64,000 nucleotides of DNA from Acidobacteriota bacterium (GTDB taxonomy: Bacteria; Acidobacteriota; Terriglobia; Terriglobales; Acidobacteriaceae): positions 68,070 to 132,069 of the forward strand of contig JAFDVW010000017.1 in assembly GCA_018268755.1 (NCBI GenBank), given 5' to 3'. The notes beneath the pieces were generated by a model that saw only the letters and a list, made by a program, of their open reading frames with translations, was not told where the DNA came from and made no database searches. Both the position numbers and the translations under genes were made by a program. Of this stretch, positions 1 to 64,000 are shown piece by piece; the stretch's first letter is position 1; each line of letters starts with the position of its first letter.

Positions 1-291
1 CGGGAGATCGGCATCCGCAAAGCCATGGGGGCGCGCGCCCGGGACGTGCTGCTGCAGTTCCTGATTGAATCCGGCACCCTGGCCATTGTGGGCGGCATGC
101 TGGGGGTGTTTCTGGGGATCGTGGTGGCCAAGGGCATCACGGCCATTATCGGCATGCCGTCGTCCATCAAGCTGTGGACCATTGCCGCGGGGTTGCTGGT
201 CTCGGCCAGCGTGGGTATTTTCTTCGGAGTATATCCCGCCAAACGAGCGGCCATGCTCGACCCGATCGCCGCGCTGCGGTTTGAATTGTAA
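1..291 (+). CDS. MacB/FtsX-type ABC permease, C-terminal part (5' truncated by window)
   Basis: The reading frame is open from base 1 and ends with TAA at 289-291, so only the last 96 residues are present. The fragment starts inside the cytoplasmic loop (REIGIRKAMGAR), which is the conserved segment just after the second membrane helix of FtsX/MacB permeases. Two further hydrophobic helices follow, then the usual YPAKRAAMLDPI-ALR tail. It is followed 13 bases later by a second permease of the same family, so the two are probably co-transcribed and may form a heterodimer. The matching ATPase must lie upstream of the window. Substrate is unknown; family members move peptides, macrolides or lipoproteins, or act as mechanotransmitters. 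Confidence 0.9.
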   Translation, partial: REIGIRKAMGARARDVLLQFLIESGTLAIVGGMLGVFLGIVVAKGITAIIGMPSSIKLWTIAAGLLVSASVGIFFGVYPAKRAAMLDPIAALRFEL

Positions 292-304
292 TTGAGGAAC
301 TTCG

Positions 305-1564
305 ATGCGGAAGAGCGACTACGGCGAAATCATCAAGATGGCGGGTCAGACCATTCGCAGCAACAAGCTGCGTTCCGCGCTCACCATCCTGGGCATCGTA
401 ATCGGAGTGGCGGTCGTGATCGGGATTTCTTCCGTAGTCAGCGGCCTCAACAGCAGCGTCATGGCCTCCATTAACAGCCTGGGGTCCGATCTGATTTTTG
501 TCTTCCACGTCCAGCCCTTCAGCTTCAGCCGGCCCACGGAGGAAATGCGCACCCGCAAGAAATTGCTACTGGAAGATTACGAAGCTATCAGCCAGTTGCC
601 GCACGTGAAAACAGCGACCACGGGATTGCGTTATCAGCGCCCCGAGTTTGGCACGGGGACCTATGTGGTCAAATACGGCGACCGCCGCGCCAAGAACACC
701 ATTCTGGAAGGCGACGTCTATACCTGGAAAGATGTGTTTGATCTGCAGGTTAAGGAAGGCCGCTGGTTCACGCAGATTGACGAGGAACGGCGCGCGCCGG
801 TCATCGTACTGGGGGCGGACACGGCGGAAGAGTTGTTTCCCGCCGGGGGCGCGCTGGGGAAAGAGATCAATATCGATGGCCAGCTGTTTACCGTAGTAGG
901 CGTTGCGGAAAAGCGTAAGAGCGCTTTTGGCGGCGGGAAGAATCCGGAAGACAATATTGTCTATTTCGCGCTCTCCACCTTTCGTAAACTCCATCCCGAG
1001 CAAAAAGAATATTGGATTTCGGTCAAGGCCACTTCCCACCAGGATATGCCCAAGGCCATGGACGAAATCCGCGAGCTCATGCGGCGGCGGCGCAAAGTGG
1101 CCCCCGACCAGCCGGACAATTTCTCGGTCTTTACCCAGGATGCCATGTCCGACTTGTGGAACCAGCTTACCGGCATGTTGTTCGTGTTCATGTTCGCAGT
1201 GTCGAGCGTGGGGTTGCTGGTGGGGGGCGTGGGCGTGATGAATATCATGCTGGTGTCGGTCACCGAGCGCACGCGGGAGATCGGCGTGCGCAAAGCTATC
1301 GGCGCACGCAAACGCGACATCCTTCTCCAGTTCACGCTGGAGGCCATTACCCTGACCGCCCTGGGGGGAATCATCGGGGTGCTGCTGGGAGGGGGAATTA
1401 CCTGGCTGATTCCAGCCATCTGGAGCTCCATGCCGGCGCAGATGTCGGTATTCTGGACGGTCTTTGGGTTGGCGTCAGCCGCGGCCGAGGGATTACTATT
1501 CGGCATCTATCCGGCTTGGAAAGCGGCGAACCTGGATCCGATCGAGTCGCTGCGCTACGAGTAG
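305..1564 (+). CDS. MacB/FtsX-type ABC transporter permease
   Basis: A 419-residue inner-membrane protein. One helix lies near residues 22-46, followed by a large periplasmic MacB_PCD-like domain (about 47-285) and three C-terminal helices (about 287-316, 340-365, 380-402). The conserved cytoplasmic loop [17 protein letters not shown] and the tail [18 protein letters not shown] identify the FtsX family. The start at 305 is supported by TGAGGAAC about seven bases upstream. It is the second of two tandem permeases and carries no ATPase domain of its own, so it relies on an ATP-binding protein encoded elsewhere. The substrate cannot be deduced. Confidence 0.93.
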
Positions 1565-1573
1565 CGTCCGCTC

Positions 1574-2740
1574 ATGGCCCATCACTTTGTGAATATCCTG
1601 ACTGCGTTGGCCGCTCTGGCCACGCTCGCCGGCTTGGGCTACTGCGGGCTTGGACTGTGGAGCGCGGGGCGCTTCCTGCGCGACCGGCAAGACAAAGAAT
1701 CCGGTCCGCCACTTTTTGCCCCCGCGGTGTCCATCCTCAAGCCGCTCAAAGGCGCGGATCCACGGATGTATGAGAGTTTTCGCAGTCATTGCCTACAGGA
1801 GTATCCCGGGCCCTACGAGATTCTTTTCGGAGTCAGCGATCCCCATGATTCGGCCATCGAGCTGGTGAGACGGCTTCAGGTGGAATTTCCTCGGCAGAGC
1901 ATTCGGCTCGTCCTGTGCGCAAATATTCTGGGCACCAACGTCAAGGTCAGCAATCTGGCGCAGATGGTGGAGCAGGCGCAATTCGACCACCTCCTGGTGA
2001 ATGACAGCGATATTGCCGTGCCCCCGGACTATCTGCGGCGCGTGCTGTCGCCCTTCGCCAGCCCGCAGGTGGGAATGGTGACGTGCCTGTATCGCGGCGA
2101 GGCTTCTCCTACGCTGGGTTCGCGACTGGAGTCGCTCGGCATCAGCACTGACTTCGCGCTCGGCGTTCTGGTGGCCCGGCAAACCGAAGGGATGCGCTTT
2201 GGACTGGGCTCCACATTGGCCTTTCGTCGCGACGATCTGCGGGCCATTGGCGGCTTTGAAGCCCTGCTGGATTACCTGGCCGACGACTACGAACTCGGCA
2301 ACCGCATCGCGAGATTGGGCAAGTCCGTAGAGCTGGCGGAATTTGCCGTCGATACCCACCTTCCGCCCTATACGCTGACGGAGTTCTGGCAGCACCAGTT
2401 GCGTTGGGCGCGCAGCATTCGCGACTCGCGGCGCTGGGGATACCTGGGATATGCCGTGACCTTTGTTTTGCCCTGGGCCCTGTCGACCCTGTTCCTGGCC
2501 CAGGGTGCGAGTTGGGCGTGGGGCTTGCTGGGTGCGGCGCTCGTGTTGCGCGTGGGGTCGGCAGTCCTGGTGGGGAACTCGGTGTTACACGACCGCACTC
2601 TGTTCCGCCATCTGTGGCTGCTTCCCCTGCGCGACCTTATCGGGCTGCTGGTGTGGCTGGTCAGCTTCGCCGGACACACCGTCGTCTGGCGGGGAGATAC
2701 TTTCCTCTTGAAAGAAGGGAAGCTGCGCCGCATTTCCTGA
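1574..2740 (+). CDS. HpnI / ceramide-glucosyltransferase-like GT2/GT21 glycosyltransferase
   Basis: A 388-residue membrane glycosyltransferase. An N-terminal helix (about 8-32) is followed by a GT-A domain opening with VSILKPLKGAD (52-62). The metal-binding NDSD is at 143-146, the acceptor/catalytic acid lies in ADDYELG (about 236-242), and HQLRW is at about 274-278; this D1-D2-D3-HQxRW pattern is that of GT21. Two or three C-terminal helices follow. HpnI members add GlcNAc to hopanoid lipids and ceramide glucosyltransferases add glucose to ceramide; either lipid acceptor is possible here. It starts nine bases after the permease stop and ends tail to tail with a paralogue on the other strand. 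Confidence 0.85.
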   Translation: MAHHFVNILTALAALATLAGLGYCGLGLWSAGRFLRDRQDKESGPPLFAPAVSILKPLKGADPRMYESFRSHCLQEYPGPYEILFGVSDPHDSAIELVRRLQVEFPRQSIRLVLCANILGTNVKVSNLAQMVEQAQFDHLLVNDSDIAVPPDYLRRVLSPFASPQVGMVTCLYRGEASPTLGSRLESLGISTDFALGVLVARQTEGMRFGLGSTLAFRRDDLRAIGGFEALLDYLADDYELGNRIARLGKSVELAEFAVDTHLPPYTLTEFWQHQLRWARSIRDSRRWGYLGYAVTFVLPWALSTLFLAQGASWAWGLLGAALVLRVGSAVLVGNSVLHDRTLFRHLWLLPLRDLIGLLVWLVSFAGHTVVWRGDTFLLKEGKLRRIS

Positions 2741-2757
2741 AACAGGAAATCAGGGTC

Positions 2758-4002
2758 TCAGACTTCTACGGTGGAGTGCTCGCCGGCGCGACGCGCCGGG
2801 ATGATTTTCCCGCCCTTGCTGAAACGATAGAGTTCTCCCCGCCAGTTGAAGGTTGCACTGGTATAGCTTCCCACCCAGGTCACGAATCCGAACAGATCGC
2901 GCAGCGGATAGAGCCAGCAGAGGGAGCGGGCGCGGGGATCTTGAATGATTTCTCCGCCGACGACCAGGGATTGCACGATCCGGTTGAGCAGGGCAATCAG
3001 AAGGAAGGCCCAAGCCCAGGCGACGTGGCCCAGCGCCATGGCGGAAATCCAACCTAAAATGCCGAAGGGCATGGCGAAGGTGAGGCCGGTGCCCATATGT
3101 CCCCAGGGACGCGAGTAGCGGGTGCTGGTCATCCAGCGGCGCTGGTGGCCAAAGGTGCGCACGAAGGATTGCAGGGCCAACACGTGGTCCACCGCGACGT
3201 GCGAAAGCACAACCCGATAGCCCGCCGCCCAAATCAGATTACCCAGCACAAAGTCGTCGGAGTAATACTCGGAGGTGGCCACGATGCCGCCGATTTTTTC
3301 CACGGCGTCCCGCCGCGTCGCCATCACCGGCCCCAAGGCGAAACGCATGCCTTCCAGCATGTCGGCAACCATGACGCCGGAAGACATTTCCACCGACATC
3401 CCCATAGCTTCCAACAGCGAGGTGAAGCTGTTCTCGGGAATGCCGCGATACATACAGGTCACCAAGCCATTTTTTGGGTTGAGCAAAGGCGGCACCACGT
3501 GGCGCAGGAAATCCGCTTCCACTTTTACGTCGCTGTCGCTGATGATGAAATAGTCGTTGGCCGACTGCGCGATCATCTTGTCCAGGGAGTAGACCTTGGC
3601 ATTGGGCCACTGGGGCGGGCCCGATAAGACGATTTTGCATTTCACCGCCGGGAAGCGGCGGCGTAAATCTTCCACAACCTGCAAGGCGGGATCAGCCGCC
3701 TCGCGCGCCCCAAAGATGATCTCGAAGTCGGGATAGTCCTGCCGGAAAAAGCTTTCCAAATTTTGCGAGAGACGGGGTTCCGCGCCGTGCACCGGCTTGA
3801 AGATGGTGACGGGGGGCAGATCAGCGGCCGCCACGGCCGCGGCCAGGGCTGCTTCCTCACGGGCCGTCTTGCGATAGCGCACCGCGGCGATCAGGGCCAG
3901 AGCCAGAAACACCAGGGCGCTGACCGTCCCGACCAGGGCGAAAGCAAACAGCACACGCCACACCACGCTAGCAGCGAACATGGGATTAAGGAGCACGCTC
4001 AT
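2758..4002 (-). CDS. HpnI / ceramide-glucosyltransferase-like GT2/GT21 glycosyltransferase (paralogue)
   Basis: A 414-residue paralogue of the neighbouring gene with the same architecture: an N-terminal helix, a GT-A core opening with VTIFKPVHGAEPRLS, ISDSDVKV as the DxD site, YYSDDFVLGN as the third acid, and HQRRW as the product-site motif, then C-terminal helices. It lies 37 bases downstream of the ArnT-like gene on the same strand, so the two are probably one unit that builds or modifies a glycolipid. The close positions of two GT21 enzymes facing each other suggest either sequential sugar additions or two acceptors. The exact acceptor (hopanoid, ceramide or another lipid) is not visible in the sequence. 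Confidence 0.85.
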   Translation of the reverse strand: MSVLLNPMFAASVVWRVLFAFALVGTVSALVFLALALIAAVRYRKTAREEAALAAAVAAADLPPVTIFKPVHGAEPRLSQNLESFFRQDYPDFEIIFGAREAADPALQVVEDLRRRFPAVKCKIVLSGPPQWPNAKVYSLDKMIAQSANDYFIISDSDVKVEADFLRHVVPPLLNPKNGLVTCMYRGIPENSFTSLLEAMGMSVEMSSGVMVADMLEGMRFALGPVMATRRDAVEKIGGIVATSEYYSDDFVLGNLIWAAGYRVVLSHVAVDHVLALQSFVRTFGHQRRWMTSTRYSRPWGHMGTGLTFAMPFGILGWISAMALGHVAWAWAFLLIALLNRIVQSLVVGGEIIQDPRARSLCWLYPLRDLFGFVTWVGSYTSATFNWRGELYRFSKGGKIIPARRAGEHSTVEV

Positions 4003-4039
4003 ACAGGCTGAGAAGAATTATAAATAGGCGGAATTGCGG

Positions 4040-5887
4040 TCACGGCTGTACCGGCTGGTTGGTGAGGATAGACTTCCCCCCGCTGCGCGCCACTCGATAG
4101 CTGATTTTGCCCCGCAACTCGCGAGGGTCGTCCTGGTCCGTCCACAGAAAAACCCGCGTGGCCCCGGCCCACAACGCATCGAAGGAAGCCTGCGTCTCCC
4201 AGACGTGGGGAGCATCCGGGAACTTTGAGCCATACCAAAGATTGCCGCTGGGCTCATGCAGAATTCGCAAGGGGATGCCCGTATAAAAATTCAGTGTGGA
4301 GGCCTGATGGTAGGGACCATCCACCACGATAACGTCGCCCGGGCGGTAGTGGTTCTGGATCGCCACCGCTAGTTGTTTCGAGGAGAGGATGGGCGAGAAG
4401 GTGACAAAGGCAGTGTGCACGCAGGTCAGCAGCCCGATCATCATCACGGCCAGGGTCAAGTTCGCGGCCAGCAATTTGCCGCGTCGGCGCAGGACCCAAT
4501 TCGCGACCGCCCCCAACAGCAGAGAGACGACGGCTCCCAACAGGGGAATACGAAACGCTCCCAGCGCCTGTGGGGTCAAATCAAGGAAGTGTCCCAGGGA
4601 AAAATCATAGTCTTCCGGATTCTTGGTGAGCAGGTCAGCCAGGTCCGTGCCCGGCGCGGGGGCGCGCGAAGAGGCCCATAGGGCCAGACCCACTACCGAA
4701 CCCACGGCCACAATGATGAGCAGCACCAGCGAGGAGATGCGTCCCAGTCGCTGCTGCGTCGGCTCCCGCATTTCCCGGCCCAGCCATCCCCCGACCAGCA
4801 GGGCCATGCCCGGAACAGCTGGGATGGTGTAGTACTCCTGCCGCGTGGAAAAGGTGAAGAAACCCACCACCACCAGCACCCATAGAGCGAACATCAGGCT
4901 GGCCCGTTGCGTAGCTGAGAGGCGGCCACGTAATTCCCGCCAGCGCCAGGGGATGTCCCGCACCGCCTGGGGAAGAAATACGCTCCAGGGCATCAGCCAG
5001 AGAATAAGCAGGCCCCAGAAGATGAGCAGGGGCACCGTGTCATATCCCGGAGGCACGCGCTTGTTGATATAGCGCAGGAAGTGCTCATTGACGAAATAGA
5101 ACCAAAGGAAGCCCTTCACATTGCCCTGGGCCGGGTTCCGCAAGGAGGCCAGAATGTGCCAGGGGGCCGCAATGGCCAGAAAGACCAGGGTGCTGGAAAC
5201 GATGCGCATTTTCAGCATGTGCCGCAGGCGTCCGGTCAAAAGGAGGAACAGCACGATGGCCACGGCCGGAAACACCAGGCCGATGAGTCCCTTCGTGAGG
5301 ATATTGAGGGCGCAGACCGCGGCAAAACCCCAGCAGGAAGTTCGGGAAGGGGTATCTTCCTCGAGGGTGCGCAGGAAAAAATAGAAAGTCAGCAGCAGCC
5401 ACAGTCCGACTTCGAAGTCGGGGATCTCAAAGCGGGTAAAGATGTAGGGGCCGATCGAGGTGGCCAGCGCCAGGGCCGCGTAGAATCCTCCGGCCTCTCC
5501 GTAGTAACGCTTGCCGATGCCGTAGGTGGCCAACAGTCCGGCCAGTACGCAGAGCATGAGGGGCAGGCGGGTGCTCCATTCGCTGATGCCGAATGCCTTG
5601 TAGCTCAGCGCGACTGACCAGTACATCAGGGGCGCCTTTTCCAGATAACGGATGCCGTTGGTGTGCAGCGTCACCCAATCATTGCGCTGCAGCATCTCGC
5701 GCGCCGCCTCGGCGTGAATGGTGTCCACGTCATCCAGCAAGGCCGGACTGAACATGCCGGCGGCATAGATGACCAGCCAGAGAAGAAAAATCACGGACAA
5801 GAGGAAGGGCCGGAAGCGGGAGGGAAGCGAAGCTGCAGAATTTGTGAGATCAAGCGGCGCAATGGGTAGGCGGGTGGATGAACTCAT
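4040..5887 (-). CDS. ArnT/PMT-like polyprenyl-phosphate-sugar glycosyltransferase (GT83/GT39 type)
   Basis: A polytopic inner-membrane protein of about 615 residues. The first periplasmic loop contains the DDVDTIHAEAAREML acid pair and the KAPLMYWSVALSYKAFG segment typical of ArnT-like glycosyltransferases, followed by around ten more helices and a soluble periplasmic C-terminus. The family transfers a sugar from a polyprenyl-phosphate carrier to lipid A or another periplasmic acceptor. I chose the ATG at 5887 because GGAAG stands five bases upstream; an ATG six codons earlier lacks such a site and overlaps a TATAAT-like box. It precedes an HpnI-like gene in the same orientation, which fits a shared role in envelope glycolipid decoration. 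Confidence 0.85.
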   Translation of the reverse strand: MSSSTRLPIAPLDLTNSAASLPSRFRPFLLSVIFLLWLVIYAAGMFSPALLDDVDTIHAEAAREMLQRNDWVTLHTNGIRYLEKAPLMYWSVALSYKAFGISEWSTRLPLMLCVLAGLLATYGIGKRYYGEAGGFYAALALATSIGPYIFTRFEIPDFEVGLWLLLTFYFFLRTLEEDTPSRTSCWGFAAVCALNILTKGLIGLVFPAVAIVLFLLLTGRLRHMLKMRIVSSTLVFLAIAAPWHILASLRNPAQGNVKGFLWFYFVNEHFLRYINKRVPPGYDTVPLLIFWGLLILWLMPWSVFLPQAVRDIPWRWRELRGRLSATQRASLMFALWVLVVVGFFTFSTRQEYYTIPAVPGMALLVGGWLGREMREPTQQRLGRISSLVLLIIVAVGSVVGLALWASSRAPAPGTDLADLLTKNPEDYDFSLGHFLDLTPQALGAFRIPLLGAVVSLLLGAVANWVLRRRGKLLAANLTLAVMMIGLLTCVHTAFVTFSPILSSKQLAVAIQNHYRPGDVIVVDGPYHQASTLNFYTGIPLRILHEPSGNLWYGSKFPDAPHVWETQASFDALWAGATRVFLWTDQDDPRELRGKISYRVARSGGKSILTNQPVQP

Positions 5888-5941
5888 GCAAGCTTCCGCT
5901 GTCATTATAAAGGGATTGCGGGAAAAGCACGGCAGGGGACT

Positions 5942-7912
5942 TCAATGCGGGGAAGCTGCAGCAGCAACCTCTTTTTGCAGCATCTGGCGCATCTTACGGG
6001 CCAGGGCTTTGAGGGTGAAGGGCTTTTGCAGGAAGCGCTGGGTAACATCAATCGGGCCGTGGCGCAGCACGGTATTTTCCGCATAACCGGAGACGAAAAG
6101 CACCTGCATGGCGGGGCGTTCCAGGGCCAGTTGTCCCGCCAGTTTGGCCCCGCCCATATTAGGCATCACGACATCGGTAATCATCAGGTGAATGTGCCCG
6201 GCATACTCGCGCGAAATGCGCAGGGCCTCATCTCCATGGCGTGCTTCCAGAACGGTATAGCCAATCAACTCCAGGAACTCGCGAGTCGATTGCCGCACCG
6301 GGGCTTCATCCTCTACCAGGAGAATGGTTTCCTGGCCGCGTGGGCTGGTGTCGGGAGGCACCGGGGTAAAGCGCTCCGTACCGTGATAGACCTGGGGCAG
6401 GTAGATCTTGAAAGTTGTACCCAGGCCGGGCTCGCTATAGACCCATATGAAGCCCCCGTTTTGCTTCACGATGCCATACACCGTGGCCAGTCCCAAGCCC
6501 GTACCTTTGCCCTTTGCCTTGGTGGTGTAAAAGGGTTCGAAGATAAGTGGCATGTGTTCGGGGGCAATTCCTTCTCCGGAGTCGGTTACTGCCAGCAGCA
6601 CATAGTCGCCGGGCGGCACGATGGAGTGGCGCTGAATGTAGGCTTCATCCAGCGACACCGAGGAAGTCTCGACCGTGAGTTTTCCCCCGCCGGGCATCGC
6701 ATCCCGCGCATTGGCGGCCAGATTCATGAGGATTTGCTCGATCTGGATGGGGTCAGCCCGGACCTTTCCCAGCTTGTTTCCCGGGACAAAGACCAGGTCG
6801 ATGTCCTCTCCCACCAGCCGGGGCAGCATCTTGCAGATTTCCTGGATCACCGGGTTTAAGTCGAGAGTTTGCAAGGCTTGCATTTGCTTTCGACTGAAGG
6901 CGAGTAATTGCCGGGTGAGGTCGGCGGCGCGCCGGCATGCGGTCATGATCTGTTCCGCGTTCCGGCGTAAGGGATGTTCCTTGGCCAGCGTGTCGAGCAT
7001 GAGTTCGGTGTAGGCGCTGATGACCATCAACAGATTGTTGAAATCATGCGCCACCCCGCCGGCCAGACGGCCCACCGCGTCCATCTTCTGCGCCTGCTGC
7101 AGCTGTTCTTCCAGCTTTTTGCGCTCTGTGATGTCACGATCGCAGGAGACGAAGTGGGTAATGTTGCCTTCCGCGTCGCGCAGCGGGGCGACGACTTTTT
7201 CCAGATAGAAGACTTCACCGTTCTTTTTCTGGTTGGCCACCACCCCGCGAAATACTTTGCCGGCAAGGATCGTGTCCCAGAGGGTTTGATAGGTCTCCGG
7301 GGATTCCTCGGAACACTTCAATATCCCGAACGACTGGCCCACCATTTCCGCGCTGGAATATCCGCTGACCGTCTCAAAAGCGGGATTGGCATATTCGATC
7401 ATGCCCTTGCGGTCGGTAATGGCAATAAGTTCCGCGGACTGTTCCACGGCCCGCCACAGCTTACGCAACATTTCATCGGCCTTCTGTTGTTGGCGCTCCT
7501 TGCAGTGCAATTCGATGGCAAACAGCAAGGCGCGGCGGAGCATGGCGTCCCGCGAGCGCGGGTCCTCCAGCCATTCGTTGGCATTGGCTTGCAGGGCCGC
7601 GGCGGTGGCGGTGGGATTGACGTAGTCGCTGACGAAAATCAGCGGAGTATGCCGGCTGGTCTCGTGCAGTTCGCGCGCCAGGCGCAGGCCGGCGTCATCC
7701 CCGGGATGATAGCTGCATAATAAGAGGTCGCAGCCTTTCTGCTGCACCCTGAGCATCGCTTCTTCCACCGAGGCCAGATGCTCGATATGGATGAGGTCCT
7801 TCCCGTTTCGCTCCACCAGGTCGCGTAGATGGGAGAACTCCTTTTCATCCTCGGTCACAAATAGGACGTGTAACTGCGGACTGTGCGCGGCGCGATCGGG
7901 TTCTTCGGCCAT
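5942..7912 (-). CDS. Hybrid sensor histidine kinase (pseudo-receiver - PAS - HisKA - HATPase - receiver)
   Basis: A 656-residue soluble signalling protein. Residues 14-130 resemble a receiver, but the phospho-acceptor position holds Ser67 (DLLLCSYHPG), so this domain is probably not phosphorylated. A PAS domain covers about 150-265, ending in DITERK. HisKA carries GGVAHDFNNLL with His289. The ATPase has the N-box NLAANARDAM, then DSGEGI, and GKGTGLGLATVYGI. A C-terminal receiver ends the protein, with Asp in MITDVVMP and the conserved Lys in LQKPF. No membrane segment is present, so it senses a cytoplasmic cue. GAGG six bases before the ATG supports the start. No partner regulator is adjacent, but a lone receiver lies 1.5 kb away. 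Confidence 0.92.
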   Translation of the reverse strand: MAEEPDRAAHSPQLHVLFVTEDEKEFSHLRDLVERNGKDLIHIEHLASVEEAMLRVQQKGCDLLLCSYHPGDDAGLRLARELHETSRHTPLIFVSDYVNPTATAAALQANANEWLEDPRSRDAMLRRALLFAIELHCKERQQQKADEMLRKLWRAVEQSAELIAITDRKGMIEYANPAFETVSGYSSAEMVGQSFGILKCSEESPETYQTLWDTILAGKVFRGVVANQKKNGEVFYLEKVVAPLRDAEGNITHFVSCDRDITERKKLEEQLQQAQKMDAVGRLAGGVAHDFNNLLMVISAYTELMLDTLAKEHPLRRNAEQIMTACRRAADLTRQLLAFSRKQMQALQTLDLNPVIQEICKMLPRLVGEDIDLVFVPGNKLGKVRADPIQIEQILMNLAANARDAMPGGGKLTVETSSVSLDEAYIQRHSIVPPGDYVLLAVTDSGEGIAPEHMPLIFEPFYTTKAKGKGTGLGLATVYGIVKQNGGFIWVYSEPGLGTTFKIYLPQVYHGTERFTPVPPDTSPRGQETILLVEDEAPVRQSTREFLELIGYTVLEARHGDEALRISREYAGHIHLMITDVVMPNMGGAKLAGQLALERPAMQVLFVSGYAENTVLRHGPIDVTQRFLQKPFTLKALARKMRQMLQKEVAAAASPH

Positions 7913-8121
7913 GCGTAACCTCGTCGTTAGTTACATCGGAGTCGAGGAGATTCGCATCGTGGGCGGCTCCAGACTTTGTCTGCTCTCCCCATGCCGGAAA
8001 TTCCATTCGGAGACAGTACAGTTTCGGGAACTCGCCCGCTACATTTCGGGAACTAACTACCACTGCGCCTCGTATCTTTCCCCAGGCGATTCTTGTTCGA
8101 CCCCATCCCCAGGAGATAAGC
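7913..8121. other. Divergent intergenic region between kinase and EreA/ChaN-like gene
   Basis: About 209 bases separate the two divergent start codons. It must hold promoters for both genes, but I could not fix a convincing -35/-10 pair. AGGAGATAAG at 8111-8120 is the ribosome-binding site of the plus-strand gene. There is no evident open frame and no clear repeat. Confidence 0.4.
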
Positions 8122-9381
8122 GTGAGCAAAGCTTGGTTTGTCGCGTGTGTGGTTTGTCTTGTCCTGGCGCCAGCCTTTGCGCAATCGGACGCCTTTCTGG
8201 CTCGCTTGCAAGAGAACCGTTATGACCTGGCTGTGCACGATGGGGAGTGGAGTGGGAGTGCGGCGCCGGTTTTACGGGAGGCCATGGCGCGCGCGCAATA
8301 CATTCTGCTGGGCGAAGACCACGGTCTGGCGGAGATTCCCGCTTTCGCCACCGCGGTTTGCACTCTGGCCGGACCACAAGGCTTCCATACCCTGGCCGTG
8401 GAGACAGGGCCGTTGGCCGCTGAAGCCTTGACCGGCTGGGTCGGCAGGAAGGACGGGACGGAGCGGCTCGTGGCCTTTGAAAAACAGTACCCGGCCACCA
8501 TTGCGTTCTACAACTTCCAACAGGAATTTGACTGGCTCTCCCATTGCGCCCAGAAGGCAAGGGGCGGGCAGTTCCATCTCTGGGGCCTGGATCAGGAATT
8601 AATGGGAGCTTCCGGGCTGATTCTGGCCCGCATCCTGGAGACCCATCCCGGCAAGAACGCGGAGCAAGCCGTGCGCCGCCTGATGCAGAAGAACGACCAG
8701 GCTTACGCTGCAGCCAGCCAGAGCGGGAGTCCTGGCGAGATCTTCATGATGAGTGCCAGCGACGACGAGTTGAAGGAGCTGGATACTCTCTTGCATAAAG
8801 AAGCAAATCCTGCCGCCCAGGGCCTGTTCCGGTCACTCCTGGTGAGCCGGGAAATTTACCAAAAGAACATGAATGGTTCGGGCTTTGATTCCAACCGGCA
8901 GCGCGCGCTTCTGATGAAAACTAATTTCGAGTGGAACTATCAGCAGGCTTTGCGCAGTGAAGGCGGGCCGCCCAAGATTCTTTTCAAATTTGGCGCCTGG
9001 CACGTCTACAAGGGGTTCAATCCCCTGCATAACAACGACCTGGGAAACCTGGTGGCCGAGCTGGCCGACGGACAAGGGACACAGTCGCTGCACATCGCCG
9101 TCCTCGCGGTAAAAGGATCGCAACTGCGCTTTGCTGGGATCGGCCGGCCCTTTCAGCCGGTGCAGTTCAATCTGGCGGAAGATAAAGACTCGGATTTCCC
9201 ATACCTGAAGCCGCTGTTTGAGCGCCAGATCAAAGAAGGCTGGACGGTCTTCGATCTGCGCGGACTGCGTAGAGGATTCCGTAGTTTGGGGCCGGTGGAC
9301 AAAGACCTGGAGCGATTGATTTTCGGCTGCGACTTTCTGGTCTTGATTCCGCAGGGCACCCCGTCGCGGCAAATGCCCTGA
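8122..9381 (+). CDS. Secreted erythromycin-esterase/ChaN-superfamily-like protein
   Basis: A 419-residue protein with a signal peptide (hydrophobic core about 5-18, cleavage after AFA at 18-20). The start is GTG at 8122 with AGGAG at 8111. The early ILLGEDHGLAE (about 61-71) resembles the GE-x-H active-site segment of EreA-like esterases and ChaN-like haem-binding proteins. The late LFKFGAWHVYKG resembles the second His-containing motif of that superfamily. Because it is exported and the family is broad, I would not claim antibiotic inactivation; a hydrolase of unknown substrate is the safer reading. It ends 14 bases from the convergent receiver gene. Confidence 0.65.
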   Translation: MSKAWFVACVVCLVLAPAFAQSDAFLARLQENRYDLAVHDGEWSGSAAPVLREAMARAQYILLGEDHGLAEIPAFATAVCTLAGPQGFHTLAVETGPLAAEALTGWVGRKDGTERLVAFEKQYPATIAFYNFQQEFDWLSHCAQKARGGQFHLWGLDQELMGASGLILARILETHPGKNAEQAVRRLMQKNDQAYAAASQSGSPGEIFMMSASDDELKELDTLLHKEANPAAQGLFRSLLVSREIYQKNMNGSGFDSNRQRALLMKTNFEWNYQQALRSEGGPPKILFKFGAWHVYKGFNPLHNNDLGNLVAELADGQGTQSLHIAVLAVKGSQLRFAGIGRPFQPVQFNLAEDKDSDFPYLKPLFERQIKEGWTVFDLRGLRRGFRSLGPVDKDLERLIFGCDFLVLIPQGTPSRQMP

Positions 9382-9395
9382 GCCCGCCAAGCTGC

Positions 9396-9815
9396 TTACG
9401 GGCCTTCGGGAGTCAGCAGGTTTCCTACCGTACGGGTCAGGCTCTCCCTGGAAAATGGCTTAGCCAGATAGTGGCCGGCAACGTGTTTGCTTAGCCCCGG
9501 GTCCAGAATGTTTTCCGGGTAGCCCGAGATGAAAATCGTCTTGAGCCGGGGATTGCGCTTGGTGAGTTCTTCGGCCAGCGCTGGGCCGCTCTGGCCGGGT
9601 AAAACCACGTCGGTGAGAAGAAGCTGGAAGGGGTGGCCATGCTTCTGGACCCGCCACAGGGCTTCCCGCGCGGTGCGTGCCGTGCACACCTGGTATCCGG
9701 CAGCTTGCAGGATCTGGCGCGCGGCCTCGCGCACGAATCCCTCGTCTTCCACCAGTAAGACCGAAGTCCGCGAGCGCTGCTGCGGACGAGCCAGCGAGGA
9801 TGCATGTCTGTGCAT
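9396..9815 (-). CDS. Stand-alone CheY-like receiver protein
   Basis: A single receiver domain. SVLLVEDEGFVREAARQIL supplies the acidic pocket, LLLTDVVLPGQSGP the phospho-acceptor Asp, IFISGYPE the Ser/Thr and LAKPFSRESL the Lys. There is no DNA-binding or enzymatic output, so it probably acts in a phosphorelay or by protein contact. The hybrid kinase at 5942-7912, whose own C-terminal receiver is similar in sequence style (FVSGYAEN, LQKPF), is the nearest candidate partner. The start is uncertain: I prefer ATG at 9815 because the 36 residues from the alternative start at 9923 look non-homologous. Confidence 0.85.
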   Translation of the reverse strand: MHRHASSLARPQQRSRTSVLLVEDEGFVREAARQILQAAGYQVCTARTAREALWRVQKHGHPFQLLLTDVVLPGQSGPALAEELTKRNPRLKTIFISGYPENILDPGLSKHVAGHYLAKPFSRESLTRTVGNLLTPEGP

Positions 9816-10010
9816 GATGGGGATGATTTCCGCCGGGAAGCCCGACTCGCGCAAAGCGTAACTGCACGTGCTGTGCCAGGAGAGCGCGAACGGCTGGGGT
9901 CGAGAAGGCCCCGATGATAACAATGCACATGGACACGTTGGACCACGGTGAAATCGAGTGGTGGGGGGAGACGCGCGTGAGATTCTGGGATGACTTTCCT
10001 GAATTGAAAC

Positions 10011-12596
10011 TCAGTGGACGCGCGCCAGCAAGGTTTGGTTGGGGTCAAGTACGACCTTTCGTGTGCCCGGCGGCGCGCTGAGACGGAATGGCGTTTCATC
10101 TCCCTCGACGAAGACCTGCCCCAGAAATATGGATCGGTTCCCTTGTTCGGCGTACACCGGAACCGGGGTCACCAAATCCTGGGTCGTGGTGCCCTGTTCC
10201 GCATACTTTTGGCGGATGACTCCACTTACCGTCACCGTGCCGGCGTTGCCGGTGTACTTCACCTTCTGCAAGTCAAATTGCGGGACGGCCGTGCCATTGA
10301 TCCAACCTTCATAAAACCAGTCGAGCGATTTCTTGCCCTCATACCATAAGGAAGGTGGCAGCTCTTCTTCGAAGATATGCAGCAGGTCCCGAGTCGTGAC
10401 TGCTTGGCCCTCATAACGCTGCCTTAACTTACGCAAAGCCCGGATGAAGGGCTCTTCTTTGCCGGCCCCGGCGCGGTCCTCGGTTGTCATCCGTCCCGCA
10501 GATTTCTTTTCCGCATCCCGCAGCATGGAGCGCAGCATGTGGAATAGCCACGAGCCTCGGCCATAGCTGATGGCCAGATATCCGTTGGGAAACTGCGAAG
10601 AAGACAGCCGGGTGCCCAGGGCCACCGCCCCGGCCTCCATCAGATAATTGCCATCTTTGTTCTTGCTGAGTAACTCGTCCCGATATTGGTCCAAAAGAGC
10701 GCGAAAATCCTCTGGATTCTGGGTTTCCAGCAACATCAGCGCACTATAGTTGGCCAGCGCCTCCACTATCCATTGGTCGCGATACCCGCTCCAAATCACC
10801 AGGTCCCCCCACCATTGGTGGGCTGTTTCATGGGCCACAATCAGATTGCTGGCGATCTTCTCCACCTGGTTCATGTGCAGTTGGACGCGCTCCTCGTTGG
10901 TCAGAAACGAGTAGGTGGAAAGGAAAATCAGGCTGGGCCAACCTTGGCTGAGGTCTCCGGGGATTTGCGCCAGATTGAGCGAGCCATAGGGGTAAGGGCC
11001 AAACTGCCGGCTGTAATAGGTCAGGGCCTGGGCGGAAGCGTCGGCCACCGCTTGGGCATTGCGTGCCGGGGAGGGCTGCAAAGGCGGTGGTGGGGGCGGC
11101 AACAGCTGAGTTTGCGGACGGGGGGGCAAAGGCAGGGCAGGAGGCGCAGGTGGCGGGTTCAATTTGGGGAAGTTGCGCTCCACTCCGGCCGCGGCAAAGG
11201 TCTCCACGGGAATGTCTCCCGCCCGCGCAGTTGCCCGGCTGAAGCGCCCGAGGTTAAATCCGGCCACCGGAATGGGTCGCTCCGAGATCCAGCGGCTGAT
11301 TTCATTGCCGGCATTGTCGGTGGCGGGAACGCTTTCCTGGTGTTTACCGGTAGCCACCAGCGTCCACCCACTGGGAAAGTGGAACTCCATGTCATATTGC
11401 GAAAGAGCAAGGCCGCGATTGGGATACCACATGCCGCGTGCGCCGGCATACAGCAAGCCCCCGCCGGCCTCGGAAAGAACATCTCCGCGATACACAAAAC
11501 GGAGACGTATTTTCTGTCCGCTTTTCAATGCTTCGGGAAAAACAGCCGCCAACAGGTCGTTTCCCCGGCGGGCCCGTTCGCTGCCTTCCAGCGATGAATT
11601 GTGCACAAACTCAATGGCCTTGCCGTCGGCTTCGACGCTTTGTACTTGCAGGAATCGGGACAGTTCAAACCATACCGCCCTCAGTCCTCCCTGGATGACC
11701 TCCATCTCCAGTTCGGTTTCGGCTTCCAGGGTGCTGGGCGGCTTCACTACGGCGCGAATCTTGTAGTCGGAAATGCGCAGAGCTTCTTCCTGGCCGCCTT
11801 CTCCGGCAAGGCTGTTGAGGCTGCCCGAGCGTTGGCCGGCGGAGCGCACCGGAAACGATGCCCAAACGTCGTAGTAAGCGCCCGACTCTACCGTCTTGAG
11901 CTGTCCTGCCCAAATCTGTTCGCGGGCCGCCGCATCGTAAAAGACGTCGAAAGTCCCCAACCTCTGGCCGAGCATGCGAGCGTGGAAGAAGCGGTCATCG
12001 TCCGGGACAATTTGCCCGGCGGGGTCTCCGGCTGGCCCGCCGGCCGGCAGGAAGCGGCTAAGACTCACCAGCAGCCGCAGCGCGTCAGTCTGCGCCAGAT
12101 TGCGGGCGGTGGCGTTCCATAGTGCGACGAACTCATCCGGGTCCTCTACCGGCCGCAGATAGGGTTGCAACTCCGCAAAGGTGGCATCGTTAAAGCGGAA
12201 ATATCCGCTGCTGATTCTCTCCTCCAGAATGGCGGCGTGAGTGAAGAGCACCATGGAAGCCCGTTCGGTCTTGTTGGGTGGAATCAACAGCACTTCCCCC
12301 TCGCCCTCGAAGAACGCCCCTGTAACGCGACCCATGACGTCTTCCGTGAAGGCGATCGTGCCGTCCTCCATGGTGATGTGGAGCGGCGGCCGGTCCACGG
12401 CGGCCCCACGGATGTTGTAGACGCGGGTCTTGCTAAGAGCCGCGCTTCCCAATTGCAGGTAGAGTTCTTCCGCAGGTGAGGGAGGACGCAAGGGGATGGA
12501 AGGCGGAAGATTCTGCGCCCACGCCAGCGCTGCCCACCCCAGCAGCAGCATCGGCGTCCACCACAAGCGTTCGTTTCGCTGGATTACTTTGGTCAC
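10011..12596 (-). CDS. Secreted M1-family (gluzincin) metallopeptidase
   Basis: An 861-residue protein with an N-terminal signal segment ending near ALAWAQ. The zinc site is VAHETAHQWWGDL followed after exactly 18 residues by Glu in IVEALANYSALM, which is the HExxH-x18-E signature of aminopeptidase N/M1. The usual GAMEN substrate motif is not obvious and is replaced around QGWPSLIFLS, so it may not be a classical aminopeptidase. A Pro-rich linker with runs of P separates the N-terminal beta domain from the catalytic domain. It probably digests peptides in the periplasm or outside the cell. The receiver gene lies downstream on the same strand. Confidence 0.9.
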   Translation of the reverse strand: MTKVIQRNERLWWTPMLLLGWAALAWAQNLPPSIPLRPPSPAEELYLQLGSAALSKTRVYNIRGAAVDRPPLHITMEDGTIAFTEDVMGRVTGAFFEGEGEVLLIPPNKTERASMVLFTHAAILEERISSGYFRFNDATFAELQPYLRPVEDPDEFVALWNATARNLAQTDALRLLVSLSRFLPAGGPAGDPAGQIVPDDDRFFHARMLGQRLGTFDVFYDAAAREQIWAGQLKTVESGAYYDVWASFPVRSAGQRSGSLNSLAGEGGQEEALRISDYKIRAVVKPPSTLEAETELEMEVIQGGLRAVWFELSRFLQVQSVEADGKAIEFVHNSSLEGSERARRGNDLLAAVFPEALKSGQKIRLRFVYRGDVLSEAGGGLLYAGARGMWYPNRGLALSQYDMEFHFPSGWTLVATGKHQESVPATDNAGNEISRWISERPIPVAGFNLGRFSRATARAGDIPVETFAAAGVERNFPKLNPPPAPPALPLPPRPQTQLLPPPPPPLQPSPARNAQAVADASAQALTYYSRQFGPYPYGSLNLAQIPGDLSQGWPSLIFLSTYSFLTNEERVQLHMNQVEKIASNLIVAHETAHQWWGDLVIWSGYRDQWIVEALANYSALMLLETQNPEDFRALLDQYRDELLSKNKDGNYLMEAGAVALGTRLSSSQFPNGYLAISYGRGSWLFHMLRSMLRDAEKKSAGRMTTEDRAGAGKEEPFIRALRKLRQRYEGQAVTTRDLLHIFEEELPPSLWYEGKKSLDWFYEGWINGTAVPQFDLQKVKYTGNAGTVTVSGVIRQKYAEQGTTTQDLVTPVPVYAEQGNRSIFLGQVFVEGDETPFRLSAPPGTRKVVLDPNQTLLARVH

Positions 12597-12634
12597 CTAG
12601 GGACACGGCTCCCTAGTTGTTAGAATGCGCCCAA

Positions 12635-14053
12635 ATGCGGGCTTCTGTCACTCTTTTGCTATTCGTGTCTCTGGCGTCCCTCGGGATGCCCGCAGAGGTC
12701 ATTCATCTCAAGAATGGACGCACCATTTGGGCCGATCATGTCCAGGAGGAAGGCTCGCATCTGCAATATGAGGTGGGAGATAGCTCCTACGCCATTCCCA
12801 AAACCCTGGTGGAGAAGATCGAAGCCGGGGGGCTCGCTCCGCAATATGCCAGCTCCGCTACGAACGTCGCCGAAGAAATGCCGGCGCTTGCCCCGGCAGG
12901 AACGCTGAAGAACCAGGACGAATTTACGGCCCAGGTGATTCACGAAGGCAAGGTCGATATAGACGCGCTTGAGGCCATCGAACAGCAAGGCGACACGGCT
13001 GCCACCGCCACCGCGTATTTCATCGCCGGGAGACACGAATTTGATCGCGGGAACTTCGCTAAAGCGCGGCCTTATTTTGATTCTGCCTTGCGGGCCGATT
13101 CCGGCAATCCTACCATCCTCAACTATTACGCGGCCCTGTTAGTGCGTACGGGCAATGCTTCGCAAGCGCTCTCCTATGCCGAGCGCGCGGTGCGCAGCGC
13201 GCCCGAGTCGCCCGACGCCCTCGATATTCTGGGCTACGCGCAGTTTTCCGCCGACCGCGGCAAGGACGCCATCCAGACCTGGAAACGCTCGCTGGCTTTG
13301 CGCCCGGACCCCGTCATCCAGCAGTTTGTGGCCCGGGCCGAGCGGGAAGCCAAGGTGGAGGCCAACTTTTCGGAACGGGAGAGCAGCCACTTCACGCTGC
13401 GCTACGAAGGCAAGCAGACTTCCGAGTCCTTCCGCCGTGAGGTGATCGCCACTCTGGAGGCGGAGTACGATGAACTGGTGCGGGATTTCGGCGTTTCGCC
13501 GCGCAATAGCATTCCTGTGATTCTCTATGCGGACCAGTCATTCTTTGATGTGACCCAGGCCCCCTCCTGGACCGGCGCGGTGAACGATGGCAAATTGCGC
13601 ATACCGGTACAGGGCCTCACCTCGGTGAATTCCGAACTGGCCCGAATTCTGAAGCACGAGCTGGCGCACTCTTTCATTAACCAGCTTTCCAACGGGCGTT
13701 GCCCGCAGTGGCTGCATGAAGGCATTGCACAAGCTGTCGAGCCCAAGACTCTTTCCGGTGGAGGGCGCCGCCTGGCGGAGTTTTTTGCCGGCCAGCATGC
13801 CATCCCCTATAACGCGCTGGAAGGAAGCTTTCTGCAATTTTCCGGTCCGGAAGCTGCTCTGGCCTATGATCAATCGCTGGCCGCCGTGGAGTATATCCTG
13901 GCCACCTATGGCATGAGTGACGTGCGCCGTATCCTGGAGCGCCTGGGAGAAGGAAGCTCCACGGAGGCCGCGTTACGCAACACCATTCATTGTGATTACC
14001 GGCAAATGGAAGCAGAAGTGGGGAAATACCTGATGCGTAAGTACGGAAATTAG
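12635..14053 (+). CDS. Secreted TPR protein with gluzincin (peptidase MA-like) domain
   Basis: About 472 residues from ATG 12635; a TTG six codons upstream is a less likely start. A signal peptide ends near MPAEV. An N-terminal segment is followed by TPR-like helices (about 130-240) and then a C-terminal metallopeptidase-like domain with LKHELAHSFINQL (HExxH) and the downstream WLHEGIAQ Glu. This is the arrangement of the 'peptidase MA' type gluzincins common in Acidobacteria. It probably works in the periplasm with the TPR part binding a partner. It diverges from the M1 peptidase, and their starts are only about 40 bases apart, so the promoters must overlap. Confidence 0.8.
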   Translation: MRASVTLLLFVSLASLGMPAEVIHLKNGRTIWADHVQEEGSHLQYEVGDSSYAIPKTLVEKIEAGGLAPQYASSATNVAEEMPALAPAGTLKNQDEFTAQVIHEGKVDIDALEAIEQQGDTAATATAYFIAGRHEFDRGNFAKARPYFDSALRADSGNPTILNYYAALLVRTGNASQALSYAERAVRSAPESPDALDILGYAQFSADRGKDAIQTWKRSLALRPDPVIQQFVARAEREAKVEANFSERESSHFTLRYEGKQTSESFRREVIATLEAEYDELVRDFGVSPRNSIPVILYADQSFFDVTQAPSWTGAVNDGKLRIPVQGLTSVNSELARILKHELAHSFINQLSNGRCPQWLHEGIAQAVEPKTLSGGGRRLAEFFAGQHAIPYNALEGSFLQFSGPEAALAYDQSLAAVEYILATYGMSDVRRILERLGEGSSTEAALRNTIHCDYRQMEAEVGKYLMRKYGN

Positions 14054-14109
14054 CGTGGGGCCGGGAACGCTGTGGGTTCCCGGTCTGTGCTACTCTCAGC
14101 CATCCTGAC

Positions 14110-14865
14110 ATGTTCTCATCCGCGCAATCCGCGAAACCCCAGACGCCGCTCCGGGACCCCATTCGGGCCAGTATTCCGGATTTGCAGAATGCTGAGTTGG
14201 CCGCGGTCTACTATGGCCAGCGCATGGGCGGGGATTTTTACGATTTCGTGCGCGTCAATTCTCATCGCGTGGTGTTTGCCCTGCTGGACCTGGCGGGACG
14301 CTTCGAAGAGAATCGCGGCATCCTGTATGCCGCCCAAGAATCGCTGCGCAGCCAGTCAGCCCTGCTATTGAACGCGGAAGAAACCAACGAAGCCGATGCC
14401 ATGATGGAGATCTGCCTGCATGTCAACCGCACCATCCTGCAGGCGGCCGGTGGCGTGCGTTCCTGCCCCGCCTTCATCGGTTGCTACAACGAGAATCTTG
14501 GGACGATTTGCTATGTCAACGCCGGGCATCCGGCCGGCCTGGTCCGCGACCACAGCGGGGTGGTGGAATTGCCCCCTACGGGATTGCCTCTGGGGCTGTT
14601 CTCGCTGGCCACCTTTGATACTCCTATCGTGGTGCTGGAGCCCGGGGCGGCCCTGCTGCTGGCTTCGCGGGGGCTGGTGGAGGGAAAGCGCAAAAACGAA
14701 GAGTTTGGCGTTGCCCGGGTCAAGGAAATCCTGCTCCGCACCAGCGCGCTGGGGGCCAAGGAAATTTGCGTGACCGCCCTCAGTGACATCAAGCAGTTCA
14801 TGAGCACTCCACCCACCCATAATGACGTCACCGTGGTGGCCCTGGTCCGTAACTCCGAGGCTTGA
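14110..14865 (+). CDS. SpoIIE-type PP2C serine phosphatase
   Basis: A 251-residue phosphatase-only protein. GGDFYDF (about 41-47) provides the first metal-binding Asp. VVFALLDLAGR corresponds to the usual DVxGHG region but reads DLAGR. CYVNAGHPAG matches the conserved NAGHxP loop, and THNDVTVVAL carries the last metal Asp. Such proteins dephosphorylate anti-sigma-factor antagonists. No STAS or anti-sigma gene is adjacent, so its partner is elsewhere. No sensory domain or membrane segment is fused to it. The altered second motif could lower activity. Confidence 0.85.
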   Translation: MFSSAQSAKPQTPLRDPIRASIPDLQNAELAAVYYGQRMGGDFYDFVRVNSHRVVFALLDLAGRFEENRGILYAAQESLRSQSALLLNAEETNEADAMMEICLHVNRTILQAAGGVRSCPAFIGCYNENLGTICYVNAGHPAGLVRDHSGVVELPPTGLPLGLFSLATFDTPIVVLEPGAALLLASRGLVEGKRKNEEFGVARVKEILLRTSALGAKEICVTALSDIKQFMSTPPTHNDVTVVALVRNSEA

Positions 14866-14969
14866 ACGGCTGGCTGCGGCCACCTTCCAGAGGTACAATA
14901 AAGCCCAGGTCGTGTCTTCCCAAGGTTCCGCTCTCCTGCGTGTGGTGCGGCCAAGGAGAATCTTTGTTT

Positions 14970-16067
14970 ATGAAAACGTGGTCTGTCGCGCTTGGCCTGC
15001 TGGCCGTTGCCCTGGTCCCGTCGTCCTTGTTGGGCGCGGACACGGTGATTGAAGAAATCGTCGCTCGAGTCAACAACTCGATCATTACGCGCTCGGAATA
15101 CCTGCGCAGCAAAGACCAGCTTCGCCAGGAAGCGCAGCAGCAGGATGCGGTCAATGTGGACAAGGTCGTGGCCGAGCGTGAGAAAGACGTCCTGCGCGAT
15201 CTGATTGACCAGCAGCTGCTTTTGCAAAAAGGCGCCGATCTGGGTATTACGGCCGACACCGAAGTCATCAAGCGCCTCGATGAAATGCGCAAGCAGATGA
15301 AGCTCGACAGCATGGAAGAGCTGGAAAAGGCGGCCGAGGCGCAGGGGGTCTCTTTCGAAGAGGTCAAGCAGAACATCCGCAATTCCATCATCACCCAGCA
15401 GGTGATCGGACGCGAGGTAGGCTCGCGCATCAGCATCACCAAGGACGAAGAGCAGAAATTCTATGAAGACCACAAGGCCGACATGGAACGTCCGGAACAG
15501 ATCCGCCTGAGTGAGCTGTTGATTTCCACCGACAAGAAGCCGGGAAATGATTCGGACGACGAACAGCAGCGCGTGACCGTGGCGCAGGCGAAAGCCACCC
15601 AGTTGCTGCAGCAGATCCGCGAAGGCGCCAGCTTCGAGGATGTGGCCAAGAAGAACTCCAATGGTCCCACCGCGGCCCAGGGCGGCGATCTCGGCTACTT
15701 CAAGCGGGGTACTCTGGCCAAGGAGCTGGAAGACAAGACCTTCGCCATGAAGCCGGGAGAAGTTTCCGATACCATCCGCACCAAGCAGGGGTTCGTCATC
15801 CTGAAAGTGAGCGAGCACCAGCAGCCGGGCATTCCTGCTTTCAGCGAAGTGGAACCCCGCATTCAGGACGCGCTCTACATGCAAAAAGTCCAGCCCGCCC
15901 TGCGCGCTTACATGATGAAGCTGCGCGAAGATGCCTATATCACTTTGGCCCAGGGCTATTCAGACACCGGCGCCAGCCCCAACCAGACCGGCCCGGTGGA
16001 GACCACGGCCAAGGAAGCCGGCGCGAAAGACCTCAAGAAGAAAAAGAAGAAGCTGGGGATCCTGTAA
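14970..16067 (+). CDS. surA: SurA-like periplasmic peptidyl-prolyl isomerase / chaperone
   Basis: A 365-residue exported protein. AAGGAGAA at 14953-14960, nine bases before ATG 14970, decides the start; a longer frame from 14862 lacks it and has no signal peptide at its front. The signal peptide ends near LLGA. A SurA_N-like helical chaperone region (about 22-190) is followed by one parvulin domain: IRLSELLI, then GASFEDVAKKNS, GGDLGYFKRGTL and FVILKVSEHQ. It ends in a Lys-rich tail. SurA has two parvulin domains in E. coli; one is common in this phylum. Role: folding of outer-membrane proteins. Confidence 0.88.
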   Translation: MKTWSVALGLLAVALVPSSLLGADTVIEEIVARVNNSIITRSEYLRSKDQLRQEAQQQDAVNVDKVVAEREKDVLRDLIDQQLLLQKGADLGITADTEVIKRLDEMRKQMKLDSMEELEKAAEAQGVSFEEVKQNIRNSIITQQVIGREVGSRISITKDEEQKFYEDHKADMERPEQIRLSELLISTDKKPGNDSDDEQQRVTVAQAKATQLLQQIREGASFEDVAKKNSNGPTAAQGGDLGYFKRGTLAKELEDKTFAMKPGEVSDTIRTKQGFVILKVSEHQQPGIPAFSEVEPRIQDALYMQKVQPALRAYMMKLREDAYITLAQGYSDTGASPNQTGPVETTAKEAGAKDLKKKKKKLGIL

Positions 16068-16094
16068 GCTCCGCGGCCCCGGCATTTAACCAGC

Positions 16095-17144
16095 ATGAAA
16101 GATTTCTTCATCCGCGATTGCACGCAGCACGAAAACAAAATCATCACCTCCTCTTTTGTTGTGGTTTCCAAGCAGGTGAAGCCAAAGAAAACGGGAGAGC
16201 CCTACCTGGCGCTGACCCTCGGCGACCGCAGCGGCCAGATCGAAGCCAAGATGTGGGACAACGTCGAAGACGCCATGGGCGCCTTCGAGCAGGACGACTT
16301 CATCAAGGCCAAGGCGCTGCTCAACAAATATAAAAACCGATTCCAGCTCACCATTCACAAGCTGCGCCGGCTGGGAGATACGGAAATTGATTTCGCCGAC
16401 TACCTGCCGGCCACCACCAAGGACATTGGCGAGCTGTGGCAGACCCTGGCCGGGTTCGTGGCCACTTTTCAAGACCCGCATCTGAAAGGGCTGGTCGAGG
16501 CCTTTATGGCGGACCCGGAAATCGCCGAAGCTTATCGCACCGCCCCCGCCGCCAAGACGCTGCACCATGCCTACATCGGCGGCTTGCTCGACCATGTGGT
16601 GTCGCTGTTCCGTTCTTGCGATCTCATGTGCCGCAACTATCCCCAAATCAATCGCGACCTGCTGCTGACCGGGGCCTTTCTGCACGATATTGGCAAGATC
16701 CATGAGCTGACCTACAACCGCTCGTTTTCTTACAGCACGCGCGGGCAGCTGCTGGGCCACATGATTATTGAACTGGAGATGTTGCAGGCCAAGCTGGTGA
16801 ACTTGCCGGGCTTCCCCGACGAACTGAAGACCCTGATCGAGCACCTCATCATCAGCCACCATGGGGAATACGAATTCGGTTCGCCTAAGCTGCCCATGTT
16901 TCCGGAAGCCCTCATGCTGCACTATCTGGACGATCTCGACTCCAAGATGGAATCCATGCGGGCCCACTTCGAACGGGAAGTGGGATTGGAAGGGCCGTGG
17001 TCTAGCTACAATACTTCGTTGGGCCGTCCTTTACTGAATACGCGGAAGTTTCTGGAGAAAAAGCCGCCGCCCACTCCGCAGGCGGAAGACGAAGCCGATG
17101 TTCCTCCCGAGACACCGGTTGTCTCTCCCTCGGACAAGCATTAG
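16095..17144 (+). CDS. YhaM-like 3'-5' exoribonuclease (OB fold + HD domain)
   Basis: A 349-residue cytoplasmic protein. The N-terminal OB fold (about 15-95) has the tRNA-anti-like signature VVSKQVKPKKTGEPYLALTL...GQIEAKMWD. The HD domain has HHAYIGGLLDHV, then AFLHDIGKIHEL with the HD pair, and HLIISHHGEYEFGSP. This matches the YhaM/CBF1 family of RNA 3'-end trimming nucleases. The Pro/Glu-rich last 30 residues look disordered. It begins 27 bases after surA in the same orientation and may be co-transcribed. Confidence 0.85.
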   Translation: MKDFFIRDCTQHENKIITSSFVVVSKQVKPKKTGEPYLALTLGDRSGQIEAKMWDNVEDAMGAFEQDDFIKAKALLNKYKNRFQLTIHKLRRLGDTEIDFADYLPATTKDIGELWQTLAGFVATFQDPHLKGLVEAFMADPEIAEAYRTAPAAKTLHHAYIGGLLDHVVSLFRSCDLMCRNYPQINRDLLLTGAFLHDIGKIHELTYNRSFSYSTRGQLLGHMIIELEMLQAKLVNLPGFPDELKTLIEHLIISHHGEYEFGSPKLPMFPEALMLHYLDDLDSKMESMRAHFEREVGLEGPWSSYNTSLGRPLLNTRKFLEKKPPPTPQAEDEADVPPETPVVSPSDKH

Positions 17145-17240
17145 ACCAGTTTTCGGCGTACACTTTTGTCACGCGGGTCGAACTTGTCAAATGTCACTTC
17201 GCACCGTAAAACTCTATTGATCCTCTGGCGTGGAGGAATA

Positions 17241-17894
17241 ATGAAAAAATCTCAATGGTGGTTGTCAGTTACTCTTGCGGTTTGCTTCTTAGGGCTGGTT
17301 GCATGCAGCAAGCCGTCAGATACGGCTGCGCCGGGAGAAAATCCCTCGGCCCCCAGCACTTCGACTGGGAAGACCGAAACGGCCAAGCCGGTGGTGATCC
17401 CGGCGGGAACAACTCTCACGGTACGTATGGGCCAGGCGGTCGGTTCCAAGATCAGCCAGGCGGGACAGACCTTCGCGGCGACGCTGGCTACCCCGGTTGC
17501 GGTGGATGGAAAGACGGTGATTCCGGCGGGCGCGAGCGCCACGGGAACCGTCGTGGACGCCAAACCGCTGGGCCGTTTCAAGGGTGGCGCGCTCCTGCAA
17601 TTGAAACTGGATTCGATTGAAGTTAACGGCGCGACCCAGACCATCGCGACGTCTTCCGTGACCCGCACCCTGAAGGGTAAGGGCAAACGTACCGCGGTCA
17701 TGGCCGGCGGCGGCGCGGGACTGGGAGCGCTGATCGGTGGTCTGGCCGGCGGCGGTAAAGGCGCGGCCATTGGGGCTGTGGCTGGAGCCGGGGCCGGTAC
17801 CGGCGGCGCGGCCTTCACCGGAAATAAAGAAATCGTGATCCCGGCGGAGTCGGCGCTGAGTTTCAAGCTGGAGCAACCGCTCGAAGTGCAATAG
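17241..17894 (+). CDS. Lipoprotein with glycine-zipper segment
   Basis: 217 residues from ATG 17241, preceded by a good site GGAGGAAT. The signal peptide ends with the lipobox LVAC and Cys at about residue 22. A Ser/Thr/Pro linker leads to a beta-rich domain (about 50-150). An extremely Gly/Ala-rich stretch (about 153-190, GGLAGGGKGAAIGAVAG) has the periodicity of a glycine-zipper membrane helix. A final strand IVIPAESALSFKLEQPL follows. It resembles envelope proteins that build or plug membranes, but I cannot name a function. A strong terminator follows at 17914. Confidence 0.75.
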   Translation: MKKSQWWLSVTLAVCFLGLVACSKPSDTAAPGENPSAPSTSTGKTETAKPVVIPAGTTLTVRMGQAVGSKISQAGQTFAATLATPVAVDGKTVIPAGASATGTVVDAKPLGRFKGGALLQLKLDSIEVNGATQTIATSSVTRTLKGKGKRTAVMAGGGAGLGALIGGLAGGGKGAAIGAVAGAGAGTGGAAFTGNKEIVIPAESALSFKLEQPLEVQ

Positions 17895-17913
17895 GAATTT
17901 CTTTGCTTCTCGC

Positions 17914-17946
17914 TACCCCGGGACTTGCGTCCCGGGGTATTGTTTT
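17914..17946 (+). terminator. Rho-independent terminator after the glycine-zipper lipoprotein
   Basis: A perfect 11-bp stem TACCCCGGGAC / GTCCCGGGGTA with loop TTGC, followed by TGTTTTT. It starts 19 bases after the stop codon and closes the surA-yhaM-lipoprotein run. Confidence 0.93.
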
Positions 17947-17984
17947 TGGCGAACGGCCAATGACGAAGGACAAACGGTGTTCCT

Positions 17985-18708
17985 ATGCTCGACTTCTCCC
18001 GCTTCCGTGTTCTGACCTTCGACTGCTATGGCACATTGATTGATTGGGAATCCGGCATTTTCTCCGCCCTGCGGCCCATACTTGCCGCGCACGACGTCGA
18101 CATCGCAGATTCCGACTTGCTCACGCTCTACGGCGAATTAGAAGCGGATGCCGAAACTGGTTCCTACCGCCCCTATCGCGAAGTGCTGGAGAGTGTAGTG
18201 CGAGGGTTCGGCCAGGAACTGGGATTTTTCTCTGAACGAAGCGGAAGAAGTCCGCTCGTTGCCGGAGTCAGTGGCCCGCTGGCAGCCCTTTGCTGACACA
18301 GTGGAAGCGCTGCGGCTGCTGAAGAAACGCTACCGTCTCGCCGTCCTTTCCAATATTGACGACGATCTGTTCGCTGCGACAGCGCCCAAGCTGGGTGTCG
18401 AGTTCGACCATGTGATCACCGCCCAGCAGGCTCGGGCCTATAAGCCTTCGCGTGAGGTATTTCGTCTGGCCGAGGAGCGGATCGGCATGAAGCCGGAAGA
18501 ATGGCTGCACGTGGCGCAAAGCGTGTATCACGACATTGTGCCAGCGAAAACGCTGGGCCTGGCTACGGTCTGGGTGAATCGGTCCTCGGCACGTGCGGGT
18601 ATTGGCGCTGTGAGGGCGTCTACCGTCCGGGCTAATCTGGAAGTCCCTGACCTGAAAACCCTGGCCGCTGCAGTCAGCCCACCGGAGTCGACACGTAGCG
18701 GTCGATAG
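17985..18708 (+). pseudogene. HAD-superfamily (haloacid dehalogenase type II-like) hydrolase, frameshifted
   Basis: Two overlapping frames together make one normal HAD protein of about 240 residues. The first frame has motif I, DCYGTLIDWESG. The second has motif II LSNIDDD, motif III Lys in KPSREVF, and motif IV HVAQSVYHDIVPA. The break lies at the T5 run 18225-18229: removing one T restores LGFSLNEAEEVRSLPESVARW across the junction. Either this is a true inactivating mutation, a slippage site that yields some full-length protein, or an assembly error in a homopolymer. Substrate of the intact enzyme is unknown. It is followed closely by kbl. Confidence 0.85.
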
Positions 18709-18807
18709 CCTTTCACCAGATGCAAGCCAAGCGGCCTTCTCGAGCGATGTGCCTACGCACGTCCCCACGCGCGTATTAAACTAATCTGACATCCGATGGG
18801 AGAGACT

Positions 18808-20022
18808 ATGTCGACCGCGACGCGCACTAACCCCCTCGCTTTTCTTACCGACCAGCTCAATGACCTGAAAGCCAGAGGCACGCACTTCAAATTGCGTGTA
18901 CTGGAAGACGAGCAGGAGCCGGTCTGCACCTTCGACGGCAAGAAGGTCATCAACCTGGCGTCGAACAATTATCTCGGGCTGACCACGCATCCCTTGCTGC
19001 GTGAGGCCGCGCTGGAGGCCACGCGCAAGTATGGCGTTGGTTCCGGGGCGGTGCGCACCATTGCCGGCACCATGAAGATCCACATGGAGCTGGAAGAGAA
19101 GATCGCCCGCTTCAAGAACGTGGAAGCCTGTGTAGTCTTCCAGTCCGGCTTCACGGCGAACGCCGGAACAGTTTCGGCGTTCCTGGGTAAGGAAGATTTC
19201 ATCATCTCCGACGCGCTGAACCATGCTTCGATCATTGACGGCGCCCGCCTCTCGCGTGCCAAAATTCTCGTCTTCGAGCACAAGAACATCGCGCAGGCCG
19301 AGGAAAAACTGGCCAGCGTGAACAACGAGCCGGGGAAAAAGCTGCTGATCACCGATGGCGTCTTCTCCATGGACGGCGACATCGGACCGCTGCCCGCGCT
19401 GTGCGATCTCGCCGAGAAATACGGCGCCATCATGATGGTCGATGACGCCCACTCCTCCGGCGTGCTGGGCCGCAACGGTCGCGGCACCATCGACCACTTC
19501 AACGTGCACGGTCGTGTGGACATTCAGGTGGGCACGCTCTCGAAGGCCATCGGAGCGCTGGGAGGATACGTCTGCGGCACCCGCGACCTGATTGATTTTC
19601 TCTATCATCGCGCGCGGCCCTTCCTGTTTTCCACTTCGCATCCGCCATCGGTGGCGGCCACCTGCATCGCTGCGTTTGATGTGCTCGAGAACGAACCTGA
19701 GCGCATCGAGAAACTCTGGGAGAATACACGCTACTGGAAAAAGGAGCTGGGACTGCTGGGCTTCGATATCGGTGGCAAAACCACGCCGGCCAGCGAAACC
19801 CCGATCACACCAATCATCCTTGGCGACGGCAAGCTGACCATGGAATTTTCCCGCGAGCTGTTTCAGGAAGGCGTGCTGGGCACCGGCATAGCGTTTCCCA
19901 CCGTGCCCGAGGGCAAAGCCCGCATCCGCACCATCATGACCGCCACGCACACCCACGACCAGTTGCAGCAGGCTTTGGAAAAGCTGAAAAAAGTGGGCAA
20001 GAAAATGGGAGTGCTCGCGTAA
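18808..20022 (+). CDS. kbl: Glycine C-acetyltransferase (2-amino-3-ketobutyrate CoA ligase)
   Basis: A 404-residue PLP enzyme of the alpha-oxoamine synthase family. Motifs are LASNNYLGL, GSGAVRTIAGTM, DALNHASIIDGARLS, DDAHSSGVLG and the PLP-lysine in GTLSKAIGALGGY. The sequence style fits Kbl better than BioF. It cleaves 2-amino-3-ketobutyrate with CoA to glycine and acetyl-CoA. The start at 18808 is supported by GGGAGAG five bases upstream; an ATG at 18796 overlaps that site. The usual partner threonine dehydrogenase is not next to it. It ends 21 bases from the convergent VWA gene. Confidence 0.87.
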   Translation: MSTATRTNPLAFLTDQLNDLKARGTHFKLRVLEDEQEPVCTFDGKKVINLASNNYLGLTTHPLLREAALEATRKYGVGSGAVRTIAGTMKIHMELEEKIARFKNVEACVVFQSGFTANAGTVSAFLGKEDFIISDALNHASIIDGARLSRAKILVFEHKNIAQAEEKLASVNNEPGKKLLITDGVFSMDGDIGPLPALCDLAEKYGAIMMVDDAHSSGVLGRNGRGTIDHFNVHGRVDIQVGTLSKAIGALGGYVCGTRDLIDFLYHRARPFLFSTSHPPSVAATCIAAFDVLENEPERIEKLWENTRYWKKELGLLGFDIGGKTTPASETPITPIILGDGKLTMEFSRELFQEGVLGTGIAFPTVPEGKARIRTIMTATHTHDQLQQALEKLKKVGKKMGVLA

Positions 20023-20038
20023 TTGCTACAGCGAAAGA

Positions 20039-20064
20039 GGATATTACTCTTCCGAGTAATATCC
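20039..20064. terminator. Perfect hairpin between convergent kbl and VWA genes
   Basis: GGATATTACTC and GAGTAATATCC form an 11-bp perfect stem with loop TTCC. It overlaps the stop codon of the VWA gene (TAA at 20046-20044). There is no T-run, so it may act as a two-way transcript end or mRNA 3'-end stabiliser and not as a classical terminator. Confidence 0.5.
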
Positions 20065-21183
20065 CTCCCGCGCCTGTACCGCCAGGTCCCGGTTTTTCGT
20101 GGTGAGTTGGATCTTGTGATACATGCCGGAGTCAGCTCCGGCGCGCTGCGGCGTGTAGCCGAGATTGTACTGGTTGCGTAGTTCCTCTTCGATCTGCGTG
20201 TAAATCTGGTCGACCGTTTCCTTTTTCGAGACTTCAAAGAACCGCCCGCCGGTCGCCTGTGCGATCTTTTGCAGGATTTTCTTGCCGTCGATGTGCGGTT
20301 CCCGCGCAGGCCCTCCGGGGCGGCCACCACCGCGTCGGCCTGGACCTCCCATGCCCGGGCCGCCCATCCCGGGAATGCCAAATCCCACTCGGGAATTTCC
20401 GCCCTCTTCTCCCTTGAAGTAGATGGCATACACCAGCGTGTCCGCCTTCTGAGCGGACTCCACGGCAGAGTCCAGAGACTCCTTGCTGCCGCGGTCCACT
20501 CCGTCGGAAAGCACGATCACGGCCTTGCGGCCCTCCTGCTTCTGCATCAGTTCTTCGGCCGCCAGATAGACGGCGTCATAGAGCGTGGTGCCGCCACCGC
20601 GATGCATGCCACCCTGCCCGCGTCCGGGATATTGTCCGGGGTCCGGCCCGCCGGGACCGGATGGGTCTCCACTGCTGGCAGGCCGATACTGCGGCGTCTC
20701 CAGCTTGCCCAGACCGGTGTGCAAATCGTCCAGTGAAGATGTCAGGTCCTGCAGCAGCTCGACTTCGCGGTCAAAGTGGATGAGGAAGGCCTTGTCGTGC
20801 TGCGGGCGCATGATCTTGTCGAGAAATGCGCTGCTGGCCATGCGCTCCTGGTCCAGCACTTTGCGCTGACTCAGGCTGGTATCGACCAACAGACCCAGAG
20901 TCAGGGGAAGGTCGGATTCTTTGGCGAAGTAACGAATGGTTTGCGGCTGGCCGTCTTCGCTCAGCAGGAAATCATCTTTGGTCAGGTAATTGACGATCTT
21001 GCCGTGTTTGTCCCGCACCGTGGCCAGCACATTCACTACCTTGACCTTGACGGAGAGGGTGGTGACATCGCCTTTTTCAGCAGGAGGGGCGGTATTCGAC
21101 TGGGATTGAGCAGCGCCCGTCAGCGTCAAGGCGCAGAACAAAGCAAAGGAAGCTAAACGGGAGCTGGGGCTGGCATGAGACAT
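20044..21183 (-). CDS. Secreted VWFA-related protein, acidobacterial type
   Basis: A 379-residue protein with a signal peptide ending near LTGAAQSQ. An N-terminal beta region ('VKVVNVLATVRDKHGK' with 'LTKDDFLLSEDGQPQTI') leads into a von Willebrand A domain. Its MIDAS starts with LLVDTSLSQ (D-x-S-x-S pattern modified) and continues with TTLYDAVYLA and VIVLSDGVDRGS. A very Gly/Pro/Arg-rich insert (about 270-300) precedes the C-terminal FFEVSKKETVDQIYTQIEEEL region. This set, with 'YNLGYTP' near the end, is the VWFA-related family expanded in Acidobacteria and is the main taxonomic clue here. Probably a periplasmic or surface binding protein. Confidence 0.9.
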   Translation of the reverse strand: MSHASPSSRLASFALFCALTLTGAAQSQSNTAPPAEKGDVTTLSVKVKVVNVLATVRDKHGKIVNYLTKDDFLLSEDGQPQTIRYFAKESDLPLTLGLLVDTSLSQRKVLDQERMASSAFLDKIMRPQHDKAFLIHFDREVELLQDLTSSLDDLHTGLGKLETPQYRPASSGDPSGPGGPDPGQYPGRGQGGMHRGGGTTLYDAVYLAAEELMQKQEGRKAVIVLSDGVDRGSKESLDSAVESAQKADTLVYAIYFKGEEGGNSRVGFGIPGMGGPGMGGPGRRGGGRPGGPAREPHIDGKKILQKIAQATGGRFFEVSKKETVDQIYTQIEEELRNQYNLGYTPQRAGADSGMYHKIQLTTKNRDLAVQAREGYYSEE

Positions 21184-21256
21184 AGGTTCTCACTGGAATG
21201 AGAACCTGCCGGAGAGCGCGGAGTTGTTACGGAGGTCCGTAAAAATTTGTAAAGGT

Positions 21257-22564
21257 CTAGTCTCCGCGATAAACCACTCTCCCGCCCACGATGGTGGCCA
21301 CCACTTTGCCGGTCATCGCCCAGCCGTCGAAGGGGGAATTGTGCGAGCGGGAGCGCGACTTGGAAGCGTCATACGTCCAGCGTTTTTTAGGATCGAAGAT
21401 GGTGACGTCGGCATGGCTGCCGCGCACCAGGGTCCCTCGGCCCCGCAGGCCGATGACCCGCGCCGGTCCTGCGGTAAAGAGCTCCACAATGCGGGGCAGC
21501 GGAATCTTATGTCCCAGATGGAGCTGGGAGATGGACAACCCAATGGCCGTTTCCAGGCCGGTGATGCCGAAGGCGGCGCGTTCGAATTCGATGATTTTTT
21601 CCTGGGGCGCATGGGGCGCATGGTCGGTGGCGATGGCATCAATCGAGCCGTCGGCCAGTCCCGCCAGCATGGCTTCCCGGTCGGCCTGCGAGCGCAACGG
21701 AGGATTCATCTTGAAATTGGCGTCGTAGTCGCGGATATCGGCGTCGGTCAGGGTGAAGTGGTGCGGGGTGACCTCGCAGGTGATATGGGCTTTGCTGCGC
21801 TTGCCTTTGCGCACGGCCTTCAGCGCATCAGCCGTGGAGAGGTGGGCCACGTGCAGCCGGGCGCCGGCGAATTGCGTGGCCAGTTGCACGTCGCGTTCGA
21901 CCACGGAAGCTTCAGCGATGGTCTTCATGCCATGCAAGCCCAGGCGAAAGGAGGTCGGGCCTTCGTTCATCGAGCAGTGCTCGGTCATGCGGGTATCTTC
22001 CGCATGCTGGATGACCGGAAGATTGATCTCCGAAGCCAGGCGCAAGGCATCGCGCATGATGTCGTCCCCGAGAATGGGCTTGCCGTCGTCGGTGATGGCC
22101 ACGGCTCCGGCGCGCTGCAGCGAGCGGAAATCCGTCAGCGTGCCGCCTTTGCTGGCTTTGGTGGCGGCGGCAATGGGGAACACATTGACCACGGCCCCAC
22201 GTTCGGGCTGCTGCAGCCAGGTGACCCAGTCGGCGGAATCGACCACCGGCTGGGTGTTCGGCATGCAGCACACAGAGGTGAAACCTCCGGCCGCGGCCGC
22301 GGCGGTCCCGCTGGCCACGCTCTCTTTGTAACTTTGGCCCGGCTCGCGCAGGTGGACGTGAATATCAAGAAAGCCGGGCGCAACCACTAAGCCGCGCGCC
22401 TCGATCTTTTCATGGGCCGTGCCCCGCGTCTTGCCGGGAGGCGCCACTTCGGCCACCTGGCCGTCGCGCAGCAACACGTCGAGCAGCGCGTCGATCTTCG
22501 CCGCGGGATCAATCACGCGGCCATTCTTGATCAGCAGGCTATGATTTTCTTTTCGGTCCTTCAC
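21257..22564 (-). CDS. pyrC: Dihydroorotase
   Basis: A 435-residue amidohydrolase. The metal site DIHVHLREPG, then SGTAAAAAGGFTSVCCMPNT, HAED, THITCEVTPHH-like HITCEVTPHHF and DAIATDHAPH identify a class I dihydroorotase, which closes carbamoyl-aspartate to dihydroorotate. It lies downstream of pyrB on the same strand, with a repeat element between them. The spacing of about 150 bases suggests the operon has been invaded by the repeat without losing order. Confidence 0.94.
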   Translation of the reverse strand: MKDRKENHSLLIKNGRVIDPAAKIDALLDVLLRDGQVAEVAPPGKTRGTAHEKIEARGLVVAPGFLDIHVHLREPGQSYKESVASGTAAAAAGGFTSVCCMPNTQPVVDSADWVTWLQQPERGAVVNVFPIAAATKASKGGTLTDFRSLQRAGAVAITDDGKPILGDDIMRDALRLASEINLPVIQHAEDTRMTEHCSMNEGPTSFRLGLHGMKTIAEASVVERDVQLATQFAGARLHVAHLSTADALKAVRKGKRSKAHITCEVTPHHFTLTDADIRDYDANFKMNPPLRSQADREAMLAGLADGSIDAIATDHAPHAPQEKIIEFERAAFGITGLETAIGLSISQLHLGHKIPLPRIVELFTAGPARVIGLRGRGTLVRGSHADVTIFDPKKRWTYDASKSRSRSHNSPFDGWAMTGKVVATIVGGRVVYRGD

Positions 22565-22590
22565 ACATATCTCCGGGGGCTAGAACATCC

Positions 22591-22700
22591 AACCACTGAG
22601 GCGCTGAGGCACGGAGAAAAGCAAATATATCCGAAGGTCCCTTCATTGTTCTGAGCAAAGATCATGCAAAGCCTCAGTGCTTCCGTGTCTCCGTGGTGAG
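22591..22700. repeat. CAGAG-family inverted repeat element A
   Basis: The left arm CCACTGAGGCGCTGAGG and the right arm CCTCAGTGCTTCCGTG followed by TCTCCGTGGTGAG are imperfect inverted copies around a short AT-rich middle. It sits in the pyrB-pyrC intergenic space. The arms match the dispersed family seen again at 33166, 36567, 39828, 39990 and around the GxxExxY gene. Confidence 0.75.
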
Positions 22701-22713
22701 TTTGAATGCTTTG

Positions 22714-23628
22714 TTATTTGGCCTTGCCCAACGCTCGGGCCAGAATGGCCATGCGCACAATCACTCCATTGCGCACTTCTTCCACGATCATCGATTGCGG
22801 GCAGTCGGCCACTTCCCAGGTCAGCTCCAGCCCGCGAATGATCGGCCCGGGATGCATCAAGAGCGCGTCTTTCTTGGCCAATTTTAGACGTTGCAGGGTG
22901 ATCTGGTAGCGCGCAATGTAATCCTGCAGGCTGATCTTCATGCCGGCCAGCCGTTCCTTTTGCACGCGCAACACCATCACGACGTCGGCGCCCCGCACCG
23001 CTTCCTCCGCGGTGCGGACGATGTGCAGCCCGGGGGCCAGCGTGGCCGCGGTTTCGGGCAGCAACTCGGGCGGGCCCGCCAAGGTGATCTTCGCGCCAAA
23101 TTTACTGAGCAAATGGATATTCGAGCGCGCCACCCGGCTGTGGTAAATGTCGCCCACAATGGCGATCTGCAGTCCCTTGAAGGTCTTCTTACGGCGCAGG
23201 ATGGTGTAGGCGTCGAGCAGCGCTTGGGAAGGGTGCTCGTGCATGCCGTCGCCGGCATTGATCACTGGAATATCCAGATGCTGCGCCATCAGGTGGGGGG
23301 CCCCAGCGTGGGGATGGCGCATCACAATCACGTCCGCCCCCACCCCCCGCAGGGTGTAGCCGGTATCGAGCAGCGATTCGCCCTTCTCAATGCTGGAACC
23401 GCTGGATAAGACCAGCGTGGTCATCGCCCCCAGCGACTTAGCGGCGATTTCAAACGAGCTGCGCGTGCGCGTAGAGGCCTCATAGAACAGCAACAGCACT
23501 TTCTTGCCGCGCAAGAGGGTCTGCGGCTTTTGCGGATTCATCCGCCGGGCCAGGGTCAGGATTTTAAGGATCTCGCCTGCTTCCAGATGTTCGATCCCGA
23601 GCAGGGAACCACGCGTTGCCTTCATCAT
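22714..23628 (-). CDS. pyrB: Aspartate carbamoyltransferase, catalytic chain
   Basis: 304 residues, normal length for the catalytic subunit. The carbamoyl-phosphate loop YEASTRTRSSFE, the 80s-type SSGSSIEKGESLLDT, MRHPHAGAPH, GDGMHEHPSQALLDAYT, GDIYHSRVARSN and MHPGPIIRGLE are all present. It forms carbamoyl-aspartate from carbamoyl phosphate and aspartate. No regulatory pyrI is adjacent. It starts 35 bases after pyrR, so control by PyrR is likely. Confidence 0.95.
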   Translation of the reverse strand: MMKATRGSLLGIEHLEAGEILKILTLARRMNPQKPQTLLRGKKVLLLFYEASTRTRSSFEIAAKSLGAMTTLVLSSGSSIEKGESLLDTGYTLRGVGADVIVMRHPHAGAPHLMAQHLDIPVINAGDGMHEHPSQALLDAYTILRRKKTFKGLQIAIVGDIYHSRVARSNIHLLSKFGAKITLAGPPELLPETAATLAPGLHIVRTAEEAVRGADVVMVLRVQKERLAGMKISLQDYIARYQITLQRLKLAKKDALLMHPGPIIRGLELTWEVADCPQSMIVEEVRNGVIVRMAILARALGKAK

Positions 23629-23663
23629 CGCTTGTCCTGAAACTTAGAACTTCTTGGGGCCGA

Positions 23664-24239
23664 TTAAGCCAGTTTTTCCACCAGCATCACGCGTTCGGAT
23701 TCGTCCACCTCGTGGAGGTTGACTTCAATGATCTCGTGGGCGGTGGTCTGTACTTTGCGGCCGACAAACGTCGCCTCGATGGGCAGCTCGCGGTGGCCGC
23801 GGTCGATCAGCACCAGCAATTGCACCCGTTTGGGACGGCCTTGCCGGATGAGTGCTTCCATTGCCGCCCGCGTGGTACGGCCGGTATAGAGGACATCATC
23901 CACCAGAATGATATTTTTTCCCGCCACGTCGAAGCCAATCTCCGTCTTCTGCACCACCGGCTTGGATCCCAGAGTAGAAAGATCATCGCGGTAAAGGGTG
24001 ATGTCTAATGTGCCAACTGGCACCGGGGTCTTCTCAATGCGCTGGATGATGCCGGCCAGCCGTTGCGCCAGGGGCACCCCACGCCGGCGCACCCCTACCA
24101 GACCTAAATCGGCCGCGCCATTATTTTTCTCGATGATTTCGTGGGCCAGGCGGACCAGGGTCCGCTCAATCTCAGTGGCAGACATTAGCTGGGCCCGTTC
24201 GTGCAAGTTCGGTTTTCGGGTAGAAGCTTTGGAAGTCAT
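23664..24239 (-). CDS. pyrR: PyrR: pyrimidine operon regulator / uracil phosphoribosyltransferase
   Basis: 191 residues from ATG 24239. The PRPP loop IILVDDVLYTGRTTRAAME, GVRRRGVPLAQRL and LVLIDRGHRELPIEATFVG are typical of PyrR. It binds pyr mRNA when UMP is high and can also make UMP from uracil and PRPP. It is the first pyr gene here (pyrR-pyrB-pyrC). A longer upstream frame exists but begins inside non-coding DNA. A TTGCCC / TATGAT pair upstream would place the transcript start almost on the ATG. Confidence 0.92.
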   Translation of the reverse strand: MTSKASTRKPNLHERAQLMSATEIERTLVRLAHEIIEKNNGAADLGLVGVRRRGVPLAQRLAGIIQRIEKTPVPVGTLDITLYRDDLSTLGSKPVVQKTEIGFDVAGKNIILVDDVLYTGRTTRAAMEALIRQGRPKRVQLLVLIDRGHRELPIEATFVGRKVQTTAHEIIEVNLHEVDESERVMLVEKLA

Positions 24240-24248
24240 GAACGCTGC

Positions 24249-24278
24249 ATCATACGCGGGCCGGGGACTGTGGGGCAA
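24249..24278 (-). promoter_or_regulatory. Possible pyrR promoter
   Basis: On the minus strand, TTGCCC (24278-24273) and TATGAT (24254-24249) are 18 bases apart, with pyrR ATG nine bases beyond the -10 box. This predicts a nearly leaderless pyrR transcript. It is only one of several reasonable readings, because the upstream gene run could read through. Confidence 0.35.
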
Positions 24279-24354
24279 GATGTTCGATCTAAAACCTTTG
24301 GAGGCAAAGGAAATACAGGAAAAAACTCTGGATTGGGGGAAAGCGCCCGGCCGT

Positions 24355-25047
24355 TCAGAGCTTACCTCGCTCCCGTCGCCGGAGCACAACCGCCCCCAGC
24401 ATACCTCCCAGGCTGGACATGGCCAGAAAGATCATCAGCATGACGCCTACTCCGAGGGCGATCACCAGGGCCATGCCTTCCGGAGTCTTGAAGTAGGCCA
24501 GGGCCTGCTGGGCCTGGGGATCGGAACTGCGGGCCGCCGCCTGCTCCAGGGCCGCCTCCATGGTCTGACGGAGTTGGGAGCGGTTGGGGAAAAGCAAGGT
24601 GCCAATACCGGTCAGCAGCAGCAGGAGGCCGAACCCAAAGAGACCGCTGGCCGCACCAATCCGGGCTCCCATACCCGGGGTAAGTTCGCCCAGCGGGGTG
24701 CGCCGGCGGTAAAAAAGCACGGCCAGGGCCCCCGCGGCCACCATTTCCAGGCCAAAAAGCCCCAAGGGCAAAAGCATGGCGACGGCGGTAATTGCTCCCG
24801 CCAGGGCGGCAGCCGGCACGGCATGGGACCACTGCACCCGGCCGGGGGACACGAGCGCGCGGACCGACTCCGGCGCCAGTGCATGTTCCCCGGACGAATA
24901 GGCGGCCGGCGGCTCATAGGTAAGAACGCGGATCTGGGGGGCCTTGCACTGAGAACAAAAAGCGACGCCATCGGCCACGATAGCGCCGCACTGCTGACAG
25001 GGATGTTCCACTCTTTCAAGGTACCGCAGGGCAAAGCATGGGGGCAA
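24355..25047 (-). CDS. Zinc-ribbon membrane protein of unknown function
   Basis: 230 residues. The N-terminal CQQCGAIVADGVAFCSQC is a zinc ribbon (two CxxC pairs), followed by a low-complexity linker and four hydrophobic segments (about 75-95, 98-115, 130-152, 195-220). Such zinc-ribbon plus membrane proteins are frequent in Acidobacteria without known role. It ends with a basic RRRERGKL tail facing the cytoplasm. It starts seven bases after the lipoprotein gene, so the two are co-transcribed. A GTG a few codons downstream, nearer the zinc ribbon, could be the true start. Confidence 0.7.
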   Translation of the reverse strand: MPPCFALRYLERVEHPCQQCGAIVADGVAFCSQCKAPQIRVLTYEPPAAYSSGEHALAPESVRALVSPGRVQWSHAVPAAALAGAITAVAMLLPLGLFGLEMVAAGALAVLFYRRRTPLGELTPGMGARIGAASGLFGFGLLLLLTGIGTLLFPNRSQLRQTMEAALEQAAARSSDPQAQQALAYFKTPEGMALVIALGVGVMLMIFLAMSSLGGMLGAVVLRRRERGKL

Positions 25048-25053
25048 GGAAGG

Positions 25054-25641
25054 CTAAATGGTCTCCTGGCCGCGGGTCTGCACGAAGACGAGGGCGAACT
25101 TGGAGCCTTTGCCGTCCGGCTCAATCGAGACGACATGCTGTTTGTCGCGGGTCCCCACTTTCAGTTCAATATTTTTGCCCCCATCGCCCTCGCACTTCAG
25201 CTCCTTCGAGTTGTCCTGAGAGTCGTCTTTGGAGAGCTCCACGGAAGCGTTTCCGTGCTTCGAGGTATGGCATTCCAGAACATCGCCGTACCGTTTCAAT
25301 TCCTTCTTGTAGAAGGCAAGGACCTTTTCCGGTGCGTCCTCGGAGTGGTATTCGAGGGCCACTACCTTCAGACGGAAGTACCCGCTGGAAATATTAACGT
25401 TGGCGCTTTTATTGTCATCCCCGTCGTTCTTTTGCACCGGCGTGGCGCCGGGGTAGACGGCGATGCCCACATCGCGGGCGTCGGCATCGTTGCTGACGTG
25501 GATGCCGCCCAGCGGCGTGTCGATATCAACCTTTTTGTCTTCCCCCGACTTGTCTTTGTGCACATTGACGCTGCAAGCGGCCAGCAGGGCCATCAGCAGG
25601 AGCGGGAAAATATACCGGACGGAATATTGCAGGCTACGCAT
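25054..25641 (-). CDS. Small lipoprotein of unknown function
   Basis: 195 residues from ATG 25641, chosen because GGAGG stands eight bases upstream. The lipobox is LLAACS with Cys near residue 23. A charged linker rich in Lys and Asp follows (about 28-45), then a predicted alpha/beta domain with YPGATPV and VVALEYHSEDAPEKVLAFYKKEL. This resembles hypothetical acidobacterial envelope proteins that place a 'YPGA' motif before a helix. Its start codon is one base past the stop of the GH3 gene, so translation is probably coupled. Confidence 0.75.
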   Translation of the reverse strand: MRSLQYSVRYIFPLLLMALLAACSVNVHKDKSGEDKKVDIDTPLGGIHVSNDADARDVGIAVYPGATPVQKNDGDDNKSANVNISSGYFRLKVVALEYHSEDAPEKVLAFYKKELKRYGDVLECHTSKHGNASVELSKDDSQDNSKELKCEGDGGKNIELKVGTRDKQHVVSIEPDGKGSKFALVFVQTRGQETI

Positions 25642-25642
25642 A

Positions 25643-27529
25643 TTAACGGCCTCCACGGGCGCTCGATTGCGGACGTTCCAGGCCGGCGCCGCGCTCGGCG
25701 ATGCCTGGGATGTTCACGGGCAAGTGCCCGCGGATCGGGATCTCTCCAAAGATGGCCTTCACGGCGCTGATCTCGGAAACGCTCGCATTGGAGAACGCAC
25801 AAATGTAGTTCTCAATCATCGGGAAATCCTCGGCCAGATAGGGGTTCCCCATGGCCAGCACCACCGTCTTCTCTTTGGCGCGGGCCAGAATCTCCTCCAG
25901 CAGCGCGCCGCTGGCGTCCGGTAACGAAACGGAGTTCTTCAGCCCGCCGTCCGATTTCGCAATCTTCCCCGCCGTGGGGATAACGTAAATCGCCGCCACC
26001 ACTGCCTGGGCTTTCGCTACTGCCTGCAACACGGGCTCGGTCATCGCTCCGGCCACGCGTGGGTCAATGTAGATCACGTCGGCGTCCGGCACGCGGGAGC
26101 GGATTTTCTTCCCCAGCAGGCGTCCGGCATCGCTGCGCAGGTCGTCGGTGAAGATCACCGTCACCACGCGGTCGCGCACTTCCTCTGCTTTCTGATACGG
26201 AAGTCCGGGGTCTGCGGTTCCCGATGCTTTCAGGGGGAGCACTTTGCCGTTGTCGCGCACCAGGGTGATGGCATCATCGGCCACCTCCTGGCCCATGGCC
26301 AGGTTTGCCGGTTTGCCGACCGTTTTGGGAAGGTTCTCCAGGTCGACCAGCCGGGCTTTGTCGAGCCCAAACGAAGCCTTTGCTTTCAATATCTTAAGAA
26401 TAGATGCATCGAGCCGAGCCGAAGGGATTTCCCCACTTTTGGCAGCCTGCAGCACGGCGGTGTAGGCGGCCTCGAGATTGGGCGGAATGATCAGCACGTC
26501 GTTGCCCGCCTTAAAGGCGTCGACCGCTGCCCGGCCAATATTGTCTGCATAGAGCCGGGTCAGGCCGGACATATCCAGGGCATCGGTGACCACGATGCCC
26601 TTAAATCCCAGTTGTTCTTTCAGCAAGCCGGTGACGATGGCCGGCGACGTCGTGGCTACGCGGTTAGGATCGGGCTCCAGCGCGGGCACGGTCACATGCG
26701 CCACCATGACCGAATCCACCCCGGCGGCGATGCCTTTCTTGAAGGGCGGCAACTCCACCGCCTGCAGGCGGGCCAAGTCTCCGGTAACTTGGGCCACGCT
26801 CAGGTGGGAGTCGGTTGCTGTGTCGCCGTGGCCGGGAAAATGTTTCACCGTGGTCATCATGCCCACCGAGTGCGCGCCCTTGATATAAGCCGCCACCAGA
26901 TCGCCGACCTGCTCCGGATCGCTGCCAAAGGAACGGGTGTTGATGATGGGGTTGGCGGGATTGGAATTGACGTCGGCGACGGGAAAGAAGTTCCAATGCA
27001 CCCCAATGGCACGCGATTCCTCGGCAGTGATGCGGCCGAAGGCCTCGGCATACTCCGTTTTGCCGGCTGCGCCGAAAGCCATGGCGTGAGGGAAGACCGT
27101 TGTGCCCATCAGCCGCATGGAAACTCCTCGCTCAAAGTCAGCGGCGATCAGCAGCGGCACTTTGGAATCTTTCTGCAGGCGGTTGAGCAATTCCGCCGCT
27201 TCAAACGGTTCACTCAGGATGAGCCGCGGCCCATCTACGGGGACCGTCATGGCGAAGGCCCCGACGTGGTATTTCGCGATGTCAGCGCGCAGGGCGAGGA
27301 AATCCGGGTTCTCTTCGTTCAGAAATCCGGCGCGCACCCAGATCATGAATAGCTGGCCGACCTTCTCTTCCAGGGACAGCTTCTTCAGGGTTCTTTCCGC
27401 CCAGCGTTCTCCTTCATGGTCGAGGTGCATGGGCGCGGTTTTCTGGAATTTCTCTTTGGCAAAAGAAGCGGTGGATACCAGCATGAGAAGAAGAAAAATT
27501 CCTGCCTGTCGCAGCATGGGGGCCAACAT
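25643..27529 (-). CDS. Glycoside hydrolase family 3, beta-N-acetylhexosaminidase (NagZ-like), secreted
   Basis: A 628-residue protein with a signal peptide ending near STASFA. The GH3 barrel has KHFPGHGDTATDSHLS, the NagZ-type loop with the acid/base His-Asp, and GIVVTDALDMSGL with the nucleophile Asp. A C-terminal GH3_C-like sandwich (about 400-625) makes it longer than cytoplasmic NagZ (about 340). It probably releases GlcNAc from muropeptides or other glycans in the periplasm. It follows miaA by 21 bases and is coupled to the lipoprotein gene. Confidence 0.88.
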   Translation of the reverse strand: MLAPMLRQAGIFLLLMLVSTASFAKEKFQKTAPMHLDHEGERWAERTLKKLSLEEKVGQLFMIWVRAGFLNEENPDFLALRADIAKYHVGAFAMTVPVDGPRLILSEPFEAAELLNRLQKDSKVPLLIAADFERGVSMRLMGTTVFPHAMAFGAAGKTEYAEAFGRITAEESRAIGVHWNFFPVADVNSNPANPIINTRSFGSDPEQVGDLVAAYIKGAHSVGMMTTVKHFPGHGDTATDSHLSVAQVTGDLARLQAVELPPFKKGIAAGVDSVMVAHVTVPALEPDPNRVATTSPAIVTGLLKEQLGFKGIVVTDALDMSGLTRLYADNIGRAAVDAFKAGNDVLIIPPNLEAAYTAVLQAAKSGEIPSARLDASILKILKAKASFGLDKARLVDLENLPKTVGKPANLAMGQEVADDAITLVRDNGKVLPLKASGTADPGLPYQKAEEVRDRVVTVIFTDDLRSDAGRLLGKKIRSRVPDADVIYIDPRVAGAMTEPVLQAVAKAQAVVAAIYVIPTAGKIAKSDGGLKNSVSLPDASGALLEEILARAKEKTVVLAMGNPYLAEDFPMIENYICAFSNASVSEISAVKAIFGEIPIRGHLPVNIPGIAERGAGLERPQSSARGGR

Positions 27530-27550
27530 GGGGCGAAGATATCACGACTG

Positions 27551-28486
27551 CTACAAGTTTGCTGCCGCCAAGGCTTGCTGTTGGATGTCCCGCTGATCGC
27601 CGAAGCCTTCCAGCCAAAGCACCTCGGGCTCCCGCCGGAACCAGGTCAACTGCCGTTTGGCGTAATTGCGATGTGCCTGTTGGGCGGCTGCCAGCGCCGC
27701 CGGCGCGTCCAGTTCTCCGCGGAGCAGCTGCACGGCTTGTTTATAGCCGAGCGAGTTCAGTGGGGTAGCGGCTTCGCCATACTTTCTCAGCAGGCCGCGC
27801 GTTTCTTCCACCAGGCCCTCGGCGAACATCTTCTCCGCCCGCCGGTTGATGCGGTCGTACAACGCGGCCCGCGCCGGAGTCAGCCCCAGTCGCAGAATGC
27901 GAAATCCCTGCAATGGATCGCGGCCCTGTTGCCAGAGCTCGGTCATCTTGCCAGGGGCAGCCAGACATACTTCAATAGCGCGGATCAGCTTGGGCGTGTC
28001 GTTGGCGTGAATCTGCCGGCTGGCATTCGCGTCGAGGCGCGCCAGTAAGCGGGAAAGGTACGCCGCGCCCCGCTGCTTTGCCCGCGCCCGCAGGCGATCG
28101 CGCAGCTCTTCGGAACGCTGGGGCCCGGGGAAGAGGCCGTCGAGCAGCGCCCGCAGATAGAGTCCCGTACCGCCCACCACGATCGGCAAGCATCCCCGGC
28201 TTTTGATCTCCTGCAGGACGGCGCGGGCCTGGCGGGCGTACTCTCCCGCCGTCATATAGCTGGTGGGCTCGACGCAATCGAACAGGTGGTGCGGGGCGCG
28301 GGTCCGCTCCTTCACGGAGGGCTTGGCGGTCCCAATTTCAAATTCCCGGTACATGGCGACCGAGTCGCAGTTGACAATCTCTCCGCCGCAATGCTCCGCC
28401 AGGGCCAGCGACAGTGCGGTTTTACCGCTCCCCGTCGGACCCAGCACCACGAGGAGCAGGGGATTGACCGTCAACGCAGGTTCCAT
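27551..28486 (-). CDS. miaA: tRNA dimethylallyltransferase
   Basis: 311 residues from ATG 28486. The P-loop GPTGSGKTALS, NCDSVAMYREFEIGTAKP, HHLFDCVEPTSYMTAGEYA, VVGGTGLYLRALLDGL and the closing KRQLTWFRREPEVLWL are diagnostic of MiaA. It adds the dimethylallyl group to A37 of tRNAs reading UNN codons. The frame is open for 50 further codons upstream, but that part is unlike MiaA. It heads the long minus-strand run down to the VWA gene. Confidence 0.95.
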   Translation of the reverse strand: MEPALTVNPLLLVVLGPTGSGKTALSLALAEHCGGEIVNCDSVAMYREFEIGTAKPSVKERTRAPHHLFDCVEPTSYMTAGEYARQARAVLQEIKSRGCLPIVVGGTGLYLRALLDGLFPGPQRSEELRDRLRARAKQRGAAYLSRLLARLDANASRQIHANDTPKLIRAIEVCLAAPGKMTELWQQGRDPLQGFRILRLGLTPARAALYDRINRRAEKMFAEGLVEETRGLLRKYGEAATPLNSLGYKQAVQLLRGELDAPAALAAAQQAHRNYAKRQLTWFRREPEVLWLEGFGDQRDIQQQALAAANL

Positions 28487-28707
28487 GGAATTTGCCGCCA
28501 ATAGCGGGCCAGCGTGAGGATGAGAAGCAACGCCCCCAGCAGCAGCAAGCCGAGAGTTTCCAGACGAAATACCCGCGCCGAGGCCGGGTCTTTTCGTGGT
28601 GGCGGCGAAGCTGGGCGAAGGCGAGGCACGACCCACAATTCTAGAGCAATCCGCCGATGGTAGTGAAAGCCTTTCCCCCGGAACTGCTACACTACGCCCT
28701 GGCTGCT

Positions 28708-29529
28708 ATGTCCGGTTCGCCCGTCAGTCCCGGAATGTTTCGCTTCGGAGTCTTTGAGGTGGATGTGGCCGCTGGAGAACTCCGCAAAGGCGGCCTGAAG
28801 CTCCGCCTGCAGGAAAAACCCTTCCAATTCCTGACCACTTTGCTCGACCGCCCCGGAGAGATTGTGTCCCGGGAGGATCTGCGCCAACGCTTATGGCCGG
28901 CCGATACTTTTGTGGATTTCGACCACAGCCTGAACGCCGCCGTAAATAAGCTGCGCGAGGTACTGGGGGACTCCGCCTCTACCCCCCGCTATGTGGAAAC
29001 CATTGCCCGGCGGGGCTACCGCTTTATTGCGCCGGTCGAGCGGGTGGGCGCCGGCCCGGTTCCAGCGGAAATGAGCGTGGAAGCCGTTGCCGTGCACCCG
29101 GAGTTGGAAGTCCCCATGCCCCACCGTGGAGTGACCCGCGGACTCTTTGCTCTGATCCAGGTCATGTATCTGGTGTTCTACCTGGTGGCGCTCTTTCGGT
29201 TTTTCCCAGTACAGCAGATGCTGGAAGAGTTCCTGCCGGCCTGGGGAGCGCGGGCTGCCATGGTCCTGCTGCTGGTGACTTCCGGAGTCGGCATCGTGCT
29301 GCGCTGCTATCTGCTCTCCTCCGTAGGCTTCGACCATTTGCGCCTACGCCAGAAATTCGAGCGCCTGTTCCTGCTAGTGTTGCCACTCGATCAGCTATGG
29401 GCGGTTACACCGTTCCTGCTTACCGGCAAGATTGGTTTTGGCTTAGCTTTTGCAGCGACCGCCGCACTGCTGTATGTGCCATTCTCGGAGCGCACGTTGT
29501 TGCGCATGGCCTACCCAGGTTCTTCCTGA
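28708..29529 (+). CDS. OmpR/CadC-type winged-helix protein with membrane segments
   Basis: 273 residues. The N-terminal wHTH (about 12-105) has FRFGVFEVDVAAGELRKGG, LVSREDLRQRLWP-like VSREDLRQRLWPADTFVDF, NAAVNKLREVLGD and ARRGYRFIAPV. A linker is followed by three or four hydrophobic helices (about 145-265). It looks like a membrane-anchored transcription factor of the CadC type, but the usual TPR or WD40 sensor of acidobacterial relatives is missing. Start is uncertain; I placed it at the Met nearest the domain. Its 3' end overlaps the convergent MFS gene by 19 bases. Confidence 0.78.
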   Translation: MSGSPVSPGMFRFGVFEVDVAAGELRKGGLKLRLQEKPFQFLTTLLDRPGEIVSREDLRQRLWPADTFVDFDHSLNAAVNKLREVLGDSASTPRYVETIARRGYRFIAPVERVGAGPVPAEMSVEAVAVHPELEVPMPHRGVTRGLFALIQVMYLVFYLVALFRFFPVQQMLEEFLPAWGARAAMVLLLVTSGVGIVLRCYLLSSVGFDHLRLRQKFERLFLLVLPLDQLWAVTPFLLTGKIGFGLAFAATAALLYVPFSERTLLRMAYPGSS

Positions 29530-30704
29530 GGCTGCCTTTCCCGCGGCCGCACAAAGAATAAGTACATGGCTAGCAGCCAGATACAGCCAAAAACTGGCAC
29601 TATCAGTCCCACCTTAAGTCCCCCAGCATGGGTCGACGTCATCCCCACCAGCCAGGGCATGACGGCGCCTCCCAGGCCCGACAGACCGAACATGACCCCG
29701 CTGACCCGGGTGGCTTGGTCCCCGAACCAGTGGGCTAGCAGGGCGATGCTGATGGGGAAGATCGAAGCCAGCCCGAATCCGGCAGCCACGGCTACGGCCA
29801 CGACTCCTGCTTCATCTTTGGCCAGGAATAGGGCCAGGACCCCTCCTAAAGCCAGGGCTAGCCCACCGATAGCCACGTCGGCCTCCTTCAGTCGCCGCAG
29901 TAAGAGGGGAGCCAGGGCCCGCCCCGCGAGCAGCGCTCCCCAGAAGAATGAGGGAGCGATAGCCCACAGAGTCCCCGCCCCTGGGTCGAGACGACGGTCA
30001 TAGGAGGCGATCCAGCCCCCGATGGAGCTCTCCGTTCCCACGTAGACGAAGAACAAGCTGCCCAGCACCGGGGCCAAGGGACCTCGCCAGACGTTGCGGG
30101 AGCGCCTATCTTCCGGGCTAGCATGGGGAAGCTGGATCGGGATTGCCAGCCCGGCCGCCATCAGAGCCACCACTGCCAGAGTTGCGGCGGTGAGGTAGAG
30201 GAACCAGTCCACCCGGCCGGCGCGATTGCAGGCGGCCACCAGGAACGGGCAAGCCACCGCTCCCGCCCCCCAGGAAAAATTCAGCAGGTTCAAGGCAGCC
30301 GCGCGGCTGCGGGGAAACATCTCAGAGATCAAGAGGTTCGTAGTCGGAGAGGTGAACCCGATCCCGGCCCCAAAACAGGCAATGGAGAGGACCCCGGCCG
30401 TCCACCCTGACGTGGCCAGTCCGGCCGCCCCCAGCCCCATCAGGCTGAGGCCCAGAAACAGCGCCAGGCGATGCCCGTAGCGGCGCAGCACGACGCTGCT
30501 GGAGAGTACCCCCACGGTCGATGTGGCAAATTGCGCGGTAAACAGATATCCCGCTTGGGTATCGTTTAACCCCCATCGCCCCGTCAACAAGGGCAGCATG
30601 GGCCCCAGCAGCACGGTCATGACTCCCATCAGGGCGAAGCCGAGGTGCAAAAGGCCGGCGTGCCAAGTGCGGGGAACTGTAAGGTCGCGGGACGTGGCTG
30701 GCAT
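29511..30704 (-). CDS. MFS transporter
   Basis: 397 residues with about twelve hydrophobic segments. The loop between helices 2 and 3 holds SSVVLRRYGHRLALFLG, the usual G-x-x-x-D-R-x-G-R-R position in a modified form. The N-half has GAGIGFTSPTTNLLISEMFPRSRAAALNLLNFSWGAGA, reminiscent of sugar/fucose-permease-like MFS members. Substrate unknown. It overlaps the 3' end of the wHTH gene tail to tail. Confidence 0.85.
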   Translation of the reverse strand: MPATSRDLTVPRTWHAGLLHLGFALMGVMTVLLGPMLPLLTGRWGLNDTQAGYLFTAQFATSTVGVLSSSVVLRRYGHRLALFLGLSLMGLGAAGLATSGWTAGVLSIACFGAGIGFTSPTTNLLISEMFPRSRAAALNLLNFSWGAGAVACPFLVAACNRAGRVDWFLYLTAATLAVVALMAAGLAIPIQLPHASPEDRRSRNVWRGPLAPVLGSLFFVYVGTESSIGGWIASYDRRLDPGAGTLWAIAPSFFWGALLAGRALAPLLLRRLKEADVAIGGLALALGGVLALFLAKDEAGVVAVAVAAGFGLASIFPISIALLAHWFGDQATRVSGVMFGLSGLGGAVMPWLVGMTSTHAGGLKVGLIVPVFGCIWLLAMYLFFVRPRERQPQEEPG

Positions 30705-30845
30705 GGATCGAGACCGGTGGTAAGGCGGCTTCCGGCGACACTATGGTAACCGCCCCGTACCTCCTTGCTGGATTGTTTTTCGGTCGGGCTTGGAATACCT
30801 TGAAGGCAATCAGTTTCCCCGGGCCTGGTCTTAGGCGAGAAATCA

Positions 30846-31652
30846 ATGATCAACGGTAAACGTATTGCAGTTGTCCTTCCGGCGTATAACGCCGAAAAGA
30901 CCCTTGAGGCCACCGTCCGCGAACTGCCGGAGGTTGTGGACATCACCATCCTGGTGGATGACCATAGCTCCGATGGCACTGTGGAGCTGGCCCGCCGGCT
31001 GGGCCTGCGGTTGTTCGTCCATGACCGGAATTATGGCTACGGGCGCAACCAGCAGACCTGCTATCGCGAGGCCCTCAGCGCGGGCGCCGACGTGGTCATC
31101 ATGGTGCACCCGGACTATCAGTACACGCCGCGTTTGGTCACGGCCATGGCCAGCATGGTGGCTTATGACATCTATGATGTCGTCCTGGGCTCGCGCATCA
31201 TCGGTGGTACCGCCTTGCGGGGCGGCATGCCGTTTTACAAATATGTGGCCAACCGTTTCTTGACCGCCTTTGAGAATCTTTTTCTCGGCGTCAAGCTCTC
31301 CGAGTATCACACCGGATATCGCGCCTTCAGCCGCAAAGTGCTGGAAGAGCTGCCTCTGCTGGAAAACTCCGATGACTTTGTTTTTGACAACCAGATGCTG
31401 GCGCAATGCGTGCACTTCGGTTTTGGCATTGGGGAGGTCTCGTGTCCCACCAAGTATTTCGAAGAGGCCTCTTCCATCAACTTCCGGCGCAGTGTGAAGT
31501 ATGGCTTCGGAGTGCTGGGGACGACCCTGCAGTTCGCGCTGCAAAAGGCCGGCCTGGGGCAGTTCCGCATCTTCAGCGCCAAAGGACGCCGCTTGGAGCC
31601 GGGTTACACCGCCTACTATGCGCGCGGCGCGGCCAGTGGGCATGCAGGCTAA
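30846..31652 (+). CDS. GT2 family glycosyltransferase (dolichol-phosphate-mannose-synthase-like)
   Basis: 268 residues of GT-A fold. [19 protein letters not shown] opens the nucleotide-binding part, [11 protein letters not shown] and [10 protein letters not shown] give the acidic sites, and GSRIIGG and [14 protein letters not shown] are typical of polyprenyl-phosphate glycosyltransferases. No membrane helices are evident at the C-terminus. It probably loads a sugar on a lipid carrier. The following membrane protein, 16 bases downstream, may use that product. Confidence 0.85.
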
Positions 31653-31668
31653 AATCTAGGCTTCTCCC

Positions 31669-33132
31669 TTGAGAGCGCACCCGACCCTCAAAGAAGTTGC
31701 GCTGCTTTTGCTCCTCGCCGCTTGCGCCCTTCTGGTGCATGGCTATCATCCTTACGTCGAAGACGCGGAAATTTATGTTCCTGGCATTAAGCAGGCGCTG
31801 CACCACGATCTGTATCCCCAGAATTCCGCCTTCTTTGCTTCCCATGCCCGCATGACGCTGTTCCCGAATCTGATTGCCGGGTCTCTTCGTCTTACCCATT
31901 TGCCTTTGGAGTGGGGACTGTTGCTGTGGCACTTTGCATCCGTCTTTTTATTGCTGCTGGCTTGTTGGCATATCGGGCGGCTGTGCTTTCCGGAAAGCCT
32001 CGCGCGTTGGGGTGGGGTAGCGATGATTGCCTCGCTACTGACCCTACCCATCGCTGGCACCGCGCTCTACCTGATGGACCAATACCTCAACACCCGGTCG
32101 CTTTCGACGCCGGCGGCGTTGTTCATGGTCGCCCATACGCTGGAGCGTAAATACCTCCGGGCCGGGGTCTGGGGGCTTTTCACCGCGCTGATTCATCCTT
32201 TGATGGCGGTCTTTGGCCTGAGTTTCGTCGCGCTGCTTGCCTTTCTGGAGTGGCGGAAGCACGCCGTACAGACCGTCCTAGCCGCTGGCCTGCTGTTGCC
32301 GTTGTCGTTTTTTCCTCCCGTGACCCCGGAGTATTGGGAGGTGCTCAATCGACACTCCTACTTTTTCCTTCTGCGCTGGGAGTGGTATGAGTGGCTGGGC
32401 ATTTTTGGACCCCTGTTCTTGCTTTATTGGTTCGCCCGCATTGCCCGCGGCAGAAACCTGCTGGTGCCGGAACGGCTCTGCCTCGGGCTGATCGGCTACG
32501 GATTGCTGTTCTTTGTGGCCGCCGTAGTGATCACGGTGCCGGCGAGCATGGCACGTTTTGTCGAGTTGCAACCCCTGCGGAGCCTGCACTTGCTCTACAT
32601 CCTGTTTTTCACCGTGATGGGCTGCCTGCTCGCGGAATTTGTCCTGCGCAAGCGTCCGGAACGCTGGCTGCTTCTGTTTGTGCCCTTATGCGGCGGCATG
32701 TTCTATGCCCAGATGCAGCTTTTTCCCGCCACTGCCCACGTGGAGTGGCCGGGGATGCCACCGCACAGTGACCGTCTGCAGGCGTTCCTCTGGATTCGCG
32801 ACCATACGCCGGTCCAGGCCTATTTTGCCCTCGATCCGGAATACATGCGTCTGCCGGGAGACGATCAGCACGGTTTCCGCGCCATCACCGAGCGTTCCCG
32901 TATGGCGGATCGCATCAAAGACAGTGGGGCGGTCACCATGTTTCCCGCCCTGGCCCGTCCCTGGCACGAGCAGGTCACGGCGCTCGATGGCTGGCAGAAC
33001 TTTCAGGCCGAGGACTTCCGCCGCCTGAAAGAACGCTTTGGGGTGGACTGGGTTGTGGTCGCTACAGCTCAAGGACAGGGAATGACTTGTCCTTACCAGA
33101 ACCAGAGTTTGCAAGTCTGCCAGGTGCCATGA
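31669..33132 (+). CDS. Polytopic membrane protein, possible GT-C-like enzyme
   Basis: 487 residues starting at TTG 31669, with about ten hydrophobic segments across residues 7-350 and a soluble C-terminal part (about 350-487) ending FGVDWVVVATAQGQ. The first loop carries YHPYVEDAEIYVPGIKQAL, an acidic loop after helix 1 as seen in GT-C glycosyltransferases, but I cannot assign a family. It follows the GT2 gene closely, so it could be the transferase that uses a lipid-linked sugar. No strong ribosome-binding site is visible. Confidence 0.65.
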   Translation: MRAHPTLKEVALLLLLAACALLVHGYHPYVEDAEIYVPGIKQALHHDLYPQNSAFFASHARMTLFPNLIAGSLRLTHLPLEWGLLLWHFASVFLLLLACWHIGRLCFPESLARWGGVAMIASLLTLPIAGTALYLMDQYLNTRSLSTPAALFMVAHTLERKYLRAGVWGLFTALIHPLMAVFGLSFVALLAFLEWRKHAVQTVLAAGLLLPLSFFPPVTPEYWEVLNRHSYFFLLRWEWYEWLGIFGPLFLLYWFARIARGRNLLVPERLCLGLIGYGLLFFVAAVVITVPASMARFVELQPLRSLHLLYILFFTVMGCLLAEFVLRKRPERWLLLFVPLCGGMFYAQMQLFPATAHVEWPGMPPHSDRLQAFLWIRDHTPVQAYFALDPEYMRLPGDDQHGFRAITERSRMADRIKDSGAVTMFPALARPWHEQVTALDGWQNFQAEDFRRLKERFGVDWVVVATAQGQGMTCPYQNQSLQVCQVP

Positions 33133-33165
33133 GTGCTGTGCGATTTACGCTCGCGGAAAAAGCAT

Positions 33166-33328
33166 CACCACAGAGGGCACGGAGTTCCACAGAGTCATGA
33201 ATTATTGTGTAGTTTGGAAATAACCCAACAAGTTTGTCATTCCGAACCGCTTGAGCGGTGAGGAATCTGCTTTTGACCGGAAACAGCCAATGTCCCTTCA
33301 ATCCTTGTCTGTCTCTCCTCTGTGGTGA
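33166..33328. repeat. CAGAG-family element B with a nested GTCATTCCGA-family copy
   Basis: The left arm begins CACCACAGAGGGCACGGAG and the right arm ends CTCCTCTGTGGTGAG; they are inverted copies. Between them, at 33236-33270, sits GTCATTCCGAACCGC continuing through TTGAGCGGTGAGGAATC, a member of a second repeat family. The element fills most of the gap before the orphan permease. Confidence 0.72.
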
Positions 33329-33392
33329 GATTACCTGGACTCACCCCGCAAATTGCGCGGCCTGCCCTCGCCGTATAGCATCTAACTAACTC

Positions 33393-34628
33393 ATGGCCTT
33401 GGACAAAAACCATCGGCGGCCCAAGCTCGTGTTCAGCGAGATCATGAGCTTTGCCTATGACACCTTTTGCAGCAACAAGGTGCGCTTTGCGCTCACGGCG
33501 CTGGGCATGGTCATCGGCACGGCTTCGCTCATTCTGGTCACCACCATCAGCTTGACCGGCAAGCAGTACATCATGAACCAGATCCAGGCCATCGGCACCA
33601 ACATGATCTACGCTGAGTACGAAGGCGGCGCGCAGCGCATTACCAGCGCTGCTCCCGATCCTTTGACCATCGATGACATGTTGGCGGCGCGCGAGGCGGT
33701 TTCCGGCGTAGTGGCGGCCTCGCCGGTTGTGCCGCTGGCCGAGCGCATCCCGGTGGGCAACGGCAAAGAGAAGGACGTGCAGGTCCTGGGCGTGTATCCG
33801 GAATACCAGACCGTGCGCAACCTGGTGGTCGTTTCCGGCCGCTTCTTCGATAATCAAGATGAAATGGCCCGCAATAAAGTCGGCGTCATGACCCAGAAGA
33901 TGGCAGAAACCATCTATGGGTCGGCCGATGAGGCGATCGGCAAGGTCATCAAGCTCAGCGGCCTGCCCTTCACCATCATCGGTACCTTCCGCGAACGGGT
34001 GGACACCTTCGGGCAGTCCGAGGTCACCGACAACACCATGGTGATCCCGTACACCGTGGCGCGTTATTTCACGGACACGCCGGTGGTGAAGCAGATTTAC
34101 TTCTCGGTCAACGATCCCTCCATGGTGGTCCCGGCCACCAGCCAGATCCAGGCCATCATCCAGTCCCGCCATCGTCCGGAATCGGTCTACAAGGTGGAGA
34201 ACCTGACCCAGCTGGTCGCGGTGGCGGCCAAGACCGCCAATGCGCTGACTCTGGTTCTGCTGTTGGTGGCGCTGATTGTGCTGCTGGTCAGCGGCATCGG
34301 CATCATGAACATCATGCTGGCCACGGTCAGCGCCCGCATTCGCGAAATCGGCATCCGCAAGGCCATCGGAGCCTCTAATCGCGAGATACGCCTGCAATTC
34401 CTCTCGGAAGCGATCTTGATTTCCCTGGTGGGCGGCTTTCTCGGGGTGATTATCGGGCTGGCCCTGCCCTATTCGGTGCGTTTCTTCACCTCCTATCGCC
34501 TGCCTATTTCCGGCCTGTCCGCAATTGTTGCGATCTTAGTTTCGTCTCTGGTGGGGATTCTGTTCGGGACCGTGCCCGCCTCCCGCGCCGCCAAACTGGA
34601 TCCGGTAGAAAGTTTGCGCTACGAATAG
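33393..34628 (+). CDS. MacB/FtsX-type ABC permease (orphan)
   Basis: 411 residues: a helix near 25-50, a periplasmic MacB_PCD-like domain (about 51-270), three C-terminal helices, the loop IREIGIRKAIGASNREI and the tail VPASRAAKLDPVESLRYE. It has the same domain plan as the permease at 305-1564 but is clearly a separate paralogue. No ATPase or membrane-fusion gene is adjacent. A terminator follows at 34683. Confidence 0.9.
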   Translation: MALDKNHRRPKLVFSEIMSFAYDTFCSNKVRFALTALGMVIGTASLILVTTISLTGKQYIMNQIQAIGTNMIYAEYEGGAQRITSAAPDPLTIDDMLAAREAVSGVVAASPVVPLAERIPVGNGKEKDVQVLGVYPEYQTVRNLVVVSGRFFDNQDEMARNKVGVMTQKMAETIYGSADEAIGKVIKLSGLPFTIIGTFRERVDTFGQSEVTDNTMVIPYTVARYFTDTPVVKQIYFSVNDPSMVVPATSQIQAIIQSRHRPESVYKVENLTQLVAVAAKTANALTLVLLLVALIVLLVSGIGIMNIMLATVSARIREIGIRKAIGASNREIRLQFLSEAILISLVGGFLGVIIGLALPYSVRFFTSYRLPISGLSAIVAILVSSLVGILFGTVPASRAAKLDPVESLRYE

Positions 34629-34682
34629 GCGCTGGTGGTGCAAGTGGTGAATTTCCACCAGGTCTGTAGACAAAACAAGAAA

Positions 34683-34715
34683 GCCGGGCTGTTTGGCCCG
34701 GCCTGGTTGTTTTTT
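34683..34715 (+). terminator. Rho-independent terminator after the orphan permease
   Basis: Stem GCCGGGC / GCCCGGC with a six-base loop, then CTGG and TTGTTTTTT. The left side is preceded by AAAACAAGAAA, so the structure could also stop transcription on the minus strand. Confidence 0.88.
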
Positions 34716-34801
34716 CACTTCAGGGGAACGGCTTGTTTCTGAGGTCCCCTCAAGCTCGTCAATTTCAGGTGGAAAAACCCGCCCGCCTGGTCAGTCACCG
34801 C

Positions 34802-35032
34802 TTACATGACCAGGGCAAGTCCTTCCAGTTCGTTCTGCAATACCGGCAGCGAGCAACCCGCCATTTCTACCCGGCTGGCTGCATCCAGGGCGGCTTGCGG
34901 AGAGACTCCGTAGCCCCTTCCCATCAGGAATACCTGCAAAAGTTCGGCAGCCTCGCGAGAATCGACTAACCCGCCCTGCAACAGATCGTTCCGCAAAGCC
35001 GTCAATTCCGTTACCGAGAAGCGTTCTCTCAT
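34802..35032 (-). CDS. Small protein of unknown function (76 residues)
   Basis: The ATG at 35032 is preceded by GGAGGTGA at an ideal distance, the best ribosome-binding site in the region, so I take it as real. The protein (MRERFSVTELTALRNDLLQG at its start) is helical and acidic with no Cys pair, signal or membrane segment except one Cys near residue 60. RNDLLQGGLVDSREAAELLQVFL looks like a helix-turn-helix-like or helical bundle pattern but I cannot assign a family. A different frame across the same DNA (34791-35168) lacks any such site. Confidence 0.6.
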   Translation of the reverse strand: MRERFSVTELTALRNDLLQGGLVDSREAAELLQVFLMGRGYGVSPQAALDAASRVEMAGCSLPVLQNELEGLALVM

Positions 35033-35300
35033 GGCCCTCACCTCCGAACCCCGTCAAACTGTTAGACTCACCAACTACTGCATTTGTTGCATGCAATTTC
35101 CATGCCGTCCGGTTGAATCTTCTTTTCCGCCTCGAAAAAATCCCTTGGTTTTCTCGAAACTCCTTCATATCACGAAGGTTGCGCAGGAGTGGCCATTGGA
35201 TTCCCGGAGCCCGGGGCTAAGCCGGCCAGCCGCCCGGTTGACAAGTTGTGTCGTTGTGGGACGGAAAGCGTCGAAAGTCTGAGACAGAGATACTGCCACC
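35033..35300. other. Intergenic region between two small minus-strand genes
   Basis: 268 bases. It holds the strong ribosome-binding site of the 76-residue protein at its left edge. The rest shows no confident promoter box, repeat or conserved frame. TTGACA occurs on the plus strand at about 35239 but without a matching -10 box. Confidence 0.35.
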
Positions 35301-35483
35301 CTAGGCTTCCAGGATGGCCTCATCGATCAGCATGATGGGAATGCCGTCGCGCACCGGGTACAGACGTCGGCACTGGGTGCACTGCAGGCCGGTGATTTCT
35401 GCCGGCATGCCGTCCGGGTGGGCGGCGAGGGGCTTCTTACACAGCGGGCATACCAGAAGCTCGAGCAGGTCCGGCGCGATCAT
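35301..35483 (-). CDS. Trm112/YcaR-like zinc-ribbon protein
   Basis: 60 residues. [14 protein letters not shown] provides one CxxC and [24 protein letters not shown] the second, with the conserved [11 protein letters not shown]-type ending. This is the small Trm112-like (UPF0434) family, whose eukaryotic and archaeal members activate methyltransferases; the bacterial role is less clear. It is divergent from folD. Confidence 0.9.
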
Positions 35484-35616
35484 GCGCCCGATTCTACCGA
35501 AAATCGCTTGCAGGCGCGCGAATCATTTCCGCGCGCCGGGGCAAACCCCCACACGGTCTGTCGCTTACGGTAGAATTTTCATAAGCTCGGAATTCCCCGC
35601 AGAAACGAGGGCCTTC

Positions 35617-36558
35617 ATGTCCGCCACTATTCTGGACGGCAACAAAATCGCCGCGGAGATTCGTTCCGAAGTCGCCGCGGAAGTGAAAGTCTTGACCGCC
35701 GCTGGGCTGCGTCCCGGCCTGGCCGTCATTTTGGCCGGCGACAACCCTGCCTCGGAAATCTATGTTCGCGGCAAGGTGAAAAGCTGCGAGGAAACCGGCA
35801 TCTACAGCGAGAAGCACGCGCCTCCGGCGACGGTCTCCACGCAGGAGCTGCTGGACCTGATAAACAGCCTGAATCGCCGCGAGGAGATTGACGGCATCCT
35901 GGTGCAGTTGCCCTTGCCCGAGCACGTGGACGCCAAGAAAGTCCTGCTGGCCGTGAGCCCGGCGAAAGATGTGGACGGCTTTCATCCCATGAATGTCGGC
36001 TATCTTTCCACCCAGCGTCCCGGCCTGGTGCCCTGTACGCCGGCCGGCGTTGTCGAAATCCTGAAGCGCAGCCATATTCCTATCGCCGGGCAGGATGCGG
36101 TGATTGTAGGGCGCAGCGACATCGTGGGTAAGCCGGTGGCCATGCTGCTGATCAATGCCAACGCGACCGTCACGGTCTGCCATTCGAAGACGCGGGATCT
36201 GGCCGGGGTCTGCCGCCGCGCCGACATTCTGGTGGCCGCCATTGGGCGTCCCGGCATGATTACCCGTGACTTTGTGAAGCCCGGCGCTACGGTGATTGAT
36301 GTGGGCATTAACAAAGTCACCGATCCCGCGGAGTTCCAGCGCTTTTTTGCCGGCAATGCCAAGCGTGAGGAGTCTTTCCGGGCCAAGGGTTCGACCCTGG
36401 TGGGAGATGTGCATCCTCAGGTCGCGGAGGTCGCCGGCGCCGTTACGCCGGTCCCGGGTGGGGTGGGGCCGCTGACCATTGCCATGCTGATGGCCAACAC
36501 GGTCCGCGCCGCCAAACTGCGCCGCGGACATACCGTGCAGGAATTGCTGCGGGCCTAA
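35617..36558 (+). CDS. folD: FolD: methylenetetrahydrofolate dehydrogenase / cyclohydrolase
   Basis: 313 residues from ATG 35617, with ACGAGG upstream. YVRGKVKSCEETGI with the catalytic Lys, GILVQLPLPEHVD, DVDGFHPMNVG, PCTPAGVVEILK, VIVGRSDIVGKPVAMLL and PVPGGVGPLTIAML are all present. It interconverts methylene-, methenyl- and formyl-tetrahydrofolate with NADP. The frame is open about 100 codons upstream, but that part overlaps the Trm112 gene in antisense and is not FolD. Confidence 0.95.
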   Translation: MSATILDGNKIAAEIRSEVAAEVKVLTAAGLRPGLAVILAGDNPASEIYVRGKVKSCEETGIYSEKHAPPATVSTQELLDLINSLNRREEIDGILVQLPLPEHVDAKKVLLAVSPAKDVDGFHPMNVGYLSTQRPGLVPCTPAGVVEILKRSHIPIAGQDAVIVGRSDIVGKPVAMLLINANATVTVCHSKTRDLAGVCRRADILVAAIGRPGMITRDFVKPGATVIDVGINKVTDPAEFQRFFAGNAKREESFRAKGSTLVGDVHPQVAEVAGAVTPVPGGVGPLTIAMLMANTVRAAKLRRGHTVQELLRA

Positions 36559-36566
36559 GGGAGATA

Positions 36567-36692
36567 CTCACCGCAGAGTCGCTGAGCGCGCTGAGGCAGG
36601 TGATCTCTGAGTTTTTCCGCTAGTTGCTCACGGCAAAGACGAAGGGTTGAGCTTTTGTTTTTCTTTGCGTACTCGGCGTCCTCTGCGGTTTA
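36567..36692. repeat. CAGAG-family element C (gene-less copy)
   Basis: The left arm begins CTCACCGCAGAGTCGCTGAG; the right arm reads CTTTGCGTACTCGGCGTC then CTCTGCGGTTTAAG. The right arm is close to the arm at the end of the GxxExxY unit (CTCTGCG, then CTCTGCGGTTTAA). Only about 80 bases of non-coding DNA lie between the arms, so this looks like a deletion derivative or MITE of the same element. Confidence 0.72.
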
Positions 36693-36743
36693 AGATTTTG
36701 ACTTTGGTTTTCCGCGAAAAGTGCGCGACACGATGAGGCACAT

Positions 36744-37376
36744 TTGCTGAAAGTCGGCTTAACCGGTGGTATTGCCGCGGGCAAATCCACGGTGGGAGAA
36801 ATCTTCGTCGGGCTCGGGGCCTATCTCTTGCAGGCGGACTCCCTCGCCCATGCCCTTATGCAGCCGGGCCAGCCGGTCTATGACGAGGTGGTGCGTCAGT
36901 TCGGCGCCGGCATTCTTCGTCCCGACGGCAGCATCGACCGTCCCAAGCTGGCCGAGGCCGCCTTTGGAACGGAGGGCGGCAGCTCCCGCATCCAGGAACT
37001 GAACCACATCGTGCATCCCGTCGTGATCCAGAAGCAGGAGGAATGGATGGCGGAAATCGGCCGCCGCGACCCCAAGGCAATCGCCGTGGTGGAAGCAGCG
37101 CTGATGCTGGAGGCCGGGGCAGCCAACCGGTTTGACCGTCTGATCGTGGTGACTTGCCATCCCAAACAGCGCATGGAGCGCTGGGCCAAGAGCCGGGGCG
37201 TGGACTATGCCACCGCCCGCAAAGAAGTGACTCGCCGCATGGCCGCCCAGCTGCCGGATGAAGAAAAGGTGCGCGTGGCCGATTATGTGATTGATAACTC
37301 CGGCCCGCTGGAACGCACGCGTCCCCTGGCCGAAGAAGTCTTTGCCCGGCTGCAACGGGAAGCGAAAGAACTTTAG
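36744..37376 (+). CDS. coaE: Dephospho-CoA kinase
   Basis: 210 residues starting at TTG 36744 with GAGG a few bases upstream. The P-loop GLTGGIAAGKSTV, the LQADSLAHALMQPG substrate segment, AVVEAALMLEAG and the C-terminal RMAAQLPDEEKVRVADYVIDN are typical of CoaE. It phosphorylates dephospho-CoA in the last step of CoA synthesis. The HtrA gene follows. Confidence 0.94.
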   Translation: MLKVGLTGGIAAGKSTVGEIFVGLGAYLLQADSLAHALMQPGQPVYDEVVRQFGAGILRPDGSIDRPKLAEAAFGTEGGSSRIQELNHIVHPVVIQKQEEWMAEIGRRDPKAIAVVEAALMLEAGAANRFDRLIVVTCHPKQRMERWAKSRGVDYATARKEVTRRMAAQLPDEEKVRVADYVIDNSGPLERTRPLAEEVFARLQREAKEL

Positions 37377-37443
37377 AATTTGTAAGTGCTTTCTCCCGCC
37401 TCGCAGGCCGGGAGAATGGCCCACGAAATACGAGAGACCCCAT

Positions 37444-38583
37444 ATGAGACTGCTTCGCCCCGTGATTCTGGCGGTAATTCTGGCCGGTGCTTTCTTCTAT
37501 TTCACCACCTATCGCAGGAACCCGTTGCATCCCGCGAACTGGGCCTCCAATCCCACCAAGGTTGAGATCATCGAGGCCGCCGGCAATGAACCGCCCGACG
37601 CCGAGGAGCAGAACAACATCAATGTCTACCGCCGCAATATTCCCGCGGTGGTCAACATCACCTCGAAGGCGGTGACCTTCGACTTCTTCTATGGCCTGGT
37701 GCCGCAGGAAGGCCAGGGCTCGGGCTTCGTCATCGATAAAGATGGGCACATTCTCACCAACTACCACGTCATCGCCGAGGCCCGTCAGCTGGAAGTCACC
37801 CTGCACAACAAGCGCAAGTATCGCGCCACCGTGGTTGGCACCGATCCATCGCATGACCTGGCCGTCATTCAGATCAAGGCCCCGGACCTGGTCCCGGTGG
37901 TGATGGGCGACTCCAAGAACCTGCAGGTGGGACAAAAGGTCTACGCGATTGGCAACCCCTTCGGCCTCTCCGGCACGCTGACCAAGGGCATCGTCAGCTC
38001 CATCCGCCCGGTACAGGAGCCAAGCGGAAACACCATTGACGAGGCCATCCAGACCGATGCGGCCATCAATCCGGGAAACTCCGGCGGCCCGCTGTTGAAC
38101 TGGCGTGGGGAAGTCATTGGCATCAACACCATGATCCTCTCCAGTGTTGGCCAGAGCGCCGGCATCGGCTTTGCCGTTCCCATCAATACCGCCAAGGCCG
38201 TGTTGAATGACCTGCTGACTCTTGGCCGGGTGCGCCGGCCGGCGCTGGGGGTGAAGACCATTCCCATCAGTCCGGAACTGGCCGACCAGATGGGGCTGGC
38301 CGCGGACTACGGGTTGCTCATCGTGCAAGTAGTGCCGGGGGGCGCGGCCGAACGTGCCGGCCTGCGTGGGGGCAACGAACGCGCCTATCTGGGCAATATT
38401 CCGATCACGGTCGGCGGCGATTTGATCGTGGCCATTGACGGCGAGGACGTGCAGGACCAGCAGGACCTCGGCCGCATCATGAATAGCCATCGCTCCGGAG
38501 ATACGGTGCGCGTCACCGTCTATCGCGGCAAGAAAAAGCTGGATGTAACCGTCACGCTGGGCGAGGCCAGACAGCAGGTTTAG
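37444..38583 (+). CDS. HtrA/DegP-like periplasmic serine protease with one PDZ domain
   Basis: 379 residues from ATG 37444. One N-terminal helix (about 4-22) anchors or exports it. The trypsin-like domain has the triad His108 (TNYHVIAE), Asp138 (PSHDLAVI) and Ser213 (NPGNSGGPLL). One C-terminal PDZ domain (about 270-370) includes GGAAERAGLRGG. With one PDZ it is closer to DegS than DegP. It should cleave misfolded envelope proteins or a regulated substrate. The longer frame from 37291 overlaps coaE and lacks sense before the helix. Confidence 0.92.
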   Translation: MRLLRPVILAVILAGAFFYFTTYRRNPLHPANWASNPTKVEIIEAAGNEPPDAEEQNNINVYRRNIPAVVNITSKAVTFDFFYGLVPQEGQGSGFVIDKDGHILTNYHVIAEARQLEVTLHNKRKYRATVVGTDPSHDLAVIQIKAPDLVPVVMGDSKNLQVGQKVYAIGNPFGLSGTLTKGIVSSIRPVQEPSGNTIDEAIQTDAAINPGNSGGPLLNWRGEVIGINTMILSSVGQSAGIGFAVPINTAKAVLNDLLTLGRVRRPALGVKTIPISPELADQMGLAADYGLLIVQVVPGGAAERAGLRGGNERAYLGNIPITVGGDLIVAIDGEDVQDQQDLGRIMNSHRSGDTVRVTVYRGKKKLDVTVTLGEARQQV

Positions 38584-38617
38584 ACCAGGTTCCCGTAGGC
38601 AGAAAGCAGTTCCTGAT

Positions 38618-39376
38618 ATGGGCTTGCGTGTGTTTCTCTGCTTGGGGCTGATCGTGGCTGCCGTCGCCGGCGCTTTTGCGCAAGGCGGTCCTCCCCTGCT
38701 CACCGATGATCCGGGAACTCCCGGCCCGAATAACTGGGAGATCAATATTGCCCATACTTCCGATCTGCGCGCGGGCGAGCACAGCTATGAAGGCCCGCTG
38801 CTCGACATCAACTACGGCGTTGGCCCGCGCATTCAGTTGAAGTACGAAGTGCCCTACGTCTGGCAGAGCAGCGACGGCCGGCCTTTGCAAAGTGGGTTGG
38901 GAAACTCCCTGGCTGGGGTGAAGTGGCGTTTCTATCAGGATGGCGATCGCAAGTTCAATATTTCGACCTATCCCCAGATCGAATTCAACAATCCCACCCA
39001 CTCGGTCCGCCGCGGCCTGGCCGATCCCGGGCCCCGCTTCCTGTTGCCGCTCGAGATCACCAAGGAATTCGGCCCTCTTGAGTTGAATGGCGAAGCCGGG
39101 CTCTGGTTGGGAGGAAGCGGGGTCGAAGGGAAGTTGCTGGGACTGGCTGCCGGCCACCAGTGGAGCAAATCCTTCGAGGGGCTGGCGGAGCTTTATCGCC
39201 TGACCGACGACAAAGGCGCTGATTTCGTCACTGCCTTCAACCTGGGCGGGCGTTATGAATTTCATCCCGGCCTGCTCTTTATTTTTGCCGCTGGACGTGG
39301 CTTTGGAGGCAGCGATCAGCCCCACTTCATGGGATACTTCGGCCTACAAATTCAAATCGAACATAAAGCACGGTAG
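38618..39376 (+). CDS. Putative outer-membrane beta-barrel protein
   Basis: 252 residues with a signal peptide ending GAFAQ. The rest alternates hydrophobic and polar residues in strands (GVKWRFYQDGDRKFNISTYPQIEF and so on) and finishes with the aromatic strand YFGLQIQIEHK, as in barrel proteins assembled by BAM. It resembles the 'transporter/MetA-pathway' family of small porin-like barrels. Substrate unknown. It is 34 bases after the HtrA protease. Confidence 0.7.
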   Translation: MGLRVFLCLGLIVAAVAGAFAQGGPPLLTDDPGTPGPNNWEINIAHTSDLRAGEHSYEGPLLDINYGVGPRIQLKYEVPYVWQSSDGRPLQSGLGNSLAGVKWRFYQDGDRKFNISTYPQIEFNNPTHSVRRGLADPGPRFLLPLEITKEFGPLELNGEAGLWLGGSGVEGKLLGLAAGHQWSKSFEGLAELYRLTDDKGADFVTAFNLGGRYEFHPGLLFIFAAGRGFGGSDQPHFMGYFGLQIQIEHKAR

Positions 39377-39450
39377 CTGCACCTCATCCCGATAATTGTG
39401 GGAAAGAAATCGGCGCCAGGAATGAAGTTAGGGCAAAATATTCATACTCC

Positions 39451-39840
39451 ATGACCGTCGATGCCCTGCGCCAGTTCTGTCTCTCCTTTCCCCAGGCCAC
39501 GGAAAGCCTGCAATGGGGCGAGACTCTCTGTTTTAAAGTTGCGGGCAAGCTTTTCGCTTTGCTGGGTCTCGATTCCGTCCCGGTCACGCTCTGCGTCAAG
39601 GCCTCGCCGGAAAAATTCGCCGAGCTGATGGAAGTGGAAGGCATCATTCCAGCGCCCTATCTGGGACGGTACAAGTGGGTCCTGCTGGAAGATCTCGATG
39701 TCCTGCGCCCGGCCGAGTTGGAAGAATTGATCGGCCTGTCGTATGAGCTGGTCGTCGCCAAGATTCCTCGCAAAACCAAATCCACAAAAAAGAAAGCCGG
39801 AAAATCAAAGCGAACCTCGGCGCTCCGGAAAAAGCATTGA
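39451..39840 (+). CDS. MmcQ/YjbR family DNA-binding-like protein
   Basis: 129 residues. CLSFPQATESLQWGETLCFKVAGKLFALL and the following VTLCVKASPEKFAEL, then PAPYLGRYKWVLLE, are typical of the double-wing MmcQ/YjbR fold. The last 25 residues form a Lys-rich tail, absent from E. coli YjbR, which could bind nucleic acid. Its stop codon lies within repeat D1, so the repeat touches the end of the gene. Confidence 0.85.
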   Translation: MTVDALRQFCLSFPQATESLQWGETLCFKVAGKLFALLGLDSVPVTLCVKASPEKFAELMEVEGIIPAPYLGRYKWVLLEDLDVLRPAELEELIGLSYELVVAKIPRKTKSTKKKAGKSKRTSALRKKH

Positions 39841-39924
39841 ATTTCTCTGTGTCCCTCCTTGCTCTCTGTGGTAAAGATTTTTAGAATTTCTCAACCACAG
39901 AGGACACAGAGTTCCACAGAGCCA
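39828..39924. repeat. CAGAG-family repeat D1
   Basis: It begins inside the last codons of the MmcQ gene (AAAGCATTGA) and continues ATTTCTCTGTGTCC, CTCTCTGTGGTAAAG and AACCACAGAGGACACAGAG. A second copy with the same order begins at 39990. The internal CTCTGTGGT / ACCACAGAG arms are inverted. Confidence 0.78.
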
Positions 39925-40150
39925 AGCTCGTCAGACTATGACTCGAGAAATTAACTGATTGTTTGTCATTGCGAACCGTGTATTTATCCGGGAAAGCGTT
40001 GAATTTCTCTGTGTCCTTCTGTGCTCTCTGTGGTAAAGGTTTTTAGAATCTCTCAACCACAGAGTTCCACAGAGCCAAACGCCTTGGTTGACTCTCCCCG
40101 ACCCGCTGGGCTAGCCTCAGAAGTCCCCGAAGCTCCGACTCCCAACACGC
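39841..40150. other. 310-base intergenic region made mostly of two direct repeats
   Basis: Between the MmcQ stop and ggt. It contains most of D1 and all of D2, separated by about 65 bases that include TTTGTCATTGCGAACC, a degenerate member of the GTCATTCCGA family. The last 70 bases before ggt show no clear promoter or ribosome-binding site. Confidence 0.6.
39990..40076. repeat. CAGAG-family repeat D2
   Basis: Direct copy of D1: GGGAAAGCGTTGAATTTCTC, then CTCTGTGGTAAAGGTTTTT and CAACCACAGAGTTCCACAGA. It shares even the GCRTTGAATTTC start that overlaps the MmcQ stop in D1. Confidence 0.78.
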
Positions 40151-41869
40151 ATGCGCATTCGCAAAAGAATCTGGATCGTATGCCTCCTGGTGCAGGCGTT
40201 GTTCGCCGCGCCCATGCGTCCGGCGCACGGCAAGAGCGCCATGGTGGCCAGTGTGCATGAGCTGGCGTCGCGCGCGGGCGTGGAAATCATGCAGGCCGGG
40301 GGTAACGCCGTCGATGCCGCGGTGGCCACCGGGTTCGCTTTGGCGGTGGTGCATCCCCAGGCGGGCAATCTGGGCGGTGGCGGGTTCATGCTCCTCCGCA
40401 CCGCCGATGGCCAGGCCCGCTTCCTTGATTACCGCGAGAAGGCCCCGGCGAGGGCAACCGCCAATATGTATCTCGATGCCCAAGGCAACGTGATGGCCGA
40501 TGCCAGCGTCGTAGGGTACCAGGCCATCGGAGTCCCCGGTTCGGTGGCCGGCATGGCCTACGCGGAAAAGAAGTATGGCAGGCTGACCCTGGCCCAGGTG
40601 GTGGCTCCCGCCATCAAGCTGGCCCGGGAGGGCTTCGTGCTGACCTGGGAAGACGCGGAAGATTTACAGGACCCGGATCTGGCCAGGTTTTCGGAATCCA
40701 GCCGCATTTTTCAACGCAACGGGAAGTTCTATCGGGCAGGAGAAATTTTCCGGCAGCCTGAGCTGGCGCGCACGCTGGAACGCCTTGCCAAAAATCCCGA
40801 TGAGTTTTACCACGGCGCCATGGCGCGTGAACTGGCCGCTGCTCTGCAAAAGGGTGGGGGACTCATCACGGTGGAGGACCTGGCGAAATACCAGGTGAAA
40901 GAACGCGAGCCGGTGCGCGGAACCTACCGCGGCTACGAAATTATCAGCGCCCCGCCTCCTTCCTCGGGCGGCGTCGCTCTACTGGAAATGCTGAACATCC
41001 TCGAGGGCTACGATCTGGGGAAACTGGGCAACCGCTCCGCCGCCGCCATGCATTTGACCCTCGAAGCGTTTCGCCGCGCCTACTTCGATCGCGCGGAATT
41101 TCTCGGCGACCCCGATTTCTCCAAAATTCCCGTGGCCCAGTTGATTGACAAAAAGTATGGCGAAGCGTGGCGCGAGTCGATCGATCCCGGCCATGCCAGC
41201 GCCAGCCAAGACCTGCGACGGCCCGCCAATTTCAGCCAATTGGAGCAATACGCTGCGCTCCATCCTCAGCCGAAGCAGGTGCGGGAACCGGAGCACACCA
41301 CGCATTACTCCGTGGTCGATTCGGAAGGCAATGCGGTTTCCGTGACCACCACCCTGAATGACAGCTTCGGCTCGCGGGTCACCGTAGAAGGTCTGGGCAT
41401 CCTGATGAACGATGAGATGGACGATTTCGCCGCCAAAGTCGGCGTGCCAAATATCTATGGCTTGGTGCAGGGACCAGCGAATGCCGTAGGGCCGGGCAAG
41501 AGGCCACTTTCATCCATGACCCCGACCATCGTATTGAAAGATGGCCAGCCCTTTTTGGTGCTGGGTTCGCCGGGGGGTGGCCGCATCATCACCACGGTGG
41601 CCAACATTCTGATGGGCGTCGTCGACTACGGCCTGAATATCCAGGAAGCGGTCAATGCGCCCCGCTTCCACCACCAATGGTTACCAGATAAGACAGCCGT
41701 GGAGATCGGCTTCTCCGCCGATACATTGCGTATGCTGGATAATATGGGACATAAGGTAGAGACCCAGCCCTACTGGAGTGATGGAGAATGTATCGCCATC
41801 GATCGGAAGACCGGTGAACGGCTGGGCGCCAGCGATGCCCGCAACAACGGCAAGTCGATCGGGTATTGA
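40151..41869 (+). CDS. ggt: Gamma-glutamyltranspeptidase
   Basis: A 572-residue secreted Ntn-hydrolase. The signal segment ends near PAHG. The large subunit has GGNAVDAAVATGFALAVVHP and GGGGFMLL. Self-cleavage should occur before Thr383 in EHTTHYSVVD, which becomes the nucleophile of the small subunit. PLSSMTPTIV and GSPGGGRIITTV shape the gamma-glutamyl pocket. It cleaves glutathione or transfers the gamma-glutamyl group in the periplasm. A family-sized, apparently intact enzyme. Confidence 0.95.
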   Translation: MRIRKRIWIVCLLVQALFAAPMRPAHGKSAMVASVHELASRAGVEIMQAGGNAVDAAVATGFALAVVHPQAGNLGGGGFMLLRTADGQARFLDYREKAPARATANMYLDAQGNVMADASVVGYQAIGVPGSVAGMAYAEKKYGRLTLAQVVAPAIKLAREGFVLTWEDAEDLQDPDLARFSESSRIFQRNGKFYRAGEIFRQPELARTLERLAKNPDEFYHGAMARELAAALQKGGGLITVEDLAKYQVKEREPVRGTYRGYEIISAPPPSSGGVALLEMLNILEGYDLGKLGNRSAAAMHLTLEAFRRAYFDRAEFLGDPDFSKIPVAQLIDKKYGEAWRESIDPGHASASQDLRRPANFSQLEQYAALHPQPKQVREPEHTTHYSVVDSEGNAVSVTTTLNDSFGSRVTVEGLGILMNDEMDDFAAKVGVPNIYGLVQGPANAVGPGKRPLSSMTPTIVLKDGQPFLVLGSPGGGRIITTVANILMGVVDYGLNIQEAVNAPRFHHQWLPDKTAVEIGFSADTLRMLDNMGHKVETQPYWSDGECIAIDRKTGERLGASDARNNGKSIGY

Positions 41870-41887
41870 GAGGAAGCAGGACAAGTC

Positions 41888-42709
41888 ATGCAGAAAGCGA
41901 TGTCCACGTTGGTCTATGTGAAAGAACGGCTGCACCCCGGCATGCTGGACGGACTGGTCCGCGGCGGGGCGCAGGCCATCGAGATTTTTGCCGCGCGCCA
42001 GCATTTGGATTATGCCAACCGCAAGCAGCACGTGCGGGAGATTGCCGACTGGTTCAGCAGCAGCGGTGTGCCTCTCTTTTCCGTGCATGCGCCCATGTAT
42101 CCCGACTATGACGGCGGACGCACCGGCGCGCAGCCGGTGAACATCGCCGCCACCGACCGCGCCCAGCGCATCGCCGCCATGGATGAAATCAAGCGCGCGA
42201 TCGAGATCGCCGAGCAGATCCCGTTCCGCTTTCTGGTGCAGCACATCGGCTTGGCCGACGAGACCTTCGATGAGCGTAAGCTGGAAGCGGCCATGACCTC
42301 GATCGAGCACCTGCGTGCCTTCGCCAAACCGCTGGGCGTGCGCGTCCTGCTGGAAAATATTCCCAACGAACTCAGCACTCCGGAAAAACTGGTGGAGTTT
42401 ATTCACGGCGCCCATTTTGATGATGTGGGTGTGTGCTTTGACACCGGTCATGCCCACTTGATGGGCGACATCCCGCAGGCTTTCGAGACCCTGAAGAAGC
42501 ACATCCACTCCACCCACGTTCATGACAATGCCAGAGACCGCGATTCTCACTTGTGGCCGGGGGCGGGATCGGTCAACTGGCAGGAGATGATGGAGCTGTT
42601 GCGCTCCGCTCCGCATCGTCCGCCGGTCTTGCTGGAGATCGAACACGACGAAAAAGTGAACGCGGTGGAGAAAATGGGCCCGGTGTTCGCTAAGCTGGAA
42701 GCGGCCTAG
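41888..42709 (+). CDS. Sugar-phosphate isomerase/epimerase-like TIM-barrel protein
   Basis: 273 residues of the xylose-isomerase-like AP-endonuclease 2 superfamily. It has VRGGAQAIEIFAAR, the SVHAPMYPDYDG metal His region, LVQHIG, VLLENIPNE, VCFDTGHAHLMGD and HVHDNARDRDSHLWPGAG, ending with LLEIEHDE; these supply Glu, Asp and His metal ligands. The natural substrate is unknown. The start has AGGAAGCAGG upstream. It lies 18 bases after ggt. Confidence 0.85.
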   Translation: MQKAMSTLVYVKERLHPGMLDGLVRGGAQAIEIFAARQHLDYANRKQHVREIADWFSSSGVPLFSVHAPMYPDYDGGRTGAQPVNIAATDRAQRIAAMDEIKRAIEIAEQIPFRFLVQHIGLADETFDERKLEAAMTSIEHLRAFAKPLGVRVLLENIPNELSTPEKLVEFIHGAHFDDVGVCFDTGHAHLMGDIPQAFETLKKHIHSTHVHDNARDRDSHLWPGAGSVNWQEMMELLRSAPHRPPVLLEIEHDEKVNAVEKMGPVFAKLEAA

Positions 42710-42712
42710 GAT

Positions 42713-42846
42713 TTTAAAATTTGGGAATCGGGTAATTTAGTAATTTAAACCCCACTTCGGGTTCGCTTACCCAGCGAGAAACGGCTGCGAGTCACAGGGG
42801 CTTCAAATTACAAAATTCCCGATTACCCAATTACCCAATTAAAATT
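42713..42846. repeat. AT-rich inverted repeat of the ATTACCCAATTAC family, forming the asnS leader
   Basis: Left arm GGGAATCGGGTAATTTAGTA, right arm AATTCCCGATTACCCAATTA; they pair over about 25 bases. The right arm runs directly into the asnS start codon at 42847, with no GGAGG-like site between. The family recurs at 58810-58902 and 59396-59690. Confidence 0.78.
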
Positions 42847-44169
42847 ATGCTTCCCATTAGCACAATCTCGGAGATCGGTAAGCATGAAGGCCAGACCGTC
42901 ACCATCCGGGGCTGGCTCTACAACCTGCGAGAGAGCGGCAAGCTGCTCTTTCCGCAATTCCGCGACGGCAGTGGTGTCATTCAGGGCGTGGTGCCCAAGA
43001 GTGCCGTGCCTCCGGAAGTATTCGATACCATCAAAGGCCTCACCCAGGAATCAAGTGTGATCGTTGAGGGCAAGGTCCGTGCCGATAAGCGCGCGCCCGG
43101 CGGATATGAGCTCGACGTGAGCCACGTCAGGGTGGTCCAGTTGGTGGACCCCCATGATCCTTATCCCATCACGCCCAAAGAGCATGGTGTGGACTTCCTC
43201 ATGGAGCACCGCCACCTCTGGGTGCGTTCGCAGCGCCAGGCGGCCATCCTGCGCGTGCGCGCGGAAATTATTAAAGCGGCCCGCGATTTCTTCGACGAGC
43301 GCGGTTTTACCCTGACCGACCCGCCGATCATCACGCCGGCCGCCTGCGAAGGCACGACCACGCTCTTCCCGGTGGACTACTTTGACGAGCAGGCCTACCT
43401 CACACAGTCGGGGCAACTCTACATTGAAGCCACTGCCATGGCATTGGGCAAAGTCTATTCCTTCGGCCCAACCTTCCGGGCGGAGAAATCCAAGACCCGC
43501 CGCCACCTGACCGAGTTCTGGATGGTGGAGCCTGAAGTCGCCTATGCGGAACTCGATGACCTGATGGACCTGGCGGAAGGGCTCATCAGCTTTCTGGTGA
43601 AGCGCTGCCTGGAAAAGCGCCGCGCCGATCTGCAAACCATTGGCCGCGACATCTCCAAACTGGAAAATATCCAGGCGCCTTTTCCTCGCATCTCCTACGA
43701 CGATGCGGTCAAGATGCTGCAAGAGGGCCACGCCCAGGGCAAAGTGGAGCACAAGTTCGAGTGGGGCGGCGACTTCGGCTCTCCTGACGAAACTTACCTT
43801 TCCGCGCAGTTTGACCGGCCGGTCATGGTGCATCGTTATCCCGCCCAGGTGAAGGCTTTCTACATGGAGCCCGATCCGCAGCGCCCGGAGCTGGCCCTGT
43901 GCGTAGATGTCTTGGCTCCCGAAGGCTACGGGGAAATCATCGGCGGCTCTCAGCGTATGGCGTCGCATGCGCTGCTGTTGCAGAAAATCAAGGAACACGA
44001 TCTGCCGGAAGAGGCCTTCAAGTGGTACCTCGACTTGCGTAAGTTCGGCAGCGTGCCCCACGGGGGCTTCGGCATGGGCATCGAGCGCGCGGTCGCCTGG
44101 ATTTGCGGCCTGGAGCATGTGCGCGAGACCATCCCGTTCCCCAGAATGTTGTATCGGCTCTATCCATAA
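42847..44169 (+). CDS. asnS: Asparaginyl-tRNA synthetase
   Basis: 440 residues. An N-terminal OB domain ([19 protein letters not shown]) is followed by the class II core: motif 2 [21 protein letters not shown] and motif 3 [20 protein letters not shown], ending PRMLYRLYP. The KSKTRRHL and PFPRM features fit AsnRS and not AspRS. It charges tRNA-Asn. The start codon touches an AT-rich repeat and has no Shine-Dalgarno site, so expression may depend on the repeat or on a weak leader. Confidence 0.95.
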
Positions 44170-44656
44170 GATTTACCGCTGAGATCGCCGAGTACGCAGA
44201 GAATGCTGGGCCCCTCTGGGGTAGTTTATGCAGCAGAGAGACAGGCTCAATGCCGTAACTGACCGGATTATTGGTGCCGCGATTGATGTTCACAAATGTA
44301 TTGGGCCGGGGTTGCTGGAATCTGCTTATGAGACTTGTTTGGTCTATGAGTTACGAAATCAGGGACTCAAAGTAGAAACCCAAAAGCCACTTCCAGTGAT
44401 CTATAAGAATGTAAAGTTGGATTGTGGTTATCGATTGGATCTCGTCGTAGAAGATTGTGTAATAGTAGAAATCAAAGCCGTAGAAAAATTGACTTCCATT
44501 CACGAAGCACAGTTGTTGTCGTATTTGCGGCTACAAGGATGCCATGTGGGGTTGTTAATCAATTTCCACGTAGCCTTGCTAAAAAACGGTATTCGAAGAA
44601 TTGTGAATAATTTTCCAGACTCTGCGCTCTCAGCGAACTCTGCGGTTTAAATCCAT
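44162..44656. mobile_element. Putative minimal element: GxxExxY gene between CAGAG-family terminal inverted repeats
   Basis: The left arm (about 44168-44209) reads AAGATTTACCGCTGAGATCG then CCGAGTACGCAGAGAATGC. The right arm (about 44612-44650) reads CCAGACTCTGCGCTCTCAGC then GAACTCTGCGGTTTAA. They are imperfect inverted copies of about 40 bases. ATCCAT occurs immediately outside both (44162-44167 and 44651-44656) and could be a 6-bp target duplication. The unit carries one gene whose last codons and stop come from the right arm. Gene-less relatives lie at 22591, 33166, 36567, 39828 and 39990. Confidence 0.5.
44228..44650 (+). CDS. GxxExxY protein (PD-(D/E)XK nuclease-like)
   Basis: 140 residues. 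GPGLLESAYE gives the family's GxxExxY motif. YRLDLVVEDCVIVEIKAVE supplies the Asp and the E-x-K of a PD-(D/E)XK site. Later conserved LLSYLRL and GLLINFH fit the family. Members are small, widely scattered and of unknown function, often near repeats. This gene is clearly AT-richer (about 44% GC) than its neighbours (about 60%), so it is recent DNA here. Its last 12 residues (FPDSALSANSAV) are read from the flanking repeat. Confidence 0.9.
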   Translation: MQQRDRLNAVTDRIIGAAIDVHKCIGPGLLESAYETCLVYELRNQGLKVETQKPLPVIYKNVKLDCGYRLDLVVEDCVIVEIKAVEKLTSIHEAQLLSYLRLQGCHVGLLINFHVALLKNGIRRIVNNFPDSALSANSAV

Positions 44657-44749
44657 GGTGTAAATCTATGTAGAGTTTGCGTGCAAGTTATAAGACCGCC
44701 GCGATCGCAGCGAAGCTGGGCCCGGTAACGGCTTGTCCAGGATGACAAG

Positions 44750-44796
44750 CATCGTTCTCTGCGCTCGTGGCAAACTCAGCGGTGGAAGGTTTTGCT
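44750..44796. repeat. Half copy of the CAGAG family before arginase
   Basis: GTTCTCTGCGCTCGTGGC then AAACTCAGCGGTGGAAGG resembles the right arm of the GxxExxY unit. It donates GGAAGG, the likely ribosome-binding site of the arginase gene. Confidence 0.5.
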
Positions 44797-45738
44797 ATGC
44801 CCAGACCGACAGCTTCTTCCAGCATCACCCCGCGTAAAATTCGTGTCATTGGCGTCCCGCTCGATCTCGGCCAGTCGCGCCGCGGCGTGGATATGGGACC
44901 TTCCGCCGTGCGTGTGGCCGGTCTCGAAGCCCGCCTCGAAGAGTTGGGCCATATCGTGGAAGATGCCGGCAATGTGGACGTGGAAATTCCGGAACAGAAG
45001 CATGCCGGCGATCCCCACGCGAAATATCTGAAAGAAATTACGGATACCTGCACCAAGCATGCTGAGCTGGTGGTGAAGACGCTGGAAACGGGCAGGGTGC
45101 CGCTGGTGTTGGGCGGCGACCACTCCGTGGGGGCGGGTACCGTGGCCGGAGTCGCCGAATTTTATCGCCGCCAGGACCAGAAAATCGGCCTGCTCTGGAT
45201 CGACGCCCACACCGACATCAACACTCCAGAGACTTCGCCTAGCGGCAACGTTCACGGCATGCCTCTGGGCGCCATCATGGGGCTTGGCCCGGCAGAACTG
45301 GCAAACATTTTCAATTTTTCCCCTAAGGTGAACCCGGAAAACTGTGTCCTGGTCGGAGTACGTGATATCGATGCCGTAGAGAAGGAAAACGTCCGCCGCG
45401 CCGGGATTGAAGTCTTCACCATGCGCGATATCGATGAGCGCGGCATGCGCACCGTCATGGAAGAGGCCCTGCGCGCCGCCGGACGCGGCACCGCCGGCTA
45501 TCACGTCTCGCTCGACATGGACTGGGTCGACCCCGAGGATGCCCCGGGTGTGGGTACGCCGGTCCGCGGCGGCGCCACCTACCGCGAGGCCCACCTCGCC
45601 ATGGAGATCATCGCCGACCACGGCCGCATGCTGAGCTTCGAGATTGTGGAGGTAAACCCGGTCATCGACGAGCACAATCGCACTGCTGTTCTGGCAGTGG
45701 AGCTGGCGCTTTCCGCTTTCGGCAAGAAAATACTGTAG
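44797..45738 (+). CDS. rocF: Arginase (ureohydrolase family)
   Basis: 313 residues from ATG 44797, with GGAAGG eight bases upstream; a GTG at 44767 lies inside a repeat. The manganese site is complete: GGDHSVGAGT, WIDAHTDIN and LDMDWVDPEDAPGVGTPVRGG. The bacillus-type arginase layout (IGVPLDLGQSRRGVDMGPSAVR near the start) supports arginase over agmatinase. It makes ornithine and urea. No urease or ornithine gene is adjacent. Confidence 0.92.
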   Translation: MPRPTASSSITPRKIRVIGVPLDLGQSRRGVDMGPSAVRVAGLEARLEELGHIVEDAGNVDVEIPEQKHAGDPHAKYLKEITDTCTKHAELVVKTLETGRVPLVLGGDHSVGAGTVAGVAEFYRRQDQKIGLLWIDAHTDINTPETSPSGNVHGMPLGAIMGLGPAELANIFNFSPKVNPENCVLVGVRDIDAVEKENVRRAGIEVFTMRDIDERGMRTVMEEALRAAGRGTAGYHVSLDMDWVDPEDAPGVGTPVRGGATYREAHLAMEIIADHGRMLSFEIVEVNPVIDEHNRTAVLAVELALSAFGKKIL

Positions 45739-45816
45739 GCCTCCCAGGTCGAGGGGCCCTCCCGAACCATGCCTGCGATTGACGACTGTCCCTGTCCCCG
45801 TCCAGACTGAAAAGTC

Positions 45817-47010
45817 ATGAAGAAACTTCGGGTGGGCATTCTCTTCGGCGGGCGCAGTGGGGAACATGAAGTCTCTTTGCTCTCGGCGGCTTCAGTCTTC
45901 AACGCCATTGATAAAGCTAAATATGAAGTGGTTCCCATCGGTATCACCAAGGAAGGCCGCTGGGTCACGGCGGGCGACGCAGAACGCCTCTTGCAAGGCA
46001 AGCCGCTGGACTCCTCCGGCGATGAACCTCGCCACCTGCGCGCCGGCGACCCCGAGGCCACGCCCGGGGCGGCTGTGCTGGCCAGCGGAGAATCGGTGGT
46101 GGTTCCTCCCGAGCCGCAAAAGCAGATGGCCCCATTTCAGACCGAATCGCCAACGCGCCGCGCCGCCGACCGCGCCATCAACGTCGATGTCATCTTCCCC
46201 GTGCTGCACGGGACCTTCGGCGAAGATGGCACGATCCAGGGGCTGCTGGAGCTGGCGGACATTCCCTACGTCGGCGCGGGCGTGCTAGGCTCCTCGGCCG
46301 GCATGGACAAAGATGTCATGAAATCGCTGTTTCGCGCCGCCGGCCTGCCTATTGTGAAACATGTCACCGTCCTGCGCAGCGCCTGGGAAGAATCGCCCAA
46401 AAAAGTGCACAAGCTGGTGGAGAGCAAGCTGAAATATCCCGTGTTTGTGAAGCCCGCCAACCTCGGCTCTTCCGTCGGCATCTCTAAGGCCCATGACCGC
46501 AAAGAACTTGGCCCGGCCATCGACGAAGCGGCAAAGTTTGACCGCAAAATCGTCATCGAAGAAGGGGTAGGCGGAAAAAAGCACAAAGCGCGCGAGATTG
46601 AGGTTTCCGTCCTGGGCAATGACAAGCCGCAGGCCTCGGTGCCGGGAGAGATCGTTCCCTGTAAGGAGTTCTACGATTATGACGCCAAGTATCTGGCGGA
46701 AGGCTCCGAGCTGGTGATCCCGGCCAAACTCAGCAAGTCGGAAACCAAAAAAATCCAGCAGCTTGCCATCGCTGCTTTCCAGGCGGTGGATGGCTCCGGG
46801 CTTTCCCGCGTCGATTTTCTGATGGACCCCAAGTCCCGCAAAATTTATCTCAATGAGATCAATACCATGCCGGGTTTCACTTCCATCAGCATGTATCCCA
46901 AGCTATGGGCGGCGTCCGGACTGGCCTATCCCGATCTTATCGAGCGTTTGATCCAGCTCGGGTTAGAACGCCACCAGGAGAAGAAAAGAAATCAATACAG
47001 CCGGGGTTGA
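45817..47010 (+). CDS. ddl: D-alanine--D-alanine ligase
   Basis: 397 residues. GILFGGRSGEHEVSLLSA, FPVLHGTFGEDGTIQGLLEL, KPANLGSSVGISKA, the ATP-grasp core and NEINTMPGFTSISMYPKLW are diagnostic. It joins two D-Ala for peptidoglycan. Between about residues 65 and 115 it carries a longer Pro/Ala/Arg-rich loop (GDEPRHLRAGDPEATPG onward) than the short loop of E. coli DdlB, explaining its length. Confidence 0.94.
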   Translation: MKKLRVGILFGGRSGEHEVSLLSAASVFNAIDKAKYEVVPIGITKEGRWVTAGDAERLLQGKPLDSSGDEPRHLRAGDPEATPGAAVLASGESVVVPPEPQKQMAPFQTESPTRRAADRAINVDVIFPVLHGTFGEDGTIQGLLELADIPYVGAGVLGSSAGMDKDVMKSLFRAAGLPIVKHVTVLRSAWEESPKKVHKLVESKLKYPVFVKPANLGSSVGISKAHDRKELGPAIDEAAKFDRKIVIEEGVGGKKHKAREIEVSVLGNDKPQASVPGEIVPCKEFYDYDAKYLAEGSELVIPAKLSKSETKKIQQLAIAAFQAVDGSGLSRVDFLMDPKSRKIYLNEINTMPGFTSISMYPKLWAASGLAYPDLIERLIQLGLERHQEKKRNQYSRG

Positions 47011-47022
47011 TTTGCAAAAGCC

Positions 47023-49149
47023 CTAGGTCCCATGGTTTGTGGCATGGGCGGCCTTTTCTCGGTCCGGCCAAGTTTCCTGGGGCAAAGCATTCTTCCCCTG
47101 ATGGGCCAGCAATTTCAGGGCGGTTTCCGCATCGACCGCCTTGGAAAACAAGTATCCTTGCCCAAATTTGCAGCCCAGTTTTTTCAGAAACTCCCACTCT
47201 TCCAGGGTCTCTACCCCTTCGGCGACCACTTGCAGTTGGATGGTATGGGCAAACTGCACGATGAGGTGCACGATCGACCGGGACGCGGCATCCGATTCGA
47301 TCTGACTCACAAAGGACCGGTCGATCTTTAAAGTATCGACGGGAAGATGGCGCAAACGCCCTAGCGAAGAGTACCCGGTCCCGAAGTCGTCCAGGCAGAT
47401 GCCGATTCCCAGCGTTCTCAACTGGCCCAGCACGCGCTGGGTCAGTTCCTGGTCGGCCATGGTCGTGCTCTCGGTGATTTCCAGATGCAGCCGGCGCGGG
47501 TTGATTCCGGTCTCCGCAATGACTTCTTCAATGTCATGGAACAATTGCGGGTGGACAAACTGCTTGGGTGAAAGGTTCACCGTGACGCTCGGCGACCCGC
47601 CGTGGGGATATTCCTTCTTCCACAGTTGCGCCTGCCGGCAAGCTTCCCGCAATACCCACTTGCCCAGGGGCACGACCAGCCCGATCCCTTCCGCCACGCT
47701 GATGAAGCTGTCCGGCATGACCAGGCTCTGGTCGGAACGCTGCCAGCGCAGCAGGGCTTCGAAGCCGACAATCTTTCTGGTGCTGAGCTCGACAATGGGC
47801 TGGTAATGCAGGCGGAACTCTTCTTCGCTGACGGCGCGGCGCAAGTCCGTCTCCAGGTCCAGCTGGTCCACTACCCGGGCATGCATCTCTTCGTCGAAAA
47901 ACTCGCAGCGCGATTTGCCCAGTGACTTCGCGCGATACATGGCGATGTCTGCGTCACGCAACAATTCCTCGGCCCTGGTGTGCGGGGTCGTGCTCAGCGC
48001 AATGCCAATGCTGGCGGAGATGAATATCTTGCGTTCGTCGGCGGAGAACGTACCCAGGGCTTCCTGCACGCGTTTTGCCACCCGCATCGCGTCGCTGGGA
48101 TCGGCAATCGCCCCCACCAGGATGGTGAATTCGTCTCCCCCAAAACGTGCCAGCACATCTTTGGTGGCGCTGGGCTCGTCTCTTCCGATGGGACGGAAGA
48201 GGGTGTCTTCAAAACGCAGACAGTGCAATAAGCGCCGGCTGATCTCCACGATAATCTTGTCGCCGGCGCTGTGTCCCATGCTGTCGTTGAATACTTTGAA
48301 CCCATCGATGTCCACGAACAGCACGGCAAATTTGTAGTGCGCATCTTTTTGCGAGCGCTCAAAGGCGCGCTGCAGCCGCTCGCGAAACTGCGCCCGGTTG
48401 GGAAGATCGGTAAGCGCGTCGTGCATGGCGCTGTGGGCCAACTTCGCCTCCGCTTGCTTGCGCTCGGTGATGTCGCGGTTCACGATCACCATCTTTTCCA
48501 ATTCGCCCCGGTCATTGCAGATCGGGCTCGCCGTCGACTCCAGCACCAGCCAGGGGCCGTTCTTGTGGCGCACCCGGTATTCCAGCCTCTTCCCGATGCC
48601 GGTGCGCCGCGCTTCGTCCGCGGCTTGGAGAATCATGGCGTGATCATCGGGATGGATCTGCTGCAAGACGGAAGTGGACTGTAATTCTTCGATGGTGTAG
48701 CCGAGGATCTTCTGATAGGAAGGGCTGTTATATAAGCGTCGCCCGTGCCCATCGACCACCGCGATCATGTCGGCGGCATTTTCGCTGATGAGTTGAAACA
48801 GTTCTTCGCGCTGGGTCAATTTCCTTTCCATCGCGCGCAAGTGGACATACTGGTAGGCGATGTAGAGAGGAATAGTCCAGGCAAGCCACAAAGCATAATG
48901 CGGCAGGCGGTGCCAGACGAAGACTCTTACGGCTTGTACATCGGCCGCCAGAATCGACAAGACGATGATGACCAGGAATAACCCGGCTTCTCCATAACGC
49001 AGGATCCGCAAACGTTGAGCAGCTGCATCCTTCCGGTGGGCTTCCCGCGTTTTGGCGGATTCTTCCCCGGGCAAGGAATTTGGTCCTGTCGGGGCGCCGT
49101 CCGCGGCATTGGGAGAGGAATGATTCGTTGTCGGATGGTGGATAGACAC
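47023..49149 (-). CDS. Membrane PAS-GGDEF-EAL cyclic-di-GMP enzyme
   Basis: 708 residues, starting at GTG 49149. Two helices (about 50-75 and 85-105) anchor it. A PAS domain (about 120-240) ends in NRDITERKQAEAKL. The GGDEF domain has DLPNRAQFRERL and an intact RFGGDEFTIL. The EAL domain has GFEALLRW and DDFGTGYSSLGRLRHLP with the catalytic residues, so both synthesis and breakdown of c-di-GMP are possible, with PAS choosing. It ends 12 bases from the convergent ddl gene. Confidence 0.93.
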   Translation of the reverse strand: MSIHHPTTNHSSPNAADGAPTGPNSLPGEESAKTREAHRKDAAAQRLRILRYGEAGLFLVIIVLSILAADVQAVRVFVWHRLPHYALWLAWTIPLYIAYQYVHLRAMERKLTQREELFQLISENAADMIAVVDGHGRRLYNSPSYQKILGYTIEELQSTSVLQQIHPDDHAMILQAADEARRTGIGKRLEYRVRHKNGPWLVLESTASPICNDRGELEKMVIVNRDITERKQAEAKLAHSAMHDALTDLPNRAQFRERLQRAFERSQKDAHYKFAVLFVDIDGFKVFNDSMGHSAGDKIIVEISRRLLHCLRFEDTLFRPIGRDEPSATKDVLARFGGDEFTILVGAIADPSDAMRVAKRVQEALGTFSADERKIFISASIGIALSTTPHTRAEELLRDADIAMYRAKSLGKSRCEFFDEEMHARVVDQLDLETDLRRAVSEEEFRLHYQPIVELSTRKIVGFEALLRWQRSDQSLVMPDSFISVAEGIGLVVPLGKWVLREACRQAQLWKKEYPHGGSPSVTVNLSPKQFVHPQLFHDIEEVIAETGINPRRLHLEITESTTMADQELTQRVLGQLRTLGIGICLDDFGTGYSSLGRLRHLPVDTLKIDRSFVSQIESDAASRSIVHLIVQFAHTIQLQVVAEGVETLEEWEFLKKLGCKFGQGYLFSKAVDAETALKLLAHQGKNALPQETWPDREKAAHATNHGT

Positions 49150-49318
49150 GTGTGGAGTTCTCGTATAAGAGCATCGACGCTGGCTGAGGAGGAGTCCAGT
49201 CTTTGTTGAGAAAACGCGGCGTCTTCCGTAACTCGAAGATCGAACTAGGGTAATTCCTTCGGCAAGAAGGGGCCTTCAGTCTGGGAAATGGGACGGTGAT
49301 TCCCAAATCGGTACAAAT

Positions 49319-51196
49319 CTAGAAGGCCATCAGCTCGCCTGCGGCCTTTTCCGCTGCCGCCAGGTCAGGCTCGATCTGTTGGGCGCGGGCACGGGCGGCC
49401 TGGGCTTGCGTGCGCTGCCCGGCTTGCTCTTCCGCGCGGGCCAGCAGCAGATAGCCCAGCGCGGTGGGTTGCAGCTCCATGGCGTGCGAATAATCCTCGA
49501 TAGCCTGCCGATAGTCTCCACTCTTCTGCGCCAGCAGTCCGCGTCCGATCCGCGCCATGATCAGGTCGGGATTCAGTTGCAGGGCGGCGGTGAAGTTTGC
49601 CTTCGCCTGGTCATCTTGATGCAGCTGCCGGTAGGCCGCGGCAAGATTGCTGTAAGCGGGGGCGCGCAGCTTGGCATCCGAGGACAGGCCCAGCACCCTG
49701 TCATATTCGACAATCGCATCCTGCGGATGTCCGTGCCGCTGATAGTAAATTCCCAGCCCAAGATGGACGCGCGGGTCTTCCGCGCGCGGATTCACTGACT
49801 GGCGAAATTGCGCGATGGCCTCGTCGTAACGGCCTTCCTGGTCGTAGATCACCGCCAAATTGAAGTGCGCTTTATAGGCCTGGCGGCCGTCTACTTGTAA
49901 AGCATGCACCCACAGGGTCTCGCTGTTCTTCCAGTAGCCGACTTGCCGGTAGGTCAACCCGGTGAGACCCGCCAACGCCAGCAGCGCCGCGATGGCCAGG
50001 GCAAACCCTGGAATGTGGCGAGCCTCGGCCCACTCGGCGATTCCCCAGCACACCAGCAGAAAGATTCCAAGCAGCGGCAGATAGGCATAGCGGTCCGCCA
50101 TGGCCTGCTCGCCCACCTGCACCAGGCCGATCATGGGGACCATCGTTCCCAGAAAGCAAAACCAGCCGGTGACCAGATAACCTTGGCGGCGCCGCCACAT
50201 AACGAGTGCGGTGATAAGCAAGAGGAGCAATCCCGAGGCGGCGACTTGCCAGGGCCGCAGCCCATCCAGGGGATAGGGATAAAACGCCGAGAGCTCCGTT
50301 GGCCAGAATGCTTTGCCGAGGTATCGGCAATAGGCGACGAGCGCGTTCGCCGCGCGCAGCCCGAACCCATAGTGGACCGTGGAGCGCAGGGCGTTGCCCG
50401 CCTTCTGCGCCTGCATGGTGACGAGCGCGCTGGCCAGCGAGAGGGCGAAGAGCGGGACCTTTTCCAGGATGAGCAACGCCACGTTCGTGCGCTGGGTGGC
50501 AGGGAAGTCGCCGGCCATTCCAGATGCGTGTCCCGTGCGCCGCAGCGGCCAGTAATCCCACAAAAGCAACAGGAAAGGCAGGGTGATGATCTGCGGCTTG
50601 CTCATCAACCCGAGCGCAAACCCTGCAAACACCAAAAGGTAACGGAGCCAGCCCGGCCGCCGCGCATACCAGGTATAGGCCAGCATAGCGAGCAGCAGAA
50701 ACAGCATGCTGAGCACGTTCTTGCGCTCCGCCGCCCAGGCCACCGATTCCACGTTAATGGGATGCAGCGCGAATAATGCCGCCACCGCCAGGCTGCGCCA
50801 GGTAAACCCGGTGGCGTACTGCAAGAGCAGGAACAGTAGAATGGCGTTCACTCCATGCAGCAGTACGTTCATGGCGTGGTGCCCGCCCGGATTCAGCTGG
50901 AACAACTGCACGTCGAGGGCATGCGAGAGCCAGGTGAGGGGATGCCAGTTGGCCTCGTAATATTGGCTGAATGCCCACTTCACCGTCTGCCCGGTCAGGC
51001 CCTGGGCAATATGCGGATTGCGCGTGATGTAGGGCTCGTCGTCGAAGTTGACGAAGCCATTGTGGATGGCCGGGGTGTAGGCCGCCAGAATGGCCAGTAG
51101 AAGCAACAGGCACAGCATCCAGCTCTGCCGCGCGGACAACAGGCCCCCGGAAAACCAAGTTTGAGCAGTTCCGGACCGGGATGGTTCAATCGCCAT
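49319..51196 (-). CDS. TMTC-like membrane protein with TPR repeats
   Basis: 625 residues. The N-terminal two thirds is polytopic (about ten helices). FVNFDDEPYITRNPHI supplies the acidic pair in the first loop, as in O-mannosyltransferase (TMTC/PMT) proteins, followed by WHPLTWLSHALD and HPINVESVAWAAERKNVL. The C-terminal third is five or so TPR units with periplasmic side likely. Eukaryotic TMTCs O-mannosylate cadherins; the bacterial relatives are uncharacterised. It probably glycosylates exported proteins or lipids. Confidence 0.85.
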   Translation of the reverse strand: MAIEPSRSGTAQTWFSGGLLSARQSWMLCLLLLLAILAAYTPAIHNGFVNFDDEPYITRNPHIAQGLTGQTVKWAFSQYYEANWHPLTWLSHALDVQLFQLNPGGHHAMNVLLHGVNAILLFLLLQYATGFTWRSLAVAALFALHPINVESVAWAAERKNVLSMLFLLLAMLAYTWYARRPGWLRYLLVFAGFALGLMSKPQIITLPFLLLLWDYWPLRRTGHASGMAGDFPATQRTNVALLILEKVPLFALSLASALVTMQAQKAGNALRSTVHYGFGLRAANALVAYCRYLGKAFWPTELSAFYPYPLDGLRPWQVAASGLLLLLITALVMWRRRQGYLVTGWFCFLGTMVPMIGLVQVGEQAMADRYAYLPLLGIFLLVCWGIAEWAEARHIPGFALAIAALLALAGLTGLTYRQVGYWKNSETLWVHALQVDGRQAYKAHFNLAVIYDQEGRYDEAIAQFRQSVNPRAEDPRVHLGLGIYYQRHGHPQDAIVEYDRVLGLSSDAKLRAPAYSNLAAAYRQLHQDDQAKANFTAALQLNPDLIMARIGRGLLAQKSGDYRQAIEDYSHAMELQPTALGYLLLARAEEQAGQRTQAQAARARAQQIEPDLAAAEKAAGELMAF

Positions 51197-51318
51197 AGGG
51201 ATGGATTGTCTCGCGCCATTATAGGGACGGCGGGCCGCTGACAGGCGACGGGGGAAACTGAAAGATCAATGAAATCAGGGCACTTCCGCCCAAGTCGCGC
51301 CCCGCCCAGTGCTTCCTC

Positions 51319-51347
51319 TTGACGAACCCGGCCTTCCCGGATAGGAT
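51319..51347 (+). promoter_or_regulatory. Promoter of the SAM-riboswitch transcript
   Basis: TTGACG at 51319-51324 and TAGGAT at 51342-51347 with a 17-base spacer. The predicted start near 51354 precedes the aptamer by about 27 bases, which fits a riboswitch leader. Confidence 0.7.
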
Positions 51348-51380
51348 ATCTGCAAGTTTGCCCCTCATCGGGCAGACCTT

Positions 51381-51500
51381 GGATTTCATGCAGAGTGGCT
51401 GAGGGACGAGCCCAGTGACGCCACGGCAACCGGTTTAGGATCATCTATCCTTTTCGCAGGTGCCAACTCTCACCCGGAAGCACGGGGGAACATGAGATTC
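51381..51500 (+). ncRNA. SAM-I riboswitch aptamer
   Basis: P1 is a ten-base helix: GGATTTCATG (51381-51390) with CATGAGATTC (51491-51500), using two G-U pairs. P2 starts GTGGCTGAGGGACGAGCCC and closes with GCCAC. The conserved GGCAACC follows at 51425-51431. P3 is AGGATCATCTATCCT, then AGGTGCCAACTC matches the conserved AAGGTGCCAAnTC, and P4 is CCCGGAAGCACGGG. This combination is the SAM-I family. High SAM should switch off the downstream genes, placing them in methionine or sulfur metabolism. Confidence 0.9.
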
Positions 51501-51536
51501 GGGGTGCGCAGACTTTTCTGCATCTCGATTTCCTAT

Positions 51537-51573
51537 CCCCTCTTTTCCTCATCGGAAAAGGGGTTTCGTGTTT
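51537..51573 (+). terminator. Terminator-like hairpin of the riboswitch expression platform
   Basis: CCCC-TC-TTTTCC pairs with GGAAAAGGGG (two-base bulge), followed by TTTCGTGTTT. A second hairpin upstream (51494-51526: GAGAT and GCAGA paired with TCTGC and ATCTC) reuses the 3' strand of P1, so the two could be alternatives. I could not resolve the complete switching scheme by eye. Confidence 0.6.
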
Positions 51574-51632
51574 ATAGGGTGAGTTTTCCGCTCGTCTTCG
51601 GCGGCTCCGCAGGATAGAAGGAACGACCTGCA

Positions 51633-52880
51633 ATGGCTGCTTACGAACTGCGCTGTCGCGAATGCGGAAAAGCCTGGGGCAATCAGCCCCGCTCCATCTG
51701 CGACGATTGTTTTTCTCCTCTGGAAGTCAGCTACGATTACGACGCTCTGCGCTCGCGGGTAAGCCGCGAGAGCATCGCCCAGGGCCCTCCCAGCATGTGG
51801 CGTTACTCCGGCCTGCTGCCGTTGCCGGAGAACTATCAGCCCTCCCTCCCTACGGGTTTCACGCCGCTGCTGCGGGCCCCGCACCTGGCCAAACGGCTGG
51901 GCGCAAAGAACCTCTATGTGAAGAACGATGCCGTCTGCCTGCCCACGCTCAGCTTCAAGGACCGCGTGGTGGCGGTGGCGCTGGCCAACGCCAAAGCGTT
52001 CGGCTTTGAGGTCGTGTCGTGCTCTTCCACTGGAAATCTGGCGAACTCGGTCGCAGCGCAGGCGGCCCGCAACGGATTCCAGGCCTGGATCTTTGTTCCT
52101 TCCGACCTGGAGCCGGCCAAGATCCTGGGTACCCAGGTCTTCGGCGCCAAGCTGGTGCGTATTGCCGGCAACTACGACCAGGTCAACCGCCTGTGCTCGC
52201 AGATTGCTGATGAACGCCGCTGGGGCTTTGTGAACGTCAACCTCCGCCCCTATTACGCGGAAGGTTCGAAGACGGTGGGCTTTGAAATCGCCGAGCAGCT
52301 GGGCTGGCGTCTGCCCGATAACGTGGTGGTCCCCATGGCCGGAGGATCGCTCATCACCAAGATCAAGAAAGCTTTTGACGAGCTGGTCACGCTCGGCCTG
52401 GTGGAAGCCAAGCCGGTGCGTTTCTTCGGCGCGCAGGCCACCGGCTGCTCACCGATTTCGACTGCCGTCAAAGCCGGAAACCGGGACATCGAACCGCAGC
52501 GGCCTTCGACCATCGCGCGCTCGCTGGCCATCGGCAATCCGGCCGATGGGCACTACGCCATCAAGGCCATCACTCAGAGCGGGGGCTGGTCGGAGGATGT
52601 CTCCGACGCGGAAGTCGTCGAGAACATCCAGTTGCTGGCCGAGACCGAGGGCATCTTCACCGAGACTGCCGGCGGCGTGACCGTGGGTACCACTGCTAAG
52701 CTGGTCCGTCAGGGACGCATTCATCCCGATGAGATCACGGTGGCCTGCATCACCGGCAACGGCCTGAAGACGACCGACGTGCTCACCGGAGAGTATGAAG
52801 CCGAAACCCCCATCGCGCCCAAGCTCAGCGAGTTCGAAACGTACCTGAACAAGAGCCTGCCGGAGCCGGTCGCAGTCTAG
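51633..52880 (+). CDS. Threonine-synthase-like PLP enzyme, probably sulfur-assimilating (MetM-like)
   Basis: 415 residues. An N-terminal zinc ribbon (LRCRECGKAW and ICDDCFSPL) precedes the fold-type II core. The PLP lysine is in PTLSFKDRVVAVALA, the phosphate loop in SSTGNLANSVAAQAA and the substrate loop in FTETAGGVTVGTTAKL. By sequence alone it would be called ThrC. Its SAM-I riboswitch and the sulfur-carrier gene 150 bases downstream point to homocysteine formation from O-phosphohomoserine with a thiocarboxylated carrier, as described for MetM/MetO in Streptomyces (from memory). Threonine synthesis remains possible, or both. Confidence 0.85.
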   Translation: MAAYELRCRECGKAWGNQPRSICDDCFSPLEVSYDYDALRSRVSRESIAQGPPSMWRYSGLLPLPENYQPSLPTGFTPLLRAPHLAKRLGAKNLYVKNDAVCLPTLSFKDRVVAVALANAKAFGFEVVSCSSTGNLANSVAAQAARNGFQAWIFVPSDLEPAKILGTQVFGAKLVRIAGNYDQVNRLCSQIADERRWGFVNVNLRPYYAEGSKTVGFEIAEQLGWRLPDNVVVPMAGGSLITKIKKAFDELVTLGLVEAKPVRFFGAQATGCSPISTAVKAGNRDIEPQRPSTIARSLAIGNPADGHYAIKAITQSGGWSEDVSDAEVVENIQLLAETEGIFTETAGGVTVGTTAKLVRQGRIHPDEITVACITGNGLKTTDVLTGEYEAETPIAPKLSEFETYLNKSLPEPVAV

Positions 52881-52917
52881 GCCAACGGCCCAGACATGAT
52901 TGGGCCAAAGAGGATTT

Positions 52918-53000
52918 GTCATTCCGAGTCGCGTTTTTTGCGGCGAGGAATCCCTACTGCAGAAAGGGATTCTTCCGGCAAGCGTCTCTGAAATAACGAG
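52918..53000. repeat. GTCATTCCGAG-family repeat
   Basis: GTCATTCCGAGTCGCG, a T-run, and GCGGCGAGGAATCCCTAC, then AGGGATTCTTCCGG. It is an imperfect inverted repeat of the family widespread in bacterial intergenic DNA. It separates the synthase and the carrier genes, so it is likely within their common transcript. Confidence 0.65.
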
Positions 53001-53030
53001 AAGAAATCGAAGCAGCACGCATTCCGAATC

Positions 53031-53309
53031 ATGACCATTACAGTGCACATCCCCACCGCCCTTCGCCGTCACACGGAAGACACCGCTAAATTCGCCTGTG
53101 CGGCGGCCGACCTGAACGATCTTTTCTCGCAGCTCGACCAGAAGTTTCCCGCGCTCAAGCCGCACCTGCGCGATGAGCAGGGCCAGATTCGCCGTTTCCT
53201 CAACGTGTATGTGAATGAGGAAGACATCCGCTTTCTGGGCGGGCCGTCCTATGCCTTCCAGGATGGCGATGAAGTGCTGCTCGTACCCTCCATCGCCGGC
53301 GGCTGTTGA
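53031..53309 (+). CDS. MoaD/ThiS-family sulfur-carrier protein (MetO/CysO-like)
   Basis: 92 residues of ubiquitin-like fold: ITVHIPTALRRHTED, DLFSQLDQKFPALKPHL, FLNVYVNEEDIRFL and the closing FQDGDEVLLVPSIAGGC. These proteins end in Gly-Gly, which is adenylated and thiocarboxylated to donate sulfide. Here Cys follows Gly-Gly as the last residue, so it must be trimmed, or the Cys has a role. With the upstream synthase it forms a two-gene sulfur-transfer pair under SAM control. Confidence 0.88.
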   Translation: MTITVHIPTALRRHTEDTAKFACAAADLNDLFSQLDQKFPALKPHLRDEQGQIRRFLNVYVNEEDIRFLGGPSYAFQDGDEVLLVPSIAGGC

Positions 53310-53335
53310 CCCGCTGCCATCATGAGTTTTGTCAT

Positions 53336-53360
53336 CCCTCATGGCTTTCTGCCATGAGGG
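53336..53360 (+). terminator. Hairpin after the sulfur-carrier gene
   Basis: Perfect stem CCCTCATGGC / GCCATGAGGG with loop TTTCT, 26 bases after the stop. It is preceded by GTCAT, so it also resembles a GTCATTCCGA-family repeat. No real T-run follows. Confidence 0.5.
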
Positions 53361-53443
53361 ATCTGCTTTGATCTGGCATAAGTCCACATAGCGATTGACC
53401 CTATGCTCGAGTTTTCGTGGAGAGGCACGGCATCACATACTGC

Positions 53444-53588
53444 GTCACAACTTCAAACAAGACAAGTTCAGTGAAGTATAGCGAGCATCCGGCAGCCACG
53501 AAGTGGCAAGAATGCAGCCCAGTGCATAAGCGCTGGGTAAAAGGGGAATAGCAACGAGCCCCGAAGGGGCGAAAGAATAGGTTGTGAC
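53444..53588. repeat. Composite REP-like element with three hairpins
   Basis: GTCACAAC (53444-53451) and GTTGTGAC (53581-53588) enclose about 130 bases with GCCACGAAGTGGC, CCCAGTGCATAAGCGCTGGG and GCCCCGAAGGGGC. The last two hairpins, with the linking AAAAGGGGAATAG, match a dispersed palindrome seen in acidobacterial and other genomes (recognised from memory). Confidence 0.65.
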
Positions 53589-53645
53589 ACAGTCTCTCCA
53601 GCCGTGCCCTTCCAACCCCGCGCAGCGGCAGCCACCCCCGGCTGT

Positions 53646-53672
53646 CCGGTCGAGCGCAGCTCGACCGGTTTT
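53646..53672 (+). terminator. Terminator-like hairpin
   Basis: Perfect ten-base stem CCGGTCGAGC / GCTCGACCGG with loop GCA and TTTT. It lies between the convergent carrier gene and SRPBCC gene and could stop transcription on the plus strand. Confidence 0.6.
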
Positions 53673-53728
53673 GTATCAGACCATGGCTTTATCGCCCACT
53701 GGTGCTTGGCAACATGTGCACAGCTTTC

Positions 53729-54745
53729 TTATTGTGCGGCTGCCTCTGCGCGATTTTTCACCACCCGTAAAATTCGAGTCTGCAGATCGGACATCACCGC
53801 ATCGGTCCACAGGTGCGCGTACCAATTGAAATCCGTCGATATGCGGTGATGGCTCGCCAAATGCAGCCGGGTTTCGCCATTGGCCAAGGGTTCCAGCATG
53901 TACTCGCCGCGCAGCACATCAAAGAAAGGCCCGCCCACGGTCACGTGCTCATCCAGCGTTGTGGGTGGAATCTGCGCAGTCTGGGCGTGGATCGAAAATG
54001 CCAGCCGATGCTCTGGCTCCCAGACATCGACATTCTCGATAAAAAGCACGCCACCGGCGAATGTCGCATGGCGCACGCCGCCCACGCCTTCATAGGACAG
54101 CGTGGCTTCGACAGGATCAGGGAACCCGATACGCTGACTCCAGGAAGAGATGAGTTCGCTCTTGCTGATTTTCGGTACCCGTTTGATCTCTCCCCACACC
54201 ACTGAAGGCGGCGCCTTGATATCGACCTCATTTTCTACTGTGCGAACGTCATTGCGGTGGAGAAGCGCGGCCTCGAAGGGGTGTACAAGAAAAGGCAGGA
54301 GCAGGACCACTGCCATCATAATGTCTTGTGTTTTCCTGCGAAGCTTGCGGCGTGCCACCAGCCCTGCGGTCACGCCTCCCAGGCTGGAGATGAGCAGGGC
54401 GATCGGCAGAAGCATGATGATACAGATCATCCCTTCAAGCCAGGTAATCAGACTTGCCGCCAGAGCGGCAACCGCGGAGAGCCAAGGAAGAAAAATCCAT
54501 ATCCAAATGCGGCTGCGCTCAGATTTCCGCTCCGCAATGGAAACCGCGATGTATCCCATGGCGAAGGGCAAAATCACGATGAAGGCCACCGACATGGTCG
54601 TCAGCAGCGTGGTAATCATAGGTCTAGGGCCCTGGAAGCGATCGCCATACCAGATCAGGCCACGCATCAGAAGCCCATATGCGAGACCGGCAAGCGCTCC
54701 CCACAAGGCCTGTTTCCAGTCGAAGATTTTTTCTGTGTCAGCCAC
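53729..54745 (-). CDS. Membrane protein with C-terminal SRPBCC-like domain
   Basis: 338 residues. The N-terminal half has four or five helices (about 12-165). The C-terminal half has VENEVDIKAPPSVVWGEIKRVP, LSYEGVGGVRHATFAGG and MLEPLANGETRLHLASHH, the order of strands in SRPBCC (START-like) proteins that bind hydrophobic ligands. A membrane-anchored lipid or ligand binder is likely. It is divergent from the TetR gene by about 146 bases. Confidence 0.72.
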   Translation of the reverse strand: MADTEKIFDWKQALWGALAGLAYGLLMRGLIWYGDRFQGPRPMITTLLTTMSVAFIVILPFAMGYIAVSIAERKSERSRIWIWIFLPWLSAVAALAASLITWLEGMICIIMLLPIALLISSLGGVTAGLVARRKLRRKTQDIMMAVVLLLPFLVHPFEAALLHRNDVRTVENEVDIKAPPSVVWGEIKRVPKISKSELISSWSQRIGFPDPVEATLSYEGVGGVRHATFAGGVLFIENVDVWEPEHRLAFSIHAQTAQIPPTTLDEHVTVGGPFFDVLRGEYMLEPLANGETRLHLASHHRISTDFNWYAHLWTDAVMSDLQTRILRVVKNRAEAAAQ

Positions 54746-54827
54746 GGCGCGGTCATCTTACGGAAATTTCGCCCCACCTGCCAGGGAAACTTGGCTCGCT
54801 TGGCCTGCCATGACTCTGGGTCGGGGC

Positions 54828-54856
54828 TTGCCGAATCTCTTGTTCTTTCCTATAAT
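54828..54856 (+). promoter_or_regulatory. Promoter of the tetR-efflux operon
   Basis: TTGCCG (54828-54833) and a consensus TATAAT (54851-54856) with a 17-base spacer. The start would fall within the operator at 54858. Confidence 0.8.
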
Positions 54857-54857
54857 C

Positions 54858-54875
54858 TAACTAACTGGTTAATTA
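54858..54875. promoter_or_regulatory. Probable TetR operator
   Basis: TAACTAAC-TG-GTTAATTA, an inverted repeat matching at seven of eight positions, placed directly after the -10 box and 16 bases before the tetR start. Binding would block its own promoter. Confidence 0.65.
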
Positions 54876-54891
54876 AACAGGTTTAGCAAAC

Positions 54892-55575
54892 ATGGCTAGC
54901 CGTATCGCCAAGCCGCGCATGGGCACCCGGGGACGCCCGGAAGAGAGCCGCGCCGCCATCCTCAACGCCGCCATTCAGGAGTTTTCCCGCGCCGGTGTGG
55001 CCGGCGCTCGCACCGACGCCATCGCCCAGGCCGCCCGCGTCAATAAGGCCCTCCTGTATTACTACTTCAAGGACAAAGAATCACTTTATACCGCCGCGAT
55101 TGACCACGTGTTCGGCGGCCTGGTGGCCAATGTGGACGACATCCTGGCCCGCAACTTGCCGCCAAAAGAAAAGATCCTGGCCTACGTGGGCACTCATTTT
55201 GACTACATCGCGCGTCATCCCCTGTTTCCGCGGATCGTGCACGGAGAATTTCTGCGCGCGGGGTGGGAGAAGTCGCCCCATTTTGAGCGGCTGGTGAAAC
55301 AGTATTTCCGGCCTCTGTTTGAGAAACTATCCGGACTGATTCGCCAGGGGCAGGCTTCCGGGGACTTCCGGCCGGTCGATCCCTATCACTTCGTGCCTTC
55401 GATGATTGCCATCATCGTGCACTACTTCAATTCTGCCCCGGCATTCCGCATTTTGACCGGTAAAGACCCTTTTACGCCCCCGATGCTGGCGGCGCGGCGC
55501 GCGGCCCTTCTGGATTTTGTTTCTGCCGCGCTGTTCCGGCCAGCCACGCCCCCGGCGCAAGGAGAACGGCATTGA
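54892..55575 (+). CDS. TetR-family repressor
   Basis: 227 residues. The N-terminal HTH (about 18-65) has RAAILNAAIQEFSRAG, ARTDAIAQAARVNKALLYYYF and KDKESLYTAAI. The ligand-binding half is helical and of unknown specificity. Its gene is the first of a four-gene operon with HlyD, ATPase and permease; it overlaps the next gene by four bases. It probably represses the exporter until a toxic compound binds. Confidence 0.93.
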   Translation: MASRIAKPRMGTRGRPEESRAAILNAAIQEFSRAGVAGARTDAIAQAARVNKALLYYYFKDKESLYTAAIDHVFGGLVANVDDILARNLPPKEKILAYVGTHFDYIARHPLFPRIVHGEFLRAGWEKSPHFERLVKQYFRPLFEKLSGLIRQGQASGDFRPVDPYHFVPSMIAIIVHYFNSAPAFRILTGKDPFTPPMLAARRAALLDFVSAALFRPATPPAQGERH

Positions 55576-56656
55576 GTGCTCGCAATAAATTTCTGATCAT
55601 GCTGTCGGTGATCTTTGTCATTTCATTGACGTATTACCTGGTTTCCACGCCGCGTTCCGGCGACCTGGTGCTGATCGGCACGGTAGATGCCAATCAGGTC
55701 ATCGTCAGCCCGCAGGTGGCGGGACGCATTGCCAGGCTTCTGGTGGACGAAGGCACCAAGGTGAAGCAAGGCGATCTGATCGCCGTGCTCGATCCCGCGG
55801 AACTGGAAGCGCAGGCCCGCGCCGCGGCGGCGACGATCGACAGCCTGCGGTCGCAAGTGGCCGCTTCCTCCGCCACCAGCCAGGCCACGCAGGGATCGAC
55901 CACCGGCAATGTGGCCGGAGCGCAGGCGCGCCTGGAGTCCGCGCGCGCCCAGTTGCTGCAGGCTGAAGCCACGCTGCAACGGGTGCAGAGCGACAGCCGG
56001 CGCATCATTGAACTGGCCAAGTCCGGAGTTGCCTCGGACCAGGAACGCGTACAGGCCGAAACCAACCTGCAGGCGCAGCAGGCTACCGTGGCAGCTCTGC
56101 AAAAGCAGGTCAGCGCGGCGGAGGCGGACCTGAAGACCGCCATTGCCAACACCAATCAGGCCAGCGCCGCCAAAAGCGCGGTGCTTTCCATGCGTTCGCA
56201 AATGGCGAATGCCGAGGCTCTGCTGAAAGAAACCGAAGTCCGCCTGGGATACACCAAAGTTTATGCACCCGTCAGCGGTACTGTCTCCGTGCGCGCCGCC
56301 CGCGAAGGAGAAGTCCTTGCCGCCGGCCAACCCATTGTGACGATCGTCGATTTCGGGGATACCTGGGTGCGAGTGGCGATCCCGGAAACCAATGCCGACC
56401 ACATCGGATTTGACGAGACCATGCGCATCCGCATGCCCGGCGGCACCGAGACTTCTGGGAAAGTGTTCTTCAAATCTCCGGAAGCCGATTTCGCCACCCA
56501 GCGCGATGTGGGCCGCCGCAAGCGCGATATCAAGACCATTGTCCTCAAGGTGCGCCTCGCCAATCCCAACGGCGCCTATGTTCCGGGCATGACGGCGGAA
56601 GTGCTGGTGTCTCCCGACCAACTCGACGGCAAAGGCGAAAGCGCGGAGAAGCGTTG

Positions 56657-56657
<1 letters not shown>
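55572..56657 (+). CDS. HlyD-family membrane-fusion protein
   Basis: 361 residues starting at TTG 55572 with AAGGAG upstream; the start overlaps the TetR stop. One N-terminal helix (about 8-26). A lipoyl half (VIVSPQVAGRIARLLVDEGTKVKQGDLI), a long coiled-coil hairpin (about 75-220) rich in Ala and Gln, the second lipoyl half (LGYTKVYAPVSGTVSVRAAREGEV) and a beta barrel follow. It bridges the inner-membrane ABC pump to an outer-membrane channel, as YbhG does. Confidence 0.92.
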
Positions 56658-57693
<1,036 letters not shown>

Positions 57694-57697
<4 letters not shown>

Positions 57698-58806
57698 ACC
57701 ATATCTTCGCCATTGTCGAGCGCGAGATGCGCAAGTTCTTCCGGTCGCCCGCCTTGATGATGGCGTCCATGATTTTTCCCCTGGTGCAGTTGATCGTGTT
57801 GGGCAATGCCTTCGGTGGCAAGATCAAAGATGCGCGCCTGGGTGTGGTGGACCAGGACGGCGGCACCCAGGCCCTCAAAATCCGCCAGGCCTTCGATTCC
57901 GTCCATGCCAACATGCGGACTTTCGAGACCGTGTATTACGACAACGATAAGCAGGCCATGGAAGACGTGCGCAACGGCAAGATCCAGGGCGCGGTCATCA
58001 TTCCGCCGCAATTCTCCCGCCGCGTGTATGAGCAGGAGCAGCCGCGCGTCGCACTGATCGTCGACAATACCGACAACTTCATGAGTTCCACCCTTGAAGG
58101 CGAACTTGCCGACATCACCAACGCGCTGAACTCTCCCACCATTGAGCCTCGCCTGCTGCAAAAGACCGTGCTGCAGATTGTCGAACTCTACCCTTACATT
58201 GAATATATGAAGTATTTGCTGCCCGGCTCGATTGCGCTGGCCATGTTTGTCTCGGTGATGATCGGCGGCGGCATGTTGTACATCGACGACAAAGCCCGCG
58301 GCGTGCACGAAGGTTATCTGGTTACGCCTATTACCAAGACTGAGCTGGTGCTCGGGCTGAATGCGGCCGGGGCCATTAAGGCGGTGATGACCGGGCTGGT
58401 CATCACCATCATCGGGTCTTTATTGTCCGGTGTGGGTACGCTGTTCCGGCCGGCGAGCGCCATTGGCTTGCTGCTCATGATTGTGGCCACCTCGCTGGCT
58501 TTCAACGCCATGATGTTTTTGCTCATGGTGAGGGTGGAAGACCCGCTGGTGCCGCGCGCCATCTTCGGCATTCTGAACACCCTGCTCTTCTTTCCCAGCG
58601 GCTCGATTTATCCTATCCAGGCCTTTCCCTGGTGGTTGAAGGCCATTGCCAAAGTGGACCCTTTTACCTTTGCCGTGCATGGTTTCAAGGCCATGTTGCT
58701 CAAGGAAGCCGGCTTCGCGGCCATAGTCCCCGATATTCTTTACCTCACCCTCTTTGCCACCATCGCCCTGGGCATTGCCACGCCCCTGTTCAAAAGGACC
58801 CTGTAG
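57694..58806 (+). CDS. ABC-2 type exporter permease
   Basis: 370 residues with the ABC-2 plan: one helix near 22-42 (MASMIFPLVQLIVLGNAFGG), a large extracytoplasmic domain (about 45-165) and five C-terminal helices, with GSIYPIQAFPWWLKAIAKVDPFTFAVHG as the conserved end. It overlaps the ATPase by ATGA. Only one permease is encoded, so it should be a homodimer, unlike YbhS/YbhR. Confidence 0.93.
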
Positions 58807-58809
58807 AAG

Positions 58810-58902
58810 ATTGGGATAATTTTGTAATTGAGTAATTGGGTAATTTAAGCCCGGGTCTTGAAATTACGAAATTACCCGATTACAAAATTACAAAATCTTC
58901 CA
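58810..58902. repeat. AT-rich inverted repeat of the ATTACCCAATTAC family
   Basis: GAAGATTGGGATAATTTTGT, GTAATTGGGTAATTTAAG, then GAAATTACGAAATTACCCGA and TTACAAAATTACAAAATCTT. Arms pair end to end around CCCGGG. It sits just after the permease stop and before the next gene. Confidence 0.8.
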
Positions 58903-58921
58903 CGACTTCCATTATCCTTGT

Positions 58922-59395
58922 ATGGCTATGCCTCTTCTTGATGCTCCCGAATACGACCCATCCCGCGAACGCCGCCGCACCACGCTGATTGTCAGTATCG
59001 TCGCGTTGGTGCTGGTCGTGGGCGCGCTGGTTTGGTTCAATCGCTACTGGCCGGAAAAGCGTGTGGTCAACAAGTTTTTCGCGGCCTTGCAGAAGCAGGA
59101 CTTTGAGACCGCCTATGGCATCTACTTTGCCGACCCCGACTGGCGGCAGCACCAGCAGAAGTATGGAAACTATCCTTACAGCGAATTCTGGAAAGACTGG
59201 GGGCCCAGCGGCGAGTGGGGTGTGATCAAGAGCTACAACGTCTACGGCGCGCATACCTGCCCCGGGCAAGGCAGCGGCAGTGGCGTAGTGGTGGATGTGA
59301 TCGTCAACGAGCGTCGCGCCAAGCACGCCCAGGTTTGGGTGGAGAAATCCGACAAGACGCTCAGCTCACCGCCGTGCGAGCTGTTGTTTCAGTAG
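58922..59395 (+). CDS. Membrane-anchored protein of unknown function
   Basis: 157 residues. One helix (about 22-40) then a soluble domain opening RVVNKFFAALQKQDFETAYGIYF, a common start of NTF2-like 'growth in pairs' domains, and ending with Cys-containing CPGQGSGSG and PPCELLFQ. I cannot name a function. The gene lies between two AT-rich repeats and may be expressed on its own. Confidence 0.65.
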   Translation: MAMPLLDAPEYDPSRERRRTTLIVSIVALVLVVGALVWFNRYWPEKRVVNKFFAALQKQDFETAYGIYFADPDWRQHQQKYGNYPYSEFWKDWGPSGEWGVIKSYNVYGAHTCPGQGSGSGVVVDVIVNERRAKHAQVWVEKSDKTLSSPPCELLFQ

Positions 59396-59690
59396 GATTT
59401 GTAATTTGGTAATCGGGTAATTTCGTAATTTGAAGCCTTAGTGCCCGGCCCGTTGCTCGTTCTCTTGCTTCAGTTCCCAGATGGTCATTCCGATCGGCTT
59501 CAGCCGCGAGGAATCTGTTTCTCTCATGTGTGCAAAAGCGGATTCCTCGTCGCAGCGCTCCTCGGAATGACAATGGGGATGGAGCAACAATGGAAAGAGG
59601 CACAGAGCCAAGGATTTTCAAATTACAAAATTACCCGATTACCCAATTCCCCAATTCCCCAATTCCCCAATCACAAAATCCCTTCCAGCG
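59396..59690. repeat. Composite: AT-rich arms enclosing GTCATTCCGA-family repeats
   Basis: The left arm (59399-59434) reads TTTGTAATTTGGTAATCGGG and TAATTTCGTAATTTGAAG. The right arm (59619-59690) reads TTTTCAAATTACAAAATTAC, CCGATTACCCAATT and then three tandem CCCCAATT units. The interior has CGGCTTCAGCCGCGAGGAATC and GGATTCCTCGTCGCAGC through CTCGGAATGAC, an inverted pair of the second family. The right arm also supplies the stop codon of fabD. Confidence 0.75.
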
Positions 59691-60609
59691 TTTTCTGCAA
59701 CGCCGCCTCGTCGCCGGTGCTGAGCGCTTTCTTTGAACGGTCAATTTGCCGCATCAGGCCGCTCAGCACTTTCCCCGGCCCCACTTCGACAAATGTCTCC
59801 ACACCCTTTGCGATCAGCAATCGCACCGAGGGGGCCCATTTCACGGACCCTGTCACCTGGCGCACCAGCGCGTCCCGGCTACGGTCTCCGTCGCTGACCG
59901 CTTCGGCATCCACGTTGCAGATGACCGGGACCTGCGGAGGATGGAAGGTGAGGTTCTGCAAATCGGCGGCCAGACGGTCTTGTGCCGGCTTCATCAGCGA
60001 GCAATGGAAAGGGGCGCTGACGGGAAGCATCACGGCGCGTTTGGCTCCGCGCTCCCCGGCCAATTGCGCCGCTCGTTCCACCGCGCCCTTGTGTCCGGAG
60101 ATGACGATCTGCTCCGGTGAATTCAGGTTGGCCGGCTCGCAGACTTCGCCCTGTGCCGCGTCGCTGCACACCGCAGCCACTTTTTCGAACTCCATGCCTA
60201 GAATGGCCGCCATCGCGCCCACTCCCACCGGCACGGCCTCTTGCATGTACTTGCCCCGGTTACGCACCGTGCGCACCGCATCGGCAAAAGCCAGCGTACC
60301 GGCGGCCACCTGCGCGGAATACTCGCCCAGACTGTGTCCGGCCACGAAGGCCGCTCGCGCGCCTTTTTCCTGCAACACGCGCCAGGCCGCAATGGAAGCA
60401 GTCAGAATGGCGGGTTGAGTGATCTCCGTGAGTTTCAGCTGGTCTTCCGGCCCTTCGAAGCAGAGCTGCGAAAGCTTGTAGCCCAGCGCCTCGTCGGCTT
60501 CCTCGAAGGTTTGCTTCGCCACGGGATACTTCTCCGCCAGCTCTTTTCCCATGCCGACGGCCTGGGAGCCTTGTCCGGGGAACAAGAATGCGATGTTTGT
60601 GGTGGTCAT
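59671..60609 (-). CDS. fabD: Malonyl-CoA:ACP transacylase
   Basis: 312 residues. AFLFPGQGSQAVGMGK, the nucleophile Ser in VAGHSLGEYSAQ, the Arg in VRNRGKYMQEAVP and His in SAPFHCSLMKPA complete the active site, and GPGKVLSGLMRQI closes it. It loads malonyl groups on ACP for fatty-acid synthesis. It is last in the yceD-rpmF-plsX-fabD run; fabH, often between plsX and fabD, is missing here. Confidence 0.95.
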   Translation of the reverse strand: MTTTNIAFLFPGQGSQAVGMGKELAEKYPVAKQTFEEADEALGYKLSQLCFEGPEDQLKLTEITQPAILTASIAAWRVLQEKGARAAFVAGHSLGEYSAQVAAGTLAFADAVRTVRNRGKYMQEAVPVGVGAMAAILGMEFEKVAAVCSDAAQGEVCEPANLNSPEQIVISGHKGAVERAAQLAGERGAKRAVMLPVSAPFHCSLMKPAQDRLAADLQNLTFHPPQVPVICNVDAEAVSDGDRSRDALVRQVTGSVKWAPSVRLLIAKGVETFVEVGPGKVLSGLMRQIDRSKKALSTGDEAALQKTLEGIL

Positions 60610-60783
60610 AAGAGATCAGTACCCCTGTCATCCTGGGGTCCGCATATCTTGCGGGCCGAAGGATTTATAGATTGCATGCTCCACAACCCGCGAATGCAGA
60701 GGTCCTTCGCCCGTTCTGTGGCGCGGGCACTCTTGCCCGCGTTTCATGCCGGCCAATCCCAGGCGGACAGGAGTGTCCCACAT
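60610..60783. repeat. plsX-fabD intergenic region with two repeat pieces
   Basis: GTCATCCTGGGGTCC and GCGGGCCGAAGGATTTATAG form a GTCATTCCGA-like repeat. GCGGGCACTCTTGCCCGC and later CAGGAGTGTCCCAC form a second palindromic type. This is where fabH would be expected. Confidence 0.5.
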
Positions 60784-61809
60784 CTAGCCCTGCGGCGCGA
60801 CCAGAGTCTTCAACCCCGCCAGTTCTTTCTCGATGCTTTCGTTGATCTTTCGTTCGGCGAATTCCGCCGCCACCCGCACCGCGTTCTTAATGGCATTGGC
60901 GTTGGAGGAGCCGTGCGTGATAAAGCACACGCCCTTCACTCCCAGCAGGGGCGCACCGCCGTATTCGGTGTGGTCGAGGCGTTTTTTGAAATCAGAAAAG
61001 GCGCTGCGCGAGAGTAGATAGCCCACCTGCCGGGTGATGGTCGCTTTGAGGGTCTCTTTCAATGTCGCGCGCACCAGATTGGCCACGCCTTCAGAAATCT
61101 TCAGCGCCACGTTGCCGACAAAACCGTCGGCCACAATCACATCAAGCTGGCCGTTGTAGAGGTCGCGGCCTTCTACGTTGCCCACAAAGTTCAGCGGCAG
61201 CTGCTTCAGCAGCTGAAAGGCATTGCGCGTTAGCTCATTGCCCTTGCTTTCTTCTTCCCCAATGGAGAGCAGGCCCACGCGCGGACGCCGCGTTCCGAAC
61301 ATGCTGCGATAGTAAGTCTCGCCCATCACGGCGAACTGCTCCAGATTTTCCGGGGTGCAATCGACGTTGGCGCCTACGTCGAGCAGGGTGGCTGCCGTGC
61401 CTAGGGCAGTGGGAAAGGTTGCCGCCAGGGCCGGCCGGTCGACGCCGGGAATCATGCCCAGCGTGATCTTGGCGGTGGCCATGGCGGCGCCGGTGTTGCC
61501 GGCGGTAATAAAGCCGACAGCGCGGCCGTCGCGCACCAGACGCAGGCCCACGCGCATGGTGGAATCCCGCTTGGCCCGCACCGCGAGCGCAGCTTTGTCC
61601 TCCATGGTGATGACTTCGCTGGCGTGGATTACGTCGATGGGCAGATCATCCACCGCAGGGTGGTTGGCCATCTCGGCCCGGAGAATGTCTTCCGGGCCGA
61701 CCAAAAGCACAGAAACGCCGAAGTGGCGCGCGGCCTGGATGGCGCCTTCGATTTCAGGCTTGGGCGCGCGCTCCGAGCCCATCGCGTCCAGAGCTATGAC
61801 GCTTGGCAT
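60784..61809 (-). CDS. plsX: PlsX: acyl-ACP:phosphate acyltransferase
   Basis: 341 residues. [70 protein letters not shown] and [17 protein letters not shown] are typical. It converts acyl-ACP to acyl phosphate, the donor for the first step of phospholipid synthesis. It starts 11 bases after rpmF. Confidence 0.96.
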
Positions 61810-61820
61810 GAGTGGCGGGA

Positions 61821-62006
61821 CTAGCTGGCTTCTTCCACGTCAAGAACTTCGCGCTGTTTATAGTGACCGCACTTGGGGCAGGCACGGTGCGGCAGTTTGC
61901 GCTCGTGGCAGTTGGGGCACTCGGAGAGCGACTGGCCCTTCAAAGCGTCGTGGGCGCGCCGTGTGCTGGTGCGTTGTTTGGAGTGTCGCCGTTTCGGATT
62001 AGGCAT
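61821..62006 (-). CDS. rpmF: Ribosomal protein bL32
   Basis: 61 residues, [20 protein letters not shown] at the start, and a [17 protein letters not shown] zinc site with four Cys, so it is the zinc-binding form. GAGGAACAACG precedes the ATG. It has its usual place between yceD and plsX. Confidence 0.97.
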
Positions 62007-62055
62007 CGTTGTTCCTCATGGGCCCGGGGACAGCCGTCCGCACGGGGCAGAATTT

Positions 62056-62613
62056 TTATCGTTCGCCTTGCAGTTTGCTGCGAATCTCTTGCAGCGCCGT
62101 CCAGCGCGGGTCGTTCGGCTGGGTCCCGCAGGAGCACTGTTCCACATTCAAATTCTTGCCGCAGTGCGGGCAGAGCCCTTTGCAATCATCGCGGCAAATC
62201 GCCTTCAGCGGGACCTCCAGCAGAACCTGCTCCCGCAAGGCATCTTCCAGCTGCAACCCTGCCCCTTGATAATAACTGACTTCGGACTCCGCCGAGGGGA
62301 CGGCGGATTCTTCCTCTCCGGCGTCGCTGCCCTGTGGCCGGTAAAGCAAATCAAAATCCCGTTTTACATCTAACTGCACCAGCTCCAGGCAGCGGGCGCA
62401 GGGTACGGCAATGGTTGTGGCCAGCTTTCCGTTCAGGCGTATGTCTTTGATGGATAAAGACTTGCCGTGGTGCTCCTCGACCAGCTGGGCGCGGCCCGAG
62501 GTTTTGATCGGCGATCTTTGCTCCAGTTCGGTGCCGAAATCGATCGCTCCCGGCGCGAATTCTTCTTCAAAATCAATGGGATGGAGACCCAACTCACGGA
62601 TTTCGATGAACAT
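62056..62613 (-). CDS. yceD: YceD (DUF177) family protein
   Basis: 185 residues from ATG 62613, with GGAGG six bases upstream. CARCLELVQLDVKRDFDLLYRP provides the CxxC of the family and CRDDCKGLCPHCGKNLN a further Cys-rich metal site near the end. YceD is required for 23S rRNA accumulation in E. coli and is nearly always upstream of rpmF, as here. Confidence 0.92.
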   Translation of the reverse strand: MFIEIRELGLHPIDFEEEFAPGAIDFGTELEQRSPIKTSGRAQLVEEHHGKSLSIKDIRLNGKLATTIAVPCARCLELVQLDVKRDFDLLYRPQGSDAGEEESAVPSAESEVSYYQGAGLQLEDALREQVLLEVPLKAICRDDCKGLCPHCGKNLNVEQCSCGTQPNDPRWTALQEIRSKLQGER

Positions 62614-62752
62614 CGGAGACCTCCGCGCTCCCACCTGGTAACTCCGCAGGCCCGCGGAAGCACGCACAGAGGCGTAAGTTCTCTCGGGAGCAAAGTTTAA
62701 GGATAAAGGCCGCTCCGGAACAGTGTCAAGGAGTGCAACCCGGGGGATTGGG

Positions 62753-63025
62753 TCAGTTTGAAATTATCCCGTTTCTGAGTATCCGAACCTTGCCACTTGC
62801 TGAAGCCCTGAGTGTGGCTCCAAGTCCATCGAGAGGGATATTCAACTGCCCGGAAGCATAATCGTCATCGTACTCGCGAGTAACGCGCACTTTGTAAGGC
62901 AAACCTTTGTCAGCATCAAAATCCAGGACCGTATCCAGCGTGTTAGCGTCATGGTATTCGTGAATCTCGATTGCGCCGAAATCCCGAATTAGCTGTGCTT
63001 TTACTGCGTCTACTCCTGCTGCCAT
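62753..63025 (-). CDS. Small protein of unknown function (90 residues)
   Basis: ATG 63025 is preceded by GGAGG at five bases; ATGs further upstream lack this. The protein starts MAAGVDAVKAQLIRDFGAIE and is mixed alpha/beta with many acidic residues (YDDDYASG). No family is recognised. It is divergent from the HTH-ImmA/IrrE gene and shares a compact control region with it, which suggests joint regulation. Base composition is a little poorer in GC than the bulk. Confidence 0.65.
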   Translation of the reverse strand: MAAGVDAVKAQLIRDFGAIEIHEYHDANTLDTVLDFDADKGLPYKVRVTREYDDDYASGQLNIPLDGLGATLRASASGKVRILRNGIISN

Positions 63026-63083
63026 AGTGCCTCCGTGATGCCCGCACTGAGCGTCTGTAACCGATAGGCCATTCATGATGAGC

Positions 63084-63111
63084 ATTATGAATCAAAATGG
63101 ATAGCTGTCAA
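63084..63111 (-). promoter_or_regulatory. Promoter of the 90-residue protein gene
   Basis: On the minus strand, TTGACA (63111-63106) and CATAAT (63089-63084) with a 16-base spacer. Predicted start near 63077 gives a leader of about 52 bases ending in GGAGGCACT. Confidence 0.75.
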
Positions 63112-63124
63112 TGGCAAAATATCA

Positions 63125-63138
63125 TAAATCTCGATTTA
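63125..63138. promoter_or_regulatory. Candidate operator between the divergent promoters
   Basis: TAAATC-TC-GATTTA, a perfect six-base inverted repeat between the two promoters. It is a natural site for the HTH protein to control both genes. Confidence 0.45.
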
Positions 63139-63160
63139 CCGGACTTTTTAGATTTTTGCC

Positions 63161-63188
63161 TTGACTGCTCTAAGAACCGCCCTATAAT
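63161..63188 (+). promoter_or_regulatory. Promoter of the HTH-ImmA/IrrE gene, predicting a leaderless mRNA
   Basis: TTGACT (63161-63166) and TATAAT (63183-63188), spacer 16. The ATG at 63196 is only seven bases after the -10 box, about where transcription should start, and there is no room for a ribosome-binding site. Confidence 0.8.
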
Positions 63189-63195
63189 AGGGCAC

Positions 63196-64000
63196 ATGGA
63201 AGAACGTCCCCAGAAAGTGTTCCACGTAGGCAAGTACATTAAAGACGAACTACATACAAGGGGTTGGACGCAGTTGGATTTGGCATACATAACAGGGAGA
63301 ACAAAAAGCGATATAAGTACCTTGATGGCTGGGAGGAAGCGGCTGTCGCCAGAATTAGCTCAGGAGCTAGGTGTGATCTTCGGCAACGGCGCCGAACATT
63401 GGCTTGGTATCGATAATGCCTATCAACTCTCCCAAACTGATTATGTCGATCAAGCCGTGGTCGTTCGGTCGGAACTGTTCGGCTACCCCATCAAGGATAT
63501 GCAAAAACGCGGTTGGATCGCCGAAACGCGGAACGCGGCGGAGTTACAGCAGGAAATGGGTCGGTTTCTTGGCGGTGACCTCGGAAAGCCGATGTCAGTT
63601 TCTTACGAACTTCCGTTTGCAGCCTCATTCAAACGAACAATAAAGGAATCTTCGCTGAACAACGCTGAGAAAGCGTGGTTAGCGAGAGCAAGGCAACTAG
63701 CAAAAGCATGTCCTGCAGCCGCTTTCCATGAAAGCAATATTCCAAAGCTGAAAACCGAACTGCGACGTTTAGCCGCCAAGACGCAAGCTGCCCATCGTGT
63801 CTCCGAGCTTGTGATTGGCGCTGGCATCCGGTTTGTTGTGGTCGAGCCTTTACCCAGTGTGAGGGTTGATGGCGTTGCGTTTTGGTTGGATGACTCATCG
63901 CCAGTCATAGCAATGTCGCTTCGATTCGACAATATCGGGTCGTTTTGGTTCGCGCTTTTGCATGAGTTAGATCATATCGAACATAGAGATGCGTTTTCTT
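63196..64000 (+). CDS. XRE-family HTH protein with ImmA/IrrE metallopeptidase domain (3' truncated by window)
   Basis: The frame is open from ATG 63196 to the window end (268 codons read). Residues about 8-70 form an HTH: FHVGKYIKDELHTRGWTQLD, LAYITGRTKSDISTLMAGR and LSPELAQELGVIFGNGAEHW, the HigA/VapI type. The C-terminal part reaches FWFALLHELDHIEH, the HExxH zinc site of ImmA/IrrE proteases. Such fusions regulate and cut their own target, or serve as antitoxins of HigBA-like modules. DNA here is near 50% GC, lower than the bulk. Confidence 0.88.
   Translation, partial: MEERPQKVFHVGKYIKDELHTRGWTQLDLAYITGRTKSDISTLMAGRKRLSPELAQELGVIFGNGAEHWLGIDNAYQLSQTDYVDQAVVVRSELFGYPIKDMQKRGWIAETRNAAELQQEMGRFLGGDLGKPMSVSYELPFAASFKRTIKESSLNNAEKAWLARARQLAKACPAAAFHESNIPKLKTELRRLAAKTQAAHRVSELVIGAGIRFVVVEPLPSVRVDGVAFWLDDSSPVIAMSLRFDNIGSFWFALLHELDHIEHRDAFS

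Follow-up and report, generated by a model that had tools for sequence, protein, structure and literature searches.

A SAM-I riboswitch unit in an acidobacterium with a predicted O-phosphohomoserine and carrier-thiocarboxylate route to homocysteine

Results

We analysed a 64 kb stretch of DNA from a soil acidobacterium (the window) together with the genome it comes from (G000), which is listed as 100% complete. The window holds a unit in which a SAM-I aptamer is followed by a ThrC-like enzyme and a ThiS/MoaD-like carrier, bounded by terminator-like hairpins. Judged from sequence, this unit very probably encodes a SAM-repressed MetM/MetO pathway of homocysteine synthesis, and a route from O-phosphohomoserine (OPH) and carrier-bound sulfur appears to replace the textbook route in this organism. 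The first-pass annotation had proposed this OPH/thiocarboxylate reading, and it is supported by the aptamer, the separate clade of the enzyme, a second thrC and the lack of metX and metA matches. To these features, all computed here, come the genes themselves, the thrB paired with the second thrC, a conserved neighbourhood and a capped carrier.

The aptamer (51383-51498, + strand) matched the Rfam family RF00162 over the full model (1-108) with 69.1 bits against a gathering threshold of 44.4 (E 4.6e-14), confirming the claim of a complete SAM-I aptamer, and was the sole Rfam RNA family detected across the 64 kb. Its P1 helix, announced as ten pairs, held at eight positions of the two aptamer ends and reached ten only by inclusion of one G-C and one G-T. 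A consensus scan predicted one sigma-70-like promoter (TTGACG-N17-TAGGAT, 51319-51347, +) where 0.1 were expected in shuffles, in line with the good promoter described earlier. Directly 3' of P1, a hairpin (51499-51528, +, -12.1 kcal/mol) has an ATCTC arm complementary to the P1 3' strand (GAGAT) and recurs in relatives L029 and L033; it could constitute the alternative structure in the SAM-free state. The aptamer ends 134 bases before metM, with terminator-like hairpins in the interval, one of which (51539-51563, +) comprises ten pairs followed by TTTCGTGTTT and resembles an intrinsic terminator. Such a hairpin was present in 45 of 73 relatives, mostly in the form CCTCTTTTCC...GGAAAAGAGG, against 3.9% of shuffled segments. 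An OFF switch acting by transcription termination would be the simplest reading.

An aptamer-core regular expression missed many aptamers (38/119), and relatives were scanned instead with a covariance model built from the aptamers retrieved in the analysis. The aptamer preceded metM on the same strand, in one copy each, at 74 of 80 related loci (named genome records). Four of the six misses (L031, L051, L086, L101) lie at a contig end with little or no upstream sequence, which leaves 74 of 76 testable relatives with the element. Standard pairs were kept at 97.1% in the aptamer helices with substitutions on both sides, i.e. with covariation. In a 40-genome sample of the family, SAM-I was found ahead of metM in all 15 genomes that had a SAM-I match; a genus-level riboswitch search returned the window's genome alone.

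The first gene behind the aptamer, metM (51633-52880, +), encodes a 415-residue ThrC-like fold-type II PLP enzyme of the PALP family (PF00291; TIGR00260 with 280 bits, cut-off 167), and the second, metO (53031-53309, +), a 92-residue sulfur carrier of the ThiS/MoaD family (PF02597, 45.7 bits, E 9.9e-12). These matches agree with the pair of proteins postulated behind the riboswitch, and TIGR00260 would indeed yield the label threonine synthase, as the first-pass annotation had warned. Downstream of metO, a terminator-like hairpin (53334-53362, +, 12 pairs, z -3.75) was more stable than all of 200 shuffles. The gap between the two genes (52881-53030) folds with -50.8 kcal/mol (z -2.9) and contains a strong inverted repeat, GAGGAATCCC...GGGATTCTTC (52945-52975, +). 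As a side observation, the segment 52918-52975, formed by GTCATTCCGAG...GAGGAATCCC and the inverted repeat, looks like a dispersed repeat, present in one copy in the window; the inverted repeat is possibly a mobile REP-like element.

A housekeeping thrC had not been expected under SAM control. The true ThrC is indeed encoded elsewhere, at C9, adjoining thrB (thrB L107:4937-5947, thrC L107:5898-7286). In a maximum-likelihood tree of 63 rows, S. albulus MetM not being among them, this thrB-linked ThrC joined the solved ThrCs of Aquifex, Thermus and Bacillus (99/96). The window enzyme fell outside these characterised housekeeping enzymes, in a MetM clade of 33 rows (support 100/100, stem 0.82) that includes a protein of the actinomycete Nonomuraea, whose locus carries SAM-I (68.7 bits), the MetM homologue (54%) and a carrier with a Gly-Gly end. 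At 17 alignment columns, the MetM and ThrC groups each had a residue of their own, fully or nearly fixed. In Thermus numbering, the changes from ThrC to MetM include T88 to L, S155 to N, N157 to R, R160 to Y, N188 to G, R242 to A and W249 to G; the window enzyme thus lacks the substrate-region residues common to the sampled ThrCs, six of the seven being replaced in 33 of 33 MetM rows and N188 by G in 32. We take these seven residues to line the substrate pocket of the Thermus enzyme. The metM product is predicted to be an OPH-dependent homocysteine synthase.

That metM encodes a second threonine synthase, controlled by SAM by chance, would find arguments in the TIGR00260 score above cut-off and in a cyanobacterial homologue (51.6% identity to S. 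albulus MetM), which is reported to act in vitro as a threonine synthase and a threonine deaminase, with no clear homocysteine formation. However, a thrB-linked ThrC is already present, the MetM clade is separate, the seven residues named above are replaced, and SAM-I control and the carrier would be left unexplained. We give this alternative the smallest chance of those considered.

Profile searches of the window genome returned no match for the homoserine acyltransferases MetX (TIGR01392) and MetA (PF04204), a check asked for in the first-pass annotation along with that for a second thrC, and ThrB is available as a source of OPH. Three strong Cys/Met-metabolism PLP enzymes are encoded, which would be without an acylhomoserine substrate since no acyltransferase was found. 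Plant cystathionine gamma-synthase uses OPH, and one of the three genes (L107:7369-8697) adjoins thrBC, divergent from thrC. Plant-like transsulfuration, by an OPH-using cystathionine gamma-synthase encoded there and a lyase, might therefore be the main route, MetM having a minor or special role. Yet the product of L107:7369-8697 matched the methionine gamma-lyase model best, next to that of cystathionine gamma-lyase; another of the PLP enzymes matches cystathionine gamma-lyase models and adjoins a CBS-like gene, consistent with reverse transsulfuration; and the SAM switch precedes metM, not the PLP genes. We regard transsulfuration as the main route as very unlikely.

The distribution of MetM and MetX was compared in 119 Acidobacteriota genomes. 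Identity of the best MetM match was bimodal, with 28 genomes at 48-100%, one truncated match and the rest at 40% or below. We called MetX strong at 200 bits or more, as no control genome reached the listed TIGR01392 cut-off of 500 bits; matches at 96-175 bits may include divergent MetX, and one such match, of 139 bits, is in G093, a MetM genome. Strong MetX was present in 31 genomes, only two of which also had MetM. In the window's family it occurred in none of nine MetM genomes vs three of three without MetM (Fisher p 0.0045), in MetM clade B in 0 of 19 vs 31 of 100 (p 0.003), and the exclusion over all MetM genomes had p 0.0068, values that overstate independence because the genomes are related. 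The three family genomes without MetM had MetX at 381-397 bits and lacked SAM-I. In the sample of the window's family, MetM and MetX substitute for one another. Separately, we observed SAM-I directly ahead of weak MetX-like proteins (162-163 bits or a fragment) in G001:C1:495600-496836, G014:C14:77309-78608 and G016:C294:6-758, possibly divergent homoserine acyltransferases.

MetO homologues adjoin metM in relatives. In the window, MetO ends in PSIAGGC, i.e. the C-terminal Gly-Gly of this adjacent carrier is capped by one Cys. In the window's order, PSIAGG was followed by two extra residues in 62 of 91 MetO proteins, by one in 7 and by none in 4, and the added residues vary widely in identity. 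MetO of six genomes from other families and of Nonomuraea is uncapped, with Gly-Gly terminal. The CysO of the window genome, with only 39% identity to MetO, is also capped (GGR) and adjoins a JAMM peptidase (L106:5440-5874). In capped carriers, Gly-Gly typically becomes accessible only through proteolysis; QbsD was shown to act in this way, and the evidence on the JAMM protein PtmS1 supports such a role (PMC6006322). Because MetO is capped in the window's order, proteolytic trimming is predicted before its activation, probably by a JAMM/Mec peptidase.

Where the sulfur for MetO may come from is suggested by linked genes. In G018 (L190:3256-7111) and G117 (L186), two genomes of one family, a single SAM-I is followed by genes for a ThiF-like E1, a cysteine desulfurase, MetM and a MetO with a Gly-Gly end. 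The parts of this relay are scattered in the window genome, as opposed to the one operon of G018 and G117. A second SAM-I aptamer (C36:313643-313757, 64.9 bits) precedes by 94 bases a NifS/IscS-like cysteine desulfurase (C36:313852-315036; L110:5853-7037); in the family sample, the other 14 genomes with SAM-I had a single aptamer each. The operon desulfurase and the C36 desulfurase share 39% over 215 residues, and therefore the same function was presumably recruited twice rather than inherited as one gene. An E1 encoded at C30 has 50% identity over 354 positions to the operon E1, vs 31% for the cysteine-pathway MoeZ, and is judged orthologous to the E1 of G018 and G117. The window genome also has a complete carrier-based cysteine set of CysM, JAMM/Mec, CysO and MoeZ (G000:C7:191185-194907; L106:4186-7908).

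Other relatives add to the picture. SAM-I and MetM stand with aspartate semialdehyde dehydrogenase (Asd) and aspartokinase (LysC) in G037 and G011. Neighbours of metM are a carrier and aspartokinase in G058, a carrier and MoeZ in G025, CysM-Mec-MoeZ in G009, thrB in G050, G115, G013 and G027, and ATP sulfurylase in G100. These are enzymes expected for a supply of OPH and activated sulfur.

Many sulfhydrylases accept sulfide, and MetM might make homocysteine from OPH and free sulfide, the carrier being dispensable or serving something else. A MetM subclade without adjacent carrier, subclade A, speaks for this, SAM-I being kept in some of its members. On the other hand, the carrier is adjacent at most loci of clade B, with 91 cases in the window's order and others in six genomes from outside its family; in G018 and G117, moreover, the SAM-I operon of MetM also contains the E1 and desulfurase. 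We find free sulfide improbable as the sulfur source, though the strongest of the competing explanations.

Discussion

In the proposed carrier-dependent pathway, ThrB, encoded elsewhere beside the true ThrC, would make OPH. Trimming, probably by a JAMM/Mec peptidase, would expose the Gly-Gly end of MetO, which a ThiF-like E1 would then adenylate; the sulfur of MetO would originate from a cysteine desulfurase, E1 and desulfurase being provisionally assigned. MetM, with OPH and MetO-thiocarboxylate as putative substrates, would form homocysteine by gamma-replacement, leading to methionine and SAM. High SAM, bound by the SAM-I aptamer, would end transcription at the hairpin ahead of metM. Whether a dedicated relay under SAM control leads from the desulfurase, a SAM-I riboswitch target in its own right, over a MetO-specific ThiF E1 and a capped MetO, uncapped by JAMM, to MetM is in our estimation an even question. 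If so, both the synthesis of homocysteine and its supply with cysteine sulfur would be governed by SAM, and capping of MetO would constitute an extra maturation step, of which we found no report for MetO.

Known systems share parts of this scheme. In Wolinella, HcyS and MetY form homocysteine from a carrier thiocarboxylate with a Cys/Met-family sulfhydrylase and an acylhomoserine substrate. PMC5764234 cites a protein thiocarboxylate pathway. Homocysteine from a carrier thiocarboxylate is also proposed for the window; unlike MetY, however, its enzyme is ThrC-like (PF00291), and no acyltransferase, neither MetX nor MetA, was found. Cysteine synthesis by Mec, CysO, CysM and MoeZ of the Mycobacterium type, operon class 4c (PMC1779556), resembles the window system in the carrier thiocarboxylate as sulfur donor, the ThiF-rhodanese E1 and the JAMM peptidase, but differs from MetM/MetO in its cysteine-side substrate and product and in having no riboswitch. 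The carriers of thioplatensimycin and thioquinolobactin have one or two residues after Gly-Gly (one Cys in PtmS3, Met-Val in PtmS2) and, like MetO, are capped, with a JAMM peptidase needed there; they belong to secondary metabolism, homocysteine synthesis not being reported for them (PMC6006322).

In Streptomyces albulus, the closest precedent, MetM was described as synthesising homocysteine, and a SAM riboswitch as lying ahead of its gene (Hasebe et al. 2024, doi 10.1128/aem.01247-24, as cited in PMC12172450). The Streptomyces MetM/MetO system that the first-pass annotation invoked is thus real, and MetM/MetO with a SAM riboswitch is known from Streptomyces since 2024. As far as that citation describes it, the S. 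albulus locus has the ThrC-like enzyme, adjacent carrier and upstream SAM riboswitch of the window; the Nonomuraea locus has the same layout, and its enzyme belongs to the clade of the window enzyme. Compared with S. albulus as described there, the window differs in its host, an acidobacterium, in its capped MetO and in having a cysteine desulfurase preceded by a second SAM-I, and the wider sample differs in the E1 and desulfurase within the SAM-I operon in some families and in the MetX swap within one family. Details that seem to be new are the acidobacterial distribution, the MetX swap, the sulfur relay and the capped carrier. If confirmed, the SAM-controlled desulfurase and E1, the MetX swap and the capped MetO would set the locus apart within the known kind.

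In automatic annotation metM would become a threonine synthase and metO 'MoaD-like', and the organism would be scored as being without the homocysteine step. Many soil Acidobacteriota, including isolates such as Terriglobus roseus, would thereby be misread as methionine auxotrophs or as carriers of two ThrCs. Owing to the swap with MetX inside one family, simple genetics would suffice to test what MetM does. A sulfur source, on which the metM-metO pair alone is silent, is suggested by the linked desulfurase and E1 and by the capped carrier.

Further observations concerned more distant PALP proteins. Subclade A of the MetM clade consists of ten rows (G046, G023, G027, G080, G106, G071, G039, G115, G050 and G013) at 48-53% identity; its loci have no adjacent carrier, SAM-I in three cases and thrB adjacent in four, and in G013 thrB, MetM and ThrC are consecutive. 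The function of this subclade may differ, or free sulfide may be used. The window genome encodes a further ThrC-like PALP protein (G000:C30:219894-221339; L109:6895-8340) of a third tree clade and doubtful annotation. Finally, a PALP match in two pieces at G000:C36:423398-424232, with open frames of 134 and 269 residues, is perhaps a broken gene or an assembly error.
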